This document shows, piece by piece, positions 1-64,000 of a stretch of 64,000 nucleotides of DNA; the first letter of the stretch is position 1; each line of letters begins with the position of its first letter. Below the pieces are notes generated by a model. The model had not been told where the DNA came from and made no database searches. It saw only the letters and a list, made by a program, of their open reading frames with translations. Source of the stretch: an uncultured Flavobacteriaceae bacterium (lineage in GTDB: Bacteria; Bacteroidota; Bacteroidia; Flavobacteriales; Flavobacteriaceae); assembly GCA_943787295.1 (NCBI GenBank), contig CALSLW010000002.1:524189-588188 (forward strand), written 5' to 3'. The translations under genes were made by a program, and so were the position numbers.

Positions 1-1555
1 AAATCTATTGATTTGGTATTTGATTTCTTTTGGATTAATAAAATTCACTCAAATTAATATTTTCAAATTAATCATCGCTATAGGAACCTTTGCCCTAGCA
101 CTTGCTTTTGCAGGGAATGACTTGGTTAATTTTATTGGGGTCCCTATCGCCGCTTTTCAATCTTATGAGATTTGGGTTGCTTCTGGAGTAGCCGCCGAAA
201 GTTTTCCAATGAATGCCTTAGACGCTAAAGTACCTACCCCTACTTTATTCTTATTTGCTTCAGGAATGGTTATGATATTAACGCTTTGGTTTTCCTCAAA
301 AGCAAAAGGAGTAGTACAAACTTCCCTAGATTTGTCTAGTCAAAATGACACCAAAGAGCGTTTTAAACCTAACGCACTCTCTAGGGTAATGGTTCGTTTT
401 TTTAGTTGGACCAGTGATCAAGTGATTCGATTTATCCCGCTATCTTCACAGAAGAAAATCAAAAAACAATTTGAATTAGTTCCCCTTGATTCTTCAGAAG
501 ACTGGACAGATAACGCCCCTTCTTTTGATATGATGCGCGCAAGTATCAATCTTGTTGTAGCGGCTGTATTGATTTCTGCAGCGACCTCTCTAAAGCTTCC
601 CTTATCTACGACTTATGTTACTTTCATGGTTGCAATGGGAACATCTCTGGCAGATAAAGCTTGGGGGAGAGATAGTGCTGTATATCGAGTGGCTGGAGTG
701 TTAAACGTAATTGGAGGATGGTTTTTTACCGCTTTTAGTGCCTTTACCGTTTGTGGTATTATCTTATACTTGTTTCACATTGGTGGTCCTGTGGCCATTG
801 CATCAATCTTTTTTGTGGTACTGCTTATTACAGGAAAAAATTTCTTGAACCATCGAAAGAAATCAAAGGAAATTGAAGTAGAATCTCCCATCTTAAAATC
901 TGGGAGTCATTCTTATATTGGGGTGATTAAAGAAGCAGATGAAAATATCACACAGGTTGCTATAGACACCCATCAAGCTTTTACCCTGGTTATTGAAGGG
1001 CTTTCCTCTCAAAATCTTAAGAAGCTTAGCAAGGCCAAAAAGAAAGTAAAGAATTTAGAAGAAAGTATCCACGACCTTAGATCCAATTTGTTTTCTTTTA
1101 TTCGAAAATTAGAAGATAATAGTGTTGAAGCGAGTCGATTTTATATTGACACTTTGGTACATATTCAAGACATCATAGAGGACATCGATTATCTTGTCAA
1201 CATAAGCTATGATCATATCAATAATAATCACAGTAAATTAAAACTAAGTCAAATTCGGGGACTAAAAGAAATCTCTCAGTTAATTGACTTATTGCTTCAA
1301 GGTTCTATTAACGCTTTTGAAGATAACTCCTTAAAACAACTGGGGGAAGTGTTAGGGAAAAAGGAGGATATGATTGCTACGATTGACGATAAGATCAATG
1401 AACAGATTAGCTTGACAAGGGTGGAGGAACGAAGTCCAAAAAACACAAGATTGTATTTTAATATACTCCTAAAGTCGAAAGATTTAATTCGCCACAAAAT
1501 AATCTTAATTGATTCGTTTTATCAAACGACAAATCAACTAAAGACGAATTTATAA
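1..1555 (+). CDS. PiT-family inorganic phosphate transporter with C-terminal PhoU-like domain (5' end outside window)
   Basis: The reading frame is open to the left edge, so this is the C-terminal part of a longer protein. The visible part begins with membrane segments carrying the PiT signature GNDLVNFIG (about residues 36-44) and ends its membrane portion near residue 285. Residues about 300-515 are soluble, highly charged and helical, like the PhoU-type regulatory domain that many Bacteroidetes fuse to Pit. Known role of the family: proton- or sodium-coupled phosphate uptake across the inner membrane. The TTG at 8 is only the first possible start in the window and is unlikely to be the true one. 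It converges on the next gene with a 3-base gap. Confidence 0.88.
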   Translation, partial: NLLIWYLISFGLIKFTQINIFKLIIAIGTFALALAFAGNDLVNFIGVPIAAFQSYEIWVASGVAAESFPMNALDAKVPTPTLFLFASGMVMILTLWFSSKAKGVVQTSLDLSSQNDTKERFKPNALSRVMVRFFSWTSDQVIRFIPLSSQKKIKKQFELVPLDSSEDWTDNAPSFDMMRASINLVVAAVLISAATSLKLPLSTTYVTFMVAMGTSLADKAWGRDSAVYRVAGVLNVIGGWFFTAFSAFTVCGIILYLFHIGGPVAIASIFFVVLLITGKNFLNHRKKSKEIEVESPILKSGSHSYIGVIKEADENITQVAIDTHQAFTLVIEGLSSQNLKKLSKAKKKVKNLEESIHDLRSNLFSFIRKLEDNSVEASRFYIDTLVHIQDIIEDIDYLVNISYDHINNNHSKLKLSQIRGLKEISQLIDLLLQGSINAFEDNSLKQLGEVLGKKEDMIATIDDKINEQISLTRVEERSPKNTRLYFNILLKSKDLIRHKIILIDSFYQTTNQLKTNL

Positions 1556-1558
1556 GTG

Positions 1559-1924
1559 TTAACGTTCTACAGAAACTACTTTAGTTTGTGATTCAAAAGT
1601 TAATTTTTGTAAGACCTTATTGTTTTTAAACTCAACTTCTGTTAAGTCTTTATTATCCCAAAACAACCAAGTGCCATTGCGTTTTCCACGTGAGTAGTTG
1701 GCAACACAAAGTAAATCTCCTTCTTCAGAATACTTGACCCATTTCCCATGAAGCTTATTATTCTTAAAATAACCTTCTTGTGCCAGCTGACCATTTTCAT
1801 GGTAAGTATTAACCTTGGTTAATTTGCCTTCTTTAACGGTAACCGTTTTTAAAGTTTCATTATTCTCCTGTGCCATTACAGTCACTCCTAGCATTAAAAC
1901 GAATGTTAAAATATAAGTTCTCAT
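1559..1924 (-). CDS. Secreted MORN-repeat protein (YwqK-like)
   Basis: Small exported protein of about 121 residues. The ATG at 1924 is preferred over the upstream one at 1951 because it starts directly with a signal peptide (MRTYILTFVLMLG..VMAQ). The mature part has MORN/YwqK-type repeats: YHENGQLAQEG, YFKNNKLHGKWVKY, YSRGKRNGTWLFW. Such repeats form beta-hairpin stacks. In Bacteroidetes these proteins are commonly annotated as YwqK-family antitoxin, but no toxin partner is adjacent, so that name should not be read as function. It lies between convergent Pit and the downstream side of nrdA. Confidence 0.75.
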   Translation of the reverse strand: MRTYILTFVLMLGVTVMAQENNETLKTVTVKEGKLTKVNTYHENGQLAQEGYFKNNKLHGKWVKYSEEGDLLCVANYSRGKRNGTWLFWDNKDLTEVEFKNNKVLQKLTFESQTKVVSVER

Positions 1925-2021
1925 AGGGATTGTTTTATGATTACATATCAAATATATAACATTAATTTAATATATAGGCAATAATTAGGTAACATTAATT
2001 TAACATTGGGGGTTGAGGCAT

Positions 2022-2048
2022 AAAAAAAGCCCCATTAAGGGGCTGTTT
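2022..2048 (-). terminator. Rho-independent terminator of nrdBA
   Basis: Perfect 6-bp stem AGCCCC/GGGGCT with a 5-base loop, followed on the minus strand by a run of seven T. It lies 16 bases past the nrdA stop. The plus-strand side also has TTTT, so it may work weakly in both directions. Confidence 0.85.
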
Positions 2049-2063
2049 TACAGATATTTAGTC

Positions 2064-4511
2064 TTAAGAACCACACATTAAGCAATCGTCATCTTCGCTT
2101 TCACGAGACTGATCTAACATGGTTTTTAACTCTTCTGGGGTTAAAGGCTCTACGGGTACAGCGGCGGGTTTAGCTGCTGTATTGGCTTTTAATGGTGCCT
2201 GTGCAGCGGCTGCAGCGGCTGTTTCAGGCACTTGTGCTTTCTCTTTGTTACTCAAGGTAAATTTAATCGCATCTACGGCTGATTTAGTTCTCAAGTAATA
2301 CATCCCTGTCTTCAAACCTGACTTCCATGCATAGAAGTGCATAGAAGTTAATTTTGCCATGGTGGCTCCTTCCATAAAGAGGTTTAAGGATTGAGATTGA
2401 TCGATAAAGTAACCTCTATGGCGAGACATGTCGATGATGTCTTTCATGCTTAGCTCCCAAACTGTTTTATACAGCTCTTTGATCTCTGCTGGAATCCCCT
2501 CAATGTTTTGAACTGATCCATTTGCACGCATCAACTCTTGCTTCATATCTTCTGTCCACAAACCTAGTTCTACTAAATCTTCTAAAAGGTGTTTGTTTAC
2601 AACGATAAACTCTCCAGAGAGTACACGACGAGTGTAGATGTTAGACGTATAGGGTTCAAAACATTCGTTGTTTCCAAGAATTTGAGAAGTAGATGCTGTT
2701 GGCATAGGTGCAACGAGAAGAGAGTTACGCACACCGTGCTTTTTAACTTGTTTACGTAAAGCTGCCCAGTCCCAGCGACCACTTAATTCTTCGTCTTTCA
2801 CACCCCACATATTGTGCTGGAATTCTCCTTTTGACATCGGAGAACCTTTAAATGTAGAGTAGGGTCCATCTTTTTCTGCTTCTTCCATAGAGGCAGTTAC
2901 TGCAGCAAAATAGAGGGTTTCGAAAATGTCTTGGTTTAAGTCTTTTGCTTCTTGCGAAGTAAATGGTAGGCGCAGTTGTATAAAGGCATCGGCTAATCCT
3001 TGTACTCCTAATCCTACTGGACGATGGCGCATATTAGAATTCTCAGCTTCTTGAACCGGATAGTAGTTACGATCAATTACACGGTTCAGGTTTTTAGTGA
3101 CTTGCTTGGTCACACGGTAAAGTTCGTCATGATCAAAAGCTCCGTCTTTTACGAACATAGGCAAGGCAATCGAGGCTAAGTTACATACAGCAACTTCGTC
3201 TGGAGAGGTGTACTCCATGATCTCTGTACATAAGTTAGAAGAACGAATGGTTCCTAGATTCTTTTGATTCGACTTGCGGTTCGCTGCATCCTTGTACAAC
3301 ATATAAGGTGTTCCCGTTTCGATTTGCGATTCTAATATTTTCTCCCATAATTCACGCGCACGAATGGTTTTACGACCTTTTCCTTCACTTTCGTATTTGG
3401 TGTATAACGCATCGAATTCGTCACTGTGACATTTGTACAGATCTGGACATTCGTTTGGACACATTAGGGTCCATTCTGCATCTGCTTCTACCCTTTTCAT
3501 GAATAAATCTGGCGTCCACATGGCATAGAATAAATCACGTGCACGCATTTCTTCTTTTCCGTGATTCTTTCTTAAATCGAGGAAATCAAATATATCGGCA
3601 TGCCATGGTTCAATGTAAATAGCAAAAGAGCCTTTTCGTTTACCCCCACCTTGATCTACATAACGAGCGGTGTCGTTGTAAACACGGAGCATGGGAACAA
3701 TTCCATTAGAAGTTCCGTTAGTTCCAGAGATATAAGAGCCTGTCGCTCTAACATTGTGTATCGATAGACCAATTCCTCCTGCAGACTGAGAAATTTTAGC
3801 CGTTTGTTTTAAGGTATCATAAATCCCGTCAATACTATCATCTTGCATGGCCAAAAGGAAGCAAGAAGACATTTGTGGTTTTGGTGTTCCAGAGTTGAAC
3901 AGGGTTGGTGTTGCGTGGGTAAAGAAACGTTTAGACATCAGCTCATAGGTCTCTAAAACCGAATCAATGTCATCCATGTGAATCCCTACAGAAACGCGCA
4001 TCAACATATGCTGTGGGCGTTCAACTATTTCACCGTTAAGTTTAAGTAAGTAAGAACGTTCTAAGGTTTTAAAACCAAAGAAGTCATAGCCAAAATCGCG
4101 ATTATAAATGATGCTTGAGTCAAGGACTTCTTTGTTCTTTTGAATGATGTTATAAACCTCGTCAGAGAGTAAAGGTGCATCTTTACCTGTTCTGGGGTTA
4201 ACATATTTGTACAAGTCCGTCATTGTTTCAGAGAAGGACTTCTTAGTGTTTTTGTGCAGATTCGATACAGAAATACGCGCAGCCAGTTGTGCATAGTCTG
4301 GGTGCGAAGTGGTCATTGTTGCGGCAATTTCAGACGCTAGATTATCCAACTCAGAGGTAGTCACTCCATCATAAAGCCCTTCGATCACTCGCATCGCAAC
4401 ACGAACTGGATCAACCAGTGGATTTAAATCATAACATAACTTTTTTACCCTTGCGGTAATTTTATCGAACATAATGGGCTCTTTATGCCCGTCTCTTTTG
4501 ACTACAAACAT
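2064..4511 (-). CDS. nrdA: Ribonucleoside-diphosphate reductase, alpha (large) subunit, class I
   Basis: Catalytic subunit that reduces ribonucleoside diphosphates to deoxyribonucleotides. 815 residues. An ATP-cone allosteric domain is at about 1-90. The active-site cysteine and glutamate are in SSNLCTEI (C428, E430), a redox cysteine is in SSCFL (C217), and the tyrosine pair of the radical path is in MYYLRT (about 740). An Ala/Pro-rich linker leads to the C-terminal tail CLMCGS, whose two cysteines pass electrons from thioredoxin. It follows nrdB by 81 bases in the same direction, so the pair is an operon, ending in the hairpin just downstream. All key residues are present. Confidence 0.96.
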
Positions 4512-4592
4512 GCACTTTTGGTTTTAACGATTATTTCATTGGTATAGTTGCTTGTCAACAATACCGGTGTTTTTTATAACTAGAAGGAACTT

Positions 4593-5570
4593 CTAGAAAT
4601 CTGCGTCGAAACTAATTTTAGTTTCTTGATCTTCGGCGTTTAAAACACCTGCCTTTTGATATTCTGACACACGCTTCTCAAAGAAGTTGGTTTTCCCTTG
4701 TAGGGAAATCATGTCCATAAAATCAAATGGGTTGGTCACATTAAATTCTTTTGGGCAATTTAACTCAACCAATAAGCGGTCTGTCACAAACTCAAGGTAT
4801 TGTGTCATTAACTTAGAATTCATCCCAATCAAGCTAACTGGTAATGATTCTGTTACAAACTCGCGCTCGATGTTTAGGGCATCTAAAATAATTTCTTGGA
4901 TACGCTCTGTAGGCACTTTGTTCACAAGGTGATGGTTGTGTAAGTGCACGGCAAAGTCACAGTGTACTCCTTCATCTCGTGAGATTAACTCATTGGAGAA
5001 AGTAAGTCCTGGCATAAGCCCGCGTTTCTTTAACCAATAAATTGAACAAAATGCTCCAGAAAAGAAAATCCCTTCTACAGCTGCAAAGGCAATAAGACGC
5101 TCTGCAAAAGAATCTGAATCTATCCATTTTAATGCCCACTCTGCTTTTTTCTTAATGGCAGGGAAAACCTCAATTGCACGGAACAATTGATCTTTTTCGG
5201 CCTCATCTTTAACATAAGTGTCGATCAATAAAGAGTAGGTTTCAGAATGGATATTTTCCATCATGATTTGGAAACCATAGAAAAACTTCGCTTCAGAATA
5301 TTGAACTTCGTTGACAAAGTTCTCTGCTAAATTTTCATTGACAATTCCATCAGAAGCAGCAAAGAAAGCTAAGATGTGTTTGATGAAGTATTTTTCATCT
5401 GCACTTAACTTGTCGTTCCAATCTGTAAGATCCTGGTGTAAATCGATTTCTTCTGCCGTCCAGAAACTTGCTTCCATCTTCTTATACCACTCCCAAATGT
5501 CGTGGTGTTTGATTGGAAAAATTACGAATCTGTCTTTGTTTTCTTGAAGTATCGGTTCTACTGCTGCCAT
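4593..5570 (-). CDS. nrdB: Ribonucleoside-diphosphate reductase, beta (small) subunit, class I
   Basis: Radical-generating partner of NrdA, about 325 residues from the chosen ATG. The diiron/dimetal ligands are visible: the acidic residue in [12 protein letters not shown] and H in ENIHSETY, and E plus ExxH in [14 protein letters not shown]. The tyrosine in ENIHSETY sits at the position of the class Ia tyrosyl radical, so this looks like a tyrosyl-radical enzyme. The frame is open up to an ATG at 5660, with others at 5648 and 5570; 5570 (MAAVEPIL) gives the usual length for flavobacterial NrdB. First gene of the nrdBA operon, with a DnaA box and a palindrome upstream. Confidence 0.95.
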
Positions 5571-5650
5571 AATCTCGTCATTTTGAATTTCTAGTTCTGT
5601 TTTTGTCTCTAACAAAGATTTAAAATTGTGAGAAGAAATAAAAGTCATAC

Positions 5651-5659
5651 TTATCCACA
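5651..5659 (+). promoter_or_regulatory. DnaA box upstream of nrdBA
   Basis: TTATCCACA is an exact match to the DnaA-box consensus TTATNCACA, 81 bases 5' of the nrdB start. In E. coli the nrdAB promoter carries DnaA boxes that tie nucleotide reduction to replication; the same control here is inferred from one site. Confidence 0.5.
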
Positions 5660-5722
5660 ATGACCTATAGTTTTTAACAAAACACCCTTAAATTACAACA
5701 AATCGCTAAAATAGACTAGTTT

Positions 5723-5737
5723 TTAACAATATGTTAA
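5723..5737. promoter_or_regulatory. Palindrome in the nrdBA upstream region
   Basis: TTAACA-ATA-TGTTAA, a perfect 6-bp inverted repeat with a 3-base centre, in the 211-base gap between the DUF3109 gene and nrdB. It is a candidate operator. It does not match the NrdR-box pattern well, so no regulator is named. Confidence 0.35.
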
Positions 5738-5781
5738 TCAAGTGTTTAAACTGATTTTTCAGCTCTTAAGCCCTATAAAAC

Positions 5782-6360
5782 CTAGAAACGCAAATTGGCT
5801 TTTTCTTCTGCAACTTTTTCAAGCGAATTATACCAGTCTTTTCCAAACTTTCTAATCAAGGCTTCTTTGACAAATTTGTAGACGGGAACTTTTAATTGTT
5901 CTCCTAAACTGCAAGCATCACTACAGATTTGCCAATGGTGATAATTGACCGCTGCAAATTCTGAATATTGCTGTACGCGAACGGGGTATAAATGACAAGA
6001 AACGGGTTTTTTCCAGTCAATTTTACCATCTAAATAGGCTTTTTCTATCCCACAAGCAGCATGACCTTTATCGTCAAAAACGGTATAGACACATTCTTTT
6101 CCTTCTATGATAGGGGTTTCCCATTCTCCATCCCAGCCTTTTATGTATAGCCCTTGCTGCTCAATTTCAGCTAAACCTTTTTCATTGAGATAAGGCCGAA
6201 TGGCCTCAAAGTTTTTTTCTAATTCCTTTAATTCTCCTTCTTCGAGTGGTGCTCCTGCTTCTCCTTCTACACAACATGCGCCTTTGCACTGTTGTAGATT
6301 ACAAACGAAATCTTTTTCAAATAAATCATCTGAAACCAATGTTTTATCAATCTGCATCAT
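5782..6360 (-). CDS. DUF3109 family cysteine-rich protein
   Basis: 192 residues, soluble, no signal peptide. The N-terminal CNLQQCKGACC and later Cys positions (GKECVYT, AACGIEKA, VSCHLYPV, ICSDACSLG) match the DUF3109 pattern, a family widespread in Bacteroidetes whose cysteine arrangement resembles metal or Fe-S binding proteins (YkgJ/Fe-S cluster type). Function is not known. The frame starts with two consecutive Met codons; either may be used. It is separated from nrdB by 211 bases, so it is probably a separate transcript. Confidence 0.82.
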   Translation of the reverse strand: MMQIDKTLVSDDLFEKDFVCNLQQCKGACCVEGEAGAPLEEGELKELEKNFEAIRPYLNEKGLAEIEQQGLYIKGWDGEWETPIIEGKECVYTVFDDKGHAACGIEKAYLDGKIDWKKPVSCHLYPVRVQQYSEFAAVNYHHWQICSDACSLGEQLKVPVYKFVKEALIRKFGKDWYNSLEKVAEEKANLRF

Positions 6361-6428
6361 GGGTCAAAGATAGTTTTTTGAAGAGGATAAATTCGTTTTG
6401 AATCTCACAAAAGCAAAGAGAATTGATG

Positions 6429-6436
6429 TACTTTTG
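6429..6436 (+). promoter_or_regulatory. Promoter -7 element of marC
   Basis: TACTTTTG matches the Bacteroidetes -7 box TAnnTTTG. It lies 19 bases before the ATG at 6456 and downstream of the alternative ATG at 6423, which argues for 6456 as the true start. No TTG at the expected -33 distance. Confidence 0.45.
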
Positions 6437-6455
6437 CTTTATAAAACACAAAGAG

Positions 6456-7028
6456 ATGGCATTTGACTTAAAAGAAGTATTTACCGCTGGAATGGTCTTA
6501 TTTGCTGTAATTGATATTATCGGCAATATTCCATTAGTGATTTCATTAAGAGAAAAAGTTGGGCATATTCAATCTGAAAAAGCCTCAATTGTATCAGGGA
6601 TCATCATGATTGCTTTTCTTTTTGTAGGAGAAGAAATCCTGAAACTCATTGGGATTGACACCAATTCTTTTGCCATTGCAGGATCTTTTATCATCTTTTT
6701 CCTGGCGCTTGAAATGGTCTTAGGCGTCAATCTCTTCAACAATGACGAACCGGATACAGCCTCAATCGTTCCGCTTGCGTTTCCCATGATCGCAGGAGCA
6801 GGAACCTTAACTTCTTTACTTTCCCTTAGAGCAGAATATCACGTGATTAATATCATTATTGCTATTGTGATCAACATCATTATTGTGTATGTGATTTTAA
6901 AATCTTCTAGTAGAATCGAAAAACTGCTGGGACGATCTGGAATTAATATTATTCGAAAAGTTTTTGGCGTAGTCCTATTAGCTATTGCTGTAAAACTCTT
7001 TACATCAAACGTGCAGCAACTCTTTTAA
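6456..7028 (+). CDS. MarC family integral membrane protein
   Basis: 190 residues, almost entirely hydrophobic, about six membrane segments. MAFDLKEVFTAGMVLFAVIDIIG and the PLAFPMIAGAG segment are typical of MarC/UPF0056. The family sits in the inner membrane; despite its name (multiple antibiotic resistance) it has no proven transport activity. The start at 6456 is chosen because the promoter element lies between it and the upstream ATG at 6423. A small membrane protein gene follows after 10 bases, likely co-transcribed. Confidence 0.87.
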   Translation: MAFDLKEVFTAGMVLFAVIDIIGNIPLVISLREKVGHIQSEKASIVSGIIMIAFLFVGEEILKLIGIDTNSFAIAGSFIIFFLALEMVLGVNLFNNDEPDTASIVPLAFPMIAGAGTLTSLLSLRAEYHVINIIIAIVINIIIVYVILKSSSRIEKLLGRSGINIIRKVFGVVLLAIAVKLFTSNVQQLF

Positions 7029-7038
7029 ACCATATACT

Positions 7039-7245
7039 ATGAAAAACTTCTTGCGTGTTATGGCAGTACTGGCCTTAGGAATGATGATTTTTAACCTCAC
7101 TATGATTGACTGGGAAATGCCTACAGAAGGAGACAGCCTGGTCGCCATTATTGGAATTTTAGCTTCAGGTTCTGCTTTACTTTTAATTTGGATTCTTTTG
7201 CTATCGCTAAAGATAAATGCCAAGCAAAAAGGGAAGGACTTTTAA
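7039..7245 (+). CDS. Small membrane protein of unknown function
   Basis: 68 residues with two predicted membrane segments (about 5-22 and 36-58) and a short basic tail. I do not recognise a named family. It starts 10 bases after marC and is probably in the same transcript. It ends back-to-back with the S41 protease gene, with no base between the two stop codons, so no separate terminator fits between them. Confidence 0.7.
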   Translation: MKNFLRVMAVLALGMMIFNLTMIDWEMPTEGDSLVAIIGILASGSALLLIWILLLSLKINAKQKGKDF

Positions 7246-8833
7246 TTAATCCAAAGGTTTTTCTTTAAGCTCTTGCAAGGCTTTTTTGATAAATTCGTCC
7301 TGTCGATGAAGTATTTTTAAGTGCGCAGCTTCGTCAAAAAGCTGTAATCCTAAATAGGAATGTATTGCGGTGGTAGCAAGTTCCTCATTTTCTAGTTGCA
7401 AAGGAACTCCTTGCTCTTTTATGTATTGCTTCAAAGCGGTGATCCATCTTTCTTTTTCTGCTAAAGCGGAAGTTATAAATGCTTCCCGATCTAGGTCTTC
7501 AAAGTCTTTACGGCGTTGATCTAATTCTCTAAAGACAAAGTGATTTATTAGATTAGAGCGTAAAAGATAACTGCTCCATTCTTCGTCTAAACTTGCTGTG
7601 TTTGCCACATAAATATCTGGCACAATCCCGCCGCCGCCATAAACCACTCTTCCTTTTGGAGTTGTAAACGCAAGGGAGTCATTTTGAGGTATTTTTGTCG
7701 CATCGGCAATTTCTCCTGTTTGGTAACGCTCTTGAACTTCGTCATAATAAGCTTCGTTCCCTTTGTCATAAGCCCGTTGTATAGATCGTCCTGTAGGGGT
7801 GTAATAACGCGCTGTGGTTAAGCGAACTGCTTCTTTAGTCCCTAAGGGCATTTGCTGTTGTACTAAGCCTTTCCCAAAACTGCGCTGCCCTAAAATCCAA
7901 GCGCGATCATTGTCTTGCAGTGCTCCTGCCACCACTTCACTTGCAGAGGCAGATTCGCCATTAATCAAAACATAGACTTGTCCCTCTTCAAAGACACCTT
8001 CTTTTGTGGCATAAGTTACCTCTTGCTCTCCTTTGTTGCTTTCGACCATAACGATCGACTTGCCTTCGCTCAAGAAGGTATCGGCAATTTCTTCGGCTGT
8101 ATCTAAATATCCTCCTGGATTATTACGCAGGTCTAAAATTAGCTGCGTCATTCCATGCTGCTTAAGGGATGTCATGGCTTTGCCAAACTCTCTTGAAGTT
8201 GTTTCTGCAAAACGATTGATCTGGATATAGCCTATTTCTGGTTCGACTAAATAGTGCGCGACAGAGGTAATAGGAACCGCTCCGCGGTTTAATTCTACCA
8301 TTAGGTTTTTTTGCTCAGTAGGGCGAAAGAGTGATAGTTTTAAAGGACTGTCTTCTTCTCCTCTAAGGATGTTAACAATGTCTTGGCTTTGCAATTGCTT
8401 CCCATAAAGGGTGTCTTGATTGGCAATTAATATTCTATCCCCCGCCAAAATTCCAGCCGCCTTACTTGGGACCCCCCGGAAGAACTCGCACCACATTAAC
8501 GGTATCGTTTACCATAAAGAAGCTCACCCCTATCCCGACAAAATTTCCCTGCATATTCTCTGCCATACGAGACAATTCTTCTTTGGAGATATAGAAAGAG
8601 TGGGGGTCTAACTTTTTGATTAAATCTTGAATTACCTCTGTGGCTAAACTATCTGTATCAATTTGATCGACATAATATTGATCTAAATACCGCATAAATT
8701 GTGACAGTTTTTGATTTCCTGTCATCGGTTGGCGTACTACATTTTGAACGATTTGTTGATTACTCCCAATCAAGAACCCTAGCGTTATTGAAAGTAGCAC
8801 AACTACCCACATATAGACGGTGTAGGACTTCAT
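7246..8833 (-). pseudogene. S41 family C-terminal processing peptidase, interrupted by one frameshift
   Basis: The N-terminal piece (8833 to about 8470) has a membrane anchor (YTVYMWVVVLLSITLGFLIG) and the start of the PDZ domain, ending RVLPGGP. The frame then shifts and continues with PSKAAGILAGDRILI (PDZ) and the protease domain with the catalytic serine in INGESASASEVVAGAL and the lysine in SFGKGLVQQ. Joined, the product is about 528 residues, normal for flavobacterial S41/CtpA-like periplasmic proteases. The shift lies at 8468-8478, where G6 and C3 runs adjoin, so a homopolymer indel is the simplest explanation. The start overlaps the deaminase stop (ATGA). Confidence 0.85.
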
Positions 8834-9261
8834 TCGCTTTTGTTTTCTAAAGAAAAATGTTCAACTACTACCCCCGCTTTTTTTAGAAAATCAACCCCAG
8901 ACAGATCTTTATAAGCAGTGGCATAAACCACGCGCTTGATGCCCGATTGATGGATTAATTTAGAACATTCTTTACAAGGTGAAAGAGTAATATAGAGGGT
9001 TGCACCCTGACACGATTGTGTCGAAGAAGCAACTTTTAGGATGGCATTTGCCTCGGCGTGTAACACATACCATTTTGTATAGTGTTCTTCGTCTTCGCAA
9101 ACATTTTCAAAACCCGAAGGGGTGCCATTATAGCCGTCAGAAATAATCATCCGATCTTTGACAATTAGGGCACCTACTTTCTTGCGTTCGCAGTATGAGA
9201 GGTCTCCCCAAGTCCTTGCCATTGAAAGATATGCGCGATCGTATTGTGCTTGTTTATTCAT
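8830..9261 (-). CDS. Cytidine/deoxycytidylate deaminase family protein (dCMP deaminase-like)
   Basis: 143 residues from the ATG at 9261; an in-frame ATG at 9279 lies 18 bases earlier but MNKQAQYDRAYLSMA is the usual beginning. Zinc-site motifs of the deaminase fold: VLHAEANAIL (HAE with the proton-shuttle Glu) and SPCKECSKLI (PCxxC). A third ligand region, ERKKVGALIVKDRMIISDGYNG, is typical of dCMP deaminase/ComEB. Likely converts dCMP to dUMP for dTTP synthesis. Its stop overlaps the protease start by 4 bases, so the two are translationally coupled. Confidence 0.88.
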   Translation of the reverse strand: MNKQAQYDRAYLSMARTWGDLSYCERKKVGALIVKDRMIISDGYNGTPSGFENVCEDEEHYTKWYVLHAEANAILKVASSTQSCQGATLYITLSPCKECSKLIHQSGIKRVVYATAYKDLSGVDFLKKAGVVVEHFSLENKSE

Positions 9262-9288
9262 GCTAAACGAAGATATCAATTTTGAGGC

Positions 9289-10509
9289 TTAATTCTTTAA
9301 AAAAGATTTTAAAAACATCCCCCTTAGTGTAAACAAAAATGCCCAGATTCCCGCTAGCGAAGGTTTAGGTTTTTTTCCTTTCCCTAGGCGTTGAATTTGC
9401 AACTCATACCATGGGAGTTCTACCCCACCCATTTTATCTAACAGTTGGATTCCTATCCTGGGGACAGGAGTTTCAAAGCGGCTTTCTTTTCCGTCAAAAA
9501 TATCTTGAGCCAGATTGGGGTACAAACAAAAAGGTCTTCCCAGGCCTATCACATCCATCGCTCCTCCTGCAAGGGCTTCTTCCATCACTTTTACCGATCG
9601 AAATCCACCGGTAAGCAACAAAGGTTTGTCGGTTATTTTACGTGCTTTCTTGATATAATCTAAGAAATAAGCTTCTCGCTCAACGGTACTTTGTTTGCGG
9701 TTCCCTTTTACCATGGCAGGCTTTTCATAGGTCCCCCCAGAAATTTCAATCAAGTCCATCCCCTCGCGTGAAAGAATTTGAACGACTTCCATCGATTCTT
9801 CTTCGGTAAAACCACCGCGTTGAAAATCGGCAGAATTAATTTTAATTCCCACCGGATAATCTGGTCCTACTTGCTTGCGAATCTCACGATAGACTTCCAA
9901 GACAAAACGGGCTCTATTTTCTAGTGGACCGCCCCATTTATCTGTTCTGGTGTTGCTAATTGGGGATAAAAACTGACTCACCAAATAGCCATGTGCCCCA
10001 TGAATTTGACAGCCCGTAAAACCGGCTTCTTTCATGATTCTTGCCGCATTCCCAAAGCGTTTAATGATGTCCCAAATCTCCTCTTCTGTTAGCGGAGTAG
10101 CGACTTTAAACATTTTAGAGGCGCCCCCCATTTTTAATGGGACCGCCGAAGGCGCAACAACTTCTCTATTGATTGAACCAAAGGCTTGACGCCCTGGATG
10201 ATTCAATTGTGGCCATAAATGCACGCCCGTTCCTTCTACCGTTTTTGCCCACTCTTTTAATAATTCAAAATGGGTATAATCTTCCACCACAACATTTCTG
10301 GGCTCCCCCAGCGCCTTGCTGTCAATCATTACATTTCCTGTAATCAAAAGACCCGGATTCCCTTTTGCCCATACTTTGTAAGCATTAATCAAGGTCTTTG
10401 TAGGAGCATTGCTCAAGGTCCCAATGTTTTCACTCATGGCCGATTTTGCAATGCGATTTATTAAAACAGAACCATTGGGTAATGTAAAGGAAGAAGCAAT
10501 TTTTTTCAT
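9289..10509 (-). CDS. NADH:flavin oxidoreductase, old yellow enzyme family
   Basis: 406 residues, TIM-barrel FMN enzyme. Visible motifs: the substrate-binding pair in CQIHGAHGYLVSQFLSP (about 167-183), SNTRTDKWGGPLENRARF, phosphate-binding LLTGGFRS and GLGRPFCLYPNLAQD. It is the short form, without the C-terminal Fe-S/FAD domains of dienoyl-CoA reductases. The family reduces activated double bonds using NAD(P)H; the substrate cannot be told. A 27-base gap separates it from the deaminase gene downstream. Confidence 0.88.
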   Translation of the reverse strand: MKKIASSFTLPNGSVLINRIAKSAMSENIGTLSNAPTKTLINAYKVWAKGNPGLLITGNVMIDSKALGEPRNVVVEDYTHFELLKEWAKTVEGTGVHLWPQLNHPGRQAFGSINREVVAPSAVPLKMGGASKMFKVATPLTEEEIWDIIKRFGNAARIMKEAGFTGCQIHGAHGYLVSQFLSPISNTRTDKWGGPLENRARFVLEVYREIRKQVGPDYPVGIKINSADFQRGGFTEEESMEVVQILSREGMDLIEISGGTYEKPAMVKGNRKQSTVEREAYFLDYIKKARKITDKPLLLTGGFRSVKVMEEALAGGAMDVIGLGRPFCLYPNLAQDIFDGKESRFETPVPRIGIQLLDKMGGVELPWYELQIQRLGKGKKPKPSLAGIWAFLFTLRGMFLKSFLKN

Positions 10510-10539
10510 GAAAATAAATATATTAGAAAAGGAAGATAA

Positions 10540-11100
10540 TTAGATTCTTTCAACTATCATAACAAGGGCGAGCAGGAAGATTATCCCCCCTAATCCCAAA
10601 CGCCAAAACTTTAAGAAACGATACCTTTTTGAGATAAAAAAGTTGAGTAATAACACGGCTAAAACAATGGCTAACTGGGCTAATTCTACTCCTAAAGCAA
10701 AAGAAAAAAGACCGACAATTGCGGCATCGGGTTCAACCATCATCGCAAAAAAGCGTCCAAAACCTAAGCCATGAATTAAGCCAAAAAGAAAGGTTAATAC
10801 ACTGCTAAAACCATTTGTACTTGGCCTTTTTTGCAATAACAACGGGAAACAGCCCACCGCAATAGTAATAGGGATTAATAATTCTATCCAATAACTAGAA
10901 AAACCATAGCCAGCATAATAGTTGCCAATCAAAGAAAGACTGTGCCCCAGGGTAAATAAGGTTACCCACCACAAAAGTTTTTTCCAGTCATTAATCCCAA
11001 AAGGCAAACTTAAAGCAACAATAAAATACAAGTGATCTAAGCCGTTAAGATCAGTAACATGTTGAAATCCTAATGTGGTATAAAATTGAAAAGTCTCCAT
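10540..11100 (-). CDS. HupE/UreJ family membrane protein
   Basis: 186 residues with about six membrane segments. GLDHLYFIVALSLPF and TLFTLGHSLSLI carry the conserved histidines of HupE/UreJ, a family linked to nickel or cobalt uptake. GFGRFFAMM and GVELAQLAIV complete the pattern. No urease or hydrogenase gene is nearby, so the metal role is only inferred from the family; many Bacteroidetes carry such orphan copies. The start overlaps the stop of the DnaJ-domain gene by one base (TAATG), so they are translationally coupled. Confidence 0.82.
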   Translation of the reverse strand: METFQFYTTLGFQHVTDLNGLDHLYFIVALSLPFGINDWKKLLWWVTLFTLGHSLSLIGNYYAGYGFSSYWIELLIPITIAVGCFPLLLQKRPSTNGFSSVLTFLFGLIHGLGFGRFFAMMVEPDAAIVGLFSFALGVELAQLAIVLAVLLLNFFISKRYRFLKFWRLGLGGIIFLLALVMIVERI

Positions 11101-11828
11101 TATAAACCTCTTTCTTTTTGAATAGCTTCATAAGCCGCTTGCACCTGCTGAAATTTTTCTTGCGCGCCTTTTTTTAGAGCTTCATCCTGTGTTTGTAACT
11201 TGTCGGGGTGATATTTTTTCGCCATGGTGCGATAGGCTTTTTTTACTTCAGCATCGCTAGCACTAGAGCTAATTTCAAGGATTTTATAGGCGTTGTCTGC
11301 AGATTTAACAAACATCGCTTTAATGCTTTCAAAATCCATGGAACGCAACTGCAGGGCATTAGCGATTTGAAGAATTTTTTGGACCTCAAGCTCAGCTATA
11401 TGTCCATCGGCATTCGCAATGGCAAAAAGAAAGTGTAAAATCTGGAGGCGGGTTTCATATGGAGCTCTTTGAGCAAACAAACGAGTTATCTCATTTAAGT
11501 TTTGCTGCTCTTTTTTAATCTCTGTATTGAATTTTGCGAAGATTGAAGAAGCATAGGCCTCTCCATAATTACTGATAAAATAATTCCGTACAAAGCGCAA
11601 CTCCCTTTCATCTACCTTCCCATCTGCCTTTATTACAATGGCTGCAAGAGAGAGTAAATTCAGCTGTACTTGGTCGGCTTGCATTCGCTGGGATTGAACA
11701 CTAGCAAAAGGGTTGCGTCTTTCTTGACGAAAAAGCTGCTCTAAAACACTCCCAATAAAATAGCCTAAGATTGCACCGCCAAAGCGAAAATAAGTATATC
11801 CTAATATGGCCGTTATCCACTTTATCAT
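11100..11828 (-). CDS. TerB-DnaJ domain protein (DjlA-like membrane-anchored co-chaperone)
   Basis: 242 residues. One N-terminal membrane segment with glycines (YFRFGGAILGYFIGSVL), a TerB-like helical domain at about 50-160 (IVIKADGKVDERELRFV, FAIANADGHIAELE), and a C-terminal J domain at about 175-240 with the HPD motif in KKYHPDKLQ. This order matches DjlA, which recruits DnaK at the inner membrane. A promoter-like TATCTTTG lies 21 bases upstream. HupE follows with coupled translation. Confidence 0.87.
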   Translation of the reverse strand: MIKWITAILGYTYFRFGGAILGYFIGSVLEQLFRQERRNPFASVQSQRMQADQVQLNLLSLAAIVIKADGKVDERELRFVRNYFISNYGEAYASSIFAKFNTEIKKEQQNLNEITRLFAQRAPYETRLQILHFLFAIANADGHIAELEVQKILQIANALQLRSMDFESIKAMFVKSADNAYKILEISSSASDAEVKKAYRTMAKKYHPDKLQTQDEALKKGAQEKFQQVQAAYEAIQKERGL

Positions 11829-11848
11829 TCTCTTGATCTTTCTAAGAA

Positions 11849-11856
11849 CAAAGATA
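11849..11856 (-). promoter_or_regulatory. Promoter of the DnaJ-hupE operon
   Basis: On the minus strand TATCTTTG matches TAnnTTTG, with a TTG 21 bases further upstream, the expected Bacteroidetes -33/-7 arrangement. Confidence 0.55.
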
Positions 11857-11907
11857 ACTTTAACTTTAAAATGAGGACAACTACAATGTCAAAATGAGAA
11901 AACTCTT

Positions 11908-11915
11908 TATCTTTG
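11908..11915 (+). promoter_or_regulatory. Promoter -7 element of the bacilliredoxin gene
   Basis: TATCTTTG, 25 bases before the ATG, followed by a 13-base A run that forms the leader. No TTG at the -33 distance. Together with the element at 11849 it makes this a divergent promoter region. Confidence 0.5.
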
Positions 11916-11940
11916 CCTAAGCAAAAAAAAAAAAACAATT

Positions 11941-12351
11941 ATGTATCCAGCTGAATTAGTACAACCTATGCGCGACGAGTTAACCGCAGTAGGTTTTAAA
12001 CAAGTAAATGAAGTAGAGACGATTGAAGCGGCTATCAATGCAGAGGGTACCACCTTAGTTGTCGTAAATTCTGTTTGTGGCTGTGCCGCAGCTAATGCAA
12101 GACCTGGGGTTAGATTTTCACTAGATAACGAAAAAGTCCCTAGTTCCTTAGTAACTGTTTTTGCAGGAGTAGATCGAGAAGCAACAGATGCAGCTCGTTC
12201 TATGATGGTGCCTTTTCCTCCTTCTTCTCCTTCAATGGCATTGTTTAAAGACGGAGAATTAGTGCATATGTTAGAACGTCACCATATCGAAGGTCGTCCT
12301 GCAGATATGATTGCTGCTAACTTAAGACAAGCTTACGACGAGCACTGCTAA
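11941..12351 (+). CDS. BrxA/BrxB family bacilliredoxin
   Basis: 136 residues, thioredoxin-like fold. The active-site motif CGC is in VVNSVCGCAAANARPG (about residues 44-50), characteristic of the YphP/YqiW family. In Firmicutes these proteins remove bacillithiol from mixed disulfides on proteins; Bacteroidetes also use bacillithiol, so a similar thiol-repair role is likely. The ATG follows an A-rich leader typical for the phylum. plsC follows after 16 bases. Confidence 0.9.
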   Translation: MYPAELVQPMRDELTAVGFKQVNEVETIEAAINAEGTTLVVVNSVCGCAAANARPGVRFSLDNEKVPSSLVTVFAGVDREATDAARSMMVPFPPSSPSMALFKDGELVHMLERHHIEGRPADMIAANLRQAYDEHC

Positions 12352-12367
12352 ACCAATCTAAAGGTGG

Positions 12368-13102
12368 ATGTTAAAGCTCCTCGCTTATCCCTTTTCTTTT
12401 CTCTATTACTGCTTTTTTAGTAGTTGTCTCTTGTTTTTCCATCCTATTCAAGTCTTTTGTTTGCGATGGATAAATATCAATGCTCAAAAAAAAGCAATAG
12501 ATGTTTTGAACTTTCTTCTTTTAAGATGCCTCAATCTTTTAGGGACAAGAATCGACTTTAAAACATCAGATTCTCTCCCACAAGAAGGAACTTTGATCTT
12601 TGCAGCAAATCATCAAAGTACTTATGATATCCCGCCCCTTATTTGGTATTTGAGAAAACATCATCCTAAGTTTGTCGCCAAAAAAGAATTGGGAGAAGGG
12701 CTACCCAGTATTTCTTATCATCTGCGCAATGGCGGCAATGTTTTAATTGACCGAAAAGCACCTTTGGCTTCGTTAGAAGCCATTGCTAGTTTTGCAGAAA
12801 ATGTACAACAAAACAACTGGTCAGTGGTGATCTTCCCCGAAGGGACAAGAACCCGTAATGGGCAACCTAAAAAATTTCAACGAGCAGGTTTGCGCACGTT
12901 ACTTAACAACATTAAAGACCCTGTTTTAGTTCCTATTAGCATTAACAACTCTTGGAAATTAGCCCAGTGGAAATACTTCCCCATGCCATTAGGAGTACGT
13001 TTAGAGATAAAGGTTCAAAAAGCTATTTTACCTCAAGAAATGGAAATGGAAAAAGCGATTGATTTGTTAGAAAATGCCGTAAAAATAGGGGTTAAAAGTT
13101 AG
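12368..13102 (+). CDS. plsC: 1-acyl-sn-glycerol-3-phosphate acyltransferase
   Basis: 244 residues. Two N-terminal hydrophobic segments (about 1-35), then the acyltransferase motifs: NHQSTYDIP (HX4D catalytic motif), FPEGTRTRNG (substrate phosphate binding) and VPISINNSWKL. Makes phosphatidic acid from lysophosphatidic acid at the inner membrane. It starts 16 bases after the bacilliredoxin gene. It converges on the enoyl-CoA hydratase gene, overlapping its end by 11 bases. Confidence 0.88.
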   Translation: MLKLLAYPFSFLYYCFFSSCLLFFHPIQVFCLRWININAQKKAIDVLNFLLLRCLNLLGTRIDFKTSDSLPQEGTLIFAANHQSTYDIPPLIWYLRKHHPKFVAKKELGEGLPSISYHLRNGGNVLIDRKAPLASLEAIASFAENVQQNNWSVVIFPEGTRTRNGQPKKFQRAGLRTLLNNIKDPVLVPISINNSWKLAQWKYFPMPLGVRLEIKVQKAILPQEMEMEKAIDLLENAVKIGVKS

Positions 13103-13868
13103 CCTTTCGCTTTTCTAAAAAGGCTTGTGTTCCTTCTTTAAATTCTGGATGGCCAAAGCATTGGCCAAAGGCTTTAATCTCTTGTTCAAAACCGTCTGCG
13201 CCTTCTTGATAACCCGCATCAATCGCAGCCAATGCATGTCCCAAAGCATTAGAAGAATTCTGCATGATTTTATCGGCTAATATTGCCGCGCTCGCTAAAA
13301 GTTCTTCTTGAGCAACCACCTGGGTAACAAGACCAACTTGCAAGGCTTCTTCTGCCCCCATCATTCTACAGGTCAAAATCAAATCTGTTGCTCTACCACG
13401 GCCAATGAGTTGCGCCAAACGTTGGGTTCCCCCATAGCCTGGAATTACACCCAAAGAAGTTTCAGGTAGGCCCATACGGGCATTTTTTGAAGCAATTCTA
13501 ATATGGCAGGACAAGGCCAATTCGAGTCCTCCGCCTAATGCAAAACCATTGATGGCTGCAATCACTGGCTTAGAAGATTGTGCAATTAAATCAAAAACCT
13601 TCTCTTGTCCTTTACGCGACAATGCTTCACCTTGCTGGGCGTCAAACAGAGCAAATTCTGCTATATCTGCTCCCGCAACAAAAGCTTTTTCACCGCTTCC
13701 CGTTAAGACAATTACACGAATTTCACTGTCCTGTGCTAGGCCTTGAAATAAATGATGAAGCTCTTCTAATAGTGCAGCATTCAAGGCGTTTAATTTTTTA
13801 GGTCGATGTAAACTTACCCATGCAATTTTATCTTGTTTTTCAACTAAAAGGTGCTCAAATGTCATCAT
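13092..13868 (-). CDS. Enoyl-CoA hydratase/isomerase family protein
   Basis: 258 residues, crotonase fold. The oxyanion hole is in VAGADIAEFA and ALGGGLELALSCHIR, and the catalytic glutamate region is GLPETSLGVIPGYGGTQR. Both glutamates expected of a true hydratase are present. It probably hydrates trans-2-enoyl-CoA in fatty-acid or amino-acid breakdown. It is the last gene of a long leftward run behind the sensor kinase (4-base gap). Confidence 0.9.
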   Translation of the reverse strand: MMTFEHLLVEKQDKIAWVSLHRPKKLNALNAALLEELHHLFQGLAQDSEIRVIVLTGSGEKAFVAGADIAEFALFDAQQGEALSRKGQEKVFDLIAQSSKPVIAAINGFALGGGLELALSCHIRIASKNARMGLPETSLGVIPGYGGTQRLAQLIGRGRATDLILTCRMMGAEEALQVGLVTQVVAQEELLASAAILADKIMQNSSNALGHALAAIDAGYQEGADGFEQEIKAFGQCFGHPEFKEGTQAFLEKRKANF

Positions 13869-13872
13869 TGAT

Positions 13873-15321
13873 TTATCGGTTTAATTCTATATAAAAAGTG
13901 GTTCCTTTTTCAAAAGACGAGTTAAAATCTATGGTCCCGTTAAGAGAAGAAATGATATTTTTTACAATGGCTAAACCCAGTCCCATCCCTCCAGTTTTAG
14001 TGGTGAACTTGGGCTCAAATACCCTAGGGATATCATCTGGCGAAATCCCTGTGCCATTATCTTTAATCTGAACCTTTAGTTTTTGTTTAGTCGCTCTTAA
14101 GGTAACTTCAATCGCAGGAGACTTTCCTTGAGGGACAGCCTGAATCGCGTTCTGTATTAAGTTGGTCATTACCCTAATCCATTGGGTTCTATCGATTGGC
14201 CAAACAACTGCTTTTGATGGGAAATTTAATTTGATTTTTGCATTGTCAAAAATCTCTGTGGCAAGACGTGTAATTTCTGTAATGTCCTCTTCTAGGATAT
14301 TAGGTTGTGGAAGGGTGGCAAAATCAGAGAAAGCACTAGCTACCCTACTCATGGTATCGATTTGCTCAATCAAGGTTTTAGAGAAATCGTTTAGTTTATC
14401 CAAACCGTTTTCTGCTGAAGGATCAAACCGTTGCTGAAAGCTTTGAATGGTCAATCGCATAGGGGTTAACGGGTTTTTAATCTCATGGGCTACCTGTTTG
14501 GCCATTTCTTGCCAGGCTTGCTCCCGTTCACTTTTTGCTAATTTTTCTGCACTCGCTTCTAAGGCATCTAACATGCTGTTAAAAGAGGTCACTAAACTGT
14601 CTATCTCTTTACTGGCATTATCTAGTGTAACCCTTTCATTGCCTTTTAAGAGACCTATTTTATCGATTTTATTTCGAAGGTTTTCTATCGGTCGTGTGAT
14701 AAATCCTGACAATAAAAAGGCAAAAGAAAAAGTAATAATCGTCATTAATAAAGAGATCTGGTATACCCGAGTTAAAAAGGTATTTAACTCTGTCGTGCTA
14801 AAAGATACATCTTCAAAATAAGGAAAATATAAAATCACATAAGGCTGCCCATTGTCATCTGACAAGACACTGTAGGAGGATTGAAATTTTCCTTTTTCAG
14901 CTTGATTTTGTTGTAATAACCGAAGGCTTTGATCTTCGAATAATTGCGCAACCACTTCTTGGGACAAGCGATAATTTTCATCCTCTTCACCCATTTCTGC
15001 ATAAGAGTAAAAAAGGGGTAAACCCTCTAGGGTAAAAAGTGCGTATTGTACTTTGTGAATGGCTGCAATAGAAGTGAATTCTTGCTGATAATTCGCCTTT
15101 TTTTGTTGAATTTCTTGAAAAGCAGTGTCGCGCTGCATCAAATAATTTAAGTGGGTTTTTACCTGAGTTTCTTTTCGGAAGAGTCGCCTTAAATTATAAT
15201 CTTCGCTTTGAGAATTGTATTGTAAATAGGAAGCAAAAAGAATCAACAAAAGAGAGAAAATCGTCAAGACAATCATGGAGAAAAATATCCTCGATCTCAA
15301 TGAAATTTTTCTTCCTTTCAT
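13873..15321 (-). CDS. HAMP-domain sensor histidine kinase (NtrY-like)
   Basis: 482 residues. Membrane segments at about 11-31 and 187-208 enclose a periplasmic sensor region; a HAMP domain follows at 205-255, then the phospho-acceptor His279 in QVAHEIKNPLTPMR, and an ATPase domain with N box NLIQNAIQAVPQGK, G1 DNGTGISPDD and G2 GGMGLGLAIVKN. The LTPMR form of the H box is typical of NtrY-like kinases. No response regulator gene is next to it, so the partner is unknown. Its ATG lies 4 bases after the hemJ stop. Confidence 0.92.
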   Translation of the reverse strand: MKGRKISLRSRIFFSMIVLTIFSLLLILFASYLQYNSQSEDYNLRRLFRKETQVKTHLNYLMQRDTAFQEIQQKKANYQQEFTSIAAIHKVQYALFTLEGLPLFYSYAEMGEEDENYRLSQEVVAQLFEDQSLRLLQQNQAEKGKFQSSYSVLSDDNGQPYVILYFPYFEDVSFSTTELNTFLTRVYQISLLMTIITFSFAFLLSGFITRPIENLRNKIDKIGLLKGNERVTLDNASKEIDSLVTSFNSMLDALEASAEKLAKSEREQAWQEMAKQVAHEIKNPLTPMRLTIQSFQQRFDPSAENGLDKLNDFSKTLIEQIDTMSRVASAFSDFATLPQPNILEEDITEITRLATEIFDNAKIKLNFPSKAVVWPIDRTQWIRVMTNLIQNAIQAVPQGKSPAIEVTLRATKQKLKVQIKDNGTGISPDDIPRVFEPKFTTKTGGMGLGLAIVKNIISSLNGTIDFNSSFEKGTTFYIELNR

Positions 15322-15325
15322 AACT

Positions 15326-15865
15326 TTAATCCTTGCGAACTTTTTGATACAGCTTGATTCCTAGCATCAATAAAACAGCTAATCCTATCAGAGATAATAC
15401 TCCAAAAATCCAATGAAAACTGCTCTTTAAAATCACCAAAAAGACAATGGCAAAAAGCAATAAGGTTGCCCCTTCATTCCACACCCGCATAAACAGAGAT
15501 GAATATTGTATGTCGTCCTTTTGAAAAGCTTTAAAGATGCGATGGGTCTTGAGATGATATAGAAATAGCAAACCCACAAAAAATAACTTAATTAACATCC
15601 AATCTTGTGTTAACCAAGACGGAATGATATAGAGTAAAAGCAGCGCAAAAATTGTCGCTAACACCGCCGAAGGCCACGAGATGATATACCATAAACGCCT
15701 TGCCATCAATTTGAGTTGTTCGGCAAGAATTTCTCGATCTGGACTTCCTTTTTCCATCGCCTCAATGTGATAAATAAATAAACGAGGCATATAAAACAAG
15801 CCGGCAAACCAAGTAATCACAAAGATTAAATGCAAAGATTTGATGTAATTGTAATAGGCGTCCAC
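15326..15865 (-). CDS. hemJ: Protoporphyrinogen IX oxidase HemJ (CopD/UPF0093 family)
   Basis: 179 residues, four or five membrane segments. The N-terminal YNYIKSLHLIFVITWFAG (heme-ligand His), FYMPRLFIYH and KLMARRLWYIISWP match HemJ, the heme-containing enzyme that oxidises protoporphyrinogen IX in bacteria without HemG or HemY. Location next to hemH, which uses its product, and to the other hem genes supports this over a copper-resistance CopD role. No hemG or hemY is seen in the window. Part of the leftward araC-hemH-MATE-hemJ run. Confidence 0.88.
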   Translation of the reverse strand: MDAYYNYIKSLHLIFVITWFAGLFYMPRLFIYHIEAMEKGSPDREILAEQLKLMARRLWYIISWPSAVLATIFALLLLYIIPSWLTQDWMLIKLFFVGLLFLYHLKTHRIFKAFQKDDIQYSSLFMRVWNEGATLLLFAIVFLVILKSSFHWIFGVLSLIGLAVLLMLGIKLYQKVRKD

Positions 15866-15889
15866 CTTGATATAAGATTAATTGTTCTG

Positions 15890-17263
15890 CTAAAAATACA
15901 AAAAGAAGAGAGCAAACGCTCTAGCTGAAGCGATATATTTTCTCAGCTCTCGCTGTAAGAAGATGGCGGTAACCACCGTCGCGACCGCTTCTGCAATAGG
16001 AAAAGAGATCCACACCCCAAAAGAACCATAATAACGCGGCAAGATCAACAGCAACGGAATAAAGAAAAAACCCTGTCTCGTCAAGGTCAATAATAAGGCA
16101 GGGATTGCTTTCCCAATCGCTTGAAAATAAGCCGAACCAATCAACTGAATCCCAATAATGGGTGTACTTAAAAAGACCCAAGTCAAAACATTTGCTGTTG
16201 TTGAAACTACTTCGGGTTCATTTGTAAACACCGCTGCAATATGATCGGCAAAAAAGACAATCATTACAAAAACCAACGTGGCTAATATCGTCGCATAAAG
16301 AATGGCTTTCTTGATGACTTCTACCACCCGCTCTTTTTTGTTTGCGCCATAATTAAAGCCTGCAATAGGAACAAAACCTTGTGTGATTCCCAGGATAGGG
16401 AAAAGAGCAAACATTAACATGCGGCTAATAATAGCATAAACGGCGACTAAATTCTCTCCTTCTAAGGTGAATAAAATATTATTCACTAAGAGGACAGTAA
16501 CACTCACCACGGCTTGTCTTGCGAGGGTAACAAAGCCCAGTCCTCCCATCTCTTTGACAATTTTTAAATCGAGTAATAAATCATTCCAGCCTAAACTTAA
16601 ATCTGATTTTTTAGATATAAAAAAATAGAGGATATAAGCTCCACAAATGGCATAAGACAAGGTGGTTGCCCAGGCGGCACCTTCCATCCCCCAGCCCATT
16701 TGATAGATAAAAACATAGTCTAAGATCAAGTTAGATATTGAAGGCAACACCATGGCGTACATGGCATTCTTTGGCTTGCCTTCTGCTCGTATGGTATTAT
16801 TTCCCATCATACAGAAACCTAGAATGGGCACTCCAATCAACACAATGATATAATAAATTCTAGCTAAGGGATAAAGTGCCCCCTTTCCACCAAATAGTGG
16901 AATGATTTGTTCTAAAAACACCAAACCCATGATCATAAAACTTAGGGTAAAGAGAAAGGTTAGGGTCAACTGATTCCCAAATACTTTGTTCGCCCTAGCC
17001 TTTTCATTACTCCCTAAAGCACGAGAAATAATAGAACCTCCACCCATTCCAATGGACATTCCCAAAGCGGCAATAAAAAAAGAAACTGGAAGAACAACAT
17101 TGATGGCTGCAATAGCATTAGCACCGATCCACTGTCCCACAAAAATGGTGTCAATTAAAATATTGAGTGACATCACTAGAATGCCAATGGAAGCTGGAAC
17201 CGCTTGCCGTATCAATAGTTTGCCAATGGGGTCTGTCCCCATTTGTGTCGAGCGATCTGCCAT
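15890..17263 (-). CDS. MATE family efflux transporter
   Basis: 457 residues from the ATG at 17263, with about 12 membrane segments. Typical MATE features: QAVPASIGILVMSLNILID, the internal twofold repeat, and GMGGGSIISRALG. The family exports drugs or metabolites in exchange for Na+ or H+. The ATG overlaps the hemH stop by one base (TAATG), better than the upstream in-frame ATG at 17290. The coupling to hemH hints at export of a heme-pathway compound, but that is inference only. Confidence 0.9.
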   Translation of the reverse strand: MADRSTQMGTDPIGKLLIRQAVPASIGILVMSLNILIDTIFVGQWIGANAIAAINVVLPVSFFIAALGMSIGMGGGSIISRALGSNEKARANKVFGNQLTLTFLFTLSFMIMGLVFLEQIIPLFGGKGALYPLARIYYIIVLIGVPILGFCMMGNNTIRAEGKPKNAMYAMVLPSISNLILDYVFIYQMGWGMEGAAWATTLSYAICGAYILYFFISKKSDLSLGWNDLLLDLKIVKEMGGLGFVTLARQAVVSVTVLLVNNILFTLEGENLVAVYAIISRMLMFALFPILGITQGFVPIAGFNYGANKKERVVEVIKKAILYATILATLVFVMIVFFADHIAAVFTNEPEVVSTTANVLTWVFLSTPIIGIQLIGSAYFQAIGKAIPALLLTLTRQGFFFIPLLLILPRYYGSFGVWISFPIAEAVATVVTAIFLQRELRKYIASARAFALFFLYF

Positions 17264-18294
17264 TAGGCTTTTACCGGTGAAAGAGCCCATTCATCGACCC
17301 AGCGACTCATTACATTAATCCACTCTTCGCGATCATTAATGCAGGGAACTACTTCTAGGTGTTCTCCTCCATTATCTTCAAAATCTTCGGCAGCTTCCAT
17401 CCCTATTTCTTCAAGGGTTTCTAGACAATCAGAAACAAAGGCTGGGTGTAACCACAGCCATTTTTTTAGTGCCCCTTTTGGCGAAAGCCTCAATGGTTTT
17501 ATCGGTATAAGGTTGCAGCCATGGATCAAGTCCCAGGCGCGATTGAAAAGAAGTGGAATAGGTCCCTTCTTTTAATTCTAAATATTCGGCGACTTGTTTT
17601 GTGGTTTCATAGCATTGATGACTGTAGCAAAATTCATGTGCTGGAGAGTCGGTTTGACAACATTTTCCGTCCATTTTACAGTGCGACTTTGTGATGTCTG
17701 ACTTGCGAATATGGCGTTTTGGCACCCCGTGATATGAAAACAGTAAATGCTCCCATTCTTTGTCTTTTAAATAGTCTTGAATCGAATTTGATAAGACTCT
17801 AACATAATCTGGATGCTTGTAAAAGGGCGGCAAAGCAGTAAAGCTCCATTTGCGGGAAATGCTGTTGACGCAATTCTTCTGCCAAAACTAAAATGGTCTC
17901 TGTCGTCGCCATAGCAAACTGGGGGTAGAGGGGTATAATAAGTGTCTCTGTCACCCCTTTATCGGATAAGGCTTGAAGCCCAGTTTTAATGGAAGGTTTC
18001 CCATAGCGCATCGCCAATTCTACTAGGCACACTAGTCTTGTCTTGCACTTTCGCTTGAAGTCGTTCTGATAAAACGATTAAGGGAGATCCTTCTTCCCAC
18101 CATATTTTTTTATAGGCTTTAGCCGATTTCTTTGGACGAGTATTTAAGATAATCCCCTTCACCAATAGGGTGCGGAATAGTTTAGGCAAATCAATTACCC
18201 TTTCATCCATTAAAAACTCTCCTAAATAGGTTTTTACATCTGGTGGATTTGGGCTGTCTGGCGACCCTAAATTGACCAATAAGACTCCTTTCAT
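17263..18294 (-). pseudogene. hemH: Ferrochelatase, interrupted by three frameshifts
   Basis: The protein reads through four pieces in different frames: [15 protein letters not shown] to about 18030; [12 protein letters not shown] to about 17835; PPFYKHPDYVRVLSNSIQ to about 17445; then AFVSDCLETLEEIGME to the end. It has the ferrochelatase signature SYHGVPKRH (metal-site His), CYSHQCYET and the acidic C-terminal site in LETLEEIG. Joined length is about 344 residues, normal for the family. No stop arises except through the shifts, and the translated sequence stays fully family-like, which points to single-base indels rather than old decay. It inserts iron into protoporphyrin IX. Confidence 0.9.
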
Positions 18295-18341
18295 ATGCTT
18301 TTTCTTTTCTTTTTTGGTGGATCGCTCCGCCAGCATTTTTT

Positions 18342-19228
18342 TTACGAAGATAAGGATAGTAGGTATTTTTTTGGAGTGGTGCCATATTTCTTTTTAAAGG
18401 CAGCGATAAAATGACTTGCAGTTGAGTAGCCTATTTTTAAGCCTACCTCATTTACATTGTATTTCCCCGATTCAAGCATTCGTCTTGCCTCTTCCATTTT
18501 ATGCGACAATAAATAGCCATAAACCGTATCGCCATAGAGCTGTTTAAAGCCTTCTTTTAACTTGCTTAAACTTAGCTCGATCTCCTCAGACAATTCTTGT
18601 AAAGAGGGGGGTTCTGCCATGTGGGTTAAAATTATTTCTTTAGCTTGCCTAATCTTGCGCACATTTTCCTCGTCGACTAAAAATGGACATTGTTCACTGT
18701 TCGCATCCTCGCTCTTTATTAAAATAAAGACTTAACAATTCATACACCTTCCCTTTGAGGTAAAGGGCCTGCATAGAGGGGTGAACATTTGCACTTAAAA
18801 TTTGACTCAACACCACCGCCATACTGGGGGTAATAATTGAAGTATCATAGTACTTTTTAGTTAAATTATCTGGACTCAAAAAGTGGATATGGTCAGCGTC
18901 TTGAGAAAACAAACTGTGAAACTTTTTGATAGAAATAACTACACTCACCAGCCATGCATTAGGAGCTAACTTTAAATCCATGGGTAAATCTCGCTGGGGG
19001 TTAAACAACAAGATGTTGTTTTCTTCTTCTACCGGAAAGCTGTAATTCCCATCGTTAAAAAGAAAATTCACCGCGGCCTTTTGTACAGAAATGAAACTGA
19101 ATAAAACTGCTACTCATCTCTCGAGTTTCACGAATAACCGCTGCACTATCATTTTGAAAACGCATCACAAAAAAGCCTTCTTCAATCTGGGTTAGCTTTG
19201 CTAAACTTTTATCGTTATTTTTATCCAT
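18342..19228 (-). pseudogene. AraC family transcriptional regulator, interrupted by two frameshifts
   Basis: N-terminal sensor part: MDKNNDKSLAKLTQIEEGF then SSFIQFHFCTKGRGEF. A shift at about 19065 (a T run) leads to NDGNYSFPVEEENNILLFN. A second at about 18710 leads to NSEQCPFLVDEENVRKI and the two helix-turn-helix motifs (MAEPPSLQELSEEIELS; YNVNEVGLKIGYSTASHF) ending [11 protein letters not shown]. Joined, it is about 295 residues, normal for an AraC regulator. The frame is open to a GTG at 19291. It is divergent to hemA and upstream of hemH, so control of the heme genes is likely. Confidence 0.85.
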
Positions 19229-19311
19229 CGAAAAGGAGATTTGCTTATTTAGAATAGTTCTTAATAGGTTAGGTTGAGCCTTCTTAAACACTTGTTTTTG
19301 TTGAATTTAGT

Positions 19312-19319
19312 CAAAAATA
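19312..19319 (-). promoter_or_regulatory. Promoter -7 element of araC-hemH
   Basis: TATTTTTG on the minus strand (TAnnTTTG). One copy of the 10-bp direct repeat ends 8 bases upstream of it, placing a bound regulator within the -33/-7 spacer, which would suit autorepression. Confidence 0.5.
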
Positions 19320-19327
19320 ATCGCTTT

Positions 19328-19358
19328 GCGTTACTTTCTCTACTTTTAGCGTTACTTT
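19328..19358. promoter_or_regulatory. Candidate AraC-type operator: two GCGTTACTTT repeats 21 bp apart
   Basis: GCGTTACTTT occurs at 19328-19337 and again, identical, at 19349-19358. The start-to-start distance of 21 bp is two helical turns, the classic spacing of direct half-sites for AraC-family proteins. The second copy lies at the -33 position of the hemA promoter, where an activator would contact RNA polymerase. Confidence 0.6.
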
Positions 19359-19375
19359 TTTTCTCTGGCGTCCTT

Positions 19376-19383
19376 TATTTTTG
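19376..19383 (+). promoter_or_regulatory. Promoter -7 element of hemA
   Basis: TATTTTTG, 21 bases before the hemA ATG. The -33 position has no TTG and is instead occupied by the second GCGTTACTTT copy, consistent with an activator-dependent promoter. Confidence 0.55.
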
Positions 19384-19404
19384 TATCGGATTTAGATTTG
19401 ATAC

Positions 19405-20657
19405 ATGAAGGTAGATTCTACTACACACCATTTTTATACCATTGGCATAAGCTATAAAACTGCTAACCTTAATACAAGGGGGAAGTTTAGCTTGAGCAAT
19501 GAGCAATGTTTAAGCCTTCTCAAGGAAGCCAAAGAAAAAGGCATCAAGAAATCTTGATCAACACCACTTGCAATAGGACAGAAATCTATGCCTATGCAGA
19601 ACATCCTTATCAAATCATCAAATTACTTTGTGCCCATTCTGGGGGGGAGTTAAGTGTTTTTGAACAACTAGGATTTATTTTAAAGAACGAAGAAGCCATT
19701 CATCACATCTTTAAAGTAGGAACAGGATTAGACTCGCAAATTCTTAGGGGATTTTGAAATCATCGGTCAACTAAAGCAAGGCTTTTATCGTTCTAAAAAA
19801 TTAGGCCTAGTCAATGGCTTTTCAGAACGCCTAGTCAATGCGGTTATTCAAGCGAGTAAACGCATCAAAACAGAAACTAAAATTTCGACTGGAGCGACAT
19901 CCTGTCGCTTTTGCTTCGGTGCAATATATCATTCAGAATATTGAGGCAGTTTCCAGACAAGAACATTTTGCTGTTTGGCACCGGTAAAATAGGGAGAAAT
20001 ACTTGTGAGAATCTCATCAAACATACCGACAAATGATCATATTGTTTTGATCAACCGCACCCACGAAAAGGCAAAAAATATCGCAGGAAAATTCAATGTC
20101 CTGGTCAAAGAATACGGCGAATTACCCACAGAAATTCGCAAAGCAGATGTAATGATTGTCGCCACTGGCGCACAGCTTCCCACCGGTGGCGAAAGATATT
20201 ATACATACCGAGAAACCGCTGTTAATTTTGGATTTATCCATCCCCAGCAATGTGCATGAAAACGTAAAAAACTTAGAGCATGTAAAAGTGGTCAACCTTG
20301 ATACCCTCTCGCAGATTACCAACAAAACACTAGAAGAGCGCAAAAAGCATTTGCCCCATGCAGAAGAAATTCTTCGTGAAATTGAGGCAGAGTTTTCACA
20401 GTGGTTACACGACCGTCAATATGCCCCTACATTACGCGCTTTAAAAGCAAAACTAACGGCACAACAAACTGCCGAAATTAAAGCCCGAGAACGCAAACAA
20501 AACCTGCCAGAAGAAGCAACCCTAGTATCGGATCAAATGATCCAGAAAATCACAGGACAACTCGCTAATTTCCTCAAAGAAAACCCCACTAAAGCCACGT
20601 GACGCTTTAAATATTTTTAAAGACGTTTTTCAATTAGACCCCTCGCACCATGAATAG
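19405..20657 (+). pseudogene. hemA: Glutamyl-tRNA reductase, interrupted by about seven frameshifts
   Basis: Starts at ATG 19405 (MKVDSTTHHFYTIGISYKT). Reading across frames gives the catalytic motif INTTCNRTEIYAYAE, the region GLVNGFSERLVNA, the NADPH-binding LLFGTGKIGRNTCENL and the C-terminal helix FSQWLHDRQYAPTLRALKAK. Shifts are at about 19547, 19746, 19902, 19961, 20033, 20182 and 20599. The last removes the normal C-terminus, which continues in another frame as DVFQLDPSHHE with its stop at 20655-20657, 5 bases before hemC. Joined length (about 417) is normal. First enzyme of the C5 heme pathway. Confidence 0.88.
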
Positions 20658-20662
20658 GGTCT

Positions 20663-21566
20663 ATGCGCATAGGCACACGCGATAGCGCATTGGCCCTTTG
20701 GCAAGCAAACACCCTGCAAGAACGTTTGTTAGAATTAGGCATCACTGCAGAACTAGTTCCCATAAAAAGTCAGGGAGATCTCAATTTAAACCAACCCCTC
20801 TATGCGATGGGAATCACAGGGATTTTCACAAAATCCCTGGACATTGCACTGACTCAATAAAGACATCGATATCGCCATCCACAGCATGAAAGATGTCCCT
20901 ACTCAATTGCCCAAAGGGATTGTTCAAGCCGCTGTTTTAGAAAGAGGCCCAGTGGGAGATATCATGGTGTGGAAAAATAATATGGCTAAAGCCAAAGAGA
21001 CAAAGACCATCGCAACCGGCAGTCTTAGAAGAAAGGCACAATGGATGGCGGGAAACCCCCAAGACAAGATTGTTCCCTTAAGAGGAAACATTCAAACCCG
21101 CCTTAAAAAACTGCAAGAAGAAAATTGGGATGGCGCTATTTTTGCCGAAGCCGCCCTGCATCGACTAAATATTAAAGACGAAATCGTTGAGCCACTTAAC
21201 CATCTGTTACCCGCTCCAGCACAAGGGGCTTTAATGGTGGTATGTCGGTTAGAAAACGAAGATATCGCTCAGCAACTCACTTTACTCAATGACCGTGAAG
21301 CAGAGATTTGCACTCAGGTCGAACGCGATTTTTTAAGCACTCTAGAGGGAGGCTGTACCGCCCCCATAGGAGCATATGCTTATTGCGAAAAAGATACCGT
21401 CCATTTTAAGGGAGGACTATATTCTTTAGAAAGAAGCAGTTCGCAAGAAATTAAAAAGAGTTTCCCTAAAAAAGAGACAGATAAAATGGGGGCGATACTC
21501 GCCAAAGCATTACTCCAACAAGGGGGAGACATATTGATGAAAGAATTCAAAAAAGGGCATGCATAA
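20663..21566 (+). pseudogene. hemC: Porphobilinogen deaminase (hydroxymethylbilane synthase), one frameshift
   Basis: MRIGTRDSALALWQAN begins at 20663. The frame breaks after TKSLDIAL at about 20853 and resumes with NKDIDIAIHSMKDVPTQLP. The cofactor-binding cysteine is in LEGGCTAPIGAYA, and ATGSLRRKAQ is the conserved substrate region. Joined product about 301 residues, normal length. It polymerises four porphobilinogen units. The single shift is beside ACTCAATAAAG; correcting one base restores the protein. It overlaps hemD by 8 bases. Confidence 0.9.
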
Positions 21567-22218
21567 CATTAGACTTTTATCGACTAAATGTTTGCCTATT
21601 GATCAGCAAAATAGATTGATCCAAACTGGGGTGAGTTATAGCTGTTGGGACTTTATATCAACTACTGCAAAAGATTTTGACGCTAACATAGACAATAAAT
21701 CGCTCATCTTTAGCTCTCAAAATGCGGTTAAAGCTGTCTTTAATCAATTCCGCGATAGCGCAAATAATTGCTATTGTGTGGGAGAAAAAACCCAAAAGAT
21801 TTTAGAAGAAAATGGTCAAAAAGTGGTCAAAATGGCTCAAAATTCGTCCATTTTAGTTGATTTTATCCTAAAAAACGCTAAAAACGAGTCATTTTTGTTT
21901 TTTACCGGAAACCGCAGAATGCCCATAATCGAAACGGCATTTGCCCAAGAAAAAAGACCGCTAGAAGTTGTCGAGACTTATACAACTATCGAACAACCGA
22001 AAGCCATAGGGAATTATGACGCTGTCCTTTTTTACAGCCCTTCTGGCGTCGAAAGCTATTTACAAAACAACAGCCTTGCGCAAGTCACCAGTTTTGCCTT
22101 AGGCGAAACAACCGCGCAAAGCCTTCAACTACATACCGATAACATTATCACAGCGAGCCAGCCCACCATTGAGCATTTAATTGCCGCTGTTAGAAAATAC
22201 ACCACAACACTAGCATGA
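21559..22218 (+). CDS. hemD: Uroporphyrinogen-III synthase
   Basis: 219 residues, poorly conserved like all HemD proteins but with the two-domain pattern: [16 protein letters not shown] (first domain), FFTGNRRM, and [16 protein letters not shown] (second domain). Closes and rearranges hydroxymethylbilane into uroporphyrinogen III. It overlaps hemC by 8 bases and hemE by 4, so position in the operon supports the call strongly. Confidence 0.88.
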
Positions 22219-23240
22219 TACAAAACGATTTATTATTACGCGCTTTAAAAGGAGAAACGGTTGAACGACCGCCCGTATGGATGATGCGTCAAGCAGGAAG
22301 ATACCTTCCAGATTTCATGAAGCTCAAAGCAAAATATGACTTCTTTACCCGCTGTCAAACCCCAGAACTAGCGACAGAAATCACCATCATGCCCATTGAT
22401 CAAATCGGGACAGATGCCGCTATTCTCTTTAGTGATATTTTAGTAGTGCTTCAAGCCATGAATATCGAAGTAGAAATGAAACCAGAAGTGGGGCCATGGA
22501 TCCCTACACCCATTCGTTCAGAAAAAGAACTCAATGAAGTAATTGTCCCCGATGCTGAAGTCGCTTTAGACTATGTAATCGATGCGGTTAAAATGACCAA
22601 ACAAGCCTTGAACAAGCGCGTTCCTTTAATCGGTTTTGCGGGGTCACCCTGGACATTGTTGTGTTATGCCGTTCAAGGGCAAGGCTCAAAAAACTTTGAC
22701 ATAGCAAAAGCCTTTTGCTTTAGTCAACCCGAACTAGCCCACCGCTTATTACAAATGATTACAGATACCACCATCGATTATCTTAAAGCAAAAGTAGCTG
22801 CGGGAGTAGATGCCGTTCAACTCTTTGATTCCTGGGGAGGATTACTTTCTCCAGACGATTACAATATCTTCTCTTGGCCTTATATCCAGCAAATCGTTAC
22901 GGCTTTAAAAGACGATATCCCCGTGATTGTCTTTGGGAAAGGCTGTTGGTTTGCCCTACACGATATGGCAAAATCAGGTGCTTCAGCACTAGGCGTTGAT
23001 TGGACCTGTTCTGCTCGCAATGCGCGTTACCTCTCTGGAGGTCAAATTACCTTACAAGGAAATTTTGACCCATCGCGTTTGCTCTCTCCTATCCCCACCA
23101 TTAAAAGCGAAGTCAAGAAAATGATTGACGGCTTTGGAAAAGATCGCTATATCGTAAACCTAGGTCATGGAATTTTACCCAATATCCCCGTTGATCACGC
23201 CCAGGCTTTTGTCGATGCAGTAAAAGAATATAAAGTTTAA
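22215..23240 (+). CDS. hemE: Uroporphyrinogen decarboxylase
   Basis: 341 residues. N-terminal signature [15 protein letters not shown], then [10 protein letters not shown] (catalytic Asp), [26 protein letters not shown] and [10 protein letters not shown]. Removes four acetate carboxyls from uroporphyrinogen III to give coproporphyrinogen III. Start overlaps the hemD stop (ATGA). Intact in one frame, unlike hemA and hemC just upstream. Confidence 0.96.
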
Positions 23241-23243
23241 ATC

Positions 23244-24152
23244 ATGCGCACCCAATTTTACAAGTACATCTGTGACCTACAAGACACCATTACTGCTGCC
23301 ATTGAAAAAGTAGATGGCCAAGCCAGCTTTCAAGAAGACCTTTGGGATCGTCCAGAAGGTGGCGGTGGCCGCACTCGAGTAATTGAAAACGGTGCTGTTT
23401 TTGAAAAAGGAGGCGTCAATATTTCTGGGGTTCATGGGACCTTACCCGCTACCATGCAAACGCATTTTAATGTCAGTGAGGCTTCTTTTTATGCCTGTGG
23501 CTTAAGTCTAGTTCTCCACCCTAAAAATCCTTTGGCTCCCACAGTTCATGCTAACTGGCGTTATTTTGAATTGTATGATGCAAATGGAGAAATCGCCGAT
23601 CAATGGTTTGGCGGAGGCCTTGATTTAACCCCCTATTATCTTTTTGAAGAAGATGCCATACACTTTCATCAAACGTGTAAAGATGCATGCGATCGACATG
23701 ATCCTTCTTTCTATGCAACCTATAAAAAACGCTGTGACGAATATTTCTGGAACGCCCATCGAGACGAAGCCCGTGGTTTAGGAGGGCTGTTTTTTGACTA
23801 CCTAAAACCACAACAAAAAAGCATGGAAGAATGGTATACTTTTGTGACAGACGTGGCCAATCATTTTCTCACCGCCTATGTTCCCATTATTGAAAGAAGA
23901 AAAGACCTTCCCTATACAGAAGCGCAACGCAACTGGCAAGAAATTCGACGTGGACGCTATGTAGAGTTCAATCTTGTTCACGATAAAGGAACCTTGTTTG
24001 GCCTAAAGACAAATGGCCGTATTGAAAGTATTTTGATGAGCCTGCCCCCACAGGTACAATGGAAATACAATCATGATCCCGAAGCAAATTCTCCAGAAGA
24101 AGAGCTCATCAAAGTATTGAAACAGCCTAAAAATTGGGTCGAACTAAAATAG
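23244..24152 (+). CDS. hemF: Oxygen-dependent coproporphyrinogen-III oxidase
   Basis: 302 residues. Signatures: WDRPEGGGGRTRVIENG, GVHGTLPA, WFGGGLDLTPYYLFEED, FHQTCKDACDRH and NLVHDKGTLFGLKTNGRIES. Converts coproporphyrinogen III to protoporphyrinogen IX using oxygen, so the organism makes heme aerobically. It follows hemE by 3 bases. Its product is the substrate of the HemJ encoded leftward. Confidence 0.96.
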   Translation: MRTQFYKYICDLQDTITAAIEKVDGQASFQEDLWDRPEGGGGRTRVIENGAVFEKGGVNISGVHGTLPATMQTHFNVSEASFYACGLSLVLHPKNPLAPTVHANWRYFELYDANGEIADQWFGGGLDLTPYYLFEEDAIHFHQTCKDACDRHDPSFYATYKKRCDEYFWNAHRDEARGLGGLFFDYLKPQQKSMEEWYTFVTDVANHFLTAYVPIIERRKDLPYTEAQRNWQEIRRGRYVEFNLVHDKGTLFGLKTNGRIESILMSLPPQVQWKYNHDPEANSPEEELIKVLKQPKNWVELK

Positions 24153-24182
24153 ATTCTTTATCTTGATTAAAAGTACAAAGAG

Positions 24183-25505
24183 ATGAGCACCTTATCTATA
24201 TTAATTGTCTTACCGCTCTTGATCATTTTTTCCTATGTGTTTGATATTATCGCACGGAAAACAAAATTTCCGGCAGTCATTCTATTGATGTTTACCGGGA
24301 TCAGCGTTCGATTAGCCACGACCATTTACGGCATAGATAATTTTGGTTTTTTAGATGGGCTTATTCCTGTTTTAGGCACCATTGGTTTAATTCTGATTGT
24401 TTTAGAAGGAGCCCTTGAACTCAATATTACAGTAGATAAACTAGCCGTAATTATCAAAGGATTTCTCGCCGCTGGGCTTATTTTAATTCTTAATGTTATC
24501 GTGATTAGTCTGGCTTTTGAACACCTCTTAGGCATGTCTCATCAAGCAGCGATAATTTATGCGACACCTCTTTCGATTATTAGTAGTGCGGTAGCCATTC
24601 CCTCTAGTGCAGGATTGAGACAACAAGAAAAAGAGTTTGTGGTTTATGAGTCCACCTTTTCAGACATATTAGGGATCATGTTATTTAATTATGCAATTCG
24701 GCAGTTTGAAACCAATCAATCTTTAGTTAGTCCAGAATCCCTTATCGCTTTAGGTCTTCAAATACTAGGGGTCATTATAGTCTCTTTGTTCATCACTTTT
24801 TGTCTGTTTCAATTGCTACAAAAAATTGAACATCACGTAAAGTTCTTCCTCATTTTAGCCCTACTGATCTTAGTCTACGCCTTTGGGAAATTCTTTCATC
24901 TTCCTGCCTTAGTTACCATTTTTATCTTTGGCTTATTTTTAAGCAATGTAAAGGCCTTATTGCCAGGGTTTTTAAAAAGGCGCCTTGACTTAGAAGAAAC
25001 CGAAAAAGGCTTACACGAGTTTCATATTTTAACCGCTGAATCCACTTTTTTAGTCAAAACCTTTTTCTTTCTTTTCTTTGGATTCTCCATTAAAATAACA
25101 GACTTTACTTCAATAGAACCCTTTGTTTATGGCTTGGTTATTTTTGGGGTCATGTGGGCATTGCGCTATGCCTATTTTACAATAACTACCTTTAAGTTAA
25201 GTCCTTCCCCTTTAGTGTTTATTTCACCTCGTGGCTTGATTAGTATCCTTTTATTTCTTCAAATTGCAGAAGTTGAATTTTTAGGCGAAGCCAAAGTATT
25301 GATCGACGAAAAAGTTCTTTTAGTCGTCATTCTTGTCTCGATGCTCGTCATGACAAGAGGTACCATGAAAAAAGAAACCACACTCCCTGAAGAAATTATA
25401 CTTCCCGAAGTGCAAGATACACTCCCGCCAGATCAAACAACAGCGCTTCCCCCAGAAGAAAACAATCAAGATAACATCCTGCCTACAGAAGAAGAAACCC
25501 TATAA
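24183..25505 (+). CDS. Cation:proton antiporter (CPA family)
   Basis: 440 residues, about 12 membrane segments, ending in a short acidic, Pro/Glu-rich tail (about 400-440). TPLSIISSAVAIPSSAG and YESTFSDILGIMLFNY carry the discontinuous-helix and acidic ion-site pattern of Na+/H+ or K+/H+ antiporters. It lies between hemF and hemB with gaps of 30 and 4 bases, so it is probably co-transcribed with heme genes, though a link to heme is not evident from sequence. Confidence 0.85.
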   Translation: MSTLSILIVLPLLIIFSYVFDIIARKTKFPAVILLMFTGISVRLATTIYGIDNFGFLDGLIPVLGTIGLILIVLEGALELNITVDKLAVIIKGFLAAGLILILNVIVISLAFEHLLGMSHQAAIIYATPLSIISSAVAIPSSAGLRQQEKEFVVYESTFSDILGIMLFNYAIRQFETNQSLVSPESLIALGLQILGVIIVSLFITFCLFQLLQKIEHHVKFFLILALLILVYAFGKFFHLPALVTIFIFGLFLSNVKALLPGFLKRRLDLEETEKGLHEFHILTAESTFLVKTFFFLFFGFSIKITDFTSIEPFVYGLVIFGVMWALRYAYFTITTFKLSPSPLVFISPRGLISILLFLQIAEVEFLGEAKVLIDEKVLLVVILVSMLVMTRGTMKKETTLPEEIILPEVQDTLPPDQTTALPPEENNQDNILPTEEETL

Positions 25506-25509
25506 AGAA

Positions 25510-26487
25510 ATGTATCCGTTAAAACGCAATAGAAGATTAAGAACCAGTGCTGCTGTTAGAAGCCTTGTACGCGAACAAAACCTTAGTATAGACGATTTTA
25601 TTGTCCCCCTATTTGTAGTCGAGGGAAGCAATATCAAAGAAGAAATCCCCTCTATGCCTGATTATTATCGCATGAGTTTAGATTTAGTCGTTGAGGAGGT
25701 TAAATCCATATGGGATTTAGGCTTAAAAAGTGTTTTACTTTTTGTAAAAGTGCCAGATCTCTTAAAAGACAACAAAGGCACCGAAGCTTTAAATCCAAAA
25801 GGCTTGATGCAGCTTGCCATACAAACCGTAAAAAAAGCCTGTCCTGAGATGCTGGTCATGACCGATATTGCCTTAGACCCTTATTCTTCTTATGGACACG
25901 ATGGAATTGTTCAAGAGGGCATCATTCTCAATGATCCCACCAAAGAAGTTTTGGCCAGGATGGCCTTATCACATGCCCAAGCAGGAGCTGATTTTGTGGC
26001 TCCTAGTGATATGATGGACGGTCGTGTAGAACACATTAGAGAATTACTAGAAGCAGAAGGTTTTCATCACACCGGTATCATGAGCTACAGTGCGAAATAT
26101 GCCTCTTCTTTTTATGGCCCTTTTCGCGATGCCTTAGACTCGGCCCCAGGTTTTGGGGACAAAAAAACCTATCAAATGGATTTTCACAACCGCAAAGAAG
26201 CCATAAGCGAAACCTTACTCGATATAGAAGAAGGCGCAGATATCGTGATGGTAAAACCTGGGATTGCCTATTTAGATATCATTCGAGACCTCGCTGAACA
26301 AATTGAAACCCCCATTGCGGCCTATCAAGTGAGTGGAGAATATGCGATGTTAAAAGCTGCCGCCGCAAAAGGTTGGATCGATTATGATGCAATTGTCTAC
26401 GAACAACTAATCGCTTTTAAACGTGCTGGAGCCTCATTAATAGCCACTTATACCGCTAAAGACGCTGCACGTATTTTAGGCGCATAA
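25510..26487 (+). CDS. hemB: Delta-aminolevulinic acid dehydratase (porphobilinogen synthase), Mg-type
   Basis: 325 residues, TIM barrel. Active-site lysines in MSYSAKYASSFYGPF and ADIVMVKPGIAYLDI. The metal loop reads TDIALDPYSSYGHDG: the cysteines of zinc-dependent HemB are replaced by Ala/Asp, so this belongs to the cysteine-less, Mg-dependent class. Condenses two aminolevulinate molecules to porphobilinogen. Last hem gene of the rightward operon, followed by a weak terminator-like hairpin. Confidence 0.96.
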   Translation: MYPLKRNRRLRTSAAVRSLVREQNLSIDDFIVPLFVVEGSNIKEEIPSMPDYYRMSLDLVVEEVKSIWDLGLKSVLLFVKVPDLLKDNKGTEALNPKGLMQLAIQTVKKACPEMLVMTDIALDPYSSYGHDGIVQEGIILNDPTKEVLARMALSHAQAGADFVAPSDMMDGRVEHIRELLEAEGFHHTGIMSYSAKYASSFYGPFRDALDSAPGFGDKKTYQMDFHNRKEAISETLLDIEEGADIVMVKPGIAYLDIIRDLAEQIETPIAAYQVSGEYAMLKAAAAKGWIDYDAIVYEQLIAFKRAGASLIATYTAKDAARILGA

Positions 26488-26498
26488 ATTATTAAGGC

Positions 26499-26516
26499 AC
26501 CGTTTTTGCGGTTTTT
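26499..26516 (+). terminator. Possible terminator after hemB
   Basis: Short stem ACCG/CGGT with a 6-base loop followed by a T run, 12 bases past the hemB stop. The stem is weak, so read-through into the lipoprotein gene is possible. Confidence 0.35.
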
Positions 26517-26536
26517 GGATAAAAAAACAATTATCC

Positions 26537-27474
26537 ATGAAACGCCCTTTAATCATTTGGACCTGTTGTTTACTATTTCTCGCCTGTATCGGAGAAGACT
26601 TTGTAGACGACTATGTTGCTCCTAATTTAAGAATCACTAACGCTATTATTAGCATAAGAGAAGGCTTGAGTTATCAATTCGAAGCTCAGTTTTTTGATGA
26701 ATCGGGGAGAAAGGTGGACCAGCCTAGTCTTGAGTGGTCGGCAGTTCCTCCTACCGCAGTAGAAATCCAACCCAATGGAACGCTCAAAGCATTGAGCCCT
26801 GGCGATGTAATGCTCACTGTAAGGACTGTTGGATTATAAGGGAACCCTATTGAAGCCACTTTATCTTTTACGATTAGTCCCAAAGTGGTAACAGAAATTT
26901 CAACTGAAACCACCGAAACAACAACTAGCACTACAGACACAACTAGTTCTACCTCTGACACCTCAACGGCAACAACAGATACAACTAATAGTACATCAGA
27001 TACCTCAACAGCAACATCAGATAATTCAACGAGTACCTCTGATACAGCCAGTTCAACAACAGATACAACGACATCAACAACTACAGATAACGAAGAAAAC
27101 AATGGTGATGAGGATAACACTAATGGCGGTACAGATGATGGTATTGTCGTAGCGCCCCAATTTTTGAGGGACAAATTCGAACTACCTCAAGCTATACCTT
27201 AGAAGGAAATTTCCGTTATGAACACAACGGGACGCAAATCATCCTTAGCATAGATGACAGCTATCGGGCTTCTTCTTTACCGGGCTTATACCTTTATTTG
27301 ACAAACAATCCTAGTTCTCCCGAAGACGGTTATGAAGTAGGTGCCGTTAGTGTTTTCTCTGGGGCACACAGCTATAGTTTACCAGCCTCGATTGGGTTGA
27401 TGGATTATAAATATCTTCTCTACTGGTGTAAACCTTTTCGTGTAAAAGTAGGTGACGCACAAATCTTTGACTAA
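26537..27474 (+). pseudogene. Lipoprotein with Ig-like domain, Ser/Thr/Asp linker and DM13-like domain, frame-disrupted
   Basis: A lipoprotein signal (LIIWTCCLLFLACIGED) precedes a BIG2-like domain (ITNAIISIREGLSYQFEAQF..LKALSPGDVMLTV). An in-frame TAA at 26837 interrupts it. One G removed and one added nearby would read VDYKGNPIEATL, suggesting paired indels. A linker of about 50 Ser/Thr/Asp residues follows. At about 27170 another shift leads to SLPGLYLYLTNNP..YKYLLYWCKPFRVKVGDAQIF, matching the DM13 pattern including the conserved Cys. The family is thought to take part in electron transfer. Stop TAA overlaps the next ATG. Probably about 312 residues. Confidence 0.75.
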
Positions 27475-28319
27475 TGAAAAAGTTAATACTACTTTATGCT
27501 TGCTTATTCGGGATGAATCTCCAGGCACAATGGACACAAGAAAAAGGAAAAGGCTATTATAAAATTGGGGTATGGTGGCTGGAAGCAGATGAGCATTATA
27601 CGAATACAGGTCTAATTGACCCTAATGCAACAAGGGGTTTGTTTATCACTAATTTCTTTGGCCGTTATGGCCTCAACGATAAAATTACTTTGATCGGCTA
27701 TATCCCGCACACTAGGGTTTATCAAAACGTACAAGTATTTAGTTCTGGCAGAGAACAGATTCCCGGTGAGCAATTTTCGAGTTTAGGGGACATTAATCTG
27801 GGGGTGGAATATCAAGTAGCTAAAAATAAAGGCTGGGCCCATTCCATCTCCCTTAGTTTAGGCTTACCCAGCGGGAAAAATCGCGGCGGGAGTGATGGGA
27901 GCTATCAAACAGGAGATGGAGAATTTAATCAGCTGTTGCGTTTTCACATAGGGAAGTCTTATCAATTAGGAGCACAGCATTTTTATGCCAAAGTAAGTGT
28001 GGGCGTCAATCAACGCTCAAAAGGCTTTTCAGATGAATTTCACGCAAATATGGAAACAGGAACTAAAGTTTTTAAAGAGAAATTATTACTTCTATTAAGA
28101 AGTAACACCATACAGTCTTTTCACAATGGAAGCCTAGACGCATCAAACAGCAATGGAAGTATTTTCGCGAATAATGTCGAGGTAGTCAATCTAGGAGGAG
28201 AGTTAATCTATCAATTAAGTCCAAAAATAAGTTGGGGGCTAAGTGGTTCTTATCCCCTCAGCGGTCGAGTATTATACAGAGCTCCCGCCTTTTCGACCGG
28301 GATTTCTTATCAACCATAG
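27474..28319 (+). CDS. Outer-membrane beta-barrel protein (MetA-pathway phenol-degradation-like fold)
   Basis: 281 residues. Signal peptide (MKKLILLYACLFGMNLQAQ), then alternating strands rich in Tyr, Gly and aromatic ends: YYKIGVWWL, DKITLIGYIPH, ISLSLGLPSGKN, ISWGLSGSYPLSGR. The C-terminal GISYQP fits a barrel end. The substrate is unknown. Its ATG overlaps the stop of the DM13 lipoprotein gene, so the two envelope proteins are probably made together, which may mean an envelope redox or metal function. Confidence 0.7.
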   Translation: MKKLILLYACLFGMNLQAQWTQEKGKGYYKIGVWWLEADEHYTNTGLIDPNATRGLFITNFFGRYGLNDKITLIGYIPHTRVYQNVQVFSSGREQIPGEQFSSLGDINLGVEYQVAKNKGWAHSISLSLGLPSGKNRGGSDGSYQTGDGEFNQLLRFHIGKSYQLGAQHFYAKVSVGVNQRSKGFSDEFHANMETGTKVFKEKLLLLLRSNTIQSFHNGSLDASNSNGSIFANNVEVVNLGGELIYQLSPKISWGLSGSYPLSGRVLYRAPAFSTGISYQP

Positions 28320-28369
28320 CACTCTTTTCAATAAAACGAATTAGTTGTATTTCATTGATTTAAATTTAA

Positions 28370-28378
28370 TTATCCACA
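28370..28378 (+). promoter_or_regulatory. DnaA-box-like sequence upstream of ogt
   Basis: TTATCCACA, a perfect consensus match in the intergenic region before the DNA repair gene. A single copy, so a regulatory role is uncertain. Confidence 0.3.
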
Positions 28379-28427
28379 TTACAACTTTATTTTGTCTACC
28401 TTTATATTCTATATTAATAACACCGTC

Positions 28428-28901
28428 TTGGATATACATTACTTTGATAGTCCATTGGGTACAATTAAGGTAAGAGGTGATGTTGCGGGAATTCAAGAAG
28501 TGCTTTTTGAAGAAAGTACACTTGAAATGAATAATACTGTACCCATAAGTTTAGTTCCCTGTGTGGAACAGCTTCAGCAATACTTTGCTGGCAACCTTCA
28601 TATGTTTAATTTTAAAATGAATCCTCAAGGGACAGATTTCCAAAAAGCCATCTGGAATTTATTAAAGGACCTTCCCATTGGTAGTACAATTTCTTACTTA
28701 ACATTATCGCGCCTTTATGGGAATACAAAGGCCGTTCGAGCTGTCGCTGCAGCTATAGGAAAAAATCCTATCTTAGTGGCTATCCCATGCCATAGGGTAA
28801 TTGGCAGTGATGGTACACTGGTGGGTTATTCTGGAGGATTAGACAGAAAAGAGACTTTACTTGAAACCGAAGGCTTCCCTGTCCAAAAGAGATTAATTTG
28901 A
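28428..28901 (+). CDS. ogt: Methylated-DNA--protein-cysteine S-methyltransferase
   Basis: About 158 residues from TTG at 28428 (reads MDIHYFDSPLGTI). The frame has no ATG before residue 45, and another TTG lies at 28392, so the start is uncertain. The active site IPCHRVIG (acceptor cysteine), GTDFQKAIW, GSTISYLTLSRLYGN and RAVAAAIGKNP (DNA-binding helix) are all present. Repairs O6-methylguanine by irreversible transfer to its own cysteine. Separate from flanking genes. Confidence 0.92.
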   Translation: MDIHYFDSPLGTIKVRGDVAGIQEVLFEESTLEMNNTVPISLVPCVEQLQQYFAGNLHMFNFKMNPQGTDFQKAIWNLLKDLPIGSTISYLTLSRLYGNTKAVRAVAAAIGKNPILVAIPCHRVIGSDGTLVGYSGGLDRKETLLETEGFPVQKRLI

Positions 28902-28904
28902 TAC

Positions 28905-28919
28905 ACCGTTTAAAACGGT
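28905..28919. repeat. Palindrome between ogt and the serine hydrolase gene
   Basis: ACCGTT-TAA-AACGGT, a perfect 6-bp inverted repeat 6 bases before the hydrolase ATG. It could be an operator or a translation-modulating hairpin; it lacks a T run. Confidence 0.35.
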
Positions 28920-28925
28920 ATTACT

Positions 28926-30080
28926 ATGAAAAAAATTTTGCGTTACACTTTAGGAGCTATCCTCCTCTTTCTACTTGTACTTTACATTAGCCCTTACAAT
29001 TTTATCTTTATTGCAGCTAAGCAAGCCATTAAAACAGGTCGAGATACAGCCTTTTTAGAGGATTATCAATACTTTGATAATGCGGTAGTAAAAGCGTCAA
29101 ATAGCCCAGAAGAATGGCCAAAACACGCACAGTACAACAGTATCCCTTTATCAAATAAAATTACTGAAGTGCATAAGAAGTATGAATCAGTTGCCTTTTT
29201 AGTAATTCACAAAGACAGTTTGTTACACGAATCTTATTATCAAGATTATTCTGATACTTCCAAGAGCAATTCATTTTCTGTTGCAAAAAGCTTTGTATCT
29301 GCCATGTTAGGAAAAGCCATTGATCAAGGGCATATCGAAAGTTTAGATCAAAAAGTGGGCGATTATTATCCCGAATTTAGCAAAGGTTTAGCCGCAGACT
29401 TAACCGTGGGAGATTTGTCTTCTATGTCAACTGGACTAGACTGGAACGAGAAATACGACCTTTCTATCAATGGAATGATGGAGGCGTATATCACGCCAAA
29501 TTTAGATAAGCTAATGCTAAATCGAAAAATTGTAACTCCCCCAGGAGAAGGCTTTGTCTATTACAGCGGCGCAACACAACTCTTAGGGATGGTTATTAAA
29601 AAGGCTGTGGGACAATCTTTAAGCAGTTATTTTTCTGAAAACTTTTGGCAACCTATGGGTGCCGTGGAAGATGCTTTATGGCAAGTAGACAGCAAAGAAA
29701 ATGGCATGGAAAAAGCCTATTGTTGTTTTGCGACAAATGCAAAAGATTTTGCCCGTATGGGAAAACTATATAAAGACCACGGAAAGTGGAATGGCGAGCA
29801 ATTACTCGACTCTGCCTTTATTGCAAAAAGTACCCAACCGCGATTTGAAGACAGCCCAGAATATGGCTATGGCTGGTGGCTAGCTCAATACAAGGATGAA
29901 AACGGTTATGCCATGCGTGGGCACCTGGGGCAGTATATTATCGTCTTCCCAGAAAGTGACTTGATCATTGTGCGTTTAGGACGTCAAAAAGGACCAAAGA
30001 AAGACCGTTTTGGACCACAAAGCTTCCACGACTATATACAAGAAGGTTTTGAAATGATAGCAAATGTTACGCAACCTTGA
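28926..30080 (+). CDS. Serine hydrolase, beta-lactamase/class C penicillin-binding family
   Basis: 384 residues. N-terminal membrane anchor or signal (LRYTLGAILLFLLVLYISPY), then the SxxK active site in SNSFSVAKSFVSAMLGKAI and the second motif Tyr in GFVYYSGATQLLGMV. The third box reads RGHLGQYI. Family members are esterases, peptidases or lactamases of the periplasm; the natural substrate cannot be inferred. The end overlaps the exonuclease gene by 17 bases. Confidence 0.85.
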   Translation: MKKILRYTLGAILLFLLVLYISPYNFIFIAAKQAIKTGRDTAFLEDYQYFDNAVVKASNSPEEWPKHAQYNSIPLSNKITEVHKKYESVAFLVIHKDSLLHESYYQDYSDTSKSNSFSVAKSFVSAMLGKAIDQGHIESLDQKVGDYYPEFSKGLAADLTVGDLSSMSTGLDWNEKYDLSINGMMEAYITPNLDKLMLNRKIVTPPGEGFVYYSGATQLLGMVIKKAVGQSLSSYFSENFWQPMGAVEDALWQVDSKENGMEKAYCCFATNAKDFARMGKLYKDHGKWNGEQLLDSAFIAKSTQPRFEDSPEYGYGWWLAQYKDENGYAMRGHLGQYIIVFPESDLIIVRLGRQKGPKKDRFGPQSFHDYIQEGFEMIANVTQP

Positions 30081-30786
30081 TTTAGCAAAAATCTTATTCC
30101 TGGACATCGAGACCGTCCCAGAGGAACAAAAACACGATGGATTGTCGCCTGAAAGACAAGCCTTGTGGGAACAAAAAACAGCCTATCAGCGCAAAGAAGA
30201 TCAAAGTCCTGAAACGTTTTATGATAGGGCAGGAATATGGGCAGAGTTTGGGAAAATTGTGTGCATCTCTGTAGGTTTTTTTGACACAAATGCTCCTAAC
30301 AACAAACAATTTAGAATTAAAAGTTTTGCTGGCGAGGAAGAAAACATTCTCTTGCAGTTTAAACATCTTTGCGACAAACATTATTATTTAAAATCCCACT
30401 TGCTTTGTGCCCACAACGGGAAAGAGTTTGATTTTCCCTATATCGCAAGACGTATGGTAATTCACAGAATTAGCCTCCCTAAAATCCTTAACCTCTTTGG
30501 GAAAAAACCCTGGGAGGTACAGCATCTCGATACCCTCCAATTGTGGAAATTTGGGGACTATAAGCACTACACCTCTTTGGCTTTATTAGCTGAAATTTTT
30601 GGAATCCCTACCCCAAAAGATGATATCGATGGCAGTGATGTTGCACGCGTTTATTATACAGAAAAAAACCTTGATCGCATTGTACGTTATTGCGAAAAAG
30701 ACGTCTTAACTTTAGCCCAAGTATTTTTAACTTTCTTAAATAAACCCTTATTGGAGGAAAACCAAATTGTATGGCTAAGCGAGTAG
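30064..30786 (+). CDS. 3'-5' exonuclease, PolB-like RNase H fold
   Basis: 240 residues. Exo I motif FLDIETVPEE, Exo II LLCAHNGKEFDFPYIARR, and Exo III YCEKDVLTLAQVFL supply the DEDD acidic residues. The family (predicted PolB-related exonuclease) occurs as a stand-alone protein in Bacteroidetes; a role in DNA repair is likely but unproven. It overlaps the upstream hydrolase and the downstream ABC gene by 17 and 16 bases. Confidence 0.85.
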   Translation: MLRNLDLAKILFLDIETVPEEQKHDGLSPERQALWEQKTAYQRKEDQSPETFYDRAGIWAEFGKIVCISVGFFDTNAPNNKQFRIKSFAGEEENILLQFKHLCDKHYYLKSHLLCAHNGKEFDFPYIARRMVIHRISLPKILNLFGKKPWEVQHLDTLQLWKFGDYKHYTSLALLAEIFGIPTPKDDIDGSDVARVYYTEKNLDRIVRYCEKDVLTLAQVFLTFLNKPLLEENQIVWLSE

Positions 30787-32453
30787 ATGCAGCACTTTTA
30801 TCCATTGACAACTTATCCCTTTCTATCGGCGGGAATCGCATTCTAACGGACATCAATTTAAACGTTCAAACCAACGAAATTGTCGCCCTTGTAGGAGAAT
30901 CTGGTAGCGGGAAATCTGTCACCGCTCAAGCTGTGATGGGGTTATTACCCAAAAAACAAACCCAAATTGAAAGTGGTACGATCCATTTTGACAATCACAA
31001 TTTGCTTGCACTTACTTCAAAAGAATGGGGAAAACTTCGCGGAAATGAATTAGGAATGGTTTTCCAAGAGCCACAATCTTCGCTCAATCCCTCTATGCGT
31101 TGCGGCGAACAAATCGAAGAACTGGGGCGGCAACATCTATCTAATGATCTTTCTAAGCAGGCCCTTAAGGCCAAAGTTATTGAAGCACTTACCCATGTAC
31201 AATTACCTGATCCTGAACGTGTTTATGAGGCTTACCCACATCAATTGAGCGGCGGTCAAAAGCAACGCATCATGATAGCTATGGCGCTTTTTTGCGCGCC
31301 AAAACTTTTGATTGCAGACGAGCCTACAACTGCATTAGATGTCCTAGTCCAAAAAGAAATCATTGAATTAATCAAATCACTGCAAGACGAATTTCAAATG
31401 AGTGTTTTATTTATCTCACACGATTTGTCTTTAGTCGCGAATCTAGCCGATCGCATCGCCGTGATGCAAGCTGGAAAAATTGTAGAACTAGCTCGTACAA
31501 AAACACTCTTTCAAAACCCCCAGCACCCCTATACAAAAGGATTACTCAATGCCCGACCCCCAAAAGATCAACGCCTGCGAGAATTGCCCACTTTAAGTGA
31601 TTTTTCTCATGGAGATTTTCAACCGCAAATTGTTGCCCAAAAAGAAAGAGAACAACAGCACAAAAAACTATACAAACAAGCTCCTTTATTAAGTGCAAAA
31701 CAACTAGAAAAAAGCTATTTAAATCCCTCTTTACTAGGTAAGCAACAACGGCCAACACTAGCGCTTAAAGACATTAGCTTTGACCTTTATCCTGGAGAGA
31801 CCTTAGGTTTAGTAGGCGCTTCAGGTTGTGGTAAATCAACCTTAGCTAAAGCCCTTGTTTTTATCGATCCAGCGAATCGCGGAGAGATTTATTGGCAAGA
31901 CACCTTAATCGAGGAAAATAATAAAAAACAGATCAAACAACTGCGCAAGGACATACAGTTTATTTTTCAAGATCCTTATGCGGCACTTCATCCCTTAAAA
32001 ACGATTGCTGCGGCGATTGACGAAGTTTTGATCGTACATACAAACTTTTCTCCTTTGGAGCGAAGCGAAAGAATTACAGCCCTTTTAACACAGGTAGGCC
32101 TCTCCCCAGATTTTAGTAATCGTTACCCGCATCAACTCTCTGGCGGACAGCGACAACGCGTCGTGATTGCAAGAGCACTGGCGGTTGAACCCAAAGTGTT
32201 ATTGTGTGACGAAAGTGTGGCAGCACTCGATATTTCTGTGCAAGCACAGGTATTGAATTTGTTAAATCACCTCAAAAAAGAATTGAAGCTTTCTTACCTT
32301 TTTGTCTCCCATGATTTGAATGTCGTCAAACATATGGCTGATCGTATTATTGTGATGCATCAAGGCTGCATTGTTGAAGAAAATGAAGCAGATGCACTTT
32401 ATCACAATCCACAAACAGAATTTTCTAAATCGCTTTTAGCCGCAATTTTATGA
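30771..32453 (+). CDS. ABC transporter ATP-binding protein, two fused ATPase domains (oligopeptide type)
   Basis: 560 residues made of two complete ATPases. First: Walker A GESGSGKS (42-49), signature LSGGQKQR, Walker B LLIADEP. Second: Walker A GASGCGKS, signature LSGGQRQR, Walker B VLLCDES. Both halves resemble DppD and DppF of peptide importers (QHPYTKGLLNARPP is typical of the DppD end). It corresponds to YejF-type fusions that power dipeptide/microcin uptake. No permease or binding protein gene is nearby. The last aspartate-glutamate pair is intact in both halves. Confidence 0.9.
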   Translation: MAKRVDAALLSIDNLSLSIGGNRILTDINLNVQTNEIVALVGESGSGKSVTAQAVMGLLPKKQTQIESGTIHFDNHNLLALTSKEWGKLRGNELGMVFQEPQSSLNPSMRCGEQIEELGRQHLSNDLSKQALKAKVIEALTHVQLPDPERVYEAYPHQLSGGQKQRIMIAMALFCAPKLLIADEPTTALDVLVQKEIIELIKSLQDEFQMSVLFISHDLSLVANLADRIAVMQAGKIVELARTKTLFQNPQHPYTKGLLNARPPKDQRLRELPTLSDFSHGDFQPQIVAQKEREQQHKKLYKQAPLLSAKQLEKSYLNPSLLGKQQRPTLALKDISFDLYPGETLGLVGASGCGKSTLAKALVFIDPANRGEIYWQDTLIEENNKKQIKQLRKDIQFIFQDPYAALHPLKTIAAAIDEVLIVHTNFSPLERSERITALLTQVGLSPDFSNRYPHQLSGGQRQRVVIARALAVEPKVLLCDESVAALDISVQAQVLNLLNHLKKELKLSYLFVSHDLNVVKHMADRIIVMHQGCIVEENEADALYHNPQTEFSKSLLAAIL

Positions 32454-32505
32454 TAGATAAGCTAATTCTATTATTACAACTCTTTGACTTGAATCTTAAA
32501 TAACT

Positions 32506-33543
32506 TTATGGTGCTGGATTAGGGATTCTTTCTTGTACTGCCTCTATCGCTTTTAACACCTCTTTTGAAAGATCAACATCGACAGACGCTATATTCTCTT
32601 CTAGCTGCTCAAGGTTTGTCGCCCCAATAATATTTGAGGTAACAAAAGGTCGATTGGTAACAAAAGCTAAGGCCATTTGGGTAAGCGAAAGATTAAATTC
32701 TTGCGCGATTTTATAGTATTCATCTGTGGCTAAAATACTGTTGTCTCCATTGAAGCGGGCTAAATTAGGAAAGAGTTTAAAACGAGAGTTTTCTGGCATC
32801 CCATTGCGGTACTTACCAGTTAAACGACCAAAACCTAGCGGAGAATAAGCCAGCAAGCCCATTCCTTCTCGCATACACATTTCTGAATTTCCTACTTCAA
32901 ACAAGCGATTGAGTAAGCTATAGGGATTTTGAACCGTTATCATTTTTGGGTAACCTTTTTCGGCTAATTGCAGACAACGGTGAATACCCCAAGGCGTTTC
33001 ATTTGACAAACCAATATGTTTGATTTTCCCTTCTTCAATTAGTTTTGCAAGAGTTGCTAGAATGGCTTCAAAATTATCTTCCCATGGATCTTTATCTGGA
33101 TGTCCTTTATAGCCGCGAACGCTAAAAAAGTTGGCTTTTCTCTCTGGCCAGTGCAACTGATATAAATCGAGATAGTCAGTATTTAAACGCTTTAAACTTC
33201 CTTCTAGGGCTTCGCGTAAATGTTTAGGGCTAAACATATCATGATCGCGAATATGGGCGGTATACGCTCCACCTCCCACAATCTTTGAGGCGAGCACAAC
33301 TTTATCGCGATTTCGTGTTTTCTTAAACCATGTCCCAATAATGCGTTCAGTTTGGGCATAGGTTTTTGCGTTAGCAGGAACAGGATATAATTCTGCGGTA
33401 TCAAAAAAGTTAATTCCTCTTTCAAGGGCAAGATCCATCTGGGCATGGCCTTCAGCTTCAGTGTTTTGATTTCCAAAAGTCATGGTCCCTAAACACAATT
33501 TTGAGACCTTAATGTCTGTTGAGGGTAATACAGTATATTTCAT
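32506..33543 (-). CDS. Aldo/keto reductase (Tas-like)
   Basis: 345 residues from the ATG at 33543 (MKYTVLPSTDIKVSKLCLG); an upstream in-frame ATG at 33582 would overlap the OmpA gene. Catalytic tetrad: Asp and Tyr in FFDTAELYPV, Lys in VVLASKIVGGG, and His in LYQLHWPER. NADP binding near TSNIIGATNLEQLEENI. Most like E. coli Tas and the shaker-beta group. Substrate unknown. It follows the OmpA gene by 7 bases. Confidence 0.9.
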   Translation of the reverse strand: MKYTVLPSTDIKVSKLCLGTMTFGNQNTEAEGHAQMDLALERGINFFDTAELYPVPANAKTYAQTERIIGTWFKKTRNRDKVVLASKIVGGGAYTAHIRDHDMFSPKHLREALEGSLKRLNTDYLDLYQLHWPERKANFFSVRGYKGHPDKDPWEDNFEAILATLAKLIEEGKIKHIGLSNETPWGIHRCLQLAEKGYPKMITVQNPYSLLNRLFEVGNSEMCMREGMGLLAYSPLGFGRLTGKYRNGMPENSRFKLFPNLARFNGDNSILATDEYYKIAQEFNLSLTQMALAFVTNRPFVTSNIIGATNLEQLEENIASVDVDLSKEVLKAIEAVQERIPNPAP

Positions 33544-33550
33544 AAATGAT

Positions 33551-34489
33551 TTAGTCTTCCACACCTTCAAGCAAGGCGGCAATTTTATCCAATTTTGGTG
33601 TTAAAATAACTTCTATTCGCCTGTTTTTTGCTTTCCCAACTGCGGTTTTATTTGTTGCCAAAGGTTGGTGTTGCCCTCTTCCTGCTGCGGTTAAATTTTC
33701 GGCTTTAATACTGTTGTTCTTTAATAATAATTTGACAATCTCTGTAGCTCTTTTAGTCGATAAGTCCCAGTTTCCACTTAAATTATCATTCCCAATATAG
33801 GGATCAGAATCTGTATGTCCTTCAATCAAAACAGCAATTTCTGGGTTTGTCGCTAAGACATTTCCTAACTGTTTGAGGGCTTGTTTTCCATTGCTTGCTA
33901 CAGACCAACTTCCAGACTGGAACAACAACTTATTTTCCATGGAAACATAAACCTTCCCCCCGCGTTGCTCTACAGAAAGACCATTACCTTTAAAACTAAC
34001 TAAAGCATCTGCGAGGGCATTTTTTAAAGTACTCATTAAGGCTTCTTTGTCGGCGATTAAGCCTTCGAGTTCTTCTACTCTACTAATTCTAGAAGACAAT
34101 TCATTACGTAAAGAATCCAGGCGGGTTCTTTCTGAGAGAAGTTCGCCTTCTTTAATTTGAATTTCTTCTAAAAGCCCACGGTTTTTTTCTATGCTCGCTT
34201 GCAGCGCTTCATTGCTGTTTTGCTCTAAAGCGGTGTATGCATCTTGCAAGGTTGCTAAAGTTCCAGAAGTCGTTGCTAAAATTTGGCTTTGCTTTTCATA
34301 TTGCTCCACTAGTTCTCCATAGTGATAACGCAATGAATCATAATTTTTAATGAGTTGGTCATGCTCTGTTTCTAAAACCGCATTTTCCCCTTTTAGGGTA
34401 GCATATCGACTTTCTATTTCGTTAAAGATTTTAGAGGAAACACAACTTGTGCACAGGGGTAAAATCAATAAAAGAAGGAGTTTTTTCAT
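33551..34489 (-). CDS. OmpA-family lipoprotein with coiled coil
   Basis: 312 residues. Lipoprotein signal with lipobox LCTSC near residue 16. Residues about 25-160 form a long coiled coil (EIESRYATLKGENAVLETEH onwards). The C-terminal OmpA domain (about 180-300) has the peptidoglycan-binding signature EGHTDSDPY..LSTKRATEIVKLL and AGRGQHQPLATN. It probably tethers the outer membrane to the cell wall. It is downstream of xth by 15 bases and upstream of the aldo/keto reductase by 7. Confidence 0.9.
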   Translation of the reverse strand: MKKLLLLLILPLCTSCVSSKIFNEIESRYATLKGENAVLETEHDQLIKNYDSLRYHYGELVEQYEKQSQILATTSGTLATLQDAYTALEQNSNEALQASIEKNRGLLEEIQIKEGELLSERTRLDSLRNELSSRISRVEELEGLIADKEALMSTLKNALADALVSFKGNGLSVEQRGGKVYVSMENKLLFQSGSWSVASNGKQALKQLGNVLATNPEIAVLIEGHTDSDPYIGNDNLSGNWDLSTKRATEIVKLLLKNNSIKAENLTAAGRGQHQPLATNKTAVGKAKNRRIEVILTPKLDKIAALLEGVED

Positions 34490-34504
34490 CTACATTATTT
34501 TCGT

Positions 34505-35263
34505 TTAACTTAATTCAACCACAACTGGGCAATGGTCAGAATGATGGGCTTCTGGTAAGATATAAGAACGGGAAATATTTTCTTTCAAAGGCGCACTAAC
34601 CAACGCATAATCGATTCGCCAACCTTTATTATTAGCGCGAGCGTTAGCGCGATAACTCCACCAACTGTAATGATGAGGATCTGGATTTAAATGACGAAAA
34701 GAATCAATAAATCCGCTTTTTAAGAAGTTATCTAGCCATTCTCGTTCTTGTGGTAAAAAGCCAGAGACATTTTTATTTCTAACTGGGTCATGAATATCAA
34801 TCGCTTCGTGGCAAATATTGTAATCCCCGCAAATCACAAGTTGAGGAAAATCTTGTTTTAAAGTATCGATATATTCCTTGAAGTCGTCCATGAATTTAAA
34901 CTTGTATTCCAGACGATCTGTATTTGTCCCAGAAGGGAGATAAAGACTAATCACAGAACAAGTATCAAAGTCAGCTCTTATTACTCGTCCTTCAAAATCC
35001 ATATGATCAATCCCAGTACCATAGTTAATGTTATTAGGAACTGTTTTGCTTAAAATCGCGACTCCACTATAACCTTTTTTCTGAGCAGAAAACCAATAGT
35101 GTTGATAGCCTAAGGCTTCAATTTCTGTCATGTCAACTTGTTCTTGCATGGCTTTGGTTTCTTGCAGGCAAACCACATCTGGGTTAGCGGCTTTTAACCA
35201 TTGAACAAAGTCTTTTTTAAGCGCAGCGCGAATTCCGTTAACGTTATAAGAAATAATTTTCAT
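34505..35263 (-). CDS. xth: Exodeoxyribonuclease III
   Basis: 252 residues from the ATG at 35263 (MKIISYNVNGIRAALKKDF), which is the family's standard beginning; the frame is open much further upstream but without family sequence. Motifs: VCLQETKAMQ (catalytic Glu), SGVAILSK, GDYNICHEAIDIHDP and SDHCPVVVELS (catalytic Asp-His). Removes damaged 3' ends and cuts at abasic sites in base-excision repair. Confidence 0.94.
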   Translation of the reverse strand: MKIISYNVNGIRAALKKDFVQWLKAANPDVVCLQETKAMQEQVDMTEIEALGYQHYWFSAQKKGYSGVAILSKTVPNNINYGTGIDHMDFEGRVIRADFDTCSVISLYLPSGTNTDRLEYKFKFMDDFKEYIDTLKQDFPQLVICGDYNICHEAIDIHDPVRNKNVSGFLPQEREWLDNFLKSGFIDSFRHLNPDPHHYSWWSYRANARANNKGWRIDYALVSAPLKENISRSYILPEAHHSDHCPVVVELS

Positions 35264-35327
35264 CGTAACTAAATTACCAATTTGTTCTCTATCTTTATAA
35301 TGCACATAATCTTTTAATCTACAAACT

Positions 35328-35942
35328 ATGAACACTGTTGTCAACCAAATCCACAAAAGGAGTTTTCCCTTTTTACTGCTTTCCATTTTCTTTTGTTGGA
35401 GCATAAACGCTCAAAATAAAGCAACCAAAGACAGCTTGATCACTAGGCACGAGGTTCGACTAGACATTTTTCAATTGATTGTGCTTCCAGGAATCGATGT
35501 GTCTTATGAACGTTTTATTGATGATTTATCGAGTTGGGGGGTCTCTGCTTTCATCAATTTCGACAATGAGTTTTCTGAAGCTTATCGTTTTGAACACTTC
35601 GAAATCTCCCCCTATTATCGGTTGTATTTTAAAAAAAATAACGCCCATAATTCAGGCTTTTTTGTACAACCTTTCCTTAGTTTAACATCTGGAGAATATG
35701 ATTATTATTCTGAAGAATTAAATTTTAACGCAGCAAATAATTCTAGCGATTATGGCGTAAATGACTTTTTTGGATTAGCCGGCGGGGCGCTTATTGGACG
35801 TAAATGGGTCAATCAAAAACGATATACATTTGAAATTCATGCAGGGGTTGGCCGATATTTTGTGCTCGAATCAGACAACAATGCCTATCGAGACGGTACT
35901 GCTTATCCCAGAATAAACTTTTCTATTGGCAGAAGATTTTAA
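35328..35942 (+). CDS. Outer-membrane beta-barrel protein (DUF3575-like)
   Basis: 204 residues with an N-terminal signal (FPFLLLSIFFCWSINAQ). The body has alternating beta strands: FQLIVLPGIDVSYERF, VSAFINF, FEISPYYRLYF, FFVQPFLSL, and ends RINFSIGRRF with a C-terminal Phe, typical for outer-membrane barrels. I do not know its role. Convergent with glyS, overlapping its end by 4 bases. Confidence 0.68.
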   Translation: MNTVVNQIHKRSFPFLLLSIFFCWSINAQNKATKDSLITRHEVRLDIFQLIVLPGIDVSYERFIDDLSSWGVSAFINFDNEFSEAYRFEHFEISPYYRLYFKKNNAHNSGFFVQPFLSLTSGEYDYYSEELNFNAANNSSDYGVNDFFGLAGGALIGRKWVNQKRYTFEIHAGVGRYFVLESDNNAYRDGTAYPRINFSIGRRF

Positions 35943-37468
35943 ATATTCTTCAACCAGTGTTTAACATTGAGCTTTGCATCTAAATAAGCGGGGAGCTCCT
36001 TTATCGCGATACGTTCTTGTTTCATGCTATCACGATCGCGAAGGGTCACTGTTTTGTCTTCTAATGACTGGTGGTCCACGGTAATGCAATATGGTGTACC
36101 CAGTGCATCTTGACGGCGATAACGGCGTCCAACGGCGTCTTTTTCGTCATAAGCAACCGCTTGTTCCCATTTAAGGCTATCGACAATTTCGTGGGCTAAA
36201 TCTGGCAAGCCATCTTTCTTTACTAATGGAAGTACTGCTACTTTTGTAGGCGCTAAAACTGCTGGTAATTTTAATACAGTGCGTTGACTCCCATCTTCTA
36301 AAGTTTCTTCGCGAAGCGCCCAAGAAAAAGTCGCTAAGAACATTCTGTCAAGTCCAATGGACGTTTCCACCACATAAGGAACATAGTTCTCGTTGCGTTC
36401 TGGATCAAAGTATTGCAATTTTTTTCCAGAAAACTCTTCGTGACTAGATAAGTCAAAGTCTGTTCTAGAGTGGATTCCTTCTAGTTCTTTAAAGCCAAAA
36501 GGGAATTTGAATTCGATATCTGCAGCAGCATCGGCATAATGGGCTAACTTTTCATGGTCGTGAAAACGGTAATTATCTTCTCCCATCCCTAGCGATAAAT
36601 GCCATTTTAAACGGGTTTCTTTCCACTTTTCATACCATTCTTTTTGTGTCCCTGGGGGAACAAAGAATTGCATTTCCATTTGTTCAAATTCACGCATGCG
36701 AAAGATAAACTGTCGTGCAACGATTTCGTTCCTAAAGGCTTTTCCTGTTTGAGCAATCCCAAACGGGATTTTCATACGACCTGTCTTTTGCACATTGAGG
36801 AAATTGACAAAAATCCCCTGAGCGGTTTCTGGACGTAAATATAAATCCATTGCCGACTCTGCAGAAGCGCCTAATTTAGTGCCAAACATCAAATTAAACT
36901 GCTTGACATCGGTCCAGTTTCTAGAGCCAGACTCTGGGCAGGCGATTTCTAATTCTTCAATCAATGCTTTGACATCGGCTAAATCTTCTTTTTCTAAAGA
37001 TTGCCCTAAACGTTTTAAGATAGCGTTGATTTTATCTTGATACCCTACTACGCGTGGGTTAGTTGAGATGAACTGAGCTTTATCGAAGGTTTCTCCAAAA
37101 CGCTTTGCCGCTTTTTTGACTTCTTTCTCCATTTTTACTTCAATCTTAGCGCAGTAATCTTCTACTAAAACATCTGCGCGATAGCGCTTTTTAGAATCTT
37201 TATTGTCGATTAATGGATCGTTGAACGCATCGACATGACCAGAAGCTTTCCAGGTGGTAGGATGCATAAAAATAGCGGCATCGATGCCCACAATATTACT
37301 ATGCAGTTGCACCATGGCTTTCCACCAGTAGTCACGTATGTTTTTCTTAAGGGCTGCGCCATTTTGTGCATAGTCATACACAGCGCTTAACCCGTCATAA
37401 ATTTCACTTGAAGGGAATACAAAACCGTATTCTTTTGCGTGGGAAATGATCTTCTTAAAATCTGTCAT
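35939..37468 (-). CDS. glyS: Glycine--tRNA ligase, single-chain dimeric type
   Basis: 509 residues, class II synthetase. Motif 2 is in FRNEIVARQFIFRMREFEQMEM and motif 3 in GLDRMFLATFSWA; the glycine pocket carries the acidic string FEQMEMQFF. The C-terminal anticodon-binding domain starts near LPAVLAPTKVAVLPL. This is the eukaryote/archaea-like GlyQS form, as usual in Bacteroidetes, rather than the two-subunit enzyme. TATTTTTG at 37473-37480 on its strand is a plausible promoter element directly before the ATG. Confidence 0.96.
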   Translation of the reverse strand: MTDFKKIISHAKEYGFVFPSSEIYDGLSAVYDYAQNGAALKKNIRDYWWKAMVQLHSNIVGIDAAIFMHPTTWKASGHVDAFNDPLIDNKDSKKRYRADVLVEDYCAKIEVKMEKEVKKAAKRFGETFDKAQFISTNPRVVGYQDKINAILKRLGQSLEKEDLADVKALIEELEIACPESGSRNWTDVKQFNLMFGTKLGASAESAMDLYLRPETAQGIFVNFLNVQKTGRMKIPFGIAQTGKAFRNEIVARQFIFRMREFEQMEMQFFVPPGTQKEWYEKWKETRLKWHLSLGMGEDNYRFHDHEKLAHYADAAADIEFKFPFGFKELEGIHSRTDFDLSSHEEFSGKKLQYFDPERNENYVPYVVETSIGLDRMFLATFSWALREETLEDGSQRTVLKLPAVLAPTKVAVLPLVKKDGLPDLAHEIVDSLKWEQAVAYDEKDAVGRRYRRQDALGTPYCITVDHQSLEDKTVTLRDRDSMKQERIAIKELPAYLDAKLNVKHWLKNI

Positions 37469-37519
37469 GCTGCAAAAATAACCCTTTTTCGTATTTTGGA
37501 GGAACCAAATCGCCTTGAA

Positions 37520-38212
37520 ATGTTCGTTCCTCTTTTTCGGCTGCTACAGACAGTATTTGAATTGTTTTTCCCGCTCCTATGCATTAACTGTCAAAAGGAA
37601 ATTAATTCCCGTCAAAAGATCTTATGCCTCTACTGTGAACTCGAGTTGCCTTTAACCTATTTCCATTTAATTCACCCTTCGCCCTTAAAACGCCTTCTCT
37701 TTAATGACCTCAAAATCGACAGGGTTTTCTCTTTGTATATTTTTGAAGAAATGGCACTAATTGAATCTTTGCTGTATCAATTAAAATATGGTGGAAACAA
37801 AGCGATTGGTGTTTTTTTTGGCCAGAAGTTAGCGGGATTAATCAGTGGTTTAGCGTGTACTTTTGATGGGATTATTGGGGTGCCATTGCACCCAAAGCGA
37901 CAAAGAAAAAGGGGGTTTAACCAGGTTGATTTAATTGGCCAGAGTGCAGCAAAAGCCTTATCAATTCCCTATTATGGAACATTCCTTGAAAGAATTAAAC
38001 ACACCCCAAAACTTTCAAAAGCCAGCCGTGATAGAACTGAGATTCTTCAAGATGCATTTCGAATTAATCCACTGATTAGACTCCCTAAAGGACACTATTT
38101 ATTACTCGACGATATTCTAACTACAGGAGCCACCTTAAAAGCCTGTTCAAAATTGCTTGTTAAAATTGATCATCTTTCCTTGAGTATTGCCACCATCGTC
38201 TATAGAAATTAG
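37520..38212 (+). CDS. ComF family protein (phosphoribosyltransferase fold)
   Basis: 230 residues from the ATG at 37520; the frame is open to 37439 but that part overlaps the glyS promoter and coding start. An N-terminal zinc ribbon has LLCINCQ and LCLYCELEL, then GVPLHPKRQRKRGFNQ and the PRPP-binding loop LLLDDILTTGATLKAC. Required for DNA uptake in naturally competent bacteria; in others the role is unclear. It is divergent from glyS. Confidence 0.9.
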   Translation: MFVPLFRLLQTVFELFFPLLCINCQKEINSRQKILCLYCELELPLTYFHLIHPSPLKRLLFNDLKIDRVFSLYIFEEMALIESLLYQLKYGGNKAIGVFFGQKLAGLISGLACTFDGIIGVPLHPKRQRKRGFNQVDLIGQSAAKALSIPYYGTFLERIKHTPKLSKASRDRTEILQDAFRINPLIRLPKGHYLLLDDILTTGATLKACSKLLVKIDHLSLSIATIVYRN

Positions 38213-38238
38213 CAGATTTATGTGTTACTTTGCAGCAT

Positions 38239-39852
38239 ATGCGAAAAAAACTAAGCATTATTATCGCCATACTATGGGTGGTCTCAACGACACACTGCGC
38301 TAAAAGAGGAACCCCTAGTGGGGGAGAAAAAGACAGTATTCCCCCTGTGTTAGTCTCTGCAAACCCCTCGCTCAATAAAGTTAATTTTGATGCCGAAAGG
38401 GTAGTCTTAGTTTTTGACGAATACATACAATTAAAAGACATTGCGAACCAATTAATTGTTTCTCCTCCCATCGAGAAAAGTTCGTATAAAATCCTTCCCG
38501 AAGGGACCGTGAGCAAGAAGGTAGAGATTCGTTTTGAAGAAGCCCCTAGAGATAACACAACTTACACTTTTAACTTTGGCGAAGCCATAGAAGACTACAA
38601 TGAAAATAATCCTCTACCCTTCTTTAGTTATACCTTTTCTACTGGGGATTATTTAGATTCTTTAAACTTATCTGGGACTGTTAAAGATGCATATGCGTTA
38701 GGTTCTTTATCCCAGATTTCAATTCATTTATATCCGATTGATTCAACTTATACCGATTCAACGATCTATTTACAAAAGCCATTTCATGTGGGAAATACAC
38801 TTGATAGCATTTACTTCAATTTACAAAGTCTAGCTCCAGGGAAATATGAGTTTATTGCCATCAAAGATGTAGGGAAAAATTATCTATTCGATCAATTTGT
38901 GGATTTAATAGGCTTTTTTGAAGCACCCATTGAATTGCCGCAAGACTCCTTGAAATTCCCTATACTCTTTAAAGAAGTGACCAATTTTAAGTGGGGAAGG
39001 CCTCGTTATGTAAATGAGCATCATTTAGAGTTTGCATACTTTGGAGATGTGACTAATAAAGACATTGTTTTTGAAGAGGCATTTGAACAAAATGCCAAAG
39101 GTTTCTTTACTCGCGATAGAGAAACGGATACCTTACACTACTGGTTTCAACCCCAAAAAGAATTGGATTCTATTGTGGTCGCTTTGGAAGAAAAAGATTC
39201 GATGCGCCCAGTGGTGATTAAACCTTTTAAGCCTGTCTTAGATTCTTTAATGATTAATGTTCTCCCCAAAAACCACAATATTTTACACTTTAAAGACACC
39301 CTTAAGATTGAAAGTAATCTTCCAGTAACAGAAGTAAACGACGAATACATTCAAATCTTTGATATTGATACTGTAGCCGTTCCTTTTACGAGTTCTATTG
39401 ACCCAAATAAAGATAAGGTTTATCTTGACTTTAAAAAAGTTCAAAAGGACAACTATCGCATTCAAATTTTACCGAACGCGATCAAGGATTTTTTAGGTGC
39501 AACAAACGATACTATCATTCATTCTGTAAAAACGGGAGCTGTAGAAGATTATGGGACTTTATTTTTAACCGTCGAAAGAAAGGATGAATCGATACCTTAC
39601 TTTTTTGAATTGATTGATAAAAACGGAAGCCTTATTAGACGTGTTAACCAAAACGAAGACAACAGCTATAAATTGGAGTATTTAAGACCAAAAGAATATC
39701 AGATTCGTTTTATCAAAGACGTCAATGGAAATGGTCGCTGGGATACAGGCAATTACCTTGAAAAAAGACAACCCGAAGAGGTGATTTATTTAGCTGACTA
39801 TCTTACCCTAAGAGCAAATTGGGATTTAATCGAAACCTTTACGATTGAATAG
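38239..39852 (+). CDS. Ig-like (Big_5) domain lipoprotein
   Basis: 537 residues from the ATG at 38239; a TTG 9 bases earlier is less likely. Lipoprotein signal with Cys in STTHCAKRG. The first domain is a bacterial Ig-like Big_5 module (IPPVLVSANPSLNKVNFDAERVVLVFDEYIQ..NTTYTFNFGEAIEDYNENN). The C-terminal end YQIRFIKDVNGNGRWDTGNY resembles a calcium-type DxNxDGxxD loop seen in surface lipoproteins. Common in Flavobacteria, likely outer-membrane exposed; function unknown. Confidence 0.82.
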   Translation: MRKKLSIIIAILWVVSTTHCAKRGTPSGGEKDSIPPVLVSANPSLNKVNFDAERVVLVFDEYIQLKDIANQLIVSPPIEKSSYKILPEGTVSKKVEIRFEEAPRDNTTYTFNFGEAIEDYNENNPLPFFSYTFSTGDYLDSLNLSGTVKDAYALGSLSQISIHLYPIDSTYTDSTIYLQKPFHVGNTLDSIYFNLQSLAPGKYEFIAIKDVGKNYLFDQFVDLIGFFEAPIELPQDSLKFPILFKEVTNFKWGRPRYVNEHHLEFAYFGDVTNKDIVFEEAFEQNAKGFFTRDRETDTLHYWFQPQKELDSIVVALEEKDSMRPVVIKPFKPVLDSLMINVLPKNHNILHFKDTLKIESNLPVTEVNDEYIQIFDIDTVAVPFTSSIDPNKDKVYLDFKKVQKDNYRIQILPNAIKDFLGATNDTIIHSVKTGAVEDYGTLFLTVERKDESIPYFFELIDKNGSLIRRVNQNEDNSYKLEYLRPKEYQIRFIKDVNGNGRWDTGNYLEKRQPEEVIYLADYLTLRANWDLIETFTIE

Positions 39853-40618
39853 TAAAGCGATCTCTATCGTTTAAAAAGTTGAGTTTTTTTCGGGCCAGTA
39901 ACATTTTATCACGATCCATTATGACCGTTGTGTGATCTTGTTCTTCTGCTTTAGTTGAACCTACTTTTTCACCCATATAATCATATACAGCCGTGTGCCC
40001 TGGATAGTATAAATCAGATCCATCTGTCCCAATTCTATTGACACCCACGCAGTAGCTCATATTTTCAATCGAACGGGCTTTTAATAATGCATCCCATGCA
40101 CCAATGCGTTTATGTGGCCAGTTGGCGGTATAAATCAATACATCATAATCTGATGTGTTTCTTCCCCATACAGGGAACCGCAGGTCGTAACAAACCCGTA
40201 AACATATTTTCCAACCTTTATAGTCAATTATTCCGCTGTTTTCTCCAGTAGCATAGGCCTTGTCCTCTGCTGCTAAAGTAAATGTGTGACGCTTGTCATA
40301 AAACTGAATTGTTCCGTCTGGAGAGACAAACAAGAAACGATTATAATATTTCCCATTTTCTTTAATCGCTGTGCTCCCTGCAATAGCAGCACCTTTTTTC
40401 TTCGCCCACTGCTGCATCCATTGAATGGTTTCTCCTTCCATGGATTCTGCATTTTTCTCTGCTTCCATACTAAAACCGGTGGTAAACATTTCTGGTAGAA
40501 TGATCAGATCTGTTTTAGGAAGCCCATCGATTTGATGACCTAAATGTTCCCAGTTCTTTGGTTTATCCTCCCAAAAAAGATTGGTCTGAAGGGCGCTAAG
40601 TGTAAGATGAGATTCCAT
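39839..40618 (-). CDS. Nitrilase-superfamily amidohydrolase (omega-amidase YafV-like)
   Basis: 259 residues. Catalytic triad Glu-Lys-Cys visible as ILPEMFTTGF (Glu), YDKRHTFTL (Lys) and LRVCYDLRFPVW (Cys). The pattern DLRFPVWGRNTSDYDVL is typical of YafV/Nit2, which hydrolyse alpha-ketoglutaramate or clear deaminated glutathione. Overlaps the end of the convergent Big_5 gene by 14 bases. Confidence 0.9.
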   Translation of the reverse strand: MESHLTLSALQTNLFWEDKPKNWEHLGHQIDGLPKTDLIILPEMFTTGFSMEAEKNAESMEGETIQWMQQWAKKKGAAIAGSTAIKENGKYYNRFLFVSPDGTIQFYDKRHTFTLAAEDKAYATGENSGIIDYKGWKICLRVCYDLRFPVWGRNTSDYDVLIYTANWPHKRIGAWDALLKARSIENMSYCVGVNRIGTDGSDLYYPGHTAVYDYMGEKVGSTKAEEQDHTTVIMDRDKMLLARKKLNFLNDRDRFTIQS

Positions 40619-40658
40619 ATCTTTAATCGTTTACAGTAAAGATTAAAAAATTGTGTTT

Positions 40659-41819
40659 ATGAAACAGTATTTTCTTCTGATTTTTTCGGCGATATTCTTC
40701 TTAGGCAATCCACTGGTAAAGGGCCAAATTACTTATTTCCCAGACGCCAATACCCAATGGAAAAGCCTGAGTGAAAAACAAGTGAACCTCAATGAAGGTC
40801 TTTTAAAAAAAGCTGTGAGCTTTGCCATAGAAAATGAGTATAGCGGGGAACGCGATTTACGTATTGCTATTTTAAAAGGGTTTTCGCACGAGCCTTATCA
40901 TCAAATTTTAGGTCCTACCAAAAAACGAGCTGGCCCAGCGGGAATGATTATTAAAAATGGATATATCGTTGCCCAGTGGGGAGACACCAAACGGGTAGAC
41001 ATGACTTTTTCTGTCACCAAGAGTTATTTGTCAACTGTGGCAGGGTTGGCAGTAGATAGAGGCTTTTTTCGTGCTAGCGATAAAGTCGCTCCTAATGTTT
41101 GGGACAATACCTTTGATGGAGATCACAATCAACAGATTCAATGGGACCATTTACTCAATCAATCTTCTGATTGGTCGGGAAACCTTTGGGGAGGCTACGA
41201 TTGGGCGGATCGACCGCCAAAAGAGGGAGGCATAGACGATTGGAAATATCGAAAATTATATGCGCCAGGAACTCATTTTAAATACAACGATGTTCGGGTA
41301 AATGTTCTTGCCTATTCTTTACTCAATGTATGGCGTAAGCCTCTTCCTCAAGTACTCAAAGAATACATCATGGATCCTATTGGTGCTTCGAACACTTGGC
41401 GCTGGTATGGGTATAACAATTCATGGGTCAATATCGACGGAAGTAAAATGCAGTCTGTCTCTGGCGGAGGACACTCTGGTGGTGGACTCTTTATCTCTAC
41501 CGAAGATCATGCACGTTTTGGCTTATTATTCCTCAATAAAGGAAAATGGAAAACACATCAACTCATCAGTCCTGAGTGGATTAAAAAGGCTACGACACCT
41601 TCTGTAGCAAACCCTAGTTATGGCTATTTGTGGTGGCTAAATCATAAAGACAGTTCGCGTTATGTGGCTGCTGCTGGAGAAGACATGTACTATGCTGCTG
41701 GTTTTGGTGGAAACTTTATTATTATCATTCCCAAAGAAAACATGGTGGTGGTAACCCGCTGGCTAGAGCCAAAAGCAATGCCTAGCTTCCTTGAAAAAGT
41801 AATGGACGCAACAAAATGA
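40659..41819 (+). CDS. Secreted serine hydrolase (beta-lactamase/class C fold)
   Basis: 386 residues. Start at ATG 40659 begins a signal peptide (MKQYFLLIFSAIFFLGNPL); a GTG at 40653 is also in frame. SxxK site in MTFSVTKSYLSTVAG, second motif YND in GTHFKYNDVRVNV, and GFGGNFIIIIPKEN near the end. A second paralogous hydrolase lies at 28926-30080. The stop overlaps the HAD-phosphatase start by 4 bases. Substrate unknown. Confidence 0.85.
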   Translation: MKQYFLLIFSAIFFLGNPLVKGQITYFPDANTQWKSLSEKQVNLNEGLLKKAVSFAIENEYSGERDLRIAILKGFSHEPYHQILGPTKKRAGPAGMIIKNGYIVAQWGDTKRVDMTFSVTKSYLSTVAGLAVDRGFFRASDKVAPNVWDNTFDGDHNQQIQWDHLLNQSSDWSGNLWGGYDWADRPPKEGGIDDWKYRKLYAPGTHFKYNDVRVNVLAYSLLNVWRKPLPQVLKEYIMDPIGASNTWRWYGYNNSWVNIDGSKMQSVSGGGHSGGGLFISTEDHARFGLLFLNKGKWKTHQLISPEWIKKATTPSVANPSYGYLWWLNHKDSSRYVAAAGEDMYYAAGFGGNFIIIIPKENMVVVTRWLEPKAMPSFLEKVMDATK

Positions 41820-42466
41820 TACAACTCCCCCCAGCAAAAGCCTATATTTTTGATATGGATGGCACCCTAACAGATAATATGCATTTTCATCACGAAGCAT
41901 GGATGAAGTTTATTGCACTCAAAAAGCTGGGAATCGATGCAGTAACTTTTGAGCGTGACTACCATAAAGGCACTTTGATCGAAGTCATGGCTCGTTTTTT
42001 TCCCCACCTAACCACCAAAGCTGAACTTAGGGCTGTGGGGAATGAAAAAGAAGCATTATACCGCGATACTTATGGACATTTACTTGAACCTCTCCCGGGC
42101 TTGCATCTTTTTTTGGAACAACTCAAGGCAAAAAATATTCCCTTAGGATTAGCCACCATGGGCGACCAAAACAATTTGGAACTGACTTTGAAGCAGTTGG
42201 AAATTACCTCCTATTTTCACAGTACTACTGGAGGGGATCAAGTGACACAAGGGAAACCTCATCCCGAAATCTTTTTGCGAGCCGCAGAAAAAATAGGCAT
42301 TGACCCTAACGACTGTCTCGCCTTTGAAGACACCCTGTCTGGGATTACAGCTGCCCAAACTGCAGGGATGGAAGTGGTGGGAATTAGCACCCAGTTTTCG
42401 CAAGAAAAGTTATTGGAATTGGGCTGTGGTGTTGCCTTAGAAAATTATGAAAACATACTTCTGTGA
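41816..42466 (+). CDS. HAD family phosphatase/beta-phosphoglucomutase-like
   Basis: 216 residues. HAD motif I FDMDGTLTDN with nucleophile Asp, motif II-like LATMGDQNN, conserved Lys in TQGKPHPEIF and motif IV FEDTLSGITAAQTAGM. The helical cap (about 20-90) and KPHPEIFLRAAEKIG match the beta-phosphoglucomutase/DOG-phosphatase subgroup. Translation is coupled to both neighbours by 4-base overlaps, forming a three-gene unit. Confidence 0.88.
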   Translation: MIQLPPAKAYIFDMDGTLTDNMHFHHEAWMKFIALKKLGIDAVTFERDYHKGTLIEVMARFFPHLTTKAELRAVGNEKEALYRDTYGHLLEPLPGLHLFLEQLKAKNIPLGLATMGDQNNLELTLKQLEITSYFHSTTGGDQVTQGKPHPEIFLRAAEKIGIDPNDCLAFEDTLSGITAAQTAGMEVVGISTQFSQEKLLELGCGVALENYENILL

Positions 42467-42978
42467 TGAATAAAAATCTATCCTTATCTCTGCAATTGAT
42501 TCTAATAGGCTGTTTGACATTTTTTATTCATGAACTTGTTCATTTTCTGGCCCATCTCAGTTTAGGGCATACTGTCAATTTTAACATCAACCATATAGAT
42601 TTGATTCAACCTAAAAAAATAATGGATAATTGGAAACAGGCATGGGTTTCTGGTAGCGAAGCTTTTTTCACCTTCTTTCAGGGCTTTGTGGCCTTTCTAA
42701 TGCTTAAAAAAAAATCATCTCGTTTTTGGTTTAATGTTTTGCTTTCGGCTTTTGTCCTTCGCCTTGCTGCAGCGTTATTAGGTATAATCAAGTCTAGTGA
42801 TGAAATTAAAACGAGTATTGCTATGGGTCTCCCTTCCTATTTTTGGACCAGTATTGTACTATTAGGATTGCTTTACTTGATATTTAAAGCAAAGAATAAG
42901 ATAGGACTTAAACCAAGGATAATCTTAATCCATTTTACCTTATTAGTTATTGTTACCTATCTTTTTAGTTTAATCTAG
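42463..42978 (+). CDS. Membrane protein with intramembrane HExxH motif, unknown function
   Basis: 171 residues with four or five membrane segments. The first segment contains FFIHELVHFLAHLSLGH (about 20-36), an HExxH zinc-protease-type motif inside a hydrophobic stretch, as in site-2 proteases or related M50-like membrane proteins. I see no clear DG motif later, so an active protease is not established. Coupled by overlap to the phosphatase gene upstream. Confidence 0.65.
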   Translation: MMNKNLSLSLQLILIGCLTFFIHELVHFLAHLSLGHTVNFNINHIDLIQPKKIMDNWKQAWVSGSEAFFTFFQGFVAFLMLKKKSSRFWFNVLLSAFVLRLAAALLGIIKSSDEIKTSIAMGLPSYFWTSIVLLGLLYLIFKAKNKIGLKPRIILIHFTLLVIVTYLFSLI

Positions 42979-42992
42979 TAATATGGAAGCAT

Positions 42993-43022
42993 AAAAAAGC
43001 CTGCTCATTCTCATGAGCAGGT
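42993..43022 (-). terminator. Rho-independent terminator of sdhCAB
   Basis: Perfect 9-bp stem CCTGCTCAT/ATGAGCAGG with a 4-base loop, followed on the minus strand by TTTTTT. It lies 24 bases past the sdhB stop and may also end the convergent unit. Confidence 0.85.
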
Positions 43023-43045
43023 TGTCCTCTTAATTTTAAATGGGC

Positions 43046-43792
43046 TTAGCCTTTTAAACTAGCCGATAAATATTCGCGATTCATACGAGCGATGTTTTCT
43101 AAAGAAATTCCTTTAGGACATTCTACTTCGCAGGCGCCGGTATTGGTGCAGTTTCCAAAACCTTCTTCGTCCATTTGTTTTACCATGTTTAAAACACGGT
43201 CTGTCGCTTCTACTTTCCCTTGGGGTAAAAGGGCATATTGCGACACTTTTGCCGAAACAAACAACATTGCAGAAGCATTTTTACAGCTCGCTACACAAGC
43301 TCCACATCCAATACAAGTTGCAGCATCAAATGCTTTATCTGCATCGTGCTTATCAATAGGAATGGCATTTGCATCTTGGGTATTACCAGAAGTGTTTACA
43401 CTCACAAAACCACCCGCGTGTTGAATACGATCAAAAGCTGAACGATCTACCGCTAAGTCTTTTACCACTGGAAAAGCATTAGCACGGAAAGGTTCAATAG
43501 TGATGGTGTCTCCATCTTTAAATTTACGCATGTGCAATTGACAGGTTGTTACCAGACGGTCTGGACCGTGGGCTTCTCCGTTAATGTACATCGAGCACAT
43601 CCCGCAAATTCCTTCGCGACAATCGTGGTCAAATGCAACTGGGTCGATTCCCTTACCAATTAATTCTTCGTTGAGCACATCCATCATTTCTAAAAAGGAC
43701 ATATCTGGCGATACATTTTCAATAGGATAAGTCTCTATACTTCCGGTAGCGTCTGCGTTTGCTTGACGCCAAATCTTTAGTGTTAAATTCAT
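43046..43792 (-). CDS. sdhB: Succinate dehydrogenase/fumarate reductase iron-sulfur subunit
   Basis: 248 residues. 2Fe-2S cluster cysteines in [17 protein letters not shown] with the fourth in TTCQLHM; 4Fe-4S and 3Fe-4S clusters in [18 protein letters not shown] and [15 protein letters not shown]. Passes electrons from SdhA to quinone. Last gene of sdhCAB, 4 bases after sdhA, and closed by a strong hairpin. Confidence 0.96.
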
Positions 43793-43796
43793 AGGT

Positions 43797-45800
43797 CTAT
43801 TTGTATGAACGTGTTTTTACTTCAATTTCTTCATAGTTCAAGTCTTCTTTAACTAAAACTGCTTCAGATGGTTCTCCTTTGTATTCCCAAGCTGACACAA
43901 ACGTAAAGTTTTCATCATCACGCAAGGCTTCTCCTTCAGGAGTTTGTGACTCTTCACGGAAGTGTCCGCCACAAGATTCTGTTCGCTCAAGCGCATCCTT
44001 AGCAAATAATTCTCCTAATTCTAAGAAGTCTGCTACCCGACCCGCTTTTGCTAACTGTTCGTTGAACTCGTTTGCTTTTCCAGGAACATTAACATTTTTA
44101 TAGAAATCTTCACGCAGGGCTTTAATTTCAGCAATGGCTTCTTTTAAACCTTCTGCATTACGTGACATTCCACATTTGTTCCACATGATTTTCCCCAGTT
44201 TTCTGTGATAAGAATCTACCGAGTTTTTACCGTTGTTGTTTACAAAAGCATCGATTTGATCCTTCACTGCTTTTTCTGCAGCCTCAAATTCAGGGGTATT
44301 GGTATCGATGGCTCCCGTACGGATATCACTGGCTAAATAGTCACCAATAGTGTAAGGAAGGACAAAGTAACCATCTGCTAAACCTTGCATTAAGGCAGAC
44401 GCTCCTAAACGGTTCGCACCGTGATCAGAGAAGTTCGCTTCTCCAATCGCATAACATCCAGGGATACTGGTCATCAAGTTGTAATCTACCCAAACACCTC
44501 CCATGGTATAGTGTACCGCTGGATAAATCATCATAGGGGTTTCGTAAGGGTTTTGATCCACGATTTTTTCGTACATCTGGAAAAGGTTTCCATATTTTGC
44601 ACGCACAACATCTTGCCCTAATTTCTTGACTAATACAGCGTCATTTTCATTTAAACCTTTTACGTGTGCCTGCTCTTTTCCATAACGCATAATAGCAGAA
44701 GCAAAATCAAGGTAAACCGCTTCTCCTGTTTTATTTACCCCATAGCCTGCATCACAACGCTCTTTAGCAGCACGAGAGGCTACATCGCGAGGCACAAGGT
44801 TACCAAAGGCCGGATAGCGACGTTCTAGATAATAATCGCGGTTTTCTTCAGCGATTTCAGTTGGCTTTAACTTGCCTTCTCGAATGGCATTTACGTCTTC
44901 AATGTTTTTAGGCACCCAAATTCGTCCATCATTACGCAAAGATTCTGACATCAACGTTAGCTTTGATTGATGGTCTCCAGAAACAGGAATACAGGTTGGG
45001 TGAATTTGTGTAAAACAAGGGTTGGCAAAATGCGCTCCTTTTTTGTGAATTTTCCATCCAGCAGAAACATTACTTCCCATGGCGTTAGTCGATAAGAAGA
45101 ATACGTTTCCATAACCTCCAGAAGCGATCACAACCGCATGTGCCCCATGACGTTCAATTTGTCCATTGACTAGGTTACGGGTAATAATTCCACGTGCTTT
45201 TCCATCAACAAGAACAATATCCATCATTTCGTGACGGTTGTACATTTTGATTTTACCACGCCCTATTTGACGGTTCATGGCAGAATAAGCGCCTAGTAAT
45301 AATTGCTGTCCTGTTTGACCTTTAGCATAGAAAGTTCTGGAAACCAAAACTCCCCCAAATGAACGGTTATCTAATAATCCTCCATAGTCACGTGCAAAAG
45401 GAACTCCTTGCGCAACACACTGGTCAATAATATTTGTCGATACCTCTGCTAAACGATGAACATTAGCTTCACGCGAACGATAATCTCCCCCTTTAATGGT
45501 ATCATAAAACAAGCGATAGGTAGAATCCCCATCTCCTTGATAATTTTTTGCTGCATTGATTCCCCCTTGCGCAGCAATAGAGTGTGCACGACGTGGAGAA
45601 TCTTGAAAACAAAATGTTTTTACATTATATCCTAGCTCTGCAAGGGTAGCAGAAGCAGATGCTCCAGCTAAACCTGTTCCTACCACAATCACGTCAATTA
45701 AACGTTTGTTAGCAGGACTCACTAGATTGATGTGGCTCTTGTGATTGGTCCACTTATCGGCCATAGGCCCTTTTGGTATTTTAGAATCTAAAGTCGCCAT
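43797..45800 (-). CDS. sdhA: Succinate dehydrogenase/fumarate reductase flavoprotein subunit
   Basis: 667 residues. FAD-binding [19 protein letters not shown] near the N-terminus, flavin-linking His in [17 protein letters not shown], substrate-site [10 protein letters not shown] and PRDVASRA (catalytic Arg). The length and sequence match the Bacteroidetes/Wolinella-type enzyme rather than the proteobacterial one. It oxidises succinate in the TCA cycle and feeds menaquinone. One base separates it from sdhC. Confidence 0.96.
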
Positions 45801-45801
45801 A

Positions 45802-46464
45802 TTAAAATGCAGTTAAATGGTGAAACAATGCAATAAAGACAAACCCTAATGGAATCCCGATTGCAAAAGCAGTTGTAAAACCTTTTATTGCTCGAGTGTA
45901 TTTATTATTTGCGCCTAGGGATTGGAACGAAGAGCTAAATCCATGTAAGAGGTGCAAGGCTAAAAAGCCAAAAGAAACCACGTATAATCCTACACGTACA
46001 GGGCTTTCGAACTTGTGAACCATCTCTTCGAAATATCTCGTGGGATTTTCTGGAAGTACCTCAACGTATTTGTAATTCATTTCTGGAATCCAAAAGTCGT
46101 AAAAGTGAAGTCCAAGGAAGGACAACACAACAGCACCAGAGATAATCATATTTCTTGACATCCATGATGAATTTGCTGCGCCATTATTTGACGCGTATTT
46201 GCTAGCTCTTGCTTTTCTATTTTGAATTTCTAAAACAAAGCCCATTACAAAGTGAAAAATCACCCCAAAAATTAATACGGGTTGTAAGGCAAATTGAACT
46301 AGGGGATTGTTTCCCATAAAGTGTGAAAATTCATTAAAGACCTCTTCACTGAAAACAGAAGTTAGATTGATGGTAAAATGCTGTAGCAAAAAGAAAACCA
46401 AAAACAATCCCGAAAGCGCCATGGCAAATTTTCTAGCCAGTGACGTTTTGATTAGTGTACTCAT
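45802..46464 (-). CDS. sdhC: Succinate dehydrogenase cytochrome b subunit
   Basis: 220 residues, five membrane segments. Heme-ligand histidines are in [30 protein letters not shown] and [16 protein letters not shown] single large cytochrome b with two hemes is the type-B succinate:quinone oxidoreductase layout of Bacteroidetes and epsilonproteobacteria. First gene of sdhCAB with a promoter element 20 bases upstream. It is a heme consumer, linking it to the hem locus in this window. Confidence 0.94.
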
Positions 46465-46484
46465 TTAATTCAGTTTATTTGAAA

Positions 46485-46492
46485 CAAAACTA
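46485..46492 (-). promoter_or_regulatory. Promoter -7 element of sdhCAB
   Basis: TAGTTTTG on the minus strand matches TAnnTTTG and ends 20 bases before the sdhC ATG. No clear TTG at -33. Confidence 0.5.
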
Positions 46493-46608
46493 AGGCATAA
46501 AGCTGTTAGAATGAAATTATTCCCTTTGATTTTCACAGTTTATAACAACTCTAAATTTAGCTGCGATAATCCTGTTTAAGCGATCAACACGAATCTTATC
46601 ACAATACC

Positions 46609-46630
46609 TTAATTGTTTAAACACAATTAA
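46609..46630. repeat. Inverted repeat over the DUF3078 stop codon
   Basis: TTAATTGT-6-ACAATTAA, perfect 8-bp arms spanning the stop of the DUF3078 gene. A hairpin would form in the RNA; there is no T run, so termination is doubtful. Confidence 0.4.
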
Positions 46631-47592
46631 AATGGCAAGGAAACGGCTAAACCAAAAACTTGTCGAAATTGAAGATCTGCCAATGCATTGTCATCATACA
46701 AAAATTGCACTTCAAGCATAGCGCTTAAATACTCATTGACTTTCATGTTAAGTGTACTGGTAAAATCAAGGTCAATATTTTTAAATTCTTCAAGATAGTT
46801 TGCAACTAAACTCAAATTATTTGAAAGCACTACATTCTTTGCGATTGTTCTTTTGCTTTGCAAGGCAAAGGAAGCCCCTGCCTCCCAGCGGGTAGTTTTA
46901 TCTGCTGCTACCCCAAAAAAAGTTTCCCCAGCCGCAAGGTTGCGGGTAAACATTTGATCGACTACGATTAAACGGGCATTTAAAGGGTTGAATTGTAGTG
47001 CAATGAGATCATCTTTTTTAAATGCGATCCCCACCCCTAAACGCATATAAGCTGGAGAGAAAAAGCCTGATGTTTTAACCCGTTCAATATCTCCCTCTTG
47101 TTCGATAAAGTTATTCCCGGGAGCATTTTGCGTTTTAAGATTGAAGGAAGAAGAAAAGTTTATGTCTCGTTCACTTTTGCGAAGCAAAATAGTGTTGATT
47201 TCTAATTGGTCTTCTGTCTTGTTAAAATAATCATCGCCCATATTTTTAGCATAGCCTAAAGCAGCATCTAGGGTCGTCGTCCAATTCCATTTTTCATTTT
47301 GATACGCAAGATCATAATCAAAATTGAGGGTTCCACTAAAACTATTCACCCCTCCTGCGAGCCAGTTGTCAAAACTAGATTGATTGATCAAGACACCTAG
47401 TTTTCGTTCTTGCTTCCAACTGGGCAGACTATCTGGTTCTGCCTCTTGGGCAAAAAGCATGCTGTTTACAAAAAGTCCTAAAATCAATAAGAGGAGAACC
47501 TTCTTATTTAATTTTAAAACTTTGCGCTGTAGTACGTCCGGCTTGTTTAACGCTAAGGGTGTAGGTTCCTTTAGGTAAATAGTATTGTCCAT
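46627..47592 (-). CDS. DUF3078 outer-membrane protein
   Basis: Outer-membrane barrel-type protein common in Bacteroidetes: WKQERKLGVLINQSSFDNWLAGG is the DUF3078 entry motif, followed by strands such as NEKWNWTTTLDAALGYAK and the C-terminal FGLAVSLPF. The hydrophobic signal KKVLLLLILGLFVNSMLFAQ begins near 47500, but no ATG, GTG or TTG precedes it there. The only ATG in frame is at 47592, inside the upstream BNR-repeat gene, giving an 89-base overlap. The true start may be non-standard or lost to an indel. Function unknown. Confidence 0.78.
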   Translation of the reverse strand: MDNTIYLKEPTPLALNKPDVLQRKVLKLNKKVLLLLILGLFVNSMLFAQEAEPDSLPSWKQERKLGVLINQSSFDNWLAGGVNSFSGTLNFDYDLAYQNEKWNWTTTLDAALGYAKNMGDDYFNKTEDQLEINTILLRKSERDINFSSSFNLKTQNAPGNNFIEQEGDIERVKTSGFFSPAYMRLGVGIAFKKDDLIALQFNPLNARLIVVDQMFTRNLAAGETFFGVAADKTTRWEAGASFALQSKRTIAKNVVLSNNLSLVANYLEEFKNIDLDFTSTLNMKVNEYLSAMLEVQFLYDDNALADLQFRQVFGLAVSLPF

Positions 47593-50335
47593 TTTTTGCA
47601 GATTTTAGGGGGTTCTTTTTGTTTTTTCTTTGGTAGTTGTTCAATTGATCTTCAGCTAAAGTTAGATCGTAATCAATATAATTGTAGCCTTTGTCTATTG
47701 ATTGTTCACTTGAATAAACAAGGGTTTTTTTCTCATCATAAATAGACCATGTAATGCTGCCAGCATTGCTTGAAAACACTTTTAACTCTAGTAAAGGAAT
47801 ATAAGCTTTTCGCCAGCTTGAATAGCTACTTCCCCATCTATCCGAATGACGAATATCCTCGATTGGTAAAAGCTTAAAGTCTTTGACCTCTTCTTGTAAA
47901 GGACTGATATCTGCCTTGTAAATGGAACGACCATGGGTACCTACTAATAAATGATTCTCTTCTGATTGAACCACTAGATCGTGTACCGCTGCAGTGGTAA
48001 GTCCTGCTACAAAGGGCATCCAATTTTCTCCTTGATCAAAAGAAACAAATACCCCCATATCGTTTCCTAAATAAAGGATATTTTCCTTTTTAGGATCTTC
48101 GCGAATTACATTAACTGGAGAAAGAGGTAAGTTGCCCGCGATGGTTTTCCATTGTTTTCCACCATCTTCACTCACATAAACATAAGGACTAAAATCATCC
48201 CAGCGATACCCGTTTAAGGTAACATAAACACGGTCTTTTTGGTGTTGCGAAGCAACAACTCTACTTACCCATAAATCTTGTGGGAAGCTATCAGAAATTC
48301 GTTCCCAACTCCCACCACCATTGATGGTTTTGTTAACATAACCATCGTCACTACCCGTGTAGAGATACCCAAACTGAAAGGGAGATTCTGAAAGGGTTGT
48401 TAAAGTTCCATAGGCAACATTTCCTTTGCGGCCTCCTTTAGTCAAATCACTTGAAATGGTTTCCCAATCGTTGCCTTGATTTAAAGATCTGTGGAGTTTA
48501 TTCCCACCAAAATAGAGTATGTCTTGATTGTGGCTAGACAGTAATATCGGGGTTTGCCAATTGAATCGATAAGGCGTTTCTCCCAGGGTATGCTTTGGCT
48601 GAATAGCCTCCCGCTTTTTATTAGCTAAATCTAAACGATAGTAGTTGCCAAATTGAAAACCGGTATAAACGATCCCACTGTTGCGGTTGTCAATTTGAAT
48701 TTTCATCCCGTCTCCACCCATGATCGAGGTCCAAGGATTGTGTCCAGTAGCGTGCCAACGCTCGTCGTCTATCGCGTTATGAGTGCCTTTCCACACCCCA
48801 TTGTCTTGTAGACCGCCATAGACATTATAAGGCTTTTCGTTATCGACATTAATAGCATAAAATTGCCCTACAGCAGTCGAATTATTTTTCATCCAGTGAT
48901 CGCCATCGTCATAGGTAATGTTAACTCCGCCGTCGTTCCCATTGATCAAGTGCCCTGCTTTCTCTGGATTAATCCACAAGGCGTGATGGTCAGCATGAAC
49001 ATTTGCTTTACCAATAGACGCAAAGGTTTTACCGCCATCATTTGAGGTTAATAAGGGTACGCCATAGATGTATATTTTATCTTCTTGTTCTGGATGGACA
49101 TGTACATGTCCAAAGTAATAGCCGTAACTATAGTATAAATCATCGATATAACCTTCGTGGGTTTTTTCCCAACTGGTACCGCCGTCTGTGCTTTTATAAA
49201 CCTCTGCACCTACAACTGGGGTGTCGAACAACTGACTATTAGCGTCTTCTAAATAGGTGGCTAAATCCTTAGGGACCACGGCACCACTGCGCACGCTGCT
49301 TTTCAAGTTGGCAGCTCGGTATTTTTCTTGGAAATTATTTTCTTTTAAGAAGGCATTTAATTTTTTGTCCTCAAGGGCAAGAAAAACTTCTTTGCTCATG
49401 CTTTTAAAGTCGTCCTTCGTTAAAGTATTGCTTTTTTCTTTGTCTGTTTTTGGACGTCTAAACTGAGAATCATGAATCGCATAAAGGGTGTTTTCATCAA
49501 AGACGGCGAGTCCTATACGCCCCACTCCTTCTCCGCCTGGAAAACCTGTTTCGACGCCGCTAACCAGCTTCCATGTCATTCCAGCATCGGTACTTTTATA
49601 AATCCCTGAATTTTCTCCATTCCCTACAAAATCCGAGGCTTTACGGTCTTTTTCCCATACTGCAGCATATTGAATAGCAAAGTTATTTGGTGCAGTTGCC
49701 ATGTCAATCACTCCGGTTTCGTTATTGATGTATAAAGTGTGTTCCCAGGTTTTACCCCCATCTTTAGTGATGTAAACTCCGCGTTCTTCATTAGGGGAAT
49801 ACAAATGACCTGTTACTCCTACAACAACATGATTAGGATCTTCTGGATGAATTAATATTTTTCCAATATGATGACTGTCCTCTAGTCCAGCAAGGGTCCA
49901 TGTGTCGCCATTATCCGTTGACTTCATCATGCCAATCCCCGCATAAGAAGAGCGAGAAGCATTGTTTTCACCTGTTCCTACCCAAAGTGTCCTAGTAGGC
50001 CAATGGACGGCGATTTCCCCAATGTTTTGTGTGGGAGCATTTTCAGAAATAGGCGTAAAACTGATCCCATTTGATTTGGTATGCCATACACCTCCAGAGG
50101 CATAGGCCACATAAAATTCTGATGGATCATTAGGGTTAACCGCGAGGGCAACCACTCGACCGCTCATTACTTTAGGGCCAATGTTTTTAAAAGGAACATT
50201 TTTCACTTCAGAGTTTTGTTGAAGACTTTTAAAATAATCCAAAGAAGAAGAAAGGGCCTGCGCATCTGTGGCAGAGGTTTGTGCTAAAACTACACTACCA
50301 AAGGCCAATAAAAAAGAGTGTAAAATTGCTTTCAT
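47504..50335 (-). CDS. Secreted VPS10/sortilin-like BNR-repeat (YVTN beta-propeller) protein
   Basis: 943 residues from the ATG at 50335, which starts the signal peptide MKAILHSFLLAFGSVVLAQ. Repeated Asp-box motifs STDNGDTWTLAG, TKDGGKTWEHT, STDAGMTWKLV, STDGGTSWEKT, SEDGGKQWKTI and SFDQGENWMPF show a multi-bladed propeller. This is the large glycosyl-hydrolase/sortilin-like family abundant in marine Bacteroidetes; these proteins are secreted or surface-bound and no activity is proven. The C-terminal part (about 880-943) resembles a type IX secretion-type sorting region only loosely (GTYTLSVKQAG). Confidence 0.86.
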   Translation of the reverse strand: MKAILHSFLLAFGSVVLAQTSATDAQALSSSLDYFKSLQQNSEVKNVPFKNIGPKVMSGRVVALAVNPNDPSEFYVAYASGGVWHTKSNGISFTPISENAPTQNIGEIAVHWPTRTLWVGTGENNASRSSYAGIGMMKSTDNGDTWTLAGLEDSHHIGKILIHPEDPNHVVVGVTGHLYSPNEERGVYITKDGGKTWEHTLYINNETGVIDMATAPNNFAIQYAAVWEKDRKASDFVGNGENSGIYKSTDAGMTWKLVSGVETGFPGGEGVGRIGLAVFDENTLYAIHDSQFRRPKTDKEKSNTLTKDDFKSMSKEVFLALEDKKLNAFLKENNFQEKYRAANLKSSVRSGAVVPKDLATYLEDANSQLFDTPVVGAEVYKSTDGGTSWEKTHEGYIDDLYYSYGYYFGHVHVHPEQEDKIYIYGVPLLTSNDGGKTFASIGKANVHADHHALWINPEKAGHLINGNDGGVNITYDDGDHWMKNNSTAVGQFYAINVDNEKPYNVYGGLQDNGVWKGTHNAIDDERWHATGHNPWTSIMGGDGMKIQIDNRNSGIVYTGFQFGNYYRLDLANKKREAIQPKHTLGETPYRFNWQTPILLSSHNQDILYFGGNKLHRSLNQGNDWETISSDLTKGGRKGNVAYGTLTTLSESPFQFGYLYTGSDDGYVNKTINGGGSWERISDSFPQDLWVSRVVASQHQKDRVYVTLNGYRWDDFSPYVYVSEDGGKQWKTIAGNLPLSPVNVIREDPKKENILYLGNDMGVFVSFDQGENWMPFVAGLTTAAVHDLVVQSEENHLLVGTHGRSIYKADISPLQEEVKDFKLLPIEDIRHSDRWGSSYSSWRKAYIPLLELKVFSSNAGSITWSIYDEKKTLVYSSEQSIDKGYNYIDYDLTLAEDQLNNYQRKNKKNPLKSAKNGQYYLPKGTYTLSVKQAGRTTAQSFKIK

Positions 50336-50433
50336 GAAGTCGAATTTAGATTGAAAATACAATTTTTTCTAGGTTTACAATTATCCAAGAAATGAAATGG
50401 GGGTTTTTTCCTATTTTTAACCAAAACGAATTC

Positions 50434-51726
50434 ATGCGCTATCAACCACTACCAGCAACTTTTTATCGACAAACAAGGGCTAACTTTATGGCCCAAATGG
50501 AAGGCAACAGCCTTGCGGTTTTTAATTCAAATGATGTCTATCCTATTAGTGCAGATTCGACCCTTCCTTTTGCGCAGCATCGCGATATTTTTTACCTCAG
50601 CGGAGTAGATCAAGAAGAAAGTATCTTAGTCCTTTTTCCCAATGCTTTAGAGGAAAAACAGCGCGAAATTCTTTTTGTTCGTGAGACGAATGCTCATATT
50701 GCTGTTTGGGAGGGAGCCAAACTCACCAAAGAGCAAGCGACAAAATTAACGGGGATTGAAACTGTTCATTGGCTCTTTGATTTTGAGCACATCTTTCAAG
50801 AATTATCTACCCAGTGTGACACCTTTTATTTCAATACAAATGAACATTATCGACAGTCTGTAGAAACCCAAACCAGAGAGGATCGTTTTATCGCACAATG
50901 TAAGGCGAATTATCCTGCCCATGCTGTGGCTAAAAGCAATCCTATTTTACAGCAATTGCGCTCTGTCAAAGCGCCAGAGGAAATTGCGCAAATTCAAACC
51001 GCCTGTGATATTACTGAAAAAGGTTTTCGTCGTTTGCTCCATTTTGTTCAACCTGGAGTATGGGAATATGAAATTGAAGCAGAATTAGCCCACGAATTCT
51101 TACGTCATCGTTCAAAAGGTTTTGCCTATACCCCTATTATCGCCAGTGGGAACAATGCAAATGTCTTGCATTATACCGAAAACAACTGCCAGTGTAAAGC
51201 AGGAGATTTACTCTTAATGGATGTCGCCGCAGAATATGGAAACTATTCCAGCGACCTTACCCGCACCATTCCTGTTTCTGGAAAATTTACCGCCCGTCAA
51301 AAAGCGGTTTATGAAGCCGTTTTAAGGGTAAAGAAAGAAGCAACAAAAATGTTAGTTCCAGGAACCTTGTGGAAAGAATACCACCTTGAGGTGGGGAAAA
51401 TCATGAGCAGTGAATTACTCGGATTAGGCTTACTCGATCAATATGATATTGATAAGCAAAACCCAGATATGCCCGCGTATAAACGCTATTTTATGCATGG
51501 TACATCGCATCATATGGGGCTAGACACTCATGATTATGGTTTATTGCACTTGCCCATGGAAGCAAATATGGTCTTTACCGTTGAACCGGGAATTTATATT
51601 CCAGAAGAAGGCTTTGGGATTCGTTTAGAAGACGATGTGGTCACACAAGAAAATGGAGCCCCCCTCAATTTAATGAGCAATATTCCTATCGAAGTTGACG
51701 AGATTGAAAGTTTGATGAATGCTTAG
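50434..51726 (+). CDS. Xaa-Pro aminopeptidase (aminopeptidase P family, M24)
   Basis: 430 residues from the ATG at 50434 (MRYQPLPATFYRQTRANF); the frame is open to 50392. N-terminal creatinase-like domain up to about 180, then the pita-bread catalytic domain. Metal ligands: Asp pair in LLMDVAAEYGNYSSDLTRT, His in FMHGTSHHMGLDTHD, Glu in FTVEPGIYIP and Glu in GIRLEDDV. Cleaves N-terminal residues before proline, using two Mn ions. Its stop overlaps the stop of the convergent Feo-associated gene by 3 bases. Confidence 0.93.
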   Translation: MRYQPLPATFYRQTRANFMAQMEGNSLAVFNSNDVYPISADSTLPFAQHRDIFYLSGVDQEESILVLFPNALEEKQREILFVRETNAHIAVWEGAKLTKEQATKLTGIETVHWLFDFEHIFQELSTQCDTFYFNTNEHYRQSVETQTREDRFIAQCKANYPAHAVAKSNPILQQLRSVKAPEEIAQIQTACDITEKGFRRLLHFVQPGVWEYEIEAELAHEFLRHRSKGFAYTPIIASGNNANVLHYTENNCQCKAGDLLLMDVAAEYGNYSSDLTRTIPVSGKFTARQKAVYEAVLRVKKEATKMLVPGTLWKEYHLEVGKIMSSELLGLGLLDQYDIDKQNPDMPAYKRYFMHGTSHHMGLDTHDYGLLHLPMEANMVFTVEPGIYIPEEGFGIRLEDDVVTQENGAPLNLMSNIPIEVDEIESLMNA

Positions 51727-51842
51727 CTGCAGCCACAATCTGGACCACAGTTTTCGTCTTTTGCCTTAAAAAACTTTAGATACAACACTCGTACTGCAAA
51801 GACAGCGGCGACAGCGACCAGTAAAATTTGTAGGGCTTCCAT
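51723..51842 (-). CDS. FeoB-associated Cys-rich membrane protein
   Basis: 39 residues: one membrane helix (LQILLVAVAAVFAVRVLYLK), a basic stretch, then a cysteine tail NCGPDCGCS. This layout is the FeoB-associated Cys-rich peptide found next to feoB in many Bacteroidetes and Firmicutes, a counterpart of FeoC. The ATG overlaps the feoB stop by one base (TAATG), so it is coupled to FeoB. Suggested role is metal handling or assembly at the FeoB pore, not proven. Confidence 0.85.
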   Translation of the reverse strand: MEALQILLVAVAAVFAVRVLYLKFFKAKDENCGPDCGCS

Positions 51843-53938
51843 TAGGATAAGATTTGATAAACGGCTAAAGCCGAAAGATAGGCAATCAAGGTCATACTAA
51901 ACAACTGTATAATGGGCCATTTCCAGCCATTGGTTTCTTTCTTAACAATAGCTAAGGTACTCATGCACTGCAAGGCAAAAGCATAAAACAACATCAATGA
52001 AACTCCAGTGGGAAGGTCAAATAAAGGTTTTCCATTTGCTTTAGTTTCTGAAGCCATTCTGTTTTTAATGGTTTCTTCGCTGTCGTTCCCTACACTGTAG
52101 ATGGTTGCAAGCGTACCCACAAAAACCTCTCTTGCAGCGAAAGAACTAATCAAAGCAATCCCTATTTTCCAATCAAAACCTAGGGGAGCAATCGCCGGTT
52201 CGATGCTTTTCCCTAAAATCCCAATAAAAGAGTGTTCTAGTTTATAAGACGCTATAGCAGTGTTTAGTTCTTCTTCGGTGAAATCCTTTCCGATGGAATT
52301 TTCTGTAACAATTTCTTTGGCATTTTTGAACTCTTTCCCAGGGCCAAAAGAAGCCATAACCCACAATAAAATAGAAATGGCCAAAATGATTTTCCCGGCT
52401 TCTACTACAAAGGATTTGGTCTTTTCAAAAACCGTAAGCCCCACATTTTTTAATAAAGGAAGTTTATAGTTAGGCATCTCAATCACAAAATAGGTTTTGG
52501 ATTGAATCTTTAACACCTTATTTAAAATAGCGGCAGATAATAGGGCCATAACAAAGCCTAGTAAATAAAGTCCCATAAGGGTCAAGCCTTGATATCCCAT
52601 TCCTAGAAAGGTTCCTTCTGGAATCACCAGCGAAATCAAAATAAGGTAAACGGGTAAGCGGGCAGAACAGGTGGTAAAGGGAGTCACTAAAATGGTGATT
52701 AAGCGCTCTTTCCAGTTTTCGATATTACGGGTTGCCATAACCGCTGGAATGGCACAAGCTGTTCCAGAAATTAATGGGATCACACTTTTTCCGCTTAAAC
52801 CATATTTGCGTAAACCGCGGTCCATTAGAAAAACTACCCTGCTCATATAACCCGTCTCTTCTAGTACTGCTATAAAGAGAAACAGAAAAGCAATTTGTGG
52901 GATAAAAATCACGATCCCACCTAAACCAGCGATGATGCCTTCGGCCAAAAGATTTGTGAATAAACCTGGCGGGAGGTTTTTCTTCGTTGCTTCGCTTAAT
53001 TGACTAAAGCTTTCATCGATAAAATCCATGGGAATGCTACTCCAGTCAAAAATGACTTGGAAGATGGTCAACAAAATCATAAAGAAAATAATGTATCCCC
53101 AAAAACGATGAATCAAGACACGGTCTAAACGCGAACGAAAATCAGTCGCTTTATTAATATCGACCGTATAGGTTTCTTTTAAGGCCTGATTAATGACTTG
53201 ATAACGCTTGATGGTTTCTTTTTGCTGTAATCTTTTAAGGTGAGGTTCAGACTGTGTTCGATAAGCGGTGGCATCTTCTACTTTTTGACGTTCTAATTTG
53301 GCAAAATTGACATCTTGGGTAATCACTAACCACAGTTTGTAAAGCGATTGATCTGGGAAAACCTTTTCAAGGTTTTCAAAATACTCCTTGTCGATGGCAC
53401 GAATATCTGTGTTGGGCTCTTTTGAGAGCGAACGATATTCGAGTAAATGACTTTTAAGGTTTTCTATCCCCGTATTTTCTCGGGTACTTATAAGGGCTAT
53501 TTTTGTTTTTAATTGGGTCTCGAGTTTAGCGATATCGAGCGAAATCCCCTTCCGCTTCATGCGGTCAGACATATTAATTACCAAAAGTGTGGGAATTTCT
53601 AAATCTTTAATTTGAGTAAAAAGTAGCAGATTTCGCTTGAGATTTTCTATATCAGAAACCACTACCGCTACATCTGGAAAGTCTTTATCGTTTTTATTGA
53701 GAAGCAGTTCGACAACCACACTTTCGTCCATAGAAGAGGCATTGAGACTATATGTCCCCGGTAAGTCAATAATATGCGCTTTTGTTGTGCGGTTTAAGCG
53801 ACAAGTCCCTTGCTTTTTTTCGACGGTGATCCCTGGGTAATTCCCCACTTTTTGATTTAAACCTGTTAGTGCATTAAAGACAGAGGTTTTCCCTGTGTTA
53901 GGGTTTCCTATTAGCGCAACATTGAGGTTTGTACTCAT
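51842..53938 (-). CDS. feoB: Ferrous iron transport protein B
   Basis: 698 residues. N-terminal G domain: G1 GNPNTGKTS (11-19), G3 DLPGTYSL, G4 NMSD, G5-like ISTREN; then a helical spacer and about 8-11 membrane segments with Gate motifs (RLPVYLILISLVIP, FALQCMSTLAIVKKE). Imports Fe2+ through the inner membrane with GTP-driven gating. Cys in TCSARLP is the conserved pore cysteine region. Coupled to feoA upstream (ATGA overlap) and to the Cys-rich peptide downstream. Confidence 0.95.
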   Translation of the reverse strand: MSTNLNVALIGNPNTGKTSVFNALTGLNQKVGNYPGITVEKKQGTCRLNRTTKAHIIDLPGTYSLNASSMDESVVVELLLNKNDKDFPDVAVVVSDIENLKRNLLLFTQIKDLEIPTLLVINMSDRMKRKGISLDIAKLETQLKTKIALISTRENTGIENLKSHLLEYRSLSKEPNTDIRAIDKEYFENLEKVFPDQSLYKLWLVITQDVNFAKLERQKVEDATAYRTQSEPHLKRLQQKETIKRYQVINQALKETYTVDINKATDFRSRLDRVLIHRFWGYIIFFMILLTIFQVIFDWSSIPMDFIDESFSQLSEATKKNLPPGLFTNLLAEGIIAGLGGIVIFIPQIAFLFLFIAVLEETGYMSRVVFLMDRGLRKYGLSGKSVIPLISGTACAIPAVMATRNIENWKERLITILVTPFTTCSARLPVYLILISLVIPEGTFLGMGYQGLTLMGLYLLGFVMALLSAAILNKVLKIQSKTYFVIEMPNYKLPLLKNVGLTVFEKTKSFVVEAGKIILAISILLWVMASFGPGKEFKNAKEIVTENSIGKDFTEEELNTAIASYKLEHSFIGILGKSIEPAIAPLGFDWKIGIALISSFAAREVFVGTLATIYSVGNDSEETIKNRMASETKANGKPLFDLPTGVSLMLFYAFALQCMSTLAIVKKETNGWKWPIIQLFSMTLIAYLSALAVYQILS

Positions 53939-54162
53939 TTAATCAAATCTATGGAAATATGTTGTGCCGTTTCTTTACGGATGGCTAAGTGACAACCGTC
54001 AATCACTAGGTACATAGGGTCTTTTAAAGGTGCTAATTGTACTAAGTGCACTTCATTTCCGGGAAGACATCCCATTTCAATCAATTTAAGCGGAAGTAGA
54101 TCAGTGTCGATCTCCACAATTCTCCCCCTTTGATTTTTCTCGATCTGATCTAGTGTAATCAT
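53935..54162 (-). CDS. feoA: Ferrous iron transport protein A (SH3-like)
   Basis: 75 residues with the FeoA SH3-like fold: GRIVEIDTDLLPLKLIEMGCLPGNEVHLV and YLVIDGCHLAIRKETAQHI. It binds or modulates FeoB in the cytoplasm. First gene of feoA-feoB-Cys-rich; stop overlaps the feoB start by 4 bases. A promoter element and a Fur-like palindrome sit directly on its start, so iron control is likely. Confidence 0.93.
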   Translation of the reverse strand: MITLDQIEKNQRGRIVEIDTDLLPLKLIEMGCLPGNEVHLVQLAPLKDPMYLVIDGCHLAIRKETAQHISIDLIK

Positions 54163-54176
54163 TATTTAGAATGATT
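54157..54176. promoter_or_regulatory. Fur-like palindromic operator on the feo operon start
   Basis: AATCATT-6-AATGATT is a perfect 7-bp inverted repeat. Its arms (ATCATT / AATGAT) are the same as those in the Fur box. It lies just downstream of the -7 element and covers the feoA start codon, where repressor binding would block transcription. Which regulator (Fur or DtxR type) binds is not shown by the sequence. Confidence 0.55.
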
Positions 54177-54185
54177 TTAAAGAAA

Positions 54186-54193
54186 CAAAAGTA
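54186..54193 (-). promoter_or_regulatory. Promoter -7 element of the feo operon
   Basis: TACTTTTG on the minus strand (TAnnTTTG), 23 bases before the feoA ATG and 9 bases upstream of the palindrome. Confidence 0.55.
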
Positions 54194-54232
54194 GGTGAAA
54201 ATACGCCCGCTCCCAAAACATTAGAAAACAAT

Positions 54233-54913
54233 TTAATCTTCAAAACCGTATTCTATTTTTAGGGTAGTGATGTCTTCCATCAAGCTTTCCATAGCGGCTT
54301 TATCTGTTCCATCATAATAGCCGCGAATGCGTTTGTCTGGATCAACCAATACAAAGTTTTCGGTATGAATCATATCATGTGGCCCCCCATCGCCATCTTC
54401 TTTCACCACAAAGTATGATTTACGGGCAAGGGTGTAAATTTCTTTTTTATCGCCGGTTAAAAGATTCCACTTAGCATCGTTGACCCCTTTTTCAAGAGCG
54501 TATTTCTTCAATTGAGGGACAGAATCAATTTGAGGGGTGACACTAAAAGACAGTAACTTAACTTTGTTGTCTTCTAAAATTTGTGCTTGTATACTCCCCA
54601 TATTATCTGTCATAATAGGACAAATGGAGGGACAGGTGGTAAAAAAGAAATCAGCGACATAGATATGATCTTCATAATCGCGTTGTGTAATCACTTTTCC
54701 GTTTTGATTCATCAAACGGAAAGGGGCAATTTTATGGTATTTCTTAACGTGTTGTAAAGTGCTATCGACCAATTCAAAACTCACTTCTGAGGGTTGATAG
54801 ATAGGGAGGATTTTTACAGGTACAAGTGCGTTGTAAAACAGTGCTAAGATGACTGCAGAAATGGTCGCAAAAACCACGAAAAACTTTCGGTAACGAGCAA
54901 AATTAATGTTCAT
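54233..54913 (-). CDS. SCO1/SenC family copper chaperone
   Basis: 226 residues. N-terminal membrane anchor (FFVVFATISAVILALFYNAL), then a thioredoxin-like domain with the copper site CPSIC in FFFTTCPSICPIMTDN and the distal His in HDMIHTENFVLVD. Delivers copper for assembly of the CuA centre of cytochrome c oxidase, or acts as a thiol reductase. Independent of the feo operon though adjacent (70 bases). Confidence 0.92.
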   Translation of the reverse strand: MNINFARYRKFFVVFATISAVILALFYNALVPVKILPIYQPSEVSFELVDSTLQHVKKYHKIAPFRLMNQNGKVITQRDYEDHIYVADFFFTTCPSICPIMTDNMGSIQAQILEDNKVKLLSFSVTPQIDSVPQLKKYALEKGVNDAKWNLLTGDKKEIYTLARKSYFVVKEDGDGGPHDMIHTENFVLVDPDKRIRGYYDGTDKAAMESLMEDITTLKIEYGFED

Positions 54914-54924
54914 ATCTATGCCAC

Positions 54925-54932
54925 AAAATTAC
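54925..54932 (-). promoter_or_regulatory. Promoter -7 element of the SCO gene
   Basis: TAATTTTG on the minus strand, 11 bases before the ATG; short leader, so of moderate weight. Confidence 0.4.
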
Positions 54933-55006
54933 ACTCTTTTTAGCCTTTTACCTTGTTAAAAGAAAGATAAATAGGCATGGGGATAGCGAGGGCAAGTTGA
55001 AATGCT

Positions 55007-55014
55007 TATTTTTG
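55007..55014 (+). promoter_or_regulatory. Promoter -7 element of rseP
   Basis: TATTTTTG (TAnnTTTG) 23 bases before the rseP ATG; the -33 region has no good TTG. Confidence 0.4.
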
Positions 55015-55037
55015 GGCTTGTTTAGAAAAAATATTCT

Positions 55038-56357
55038 ATGGATCCAATTGTCATTAAAGGCATTCAACTTTTATTAAGTTTATCAATTTTAGTCGTTTTA
55101 CACGAGCTAGGTCACTTTATACCCGCGAAATTATTCAAAACCAAAGTGGAAAAATTCTACCTCTTTTTTGATGTAAACTTTGCGCTTTTCAAAAAGAAAA
55201 TTGGCGAAACAGAATACGGCATCGGGTGGTTACCCCTGGGCGGATATGTCAAAATCGCTGGGATGATCGACGAGAGTATGGATACCGATCAGATGAAGCA
55301 GCCGGCACAACCCTGGGAGTTTCGCTCAAAACCCGCCTGGCAAAGATTAATCATCATGTTAGGGGGAGTAACCGTGAACATCGTCCTTGGATTTCTAATT
55401 TATATGATGATTCTTTTTGTTTGGGGAAAAGAAACCCTACCGACGGAAGATGTCACAAAAGGCTTTAGTGTTTCTGCTATCGCAGAAGAAATAGGTTTTC
55501 AAGATGGCGACCAAATTTTAAGTGTTGACGGAGAACCCCTTGAATATGTGATGGACGTGAACCGTCATTTATTTTTAAGAAGTCCAAAGACCGTAGAAGT
55601 TCGCCATGCAAATGGGTTAAAAGAAAGTATCGCTATTCCAGAAGACTTTGGCACGACCATGTTTGAAGCTGGCGAAATGTTTCCACTTAATCCCATTGCT
55701 AGCATTTATGTTGACAGCCTTTACCCGGGAAACCCCGCCGAAAAAGCTGGGATTCAAATAGGAGATATTTTGGTCTCCTTTGACGGTAAAGCCATCAACG
55801 GAAAGGGAGACCTTAGAAGCGAAGATTTAAAAGCACAAGACAGCGTTGTTTTCAATATCATTCGAGAAGATGAAGCAAAAACAATTACTGTTTACCCTAC
55901 TGAAGAAGCGGTCTTAGGTTTTATGGTTAGAGAACAATTTGATTTTAGCACCACCCATGTTGATCTAGATTTAGATCAAAGTATTGTTGAAGGCTTTGAC
56001 TATGGTTACTGGACCTTGCATGATTATGTCGTCCAGTTTAAATATATTTTTACGAAAAAAGGCGCTACACAAGTAGGTGGTTTTGGGGCGATAGGAAATC
56101 TTTTCCCTTCACAATGGGACTGGCAAGGCTTCTGGAGTAGTACTGCTTTAATCTCGATTATTCTAGCCTTTATGAATGTATTGCCCATCCCAGCTTTAGA
56201 CGGGGGACACGTGATGTTTTTATTATACGAGATGATTAGTGGACGAAAACCCAACGATAAGTTTATGGAATATGCCCAAATGTTTGGCTTTTTCTTGCTC
56301 TTAGCCTTGGTATTATTTGCGAATGGAAATGATTTATACCGGTGGTTGTTTGCTTAA
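55038..56357 (+). CDS. rseP: Site-2 protease RseP (M50 RIP metalloprotease)
   Basis: 439 residues. Zinc motif HELGH at 22-26 in the first membrane helix and the later LPIPALDGGHVMF motif with the third ligand. Two PDZ-like regions (GFQDGDQILSVDGEPLEY and AEKAGIQIGDILVSFDGKAI) lie in the periplasmic loop. Cleaves anti-sigma factors and leftover signal peptides inside the membrane. No dxr gene is adjacent here, unlike in many genomes. Confidence 0.95.
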   Translation: MDPIVIKGIQLLLSLSILVVLHELGHFIPAKLFKTKVEKFYLFFDVNFALFKKKIGETEYGIGWLPLGGYVKIAGMIDESMDTDQMKQPAQPWEFRSKPAWQRLIIMLGGVTVNIVLGFLIYMMILFVWGKETLPTEDVTKGFSVSAIAEEIGFQDGDQILSVDGEPLEYVMDVNRHLFLRSPKTVEVRHANGLKESIAIPEDFGTTMFEAGEMFPLNPIASIYVDSLYPGNPAEKAGIQIGDILVSFDGKAINGKGDLRSEDLKAQDSVVFNIIREDEAKTITVYPTEEAVLGFMVREQFDFSTTHVDLDLDQSIVEGFDYGYWTLHDYVVQFKYIFTKKGATQVGGFGAIGNLFPSQWDWQGFWSSTALISIILAFMNVLPIPALDGGHVMFLLYEMISGRKPNDKFMEYAQMFGFFLLLALVLFANGNDLYRWLFA

Positions 56358-56381
56358 TTAGAACGATTTTTCCATAAATCT

Positions 56382-56412
56382 TTGAGCCTCCCATCACTCT
56401 TTTTTATATTTG
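56382..56412 (+). promoter_or_regulatory. Bacteroidetes-type promoter of the 56442 gene
   Basis: TTG at 56382-56384, 20 bases, then TATATTTG at 56405-56412: the ideal -33/-7 spacing. It ends 29 bases before the ATG. Confidence 0.65.
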
Positions 56413-56441
56413 ACTAACAAGACATTATTAAATTAACTAAC

Positions 56442-56879
56442 ATGAAAAAATTACTCTTGCTTTCGATTGCCCTTTTTAGCTTAGGCCTAAGTGCTCAAGA
56501 TAAAAAAATTACGATACCTGATTTAAAAGCCCAGTTTGATTTACTCAACGAAAATGAAGCAGGAGAAATAGATCCGATCAATGATAAAGAAATCAATAAA
56601 AAAGTGAAATTTTTTATTGAAGAAAAATTCCTCAATGTTGAGTATACAAGAAATATCATTTGGGATAGCTATGAGACCTTTTTAAGCCCGTTTGATCGTT
56701 ATCACTACCACACTTATATCGTACAGGTAAAAGTCGAAGATGTCGATCGTCTTAAATACATAGAAGTTAAGTATAACCCAAATACAGATGCTATTGAAAG
56801 TAACTTCGAATGGAATGCCGATATCGAAGATTTTGAAGAAGCTAAGGTCGAAAAAGAGGCCGCAGCAATTAATGCTTAA
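56442..56879 (+). CDS. Secreted protein of unknown function
   Basis: 145 residues. Clear signal peptide (MKKLLLLSIALFSLGLSAQ) and a very acidic mature part, with two beta-type stretches (YHYHTYIVQVKVEDVDRLK, YIEVKYNPNTDAIESNFEW). I do not recognise a family. It has its own good promoter and precedes tRNA-Asn by 62 bases, making it the last gene of the conserved chromosomal part before the island. Confidence 0.75.
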   Translation: MKKLLLLSIALFSLGLSAQDKKITIPDLKAQFDLLNENEAGEIDPINDKEINKKVKFFIEEKFLNVEYTRNIIWDSYETFLSPFDRYHYHTYIVQVKVEDVDRLKYIEVKYNPNTDAIESNFEWNADIEDFEEAKVEKEAAAINA

Positions 56880-56896
56880 AATAAATCAATAGGAAT

Positions 56897-56926
56897 TTGG
56901 GGGGAAAAGATTTTCAATTATCTTTG
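56897..56926 (+). promoter_or_regulatory. Bacteroidetes-type promoter of tRNA-Asn
   Basis: TTG at 56897-56899, 19 bases, then TATCTTTG at 56919-56926, 15 bases before the tRNA 5' end. An ideal match and the best promoter in the window. Confidence 0.7.
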
Positions 56927-56941
56927 CCAACCAATTAACCA

Positions 56942-57015
56942 TCCTCCTTAGCTCAGTTGGTTAGAGCATCTGACTGTTAATCAGAGGGTCCTTGGTTCGA
57001 GCCCAAGAGGAGGAG
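56942..57015 (+). tRNA. tRNA-Asn (GTT)
   Basis: Full cloverleaf in 74 bases: acceptor stem TCCTCCT/AGGAGGA, D arm GCTC/GAGC, anticodon stem TCTGA/TCAGA with loop CTGTTAA and anticodon GTT at 56976-56978, T arm CTTGG/CCAAG with TTCGAGC loop, discriminator G. CCA is not encoded. The sequence to its right changes to island-type content, so it is probably an integration site; no second copy of its 3' end is visible in the window. Confidence 0.97.
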
Positions 57016-57036
57016 CTAGCGCAACCGCTACACTAC

Positions 57037-57110
57037 ATTAACTAAATTAAGCCCTTCAAGTAATTGAGGGGTTTTTTCTTACAATCAAGTTTATCACAAA
57101 TTTAGTTAAT
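57037..57110. repeat. 12-bp inverted arms flanking the tRNA terminator
   Basis: ATTAACTAAATT (57037-57048) and its exact reverse complement (57099-57110) enclose 50 bases including the terminator. They could be arm-type integrase sites or an alternative long hairpin. Confidence 0.45.
57052..57077 (+). terminator. Terminator downstream of tRNA-Asn
   Basis: Stem CCCTTCAA/TTGAGGGG (8 pairs, one wobble), loop GTAA, followed by TTTTTT. Confidence 0.75.
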
Positions 57111-57143
57111 TTTTTGGCAACTATTTGGCACTCTTTCTAAAAC

Positions 57144-57167
57144 ATAACAAAGTAAGCGAAATGTTAT
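57144..57167. promoter_or_regulatory. Dyad element copy 1 (ATAACA-N12-TGTTAT)
   Basis: ATAACA and TGTTAT arms with 12 bases between, extended on the right to AAATGTTATTGTAT. Identical in spacing and flanks to the copy at 57435. Probable operator or recombinase site. Confidence 0.5.
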
Positions 57168-57274
57168 TGTATATATGGATAGTGTGCTACTCCGTATAAT
57201 GCCACCAAACTTCTGTCAAAAAGGTAAGGCAGTTGGTTCAGGTAAACCTAGCCGTAAGAATTGCATTGGAATCC

Positions 57275-57342
57275 TTTAAACGTTTCGCATACGCCCATCC
57301 AATATTCAACTTACCGCATCATCTCATTTGTTTAAACGTTTC
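57275..57342. repeat. Two copies of TTTAAACGTTTC
   Basis: Exact 12-bp direct repeats at 57275-57286 and 57331-57342, start-to-start 56 bases. Each contains the palindrome AAACGTTT. Iteron-like, but only two copies. Confidence 0.45.
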
Positions 57343-57434
57343 TGGGGGGCGAGTACTTGTATAATTATACTTACTCGGATGAATAAGTTGTTTAAGTGCG
57401 GTGCTTTGCACCTTATTACAAACCTCATCAATAA

Positions 57435-57458
57435 ATAACAAATACAGTAAAATGTTAT
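57435..57458. promoter_or_regulatory. Dyad element copy 2 (ATAACA-N12-TGTTAT) upstream of the RHH operon
   Basis: Same arms and spacing as copy 1, 32 bases before the ATG of the first ribbon-helix-helix-like gene. Such proteins usually bind inverted repeats in their own promoters, so autoregulation is a reasonable inference. Confidence 0.5.
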
Positions 57459-57490
57459 TGTATTAATAGAACATTATAAATAAATACACG

Positions 57491-57658
57491 ATGAAAGACG
57501 TAAATAGAACAAAACACATCCAAATTAGACTCACAGAGGCAGAAGTAAAAAAGTACAAAGAAGTATCAGCGTCTAATGGTTTAACAGTATCAGGTTTTGC
57601 TAGATACAGTATGGCTAGAGCAAGTGCTATTCTTCGAGAGATAAAAAAAGAAATGTAA
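57491..57658 (+). CDS. Small ribbon-helix-helix-like protein (mobilisation/relaxosome or antitoxin type)
   Basis: 55 residues: RTKHIQIRLTEAEVKKYKEV then GLTVSGFARYSMARA. A short basic strand (HIQIRLT) followed by two helices is the ribbon-helix-helix pattern of MobC-like relaxosome proteins and plasmid regulators. Too short for a confident family call. Its stop overlaps the next ATG (TAATG). No relaxase gene is visible in the window. Confidence 0.6.
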   Translation: MKDVNRTKHIQIRLTEAEVKKYKEVSASNGLTVSGFARYSMARASAILREIKKEM

Positions 57659-57780
57659 TGGAAAAGATAACATTGAGAATATCGAAGAAGTTAAAACAAG
57701 AACTGATTCAAATTGCACATCAAAAAGGGATGGTTTTGAATGAGTACCTCAACATACTTTTAGTTAATAAAATACTCTAA
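57658..57780 (+). CDS. Tiny ribbon-helix-helix-like protein
   Basis: 40 residues: a strand MEKITLRISKKL, a helix KQELIQIAHQKG and a second helix LNEYLNILLVNKIL. This is the Arc/MetJ-type layout with the strand-helix-helix order. Translationally coupled to the 57491 gene, making a pair of small DNA-binding-type proteins that may form a heterodimer or two homodimers on the upstream dyads. Confidence 0.55.
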   Translation: MEKITLRISKKLKQELIQIAHQKGMVLNEYLNILLVNKIL

Positions 57781-57785
57781 AATAT

Positions 57786-58007
57786 ATGCCAAGACCTAAA
57801 GGCTCTCCCAACAAAGTTACATCAGAAGTAAGAAGTAAACTACAATACTTATTAGACGATTTAATAGACTCTTTAGACTTAAATGAGTTAGACGCTAATC
57901 AAAGGATTAAGATGCTTCAAATAGTCCTACAATACACTTTACCTAAACTAAGAAGTAATGAAACGTCAGAGAAACCTTATGAGGATTTACCGCTGTTTAT
58001 TGATTAA
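57786..58007 (+). CDS. Phage-type small protein, unknown function
   Basis: 73 residues, 5 bases after the previous gene. The N-terminus MPRPKGSPNKVTSEVR has the GSPNK-type basic lead seen on phage and mobile-element proteins (DUF5681-like and small terminase-like), followed by two helices rich in Leu/Asp/Asn (DDLIDSLDLNELDANQRIK). No phage structural genes are nearby. Part of the same three-gene unit. Confidence 0.55.
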   Translation: MPRPKGSPNKVTSEVRSKLQYLLDDLIDSLDLNELDANQRIKMLQIVLQYTLPKLRSNETSEKPYEDLPLFID

Positions 58008-58056
58008 TAAAAAGATAAAAAATTGTTCAGTATATTTACACTAATAACCTATACAG

Positions 58057-59992
58057 ATGAAAAAGTTAATCCTTTGTATTTTCTTGATTCTATTGGCTTG
58101 TTCGAAAGACAGCCCTACTCCTGATACACCACACGGTAACATATACTTTATCTGTTTCAGCTTCTGATGGAGGAAATGTAGACCCTTCTAGTGGAACACA
58201 CAACGAAAATTCTACTGTTGTAGTAACAGCTACTCCTTCAACTGGATTTGAATTTACTGGTTGGTCAGGAGATGCGTCTGGCACAGATAATCCACTAACC
58301 GTTACAATGACGGGAAACAAAACGATTACGGCTACTTTTAGCAGAATACAATACACCCTTAATGTTGGTGTGGTTGGTCAGGGTTCTGTATCACAAGAGA
58401 TTACTAGTGCAGCAAAAACAGAAGAAGTATAATTCAGGAGATGTTGTTCGCTTGACTGCTACACCAGATACTGGATGGGTATTTAACAGCTGGTCGGGTT
58501 CATCTACCCAAACTACAAATGAAATTGATGTTGCTATTGATGGAACAAAATCTGTTACTGCAACTTTTGAAGAGCAGATAAGCAATGTTTTACAGGATGG
58601 TGTTTTTCTGGGAGTAGGGAAATGGAAGATTAGAAAGAATATCTACGAAGATCTGAAAAACAATGCTGATGTAGCGTTTCTGAAATTATATTTAGAACAG
58701 ATGGTTCGTTTACAATCGTTACAGGAACAACAACAGTTACAGGACAATTTAACGTAGACTCAAATACTACAATAAGCCTTACTCAATCACAATCTCCTTT
58801 TGGAACTATAACAAACCTTGTTCTACCAATGGCTTTATTAGCTTCTCTATTGAGTTAACAAGTGGTTGTTCAGAAAATGCAGACGGAGATAAGGACGAAA
58901 CCTACGATGAGGCTACTGACCCTAATACACCAAAGATATACTTTGAAAACAATATCTGTAAATGCCCAAATGCAGCGGTTGGCGATACAGCTGTTATTGA
59001 TGGAGTAACTTATACAGCGGTTGACAATACAACGATTAGAACAGAAATTGCTGCGAATAATGTTAACCTGTGTACTTCATTGGTGACTGATATGAATAGG
59101 TTGTTTGAGAGTAATGCTACTTTCAATTCTGATATTAGTTTTTGGGATACATCGAATGTAACAGATATGTGGGGAATGTTTTGGGGTGCATCTTCATTCA
59201 ATCAAGACATAGGTAATTGGGATACTTCTAAAGTTGTCTGATATGAGGAATATGTTTGATGGGGCATCATCATTCAATCAAAATATAGGAAACTGGAATA
59301 CTGCTGCAGTTACTGATATGAATACAATGTTTGGTTATGCCACTTCATTTAATCAAGATATTGGGAATTGGAATACTTCAAATGTGACTAATATGCCGAT
59401 ATGTTTAAGGAGGCATCTTCATTCAATCAAGACATTGGGAGCTGGGATACTTCAAGTGTACATATGTATGGAATGTTTTAGAGCATAGCATTTAATCGGG
59501 ATATAGGTCTTGGATACTTCAAATGTTACTGATATGTCGAAATGTTTTTAATGCTATAGCATTTAATCAAAATCTTAACAAGCTGGTGTGTTACTAATAT
59601 TACATCTGAACCTAGTTCTTTTGCAAATACTTCAGCCTTAACAAACGCTAACAAACCATCTGGGGAACTTGTCCAAATTACAATATAAACGTCACAGCAT
59701 CTTCTAATTCTGATTATACCCTAGCAGGTTCTGACAGAAATGGAGCAGTTTCAGGAAACGACCCTTCAATAACTATTAATGTAGGAGACGAGGTTAACTT
59801 TATTGTAAATGCTGCTAGTCATCCATTCTATATTAAAACAGTTCAAGGGACAGGAACAGATAATCAAGTTTCAATGTAACTAATAATGGAGCTACAAGTG
59901 GAGTAGTAAATTGGACACCTACAGCTGCAGGAACGTATTACTACCAATGTTCAGTTCACGATGGTATGTATGGAACAATTACAGTTCAATAA
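58057..59992 (+). pseudogene. Surface lipoprotein: InlB-type B repeats, BspA (DUF285) repeats and a C-terminal cupredoxin; many frameshifts
   Basis: Lipoprotein signal LCIFLILLACSKDSP, then two divergent InlB B-repeats (TPSTGFEFTGWSGDASG; TPDTGWVFNSWSG), a middle part with DGSFTIVTGTTTVTGQF, a linker with ENNICKCPNAAVGD, and at least four BspA units ([50 protein letters not shown]). The end is plastocyanin-like: ITINVGDEVNFIV, SHPFYIKT and YYYQCSVHDGMYG provide the His-Cys-His-Met of a type 1 copper site. At least seven shifts separate these pieces. As a whole it would be about 640 residues. The stop lies inside repeat copy R1. Confidence 0.75.
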
Positions 59993-60024
59993 TAGGCATA
60001 TCATCTTCATTAAGTTCAGGAAGT
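59988..60024 (-). repeat. Tail remnant R1
   Basis: AATAATAGGCATATCATC and onward is homologous to R2 and R3. On the minus strand it reads LPELNEDDMPII. It is truncated at its right end and overlaps the stop of the upstream lipoprotein gene. Confidence 0.5.
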
Positions 60025-60043
60025 AATTTTTATATTAGTATTA

Positions 60044-60054
60044 TTAACCATTAA
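60044..60054 (+). promoter_or_regulatory. Shared leader motif TTAACCATTAA (copy 1)
   Basis: Lies 9 bases before the ATG of the 60064 gene, preceded by TATTAGTATTA. The same motif is at equal distance from three other starts in the island. Confidence 0.5.
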
Positions 60055-60063
60055 TCAGTAAAA

Positions 60064-60345
60064 ATGAAAGATATACTTGTTGTTGCAAAACTTAAAGAAG
60101 GTAAGTTTGAGAAATTTATGGGCTTTATGAAGTCTGAAGAGGGAATGAATGAAAGAAGAAAAATTGCAGACTTAACAAAAACTTTAGGCACAGTTTCCCC
60201 AGATAAAAGTGCGGTGATGTTTAAGATTGCTGTTCACAATGAAGGTGGCTTACATTCATTTTTGGATGGTTCAAATCCTGTATCAAAACCAATTTTTGGT
60301 GAGGTTATGGAAAGCTATGAGATTTTTGAGTTAAATAAAGTTTAA
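60064..60345 (+). CDS. Small protein, probably dimeric alpha-beta barrel fold (DUF3764-like)
   Basis: 93 residues, no signal peptide. Pattern ILVVAKLKEGKFEKFMGFMKSE, a helix, then TVSPDKSAVMFKIAVHNEG, a helix with FLDGSNPVSKPIF and a last strand SYEIFELN resembles ferredoxin-like dimeric alpha-beta barrel proteins (DUF3764 or antibiotic-biosynthesis-monooxygenase type). No catalytic residues can be named. Flanked on both sides by tail remnants R1 and R2. Confidence 0.65.
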   Translation: MKDILVVAKLKEGKFEKFMGFMKSEEGMNERRKIADLTKTLGTVSPDKSAVMFKIAVHNEGGLHSFLDGSNPVSKPIFGEVMESYEIFELNKV

Positions 60346-60352
60346 TCTTACT

Positions 60353-60424
60353 TCAAATCACAGGCACATCCTTATCACTTAGTTTAGGCACTTCTAAGGC
60401 TCTTAAATAGGTTAGGCTTACTTT
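60353..60424 (-). repeat. Tail remnant R2 (possible recombinase C-terminus)
   Basis: On the minus strand it reads SSIKVSLTYLRALEVPK then LSDKDVPVI and a stop at 60353-60355, with the frame open about 60 bases further upstream. SSIKxxLTYLRAL looks like the end of a tyrosine recombinase (helix with catalytic Tyr). Homologous to R1 and R3. Confidence 0.5.
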
Positions 60425-60540
60425 GATAGAAGAGTTTGCATATTTGTTGCAGTTATTCTTTGAAATCAATCTTTTTGTGTCTTGCTAAATTATTAGCATA
60501 TCCATTAGAAGGAATTTGGATTGTATCCTTTGGGGTAAAA

Positions 60541-60563
60541 GAAAAACCCTCCGCACGGGAGGG
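60541..60563 (-). terminator. Terminator of the 60590 lipoprotein gene
   Basis: CCCTCC-4-GGGAGG stem followed on the minus strand by TTTTTC, 27 bases past the stop. Its stem is the same as the hairpin at 61155. Confidence 0.75.
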
Positions 60564-60589
60564 TGTATTTAGTTATTTTAAAAATATTT

Positions 60590-61102
60590 TTATTCATCAG
60601 ATAGTGACATCATTTTATTGATAAAGCCAGAAACATCCATGTACTCATCTACCTCAATAATTTTATTATTATCATTAAACTTAAAAACCTCATATGCTTT
60701 TAGGCTATCCATAGGGTTATCTTTAAGTTCGGCTGTCCAATTGGCATAAATTCGAACACCTCCATCTGGTATAAAATTAGAGTCAACCGTAGGATAAAAA
60801 TCTCTATCATTAGCTTTTATATTATCTAACATTTGCATAAAGCCATTATAGTTTTCAAGAATTTCGTCTTTATTCCATTCTTTTCCTCCATAAGCTGGGG
60901 GATTAAATTTTGCTTCTTCAGCAAAAAAAGATGCTGCAGTGTCTAAATCTTCATTTTCTAAAGAATCAAATAGTGCATGGACAACTTTAGCATTTTGACT
61001 ATAAATAGCCATTGATGCTTCCATTTGCGATTGTTCTTGAGTTTTTTGATTACATGAAAACAGTAATCCGATAAGTGCTGATTGCAACAATAGTTTTTTC
61101 AT
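60590..61102 (-). CDS. NTF2/SnoaL-like lipoprotein
   Basis: 170 residues from the ATG at 61102 (MKKLLLQSALIGLLFSCNQK, a lipoprotein signal with Cys17). The open frame extends to 61171 but that part is hydrophobic nonsense upstream of the leader motif. Mature part: AKVVHALFDSLENEDLDTAA, FNPPAYGG, RIYANWTAELKD and KIIEVDEYMDVSGF fit an NTF2-like (SnoaL/DUF4440) cone fold that binds small hydrophobic ligands. Between strong hairpins, so a one-gene transcript. Confidence 0.72.
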   Translation of the reverse strand: MKKLLLQSALIGLLFSCNQKTQEQSQMEASMAIYSQNAKVVHALFDSLENEDLDTAASFFAEEAKFNPPAYGGKEWNKDEILENYNGFMQMLDNIKANDRDFYPTVDSNFIPDGGVRIYANWTAELKDNPMDSLKAYEVFKFNDNNKIIEVDEYMDVSGFINKMMSLSDE

Positions 61103-61113
61103 TTTAAATTGAT

Positions 61114-61123
61114 TTATGGTTAA
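61114..61123 (-). promoter_or_regulatory. Shared leader motif TTAACCATAA (copy 2)
   Basis: Minus strand, 11 bases before the ATG at 61102, within ATATTATTAACCATAAATC, the same leader as the gene at 61197-62060. Confidence 0.55.
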
Positions 61124-61154
61124 TAATATCCTTAAAATACAAAGAAATAGTAAA

Positions 61155-61181
61155 AAGAAAAAACCCTCCACTTGGGAGGGC
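61155..61181 (-). terminator. Terminator of the 61197 lipoprotein gene
   Basis: CCCTCC-5-GGAGGG stem followed on the minus strand by TTTTTTC, 16 bases past the stop. With the adjacent leader it forms a terminator-promoter block found again upstream of the next gene. Confidence 0.8.
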
Positions 61182-61196
61182 TAAGCAAATTTAATA

Positions 61197-62060
61197 TTAG
61201 TTTATCCATCCACCTATTTGAGGTCTCAATTCTGCTCCATAAGCTTTTGCTTTTGCTTTTAAATCATCAGAGGCATCTCCTGCTATAATGACTTTACTAA
61301 GGGTGAATAGTGTCATAAACTCTTTAGCATAGTCGCTTTGTTCAAAATTGTTCAAGTGATGAACAAAATCAGCTGAAGTATAATACTTCTCTACTAAATT
61401 AACTTTATTTCCATCTGATGAAATAAAATATCCGAAGTCATAAGTTCCAGGTTCTGTTTCTCTAACAAATTTGCTAAAACGAACCATGAATTCTTCCACA
61501 TCAACAGGAGTAAAGCCTCTATTTACCTTCAATTCGGCTAAACCTAAGACTCTCTGTGATGTTTTATTGGCCGCCTCTGCAGCTTTAACTTCCCGGTCCA
61601 ATAAACTGGGGTCAAAAAAATGATAGGCCGCTACGATTTTCCCATCTTCAAATCTAAAACCATGATGTACGGGTATTTTCACGCTATCTCCTGTATATTT
61701 TCCCTTACCCGTCCATTGGAACCAGGTCATGGACCAAATACTTCCATTGTTATATTTTGCTGAGGTAAGATTAATCCCTTCCGTATCGTTATTGATATCA
61801 TCAAATAATAGATGATGCCCTTGAACTGCAGAGACCCATTCTTCTTTACTTACTTTTCCACTATTGAAAAAAAACTCATCAGAATCATCTGAAATCATAT
61901 CTGCAATTTCATCAAATTTTCCTTCAACATATTTATTCATTAATTCTCTGGTCATTTGGACTTCTATGCTATTTTCGTCTAGAGTACCGCTTAAATCTCC
62001 CGTTGGAGTTTGATTACAACTGATAAAAACGCCTAGTCCTAATAATAATAACTTCTTCAT
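61197..62060 (-). CDS. Lipoprotein with NTF2-like and alpha-beta-barrel (monooxygenase-like) domains
   Basis: 287 residues. Lipoprotein signal LLLLGLGVFISCNQT. Residues about 30-150 are NTF2/SnoaL-like (MTRELMNKYVEGKFDEIADM, WFQWTGKGKYTGDS, FEDGKIVAAYHFFDP). Residues about 165-285 resemble a dimeric alpha-beta barrel of the antibiotic-biosynthesis-monooxygenase type (VNLVEKYYTSADFVHHLNNF, KVIIAGDASDDLKAKAKAYG). The fusion of the two small-ligand folds is unusual. The N-terminal half is paralogous in type to the 60590 protein. Confidence 0.72.
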   Translation of the reverse strand: MKKLLLLGLGVFISCNQTPTGDLSGTLDENSIEVQMTRELMNKYVEGKFDEIADMISDDSDEFFFNSGKVSKEEWVSAVQGHHLLFDDINNDTEGINLTSAKYNNGSIWSMTWFQWTGKGKYTGDSVKIPVHHGFRFEDGKIVAAYHFFDPSLLDREVKAAEAANKTSQRVLGLAELKVNRGFTPVDVEEFMVRFSKFVRETEPGTYDFGYFISSDGNKVNLVEKYYTSADFVHHLNNFEQSDYAKEFMTLFTLSKVIIAGDASDDLKAKAKAYGAELRPQIGGWIN

Positions 62061-62070
62061 TTTAATTGAT

Positions 62071-62080
62071 TTATGGTTAA
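62071..62080 (-). promoter_or_regulatory. Shared leader motif TTAACCATAA (copy 3)
   Basis: Minus strand, 10 bases before the ATG at 62060; identical context to copy 2. Confidence 0.55.
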
Positions 62081-62118
62081 TAATATCTCTAAATTATAAA
62101 GAATTAGTGAAAAAGAAA

Positions 62119-62140
62119 AACTATCAACTTGGGAGGGCTT
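62119..62140 (-). repeat. Degenerate terminator copy
   Basis: The loop side ACTTGGGAGGGCT is kept from the hairpin at 61155, but the other arm has changed to CTATCA, so the stem no longer pairs. It marks a third terminator-promoter block whose own gene is missing. Confidence 0.5.
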
Positions 62141-62176
62141 GTCTCAAGATTAGATTATTTTGATTAATGGAAACAA

Positions 62177-62247
62177 AATAATAGGCACATCCTCTTCTTT
62201 GAGTTCAGGAACTTCCATTCCTCATAAATAGGTTAGACTTATTTTTT
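62177..62247 (-). repeat. Tail remnant R3 (possible recombinase C-terminus)
   Basis: Minus strand reads SSKKISLTYL, a TGA, then GMEVPELKEEDVPII. Aligns with R2 over its whole length and with R1 over its end; several differences fall in third codon positions. Confidence 0.5.
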
Positions 62248-62357
62248 TAGAGGATAACTTTTCTAAGTCCAATCTCTTAGAGTTGAGAAAGTGAGACAAA
62301 ATCTTAAGCGCACCTATACTAAATACTATCAGGGATTAATTTGTATATTAATGCTTG

Positions 62358-62368
62358 TTAACCATTAA
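62358..62368 (+). promoter_or_regulatory. Shared leader motif TTAACCATTAA (copy 4)
   Basis: Lies 10 bases before the GTG start at 62379, in TATTAATGCTTGTTAACC context. Confidence 0.5.
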
Positions 62369-62378
62369 ATATTTTAGA

Positions 62379-63401
62379 GTGAAAAATTATTTTCTTGTAT
62401 TAGCATCATTCTTAACGATTAGTTGTAATCAAAAAAAGATTAATCCTTTAATTGAAATTTATAACGAAAAAATAATTTCTATAATTGACATTTATTCAGA
62501 ATTAGAGATTTTAGCTGACTCTTTATTACTTCCAGAAGGCCCAGTATGGAATAAAAAATCAAATGAGTTGCTATTTGTAGATAACCTTCAAAACAAAGTT
62601 TTAAGCTGGAGCTCCCGTGATGGTATCAAGGATTATATTCAAGAGGCAGGTAATACTGGCTATGCCCCCAACTTGGGCAATGGGCTTTTAGGGCCAAATG
62701 GGCTTGCACTTGATAATAATAATGACTTATACATATGTCAAATTGGAGACAGGAGAGTTGCAAAAATAAATATTAACTCTTCAAATAAGAAAAGCTTTAT
62801 AAATGTAGTTGATAATTACAAAGGCAAAAGACTTAATAGTCCTAATGATATTATAGTTGCAAAAAATGGAGACATATATTTTACAGACCCAGCTTTTGCT
62901 TTTTTTGACCCCCAAAAGTTTGAATTTGTGGATAGTGAATTAAGAGAGTTAAATTTTAACGGTGTTTTTAAATTTAATAAGGATAATAACGTTTTAGTTG
63001 CTGTGGATGAAGGCTCAGGTGTTCCAAATGGCTTGGGCTTATCACCAGATGAAAAATTTCTTTATGTTAATAAGATGGGGCAACCTTTTTCTAATACTGA
63101 TTCGGAAATACTAAAAATTAATTTAGCTAATAATGAATCTGAAACCCTATTTAGAGGTAATGATTTAGTTGCTAAATATAACAATGGGACAGACTTTGAT
63201 GGAATGGACGTTCACTCAAGTGGATATATATTTACAGCAGGGCCAGGAGGATTATTAATAATATCTCCTGAAGGTGAATTAATGGCAAGAATAAAATCTG
63301 GTCAAATTACAAACTGCACATTTAATGACGATGAATCTTACTTGTACATAACAGGTTTCCTAAATAATCCAAAACTGTTTAGAATAAAGTTGAAATCATA
63401 A
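62379..63401 (+). CDS. SMP-30/gluconolactonase-like lipoprotein
   Basis: 340 residues from GTG at 62379 (MKNYFLVLASFLTISCNQK, lipoprotein signal); TTG at 62355 is in frame but would precede the leader motif. Six-bladed propeller pattern: LLPEGPVWNKKSNELLFVD (first metal Glu), LLGPNGLALDNNND, GKRLNSPNDIIVAKNGDIYF (metal Asn), PNGLGLSPDEKFLYVN and TDFDGMDVHSSGYIF (metal Asp). Lactonases of this family hydrolyse sugar or other lactones. Anchored to the envelope. Possibly works with the neighbouring small-ligand-fold lipoproteins. Confidence 0.85.
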   Translation: MKNYFLVLASFLTISCNQKKINPLIEIYNEKIISIIDIYSELEILADSLLLPEGPVWNKKSNELLFVDNLQNKVLSWSSRDGIKDYIQEAGNTGYAPNLGNGLLGPNGLALDNNNDLYICQIGDRRVAKININSSNKKSFINVVDNYKGKRLNSPNDIIVAKNGDIYFTDPAFAFFDPQKFEFVDSELRELNFNGVFKFNKDNNVLVAVDEGSGVPNGLGLSPDEKFLYVNKMGQPFSNTDSEILKINLANNESETLFRGNDLVAKYNNGTDFDGMDVHSSGYIFTAGPGGLLIISPEGELMARIKSGQITNCTFNDDESYLYITGFLNNPKLFRIKLKS

Positions 63402-63430
63402 ATTAAATGTGTAAATGCATAAAAAACTAA

Positions 63431-64000
63431 TATGATTAATCGTAGTGACTTTAAAAAATATTTTTTAGATTTTTTAATTGTTTTTTTAGGTATTTTATCA
63501 TCCTTTGGAATTGACAATTACATAAAAAATGTTCAAAGGGAAAATCAAAAAAACATTCTTTTAGATGAATTACACCTCTCAATTAATGATGATATAATTC
63601 AGTTAAAAATTGTAAATGATGCTCTAGATGATTGTTTAAAGTCAATAGAAATATTATTTGAACAATCAGAGAATAAAGCATTAAATGATTCAATATTAGC
63701 ATACCATATTTCCAATGTTTCTGCAAAAACGGCAATATCATTTTTTCCACAAAAGGGAGTCTATAATCAACTCATAAACACAAATTTATTTGAATTAATT
63801 GACGACAATGTTTTTAGAAGAAAAATTTCTGACTTATATGAACATTTGGAAGATAGAAAAAATGCTGCAGATTTAAAATTTGATTTTTTTATTGAAAGTT
63901 TTGACAAAGCATTATTGGATAAAATCAATTACAGGATAAAAATTGAGGAATTAGATAATTCAGTTAGTATAAATACTATTATTTACGATTATAAATTACC
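63431..64000 (+). CDS. Membrane-anchored protein, DUF6090-like, 3' end outside window
   Basis: 190 codons are visible without a stop, running off the right edge. N-terminal RSDFKKYFLDFLIVFLGILS membrane anchor followed by FGIDNYIKNVQREN and a long, acidic helical region (LLDELHLSINDDIIQLKIVN). The anchor plus helical stalk resembles DUF6090 proteins of Bacteroidetes. Starts 29 bases after the lactonase stop. Function unknown. Confidence 0.7.

Follow-up and report, generated by a model that had tools for sequence, protein, structure and literature searches.

Based on the comparison of the window (the whole stretch of DNA analysed here, 64,000 nucleotides long) with related genomes, we propose that a conserved element between the divergent genes araC and hemA is probably the operator of an AraC-type regulator, responsible for class-II activation of hemA, with heme as the likeliest signal. 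The parts of this proposal differ in strength. The putative operator, its half-site spacing, its fixed place relative to the -7 element and its tie to the regulator gene are strongly supported by the sequence comparison. From these we infer that AraC binds the element and that it activates rather than represses, and the chance that heme acts as an end-product feedback signal is about even.

In the window, hemA (glutamyl-tRNA reductase, with the domains GlutR_N and GlutR_dimer) lies on the forward strand at 19405..20602 and the araC regulator gene (HTH_18) on the reverse strand at 18342..19228, the frames of both being broken in the assembly (that of araC near 19060-19080 and near 18715). On the araC side, hemH (ferrochelatase, 17278..18288, frame broken) and, further downstream, a hemJ-type gene (UPF0093, 15326..15865) are also on the reverse strand; the preliminary description had the regulator gene lead a presumed hemH-hemJ transcript, and a MATE-type gene (15890-17290) intervenes between the two. 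Frameshifts within 17278-20890 break araC, hemH, hemA and the start of hemC, and the flanking open frames appear intact; poor coverage of this stretch in the source assembly (2.2 Mb, 89% complete) is a more likely explanation than decay. The candidate operator is formed by two copies of GCGTTACTTT on the forward strand: a distal half-site (19328..19337), which is conserved in position and CGAYACT-like in most relatives, and a proximal half-site (19349..19358, the A of AGCGTT being at 19348), which occupies the -33 position of hemA. They lie between two facing-away -7 elements, both assigned by consensus sequence only: that of hemA (TATTTTTG, 19376..19383, forward strand) and that of araC (TATTTTTG on the reverse strand, CAAAAATA in forward letters, 19312..19319). 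The two exact repeats, the 21 bp that separate them and the -7 elements on either side were thus all found where the preliminary description had placed them.

Exact copies of GCGTTACTTT occur nowhere else in the window, their distance being 21 bp from start to start, and the 2.2-Mb assembly contains a single pair so spaced. Allowing one mismatch, 10 matches of the 10-mer were counted in the window where 4.8 would be expected, and 10 were reached in 2 of 100 shuffles. An exact 10-mer repeat with at least three G/C letters arose in 564 of 20000 Markov-1 copies of the 175-bp intergenic stretch (2.8%), or in 24 of 20000 (0.12%) when a spacing of 20-22 bp was demanded, and 13 of the 365 175-bp tiles of the window hold one such repeat. 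Taken alone, the repeat pair of a single genome is only moderately surprising and is weak evidence; the significance of the operator comes from its conservation across relatives, not from the repeat itself.

A 125-residue piece of the regulator, used as query, found a relative in 188 of 199 family genomes. From these, 89 loci (from 89 sampled genera) were taken, 29 as automatic best hits and 60 picked by hand, a choice that makes the sample lean to better hits. The two genes are adjacent and divergent in 86 of the 89 Flavobacteriaceae loci, L016, L234 and L247 being left out for lack of hemA in the extracted stretch. In 85 of the 86 intervals, at least 18 of the 23 letters of the composite element CGWYAYT-N4-GTTC-N4-AGCGTTAYTTTT are present (all 23 in 31 intervals), a score attained by 0 of 860 Markov copies and by one of the 86 reversed intervals. 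The start of AGCGTT lies exactly 28 bp before TAnnTTTG in 85 of the 86 intervals (the remaining one is without an exact TAnnTTTG), and the same arrangement appears in 1 of 860 Markov copies. The information profile of the element is anchored on the consensus and therefore flatters it, and many Flagellimonas/Muricauda loci have a poor distal half-site. The divergent order and the 28-bp distance hold without exception in the best 80 named loci, all closely related to a single query and drawn from genera that include Zobellia, Maribacter, Cellulophaga and Arenibacter. An AraC-type operator serving hemA, as had been suggested from the window, is hence borne out in its letters, spacing and position across relatives; in particular, the repeat and its spacing, looked for upstream of hemA in these genomes, are conserved.

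The composite pattern, with up to three mismatches, has two matches in its own genome, the operator (one mismatch) and another at three mismatches. It was matched in 153 of the 199 family genomes, with exactly one match in 138 of these 153; at two mismatches, 46 of the 199 gave no match, and the reversed pattern, used as control, was matched in 21. A large AraC regulon is not supported, given about one match per genome. Hits to araC and hemA co-occur in the 199 genomes (180 with both, 9 with neither, 8 with araC only and 2 with hemA only; Fisher p 1e-9, with kinship ignored), and 9 of the 17 genomes that lack a hemA hit reach 90% completeness or more with no more than 5% contamination. Neither of the two hemA-only genomes has a GCGTT in the 240 bp upstream of hemA (partly read by eye), and their best composite score, 13, is like that of random sequence. 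G127 keeps a match to the pattern 69 bp upstream of its hemA match, even with araC some 1.8 kb off. Conservation by itself names no protein, and the element might be some special promoter motif, or a different factor might bind it, with araC nearby only incidentally. This is very improbable in view of the co-occurrence with araC, the absence of the element in both hemA-only genomes and the single match in most genomes; additionally, the tandem half-sites at 21 bp change together across lineages and similar sites stand beside araC relatives with other targets (see below).

When anchored on the proximal half-site, the similarity to the upstream sequence peaks at 21 bp (0.585), against a mean of 0.252 (sd 0.062) for other spacings and a next best value of 0.509 at 11 bp. 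In an unanchored test, 21 and 23 bp tied at 6.47 in the family, and 21 bp was best in 19 further loci (7.0, the next being 6.42); anchored tests were adopted next. A set of 25 loci is more diverged, 7 of them within the family and 18 beyond it; here a spacing of 21 is shared by all of the 8 best among 1224 offset/spacing pairs, which overlap and are hence not independent (best 6.4 of 10, with a mean of 3.59 and sd of 0.45 over the pairs); L344 was mis-anchored in this test and its site was checked separately. The letters of the proximal half-site vary among the diverged loci (for instance GGGGTATTT, GAGGTATTT, GCGGTATTT and GCGATATAT). Residue 222 tends to go with the half-site type, being Arg in 12 of 14 rows of GGTAT type and Lys in 86 of 92 of GCGTT type; this pairing was considered but set aside, being confounded by ancestry and having exceptions in L266, L267 and L323.

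AraC-type control through half-sites 21 bp apart is of a known kind. AraC at araI1-I2 of E. coli araBAD and XylS at Pm use direct half-sites with this spacing and a proximal half-site at -35, and the E. coli AraC gene is divergent from its target. The system described here is similar in its tandem half-sites, in the place of the proximal one (-33 instead of -35) and, for AraC, in the divergent regulator, and differs in the half-site letters, the target, the Bacteroidetes -33/-7 promoter and the number of sites (about one per genome). In the mechanism that we propose, two AraC subunits would bind head to tail, on half-sites two helical turns (21 bp) apart, and the proximal subunit, in the -33 position and 28 bp before the -7 element, would supply the contact of the missing -33 element, turning hemA on (class-II activation). 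The preliminary description had the second repeat replace the -33 region of hemA, which holds as to position, TTTG being absent at the -33 spacing of the hemA promoter in 82 of 86 loci; the activation that it read from this fits by geometry only. Indeed, the position alone leaves the sign undecided, and AraC could instead repress hemA by covering -33 with the proximal half-site, until a ligand releases it. We consider this quite unlikely: without TTTG the promoter looks activator-dependent, the exact 28-bp distance suits contact with RNA polymerase, and many AraC-family proteins activate.

The regulator itself has the C-terminal double HTH of the AraC/XylS family (Pfam HTH_18 and HTH_AraC, both above cut-off), and its putative sites have the tandem half-sites about 21 bp apart, with the proximal one at -35/-33, that go with this family. 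The N-terminal domain, for which there was no Pfam hit, is predicted to be beta-rich (mean pLDDT 82.3, pTM 0.56), and it is on this predicted structure that we count it as the beta-barrel ligand domain of the family. The best Foldseek match is ToxT (E 4.8e-13, with a TM of only 0.33 over both domains), followed by Rns and CsvR, and the regulator may resemble the PchR-type siderophore sensors. In the numbering of L003, the residues Cys180-Pro181-Phe-Leu are invariant in 25 of 25 regulators, with Cys180-Pro181 falling in the interdomain linker (residues 172-184, a zone of low model confidence), and Cys-Pro and His104 are found in all 282 distinct regulators of the clade, many of which are closely related. 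None of seven outgroup rows has the Cys-Pro, a partly circular contrast since the outgroup was chosen after its missing Cys-Pro was seen; the tree subsequently separated this outgroup at 99/99. The regulator thus contains a conserved Cys-Pro followed by a hydrophobic residue, which is the heme regulatory motif described for Har of P. gingivalis in the available part of the article (PMC4222909). According to the same part, Har is similar to our regulator in this motif, in coming from a member of the Bacteroidetes and in its heme-related control, and differs in having a Fur fold and measured hemin binding (PMC4222909), whereas our regulator is of AraC type and would bind heme by inference. Its Cys-Pro may hold heme, or it may be structural only.

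The leader of araC in the window contains a palindrome of the published Fur box form (TATTTAGAATAGTTCTTAATA, 19246..19266), which scores 17/18 against TATTTAGAAnnnTTCTAAATA. With a threshold of 15 of the 18 letters, this palindrome is present in the araC leader of 78 of 87 loci and in none of 86 shuffled regions; with a threshold of 14 letters the counts are 81 and 1. Close to its start, araC hence carries a match to the flavobacterial Fur box, as would a Fur-regulated gene, and an iron input to araC through this predicted box is likely, though with Fur repressing araC under high iron, hemA would go down just when iron is abundant, an arrangement whose benefit is not obvious. In the accessible part of the source, the Fur box of Riemerella anatipestifer, ATTTAGAATTATTCTAAAT, is reported to give gel shifts on several promoters (PMC5609570), and a later paper, as far as its available text goes, cites a different, E. 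coli-type box for the same strain (PMC7976709). In the accessible parts of these reports, the R. anatipestifer box shares with the araC leader the form ATTTAGAA-N3-TTCTAAAT (PMC5609570; PMC10986502) and stands mainly at uptake genes, whereas here it precedes the regulator gene of heme synthesis. A large regulon of the palindrome was rejected, its strict form occurring in 4 of 6 genomes at one or two sites each. Among other places with such palindromes, those of L177 (at 3062, 3123 and 4344; G000:C1:502061-503363) precede a gene whose outer-membrane-like product has no Pfam hit; next come an FMN_bind gene and a gene for a small membrane protein, an arrangement that looks similar by eye in L178-L180. 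In 3 of 6 genomes (L354, L355 and L356, at 1501), the strict palindrome lies between a gene for a small secreted protein and a cytochrome c-like gene, which by eye seems the first of a respiratory cluster.

On the araC promoter side, 51 of 87 loci have the -7 element at 74 or 75 bp to the left of the proximal half-site, and 22 of the 87 gave no exact araC -7. An exact CAAAnnTA 36 bp left of the proximal half-site occurs in 3 of 87, namely the window, L003 from the same genus and L239 from a different one. The first repeat does lie near the araC -7 element in the window, its half-site beginning 9 bp away, as the preliminary description had it; autorepression by such overlap, also suggested there, was rejected as a general rule, this closeness being confined to the three loci. 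That 9-bp distance would also suit a single switch, in which AraC at the operator activates hemA while shutting off its own araC-hemH-hemJ transcript, the earlier idea of one control over both arms of the heme locus. With the closeness so rare, hemH not always downstream of araC (it was found in the extracted stretch in 21 of 29 and 26 of 80 loci, some stretches ending early), a MATE-type gene ahead of hemJ and a Fur-type box that suggests a separate control of araC, this idea is unlikely.

Relatives of the regulator also adjoin uptake genes. HmuY was sought in 12 neighbour proteins and found in 6, with its genes divergent to regulator relatives in five genomes (L273, L274, L277/L349, L312 and L348, where L277 and L349 are of one genome). 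Genes for TonB receptors are divergent to relatives in L264, L266, L267 and L314, and for the TonB receptors beside relatives the top-scoring models are those for vitamin B12 or hemin, with no score reaching the cut-off. Ten of the 17 family genomes without hemA hit were examined, partly by eye: a receptor gene with an operator-like site adjoins araC in four (G048, G062, G106 and G147), in G015 and G197 the receptor gene that has such a site upstream is distant from araC, or araC was not found, no receptor was seen in G186, G128 and G187, and the contig of G008 breaks off. The araC of G197 adjoins an apparent hemC (by eye), so that the absence of hemA need not mean that the whole pathway is absent. 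With the proximal half-sites picked by eye, an exact TAnnTTTG stands at +28 in 10 of 17 uptake sites, with a single-letter deviation in 5 more and no fit in 2; a scripted geometry test on 18 uptake loci was weak, with the pair (28,21) scoring 4.94 (mean 4.05) and not being the top one. The tree, with good support for only 34 of its 74 inner branches, requires six changes for the hemA label and six for the uptake label, the uptake label of rows without HmuY match resting on position or likeness, and the targets of the regulator were probably exchanged more than once. Other neighbourhoods were also seen. In L336 a hemH match and a gene resembling, by eye, protoporphyrinogen oxidase precede an araC relative, a further heme context; in L264, L266 and L343 relatives lie near a cytochrome-biogenesis gene (DsbD_2 in L264) and genes that look by eye like oxidase-assembly genes; and in L337-L341 members of the Cys-Pro clade adjoin a gene for a large secreted repeat protein, with no clear heme gene.

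It is from the HmuY neighbours and the Cys-Pro that heme is taken as the signal. Activation of hemA would come from the heme-free regulator, most likely at times of heme shortage; heme, possibly bound by the linker Cys-Pro and by His104, both invariant, would switch the regulator off and so give an end-product feedback on an early step of heme synthesis. The regulator could instead answer iron or a porphyrin precursor, as the Fur-type box at araC and the ferrochelatase gene often found downstream would suit; iron already has an input of its own, and the HmuY neighbours and the Cys-Pro would point to heme itself, which makes such a signal rather doubtful. More broadly, and with somewhat less than an even chance, this would be a heme-supply regulator across Bacteroidetes, with heme sensed by the Cys-Pro of a flexible linker and one operator geometry serving to activate hemA or, where heme is imported, HmuY and TonB receptor genes, several hemA-less lineages having the operator before a receptor gene.

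Searches of open-licence papers gave no description of this regulator or its site, nor of any AraC-type regulator of hemA in Bacteroidetes. The present comparison names a regulator together with its predicted site, at base-pair resolution, and a candidate residue for sensing, and heme feedback could be tested directly in this system, away from the usual models. Additionally, it offers a natural series in which the half-sites of an AraC protein, and perhaps its targets, have changed over lineages.
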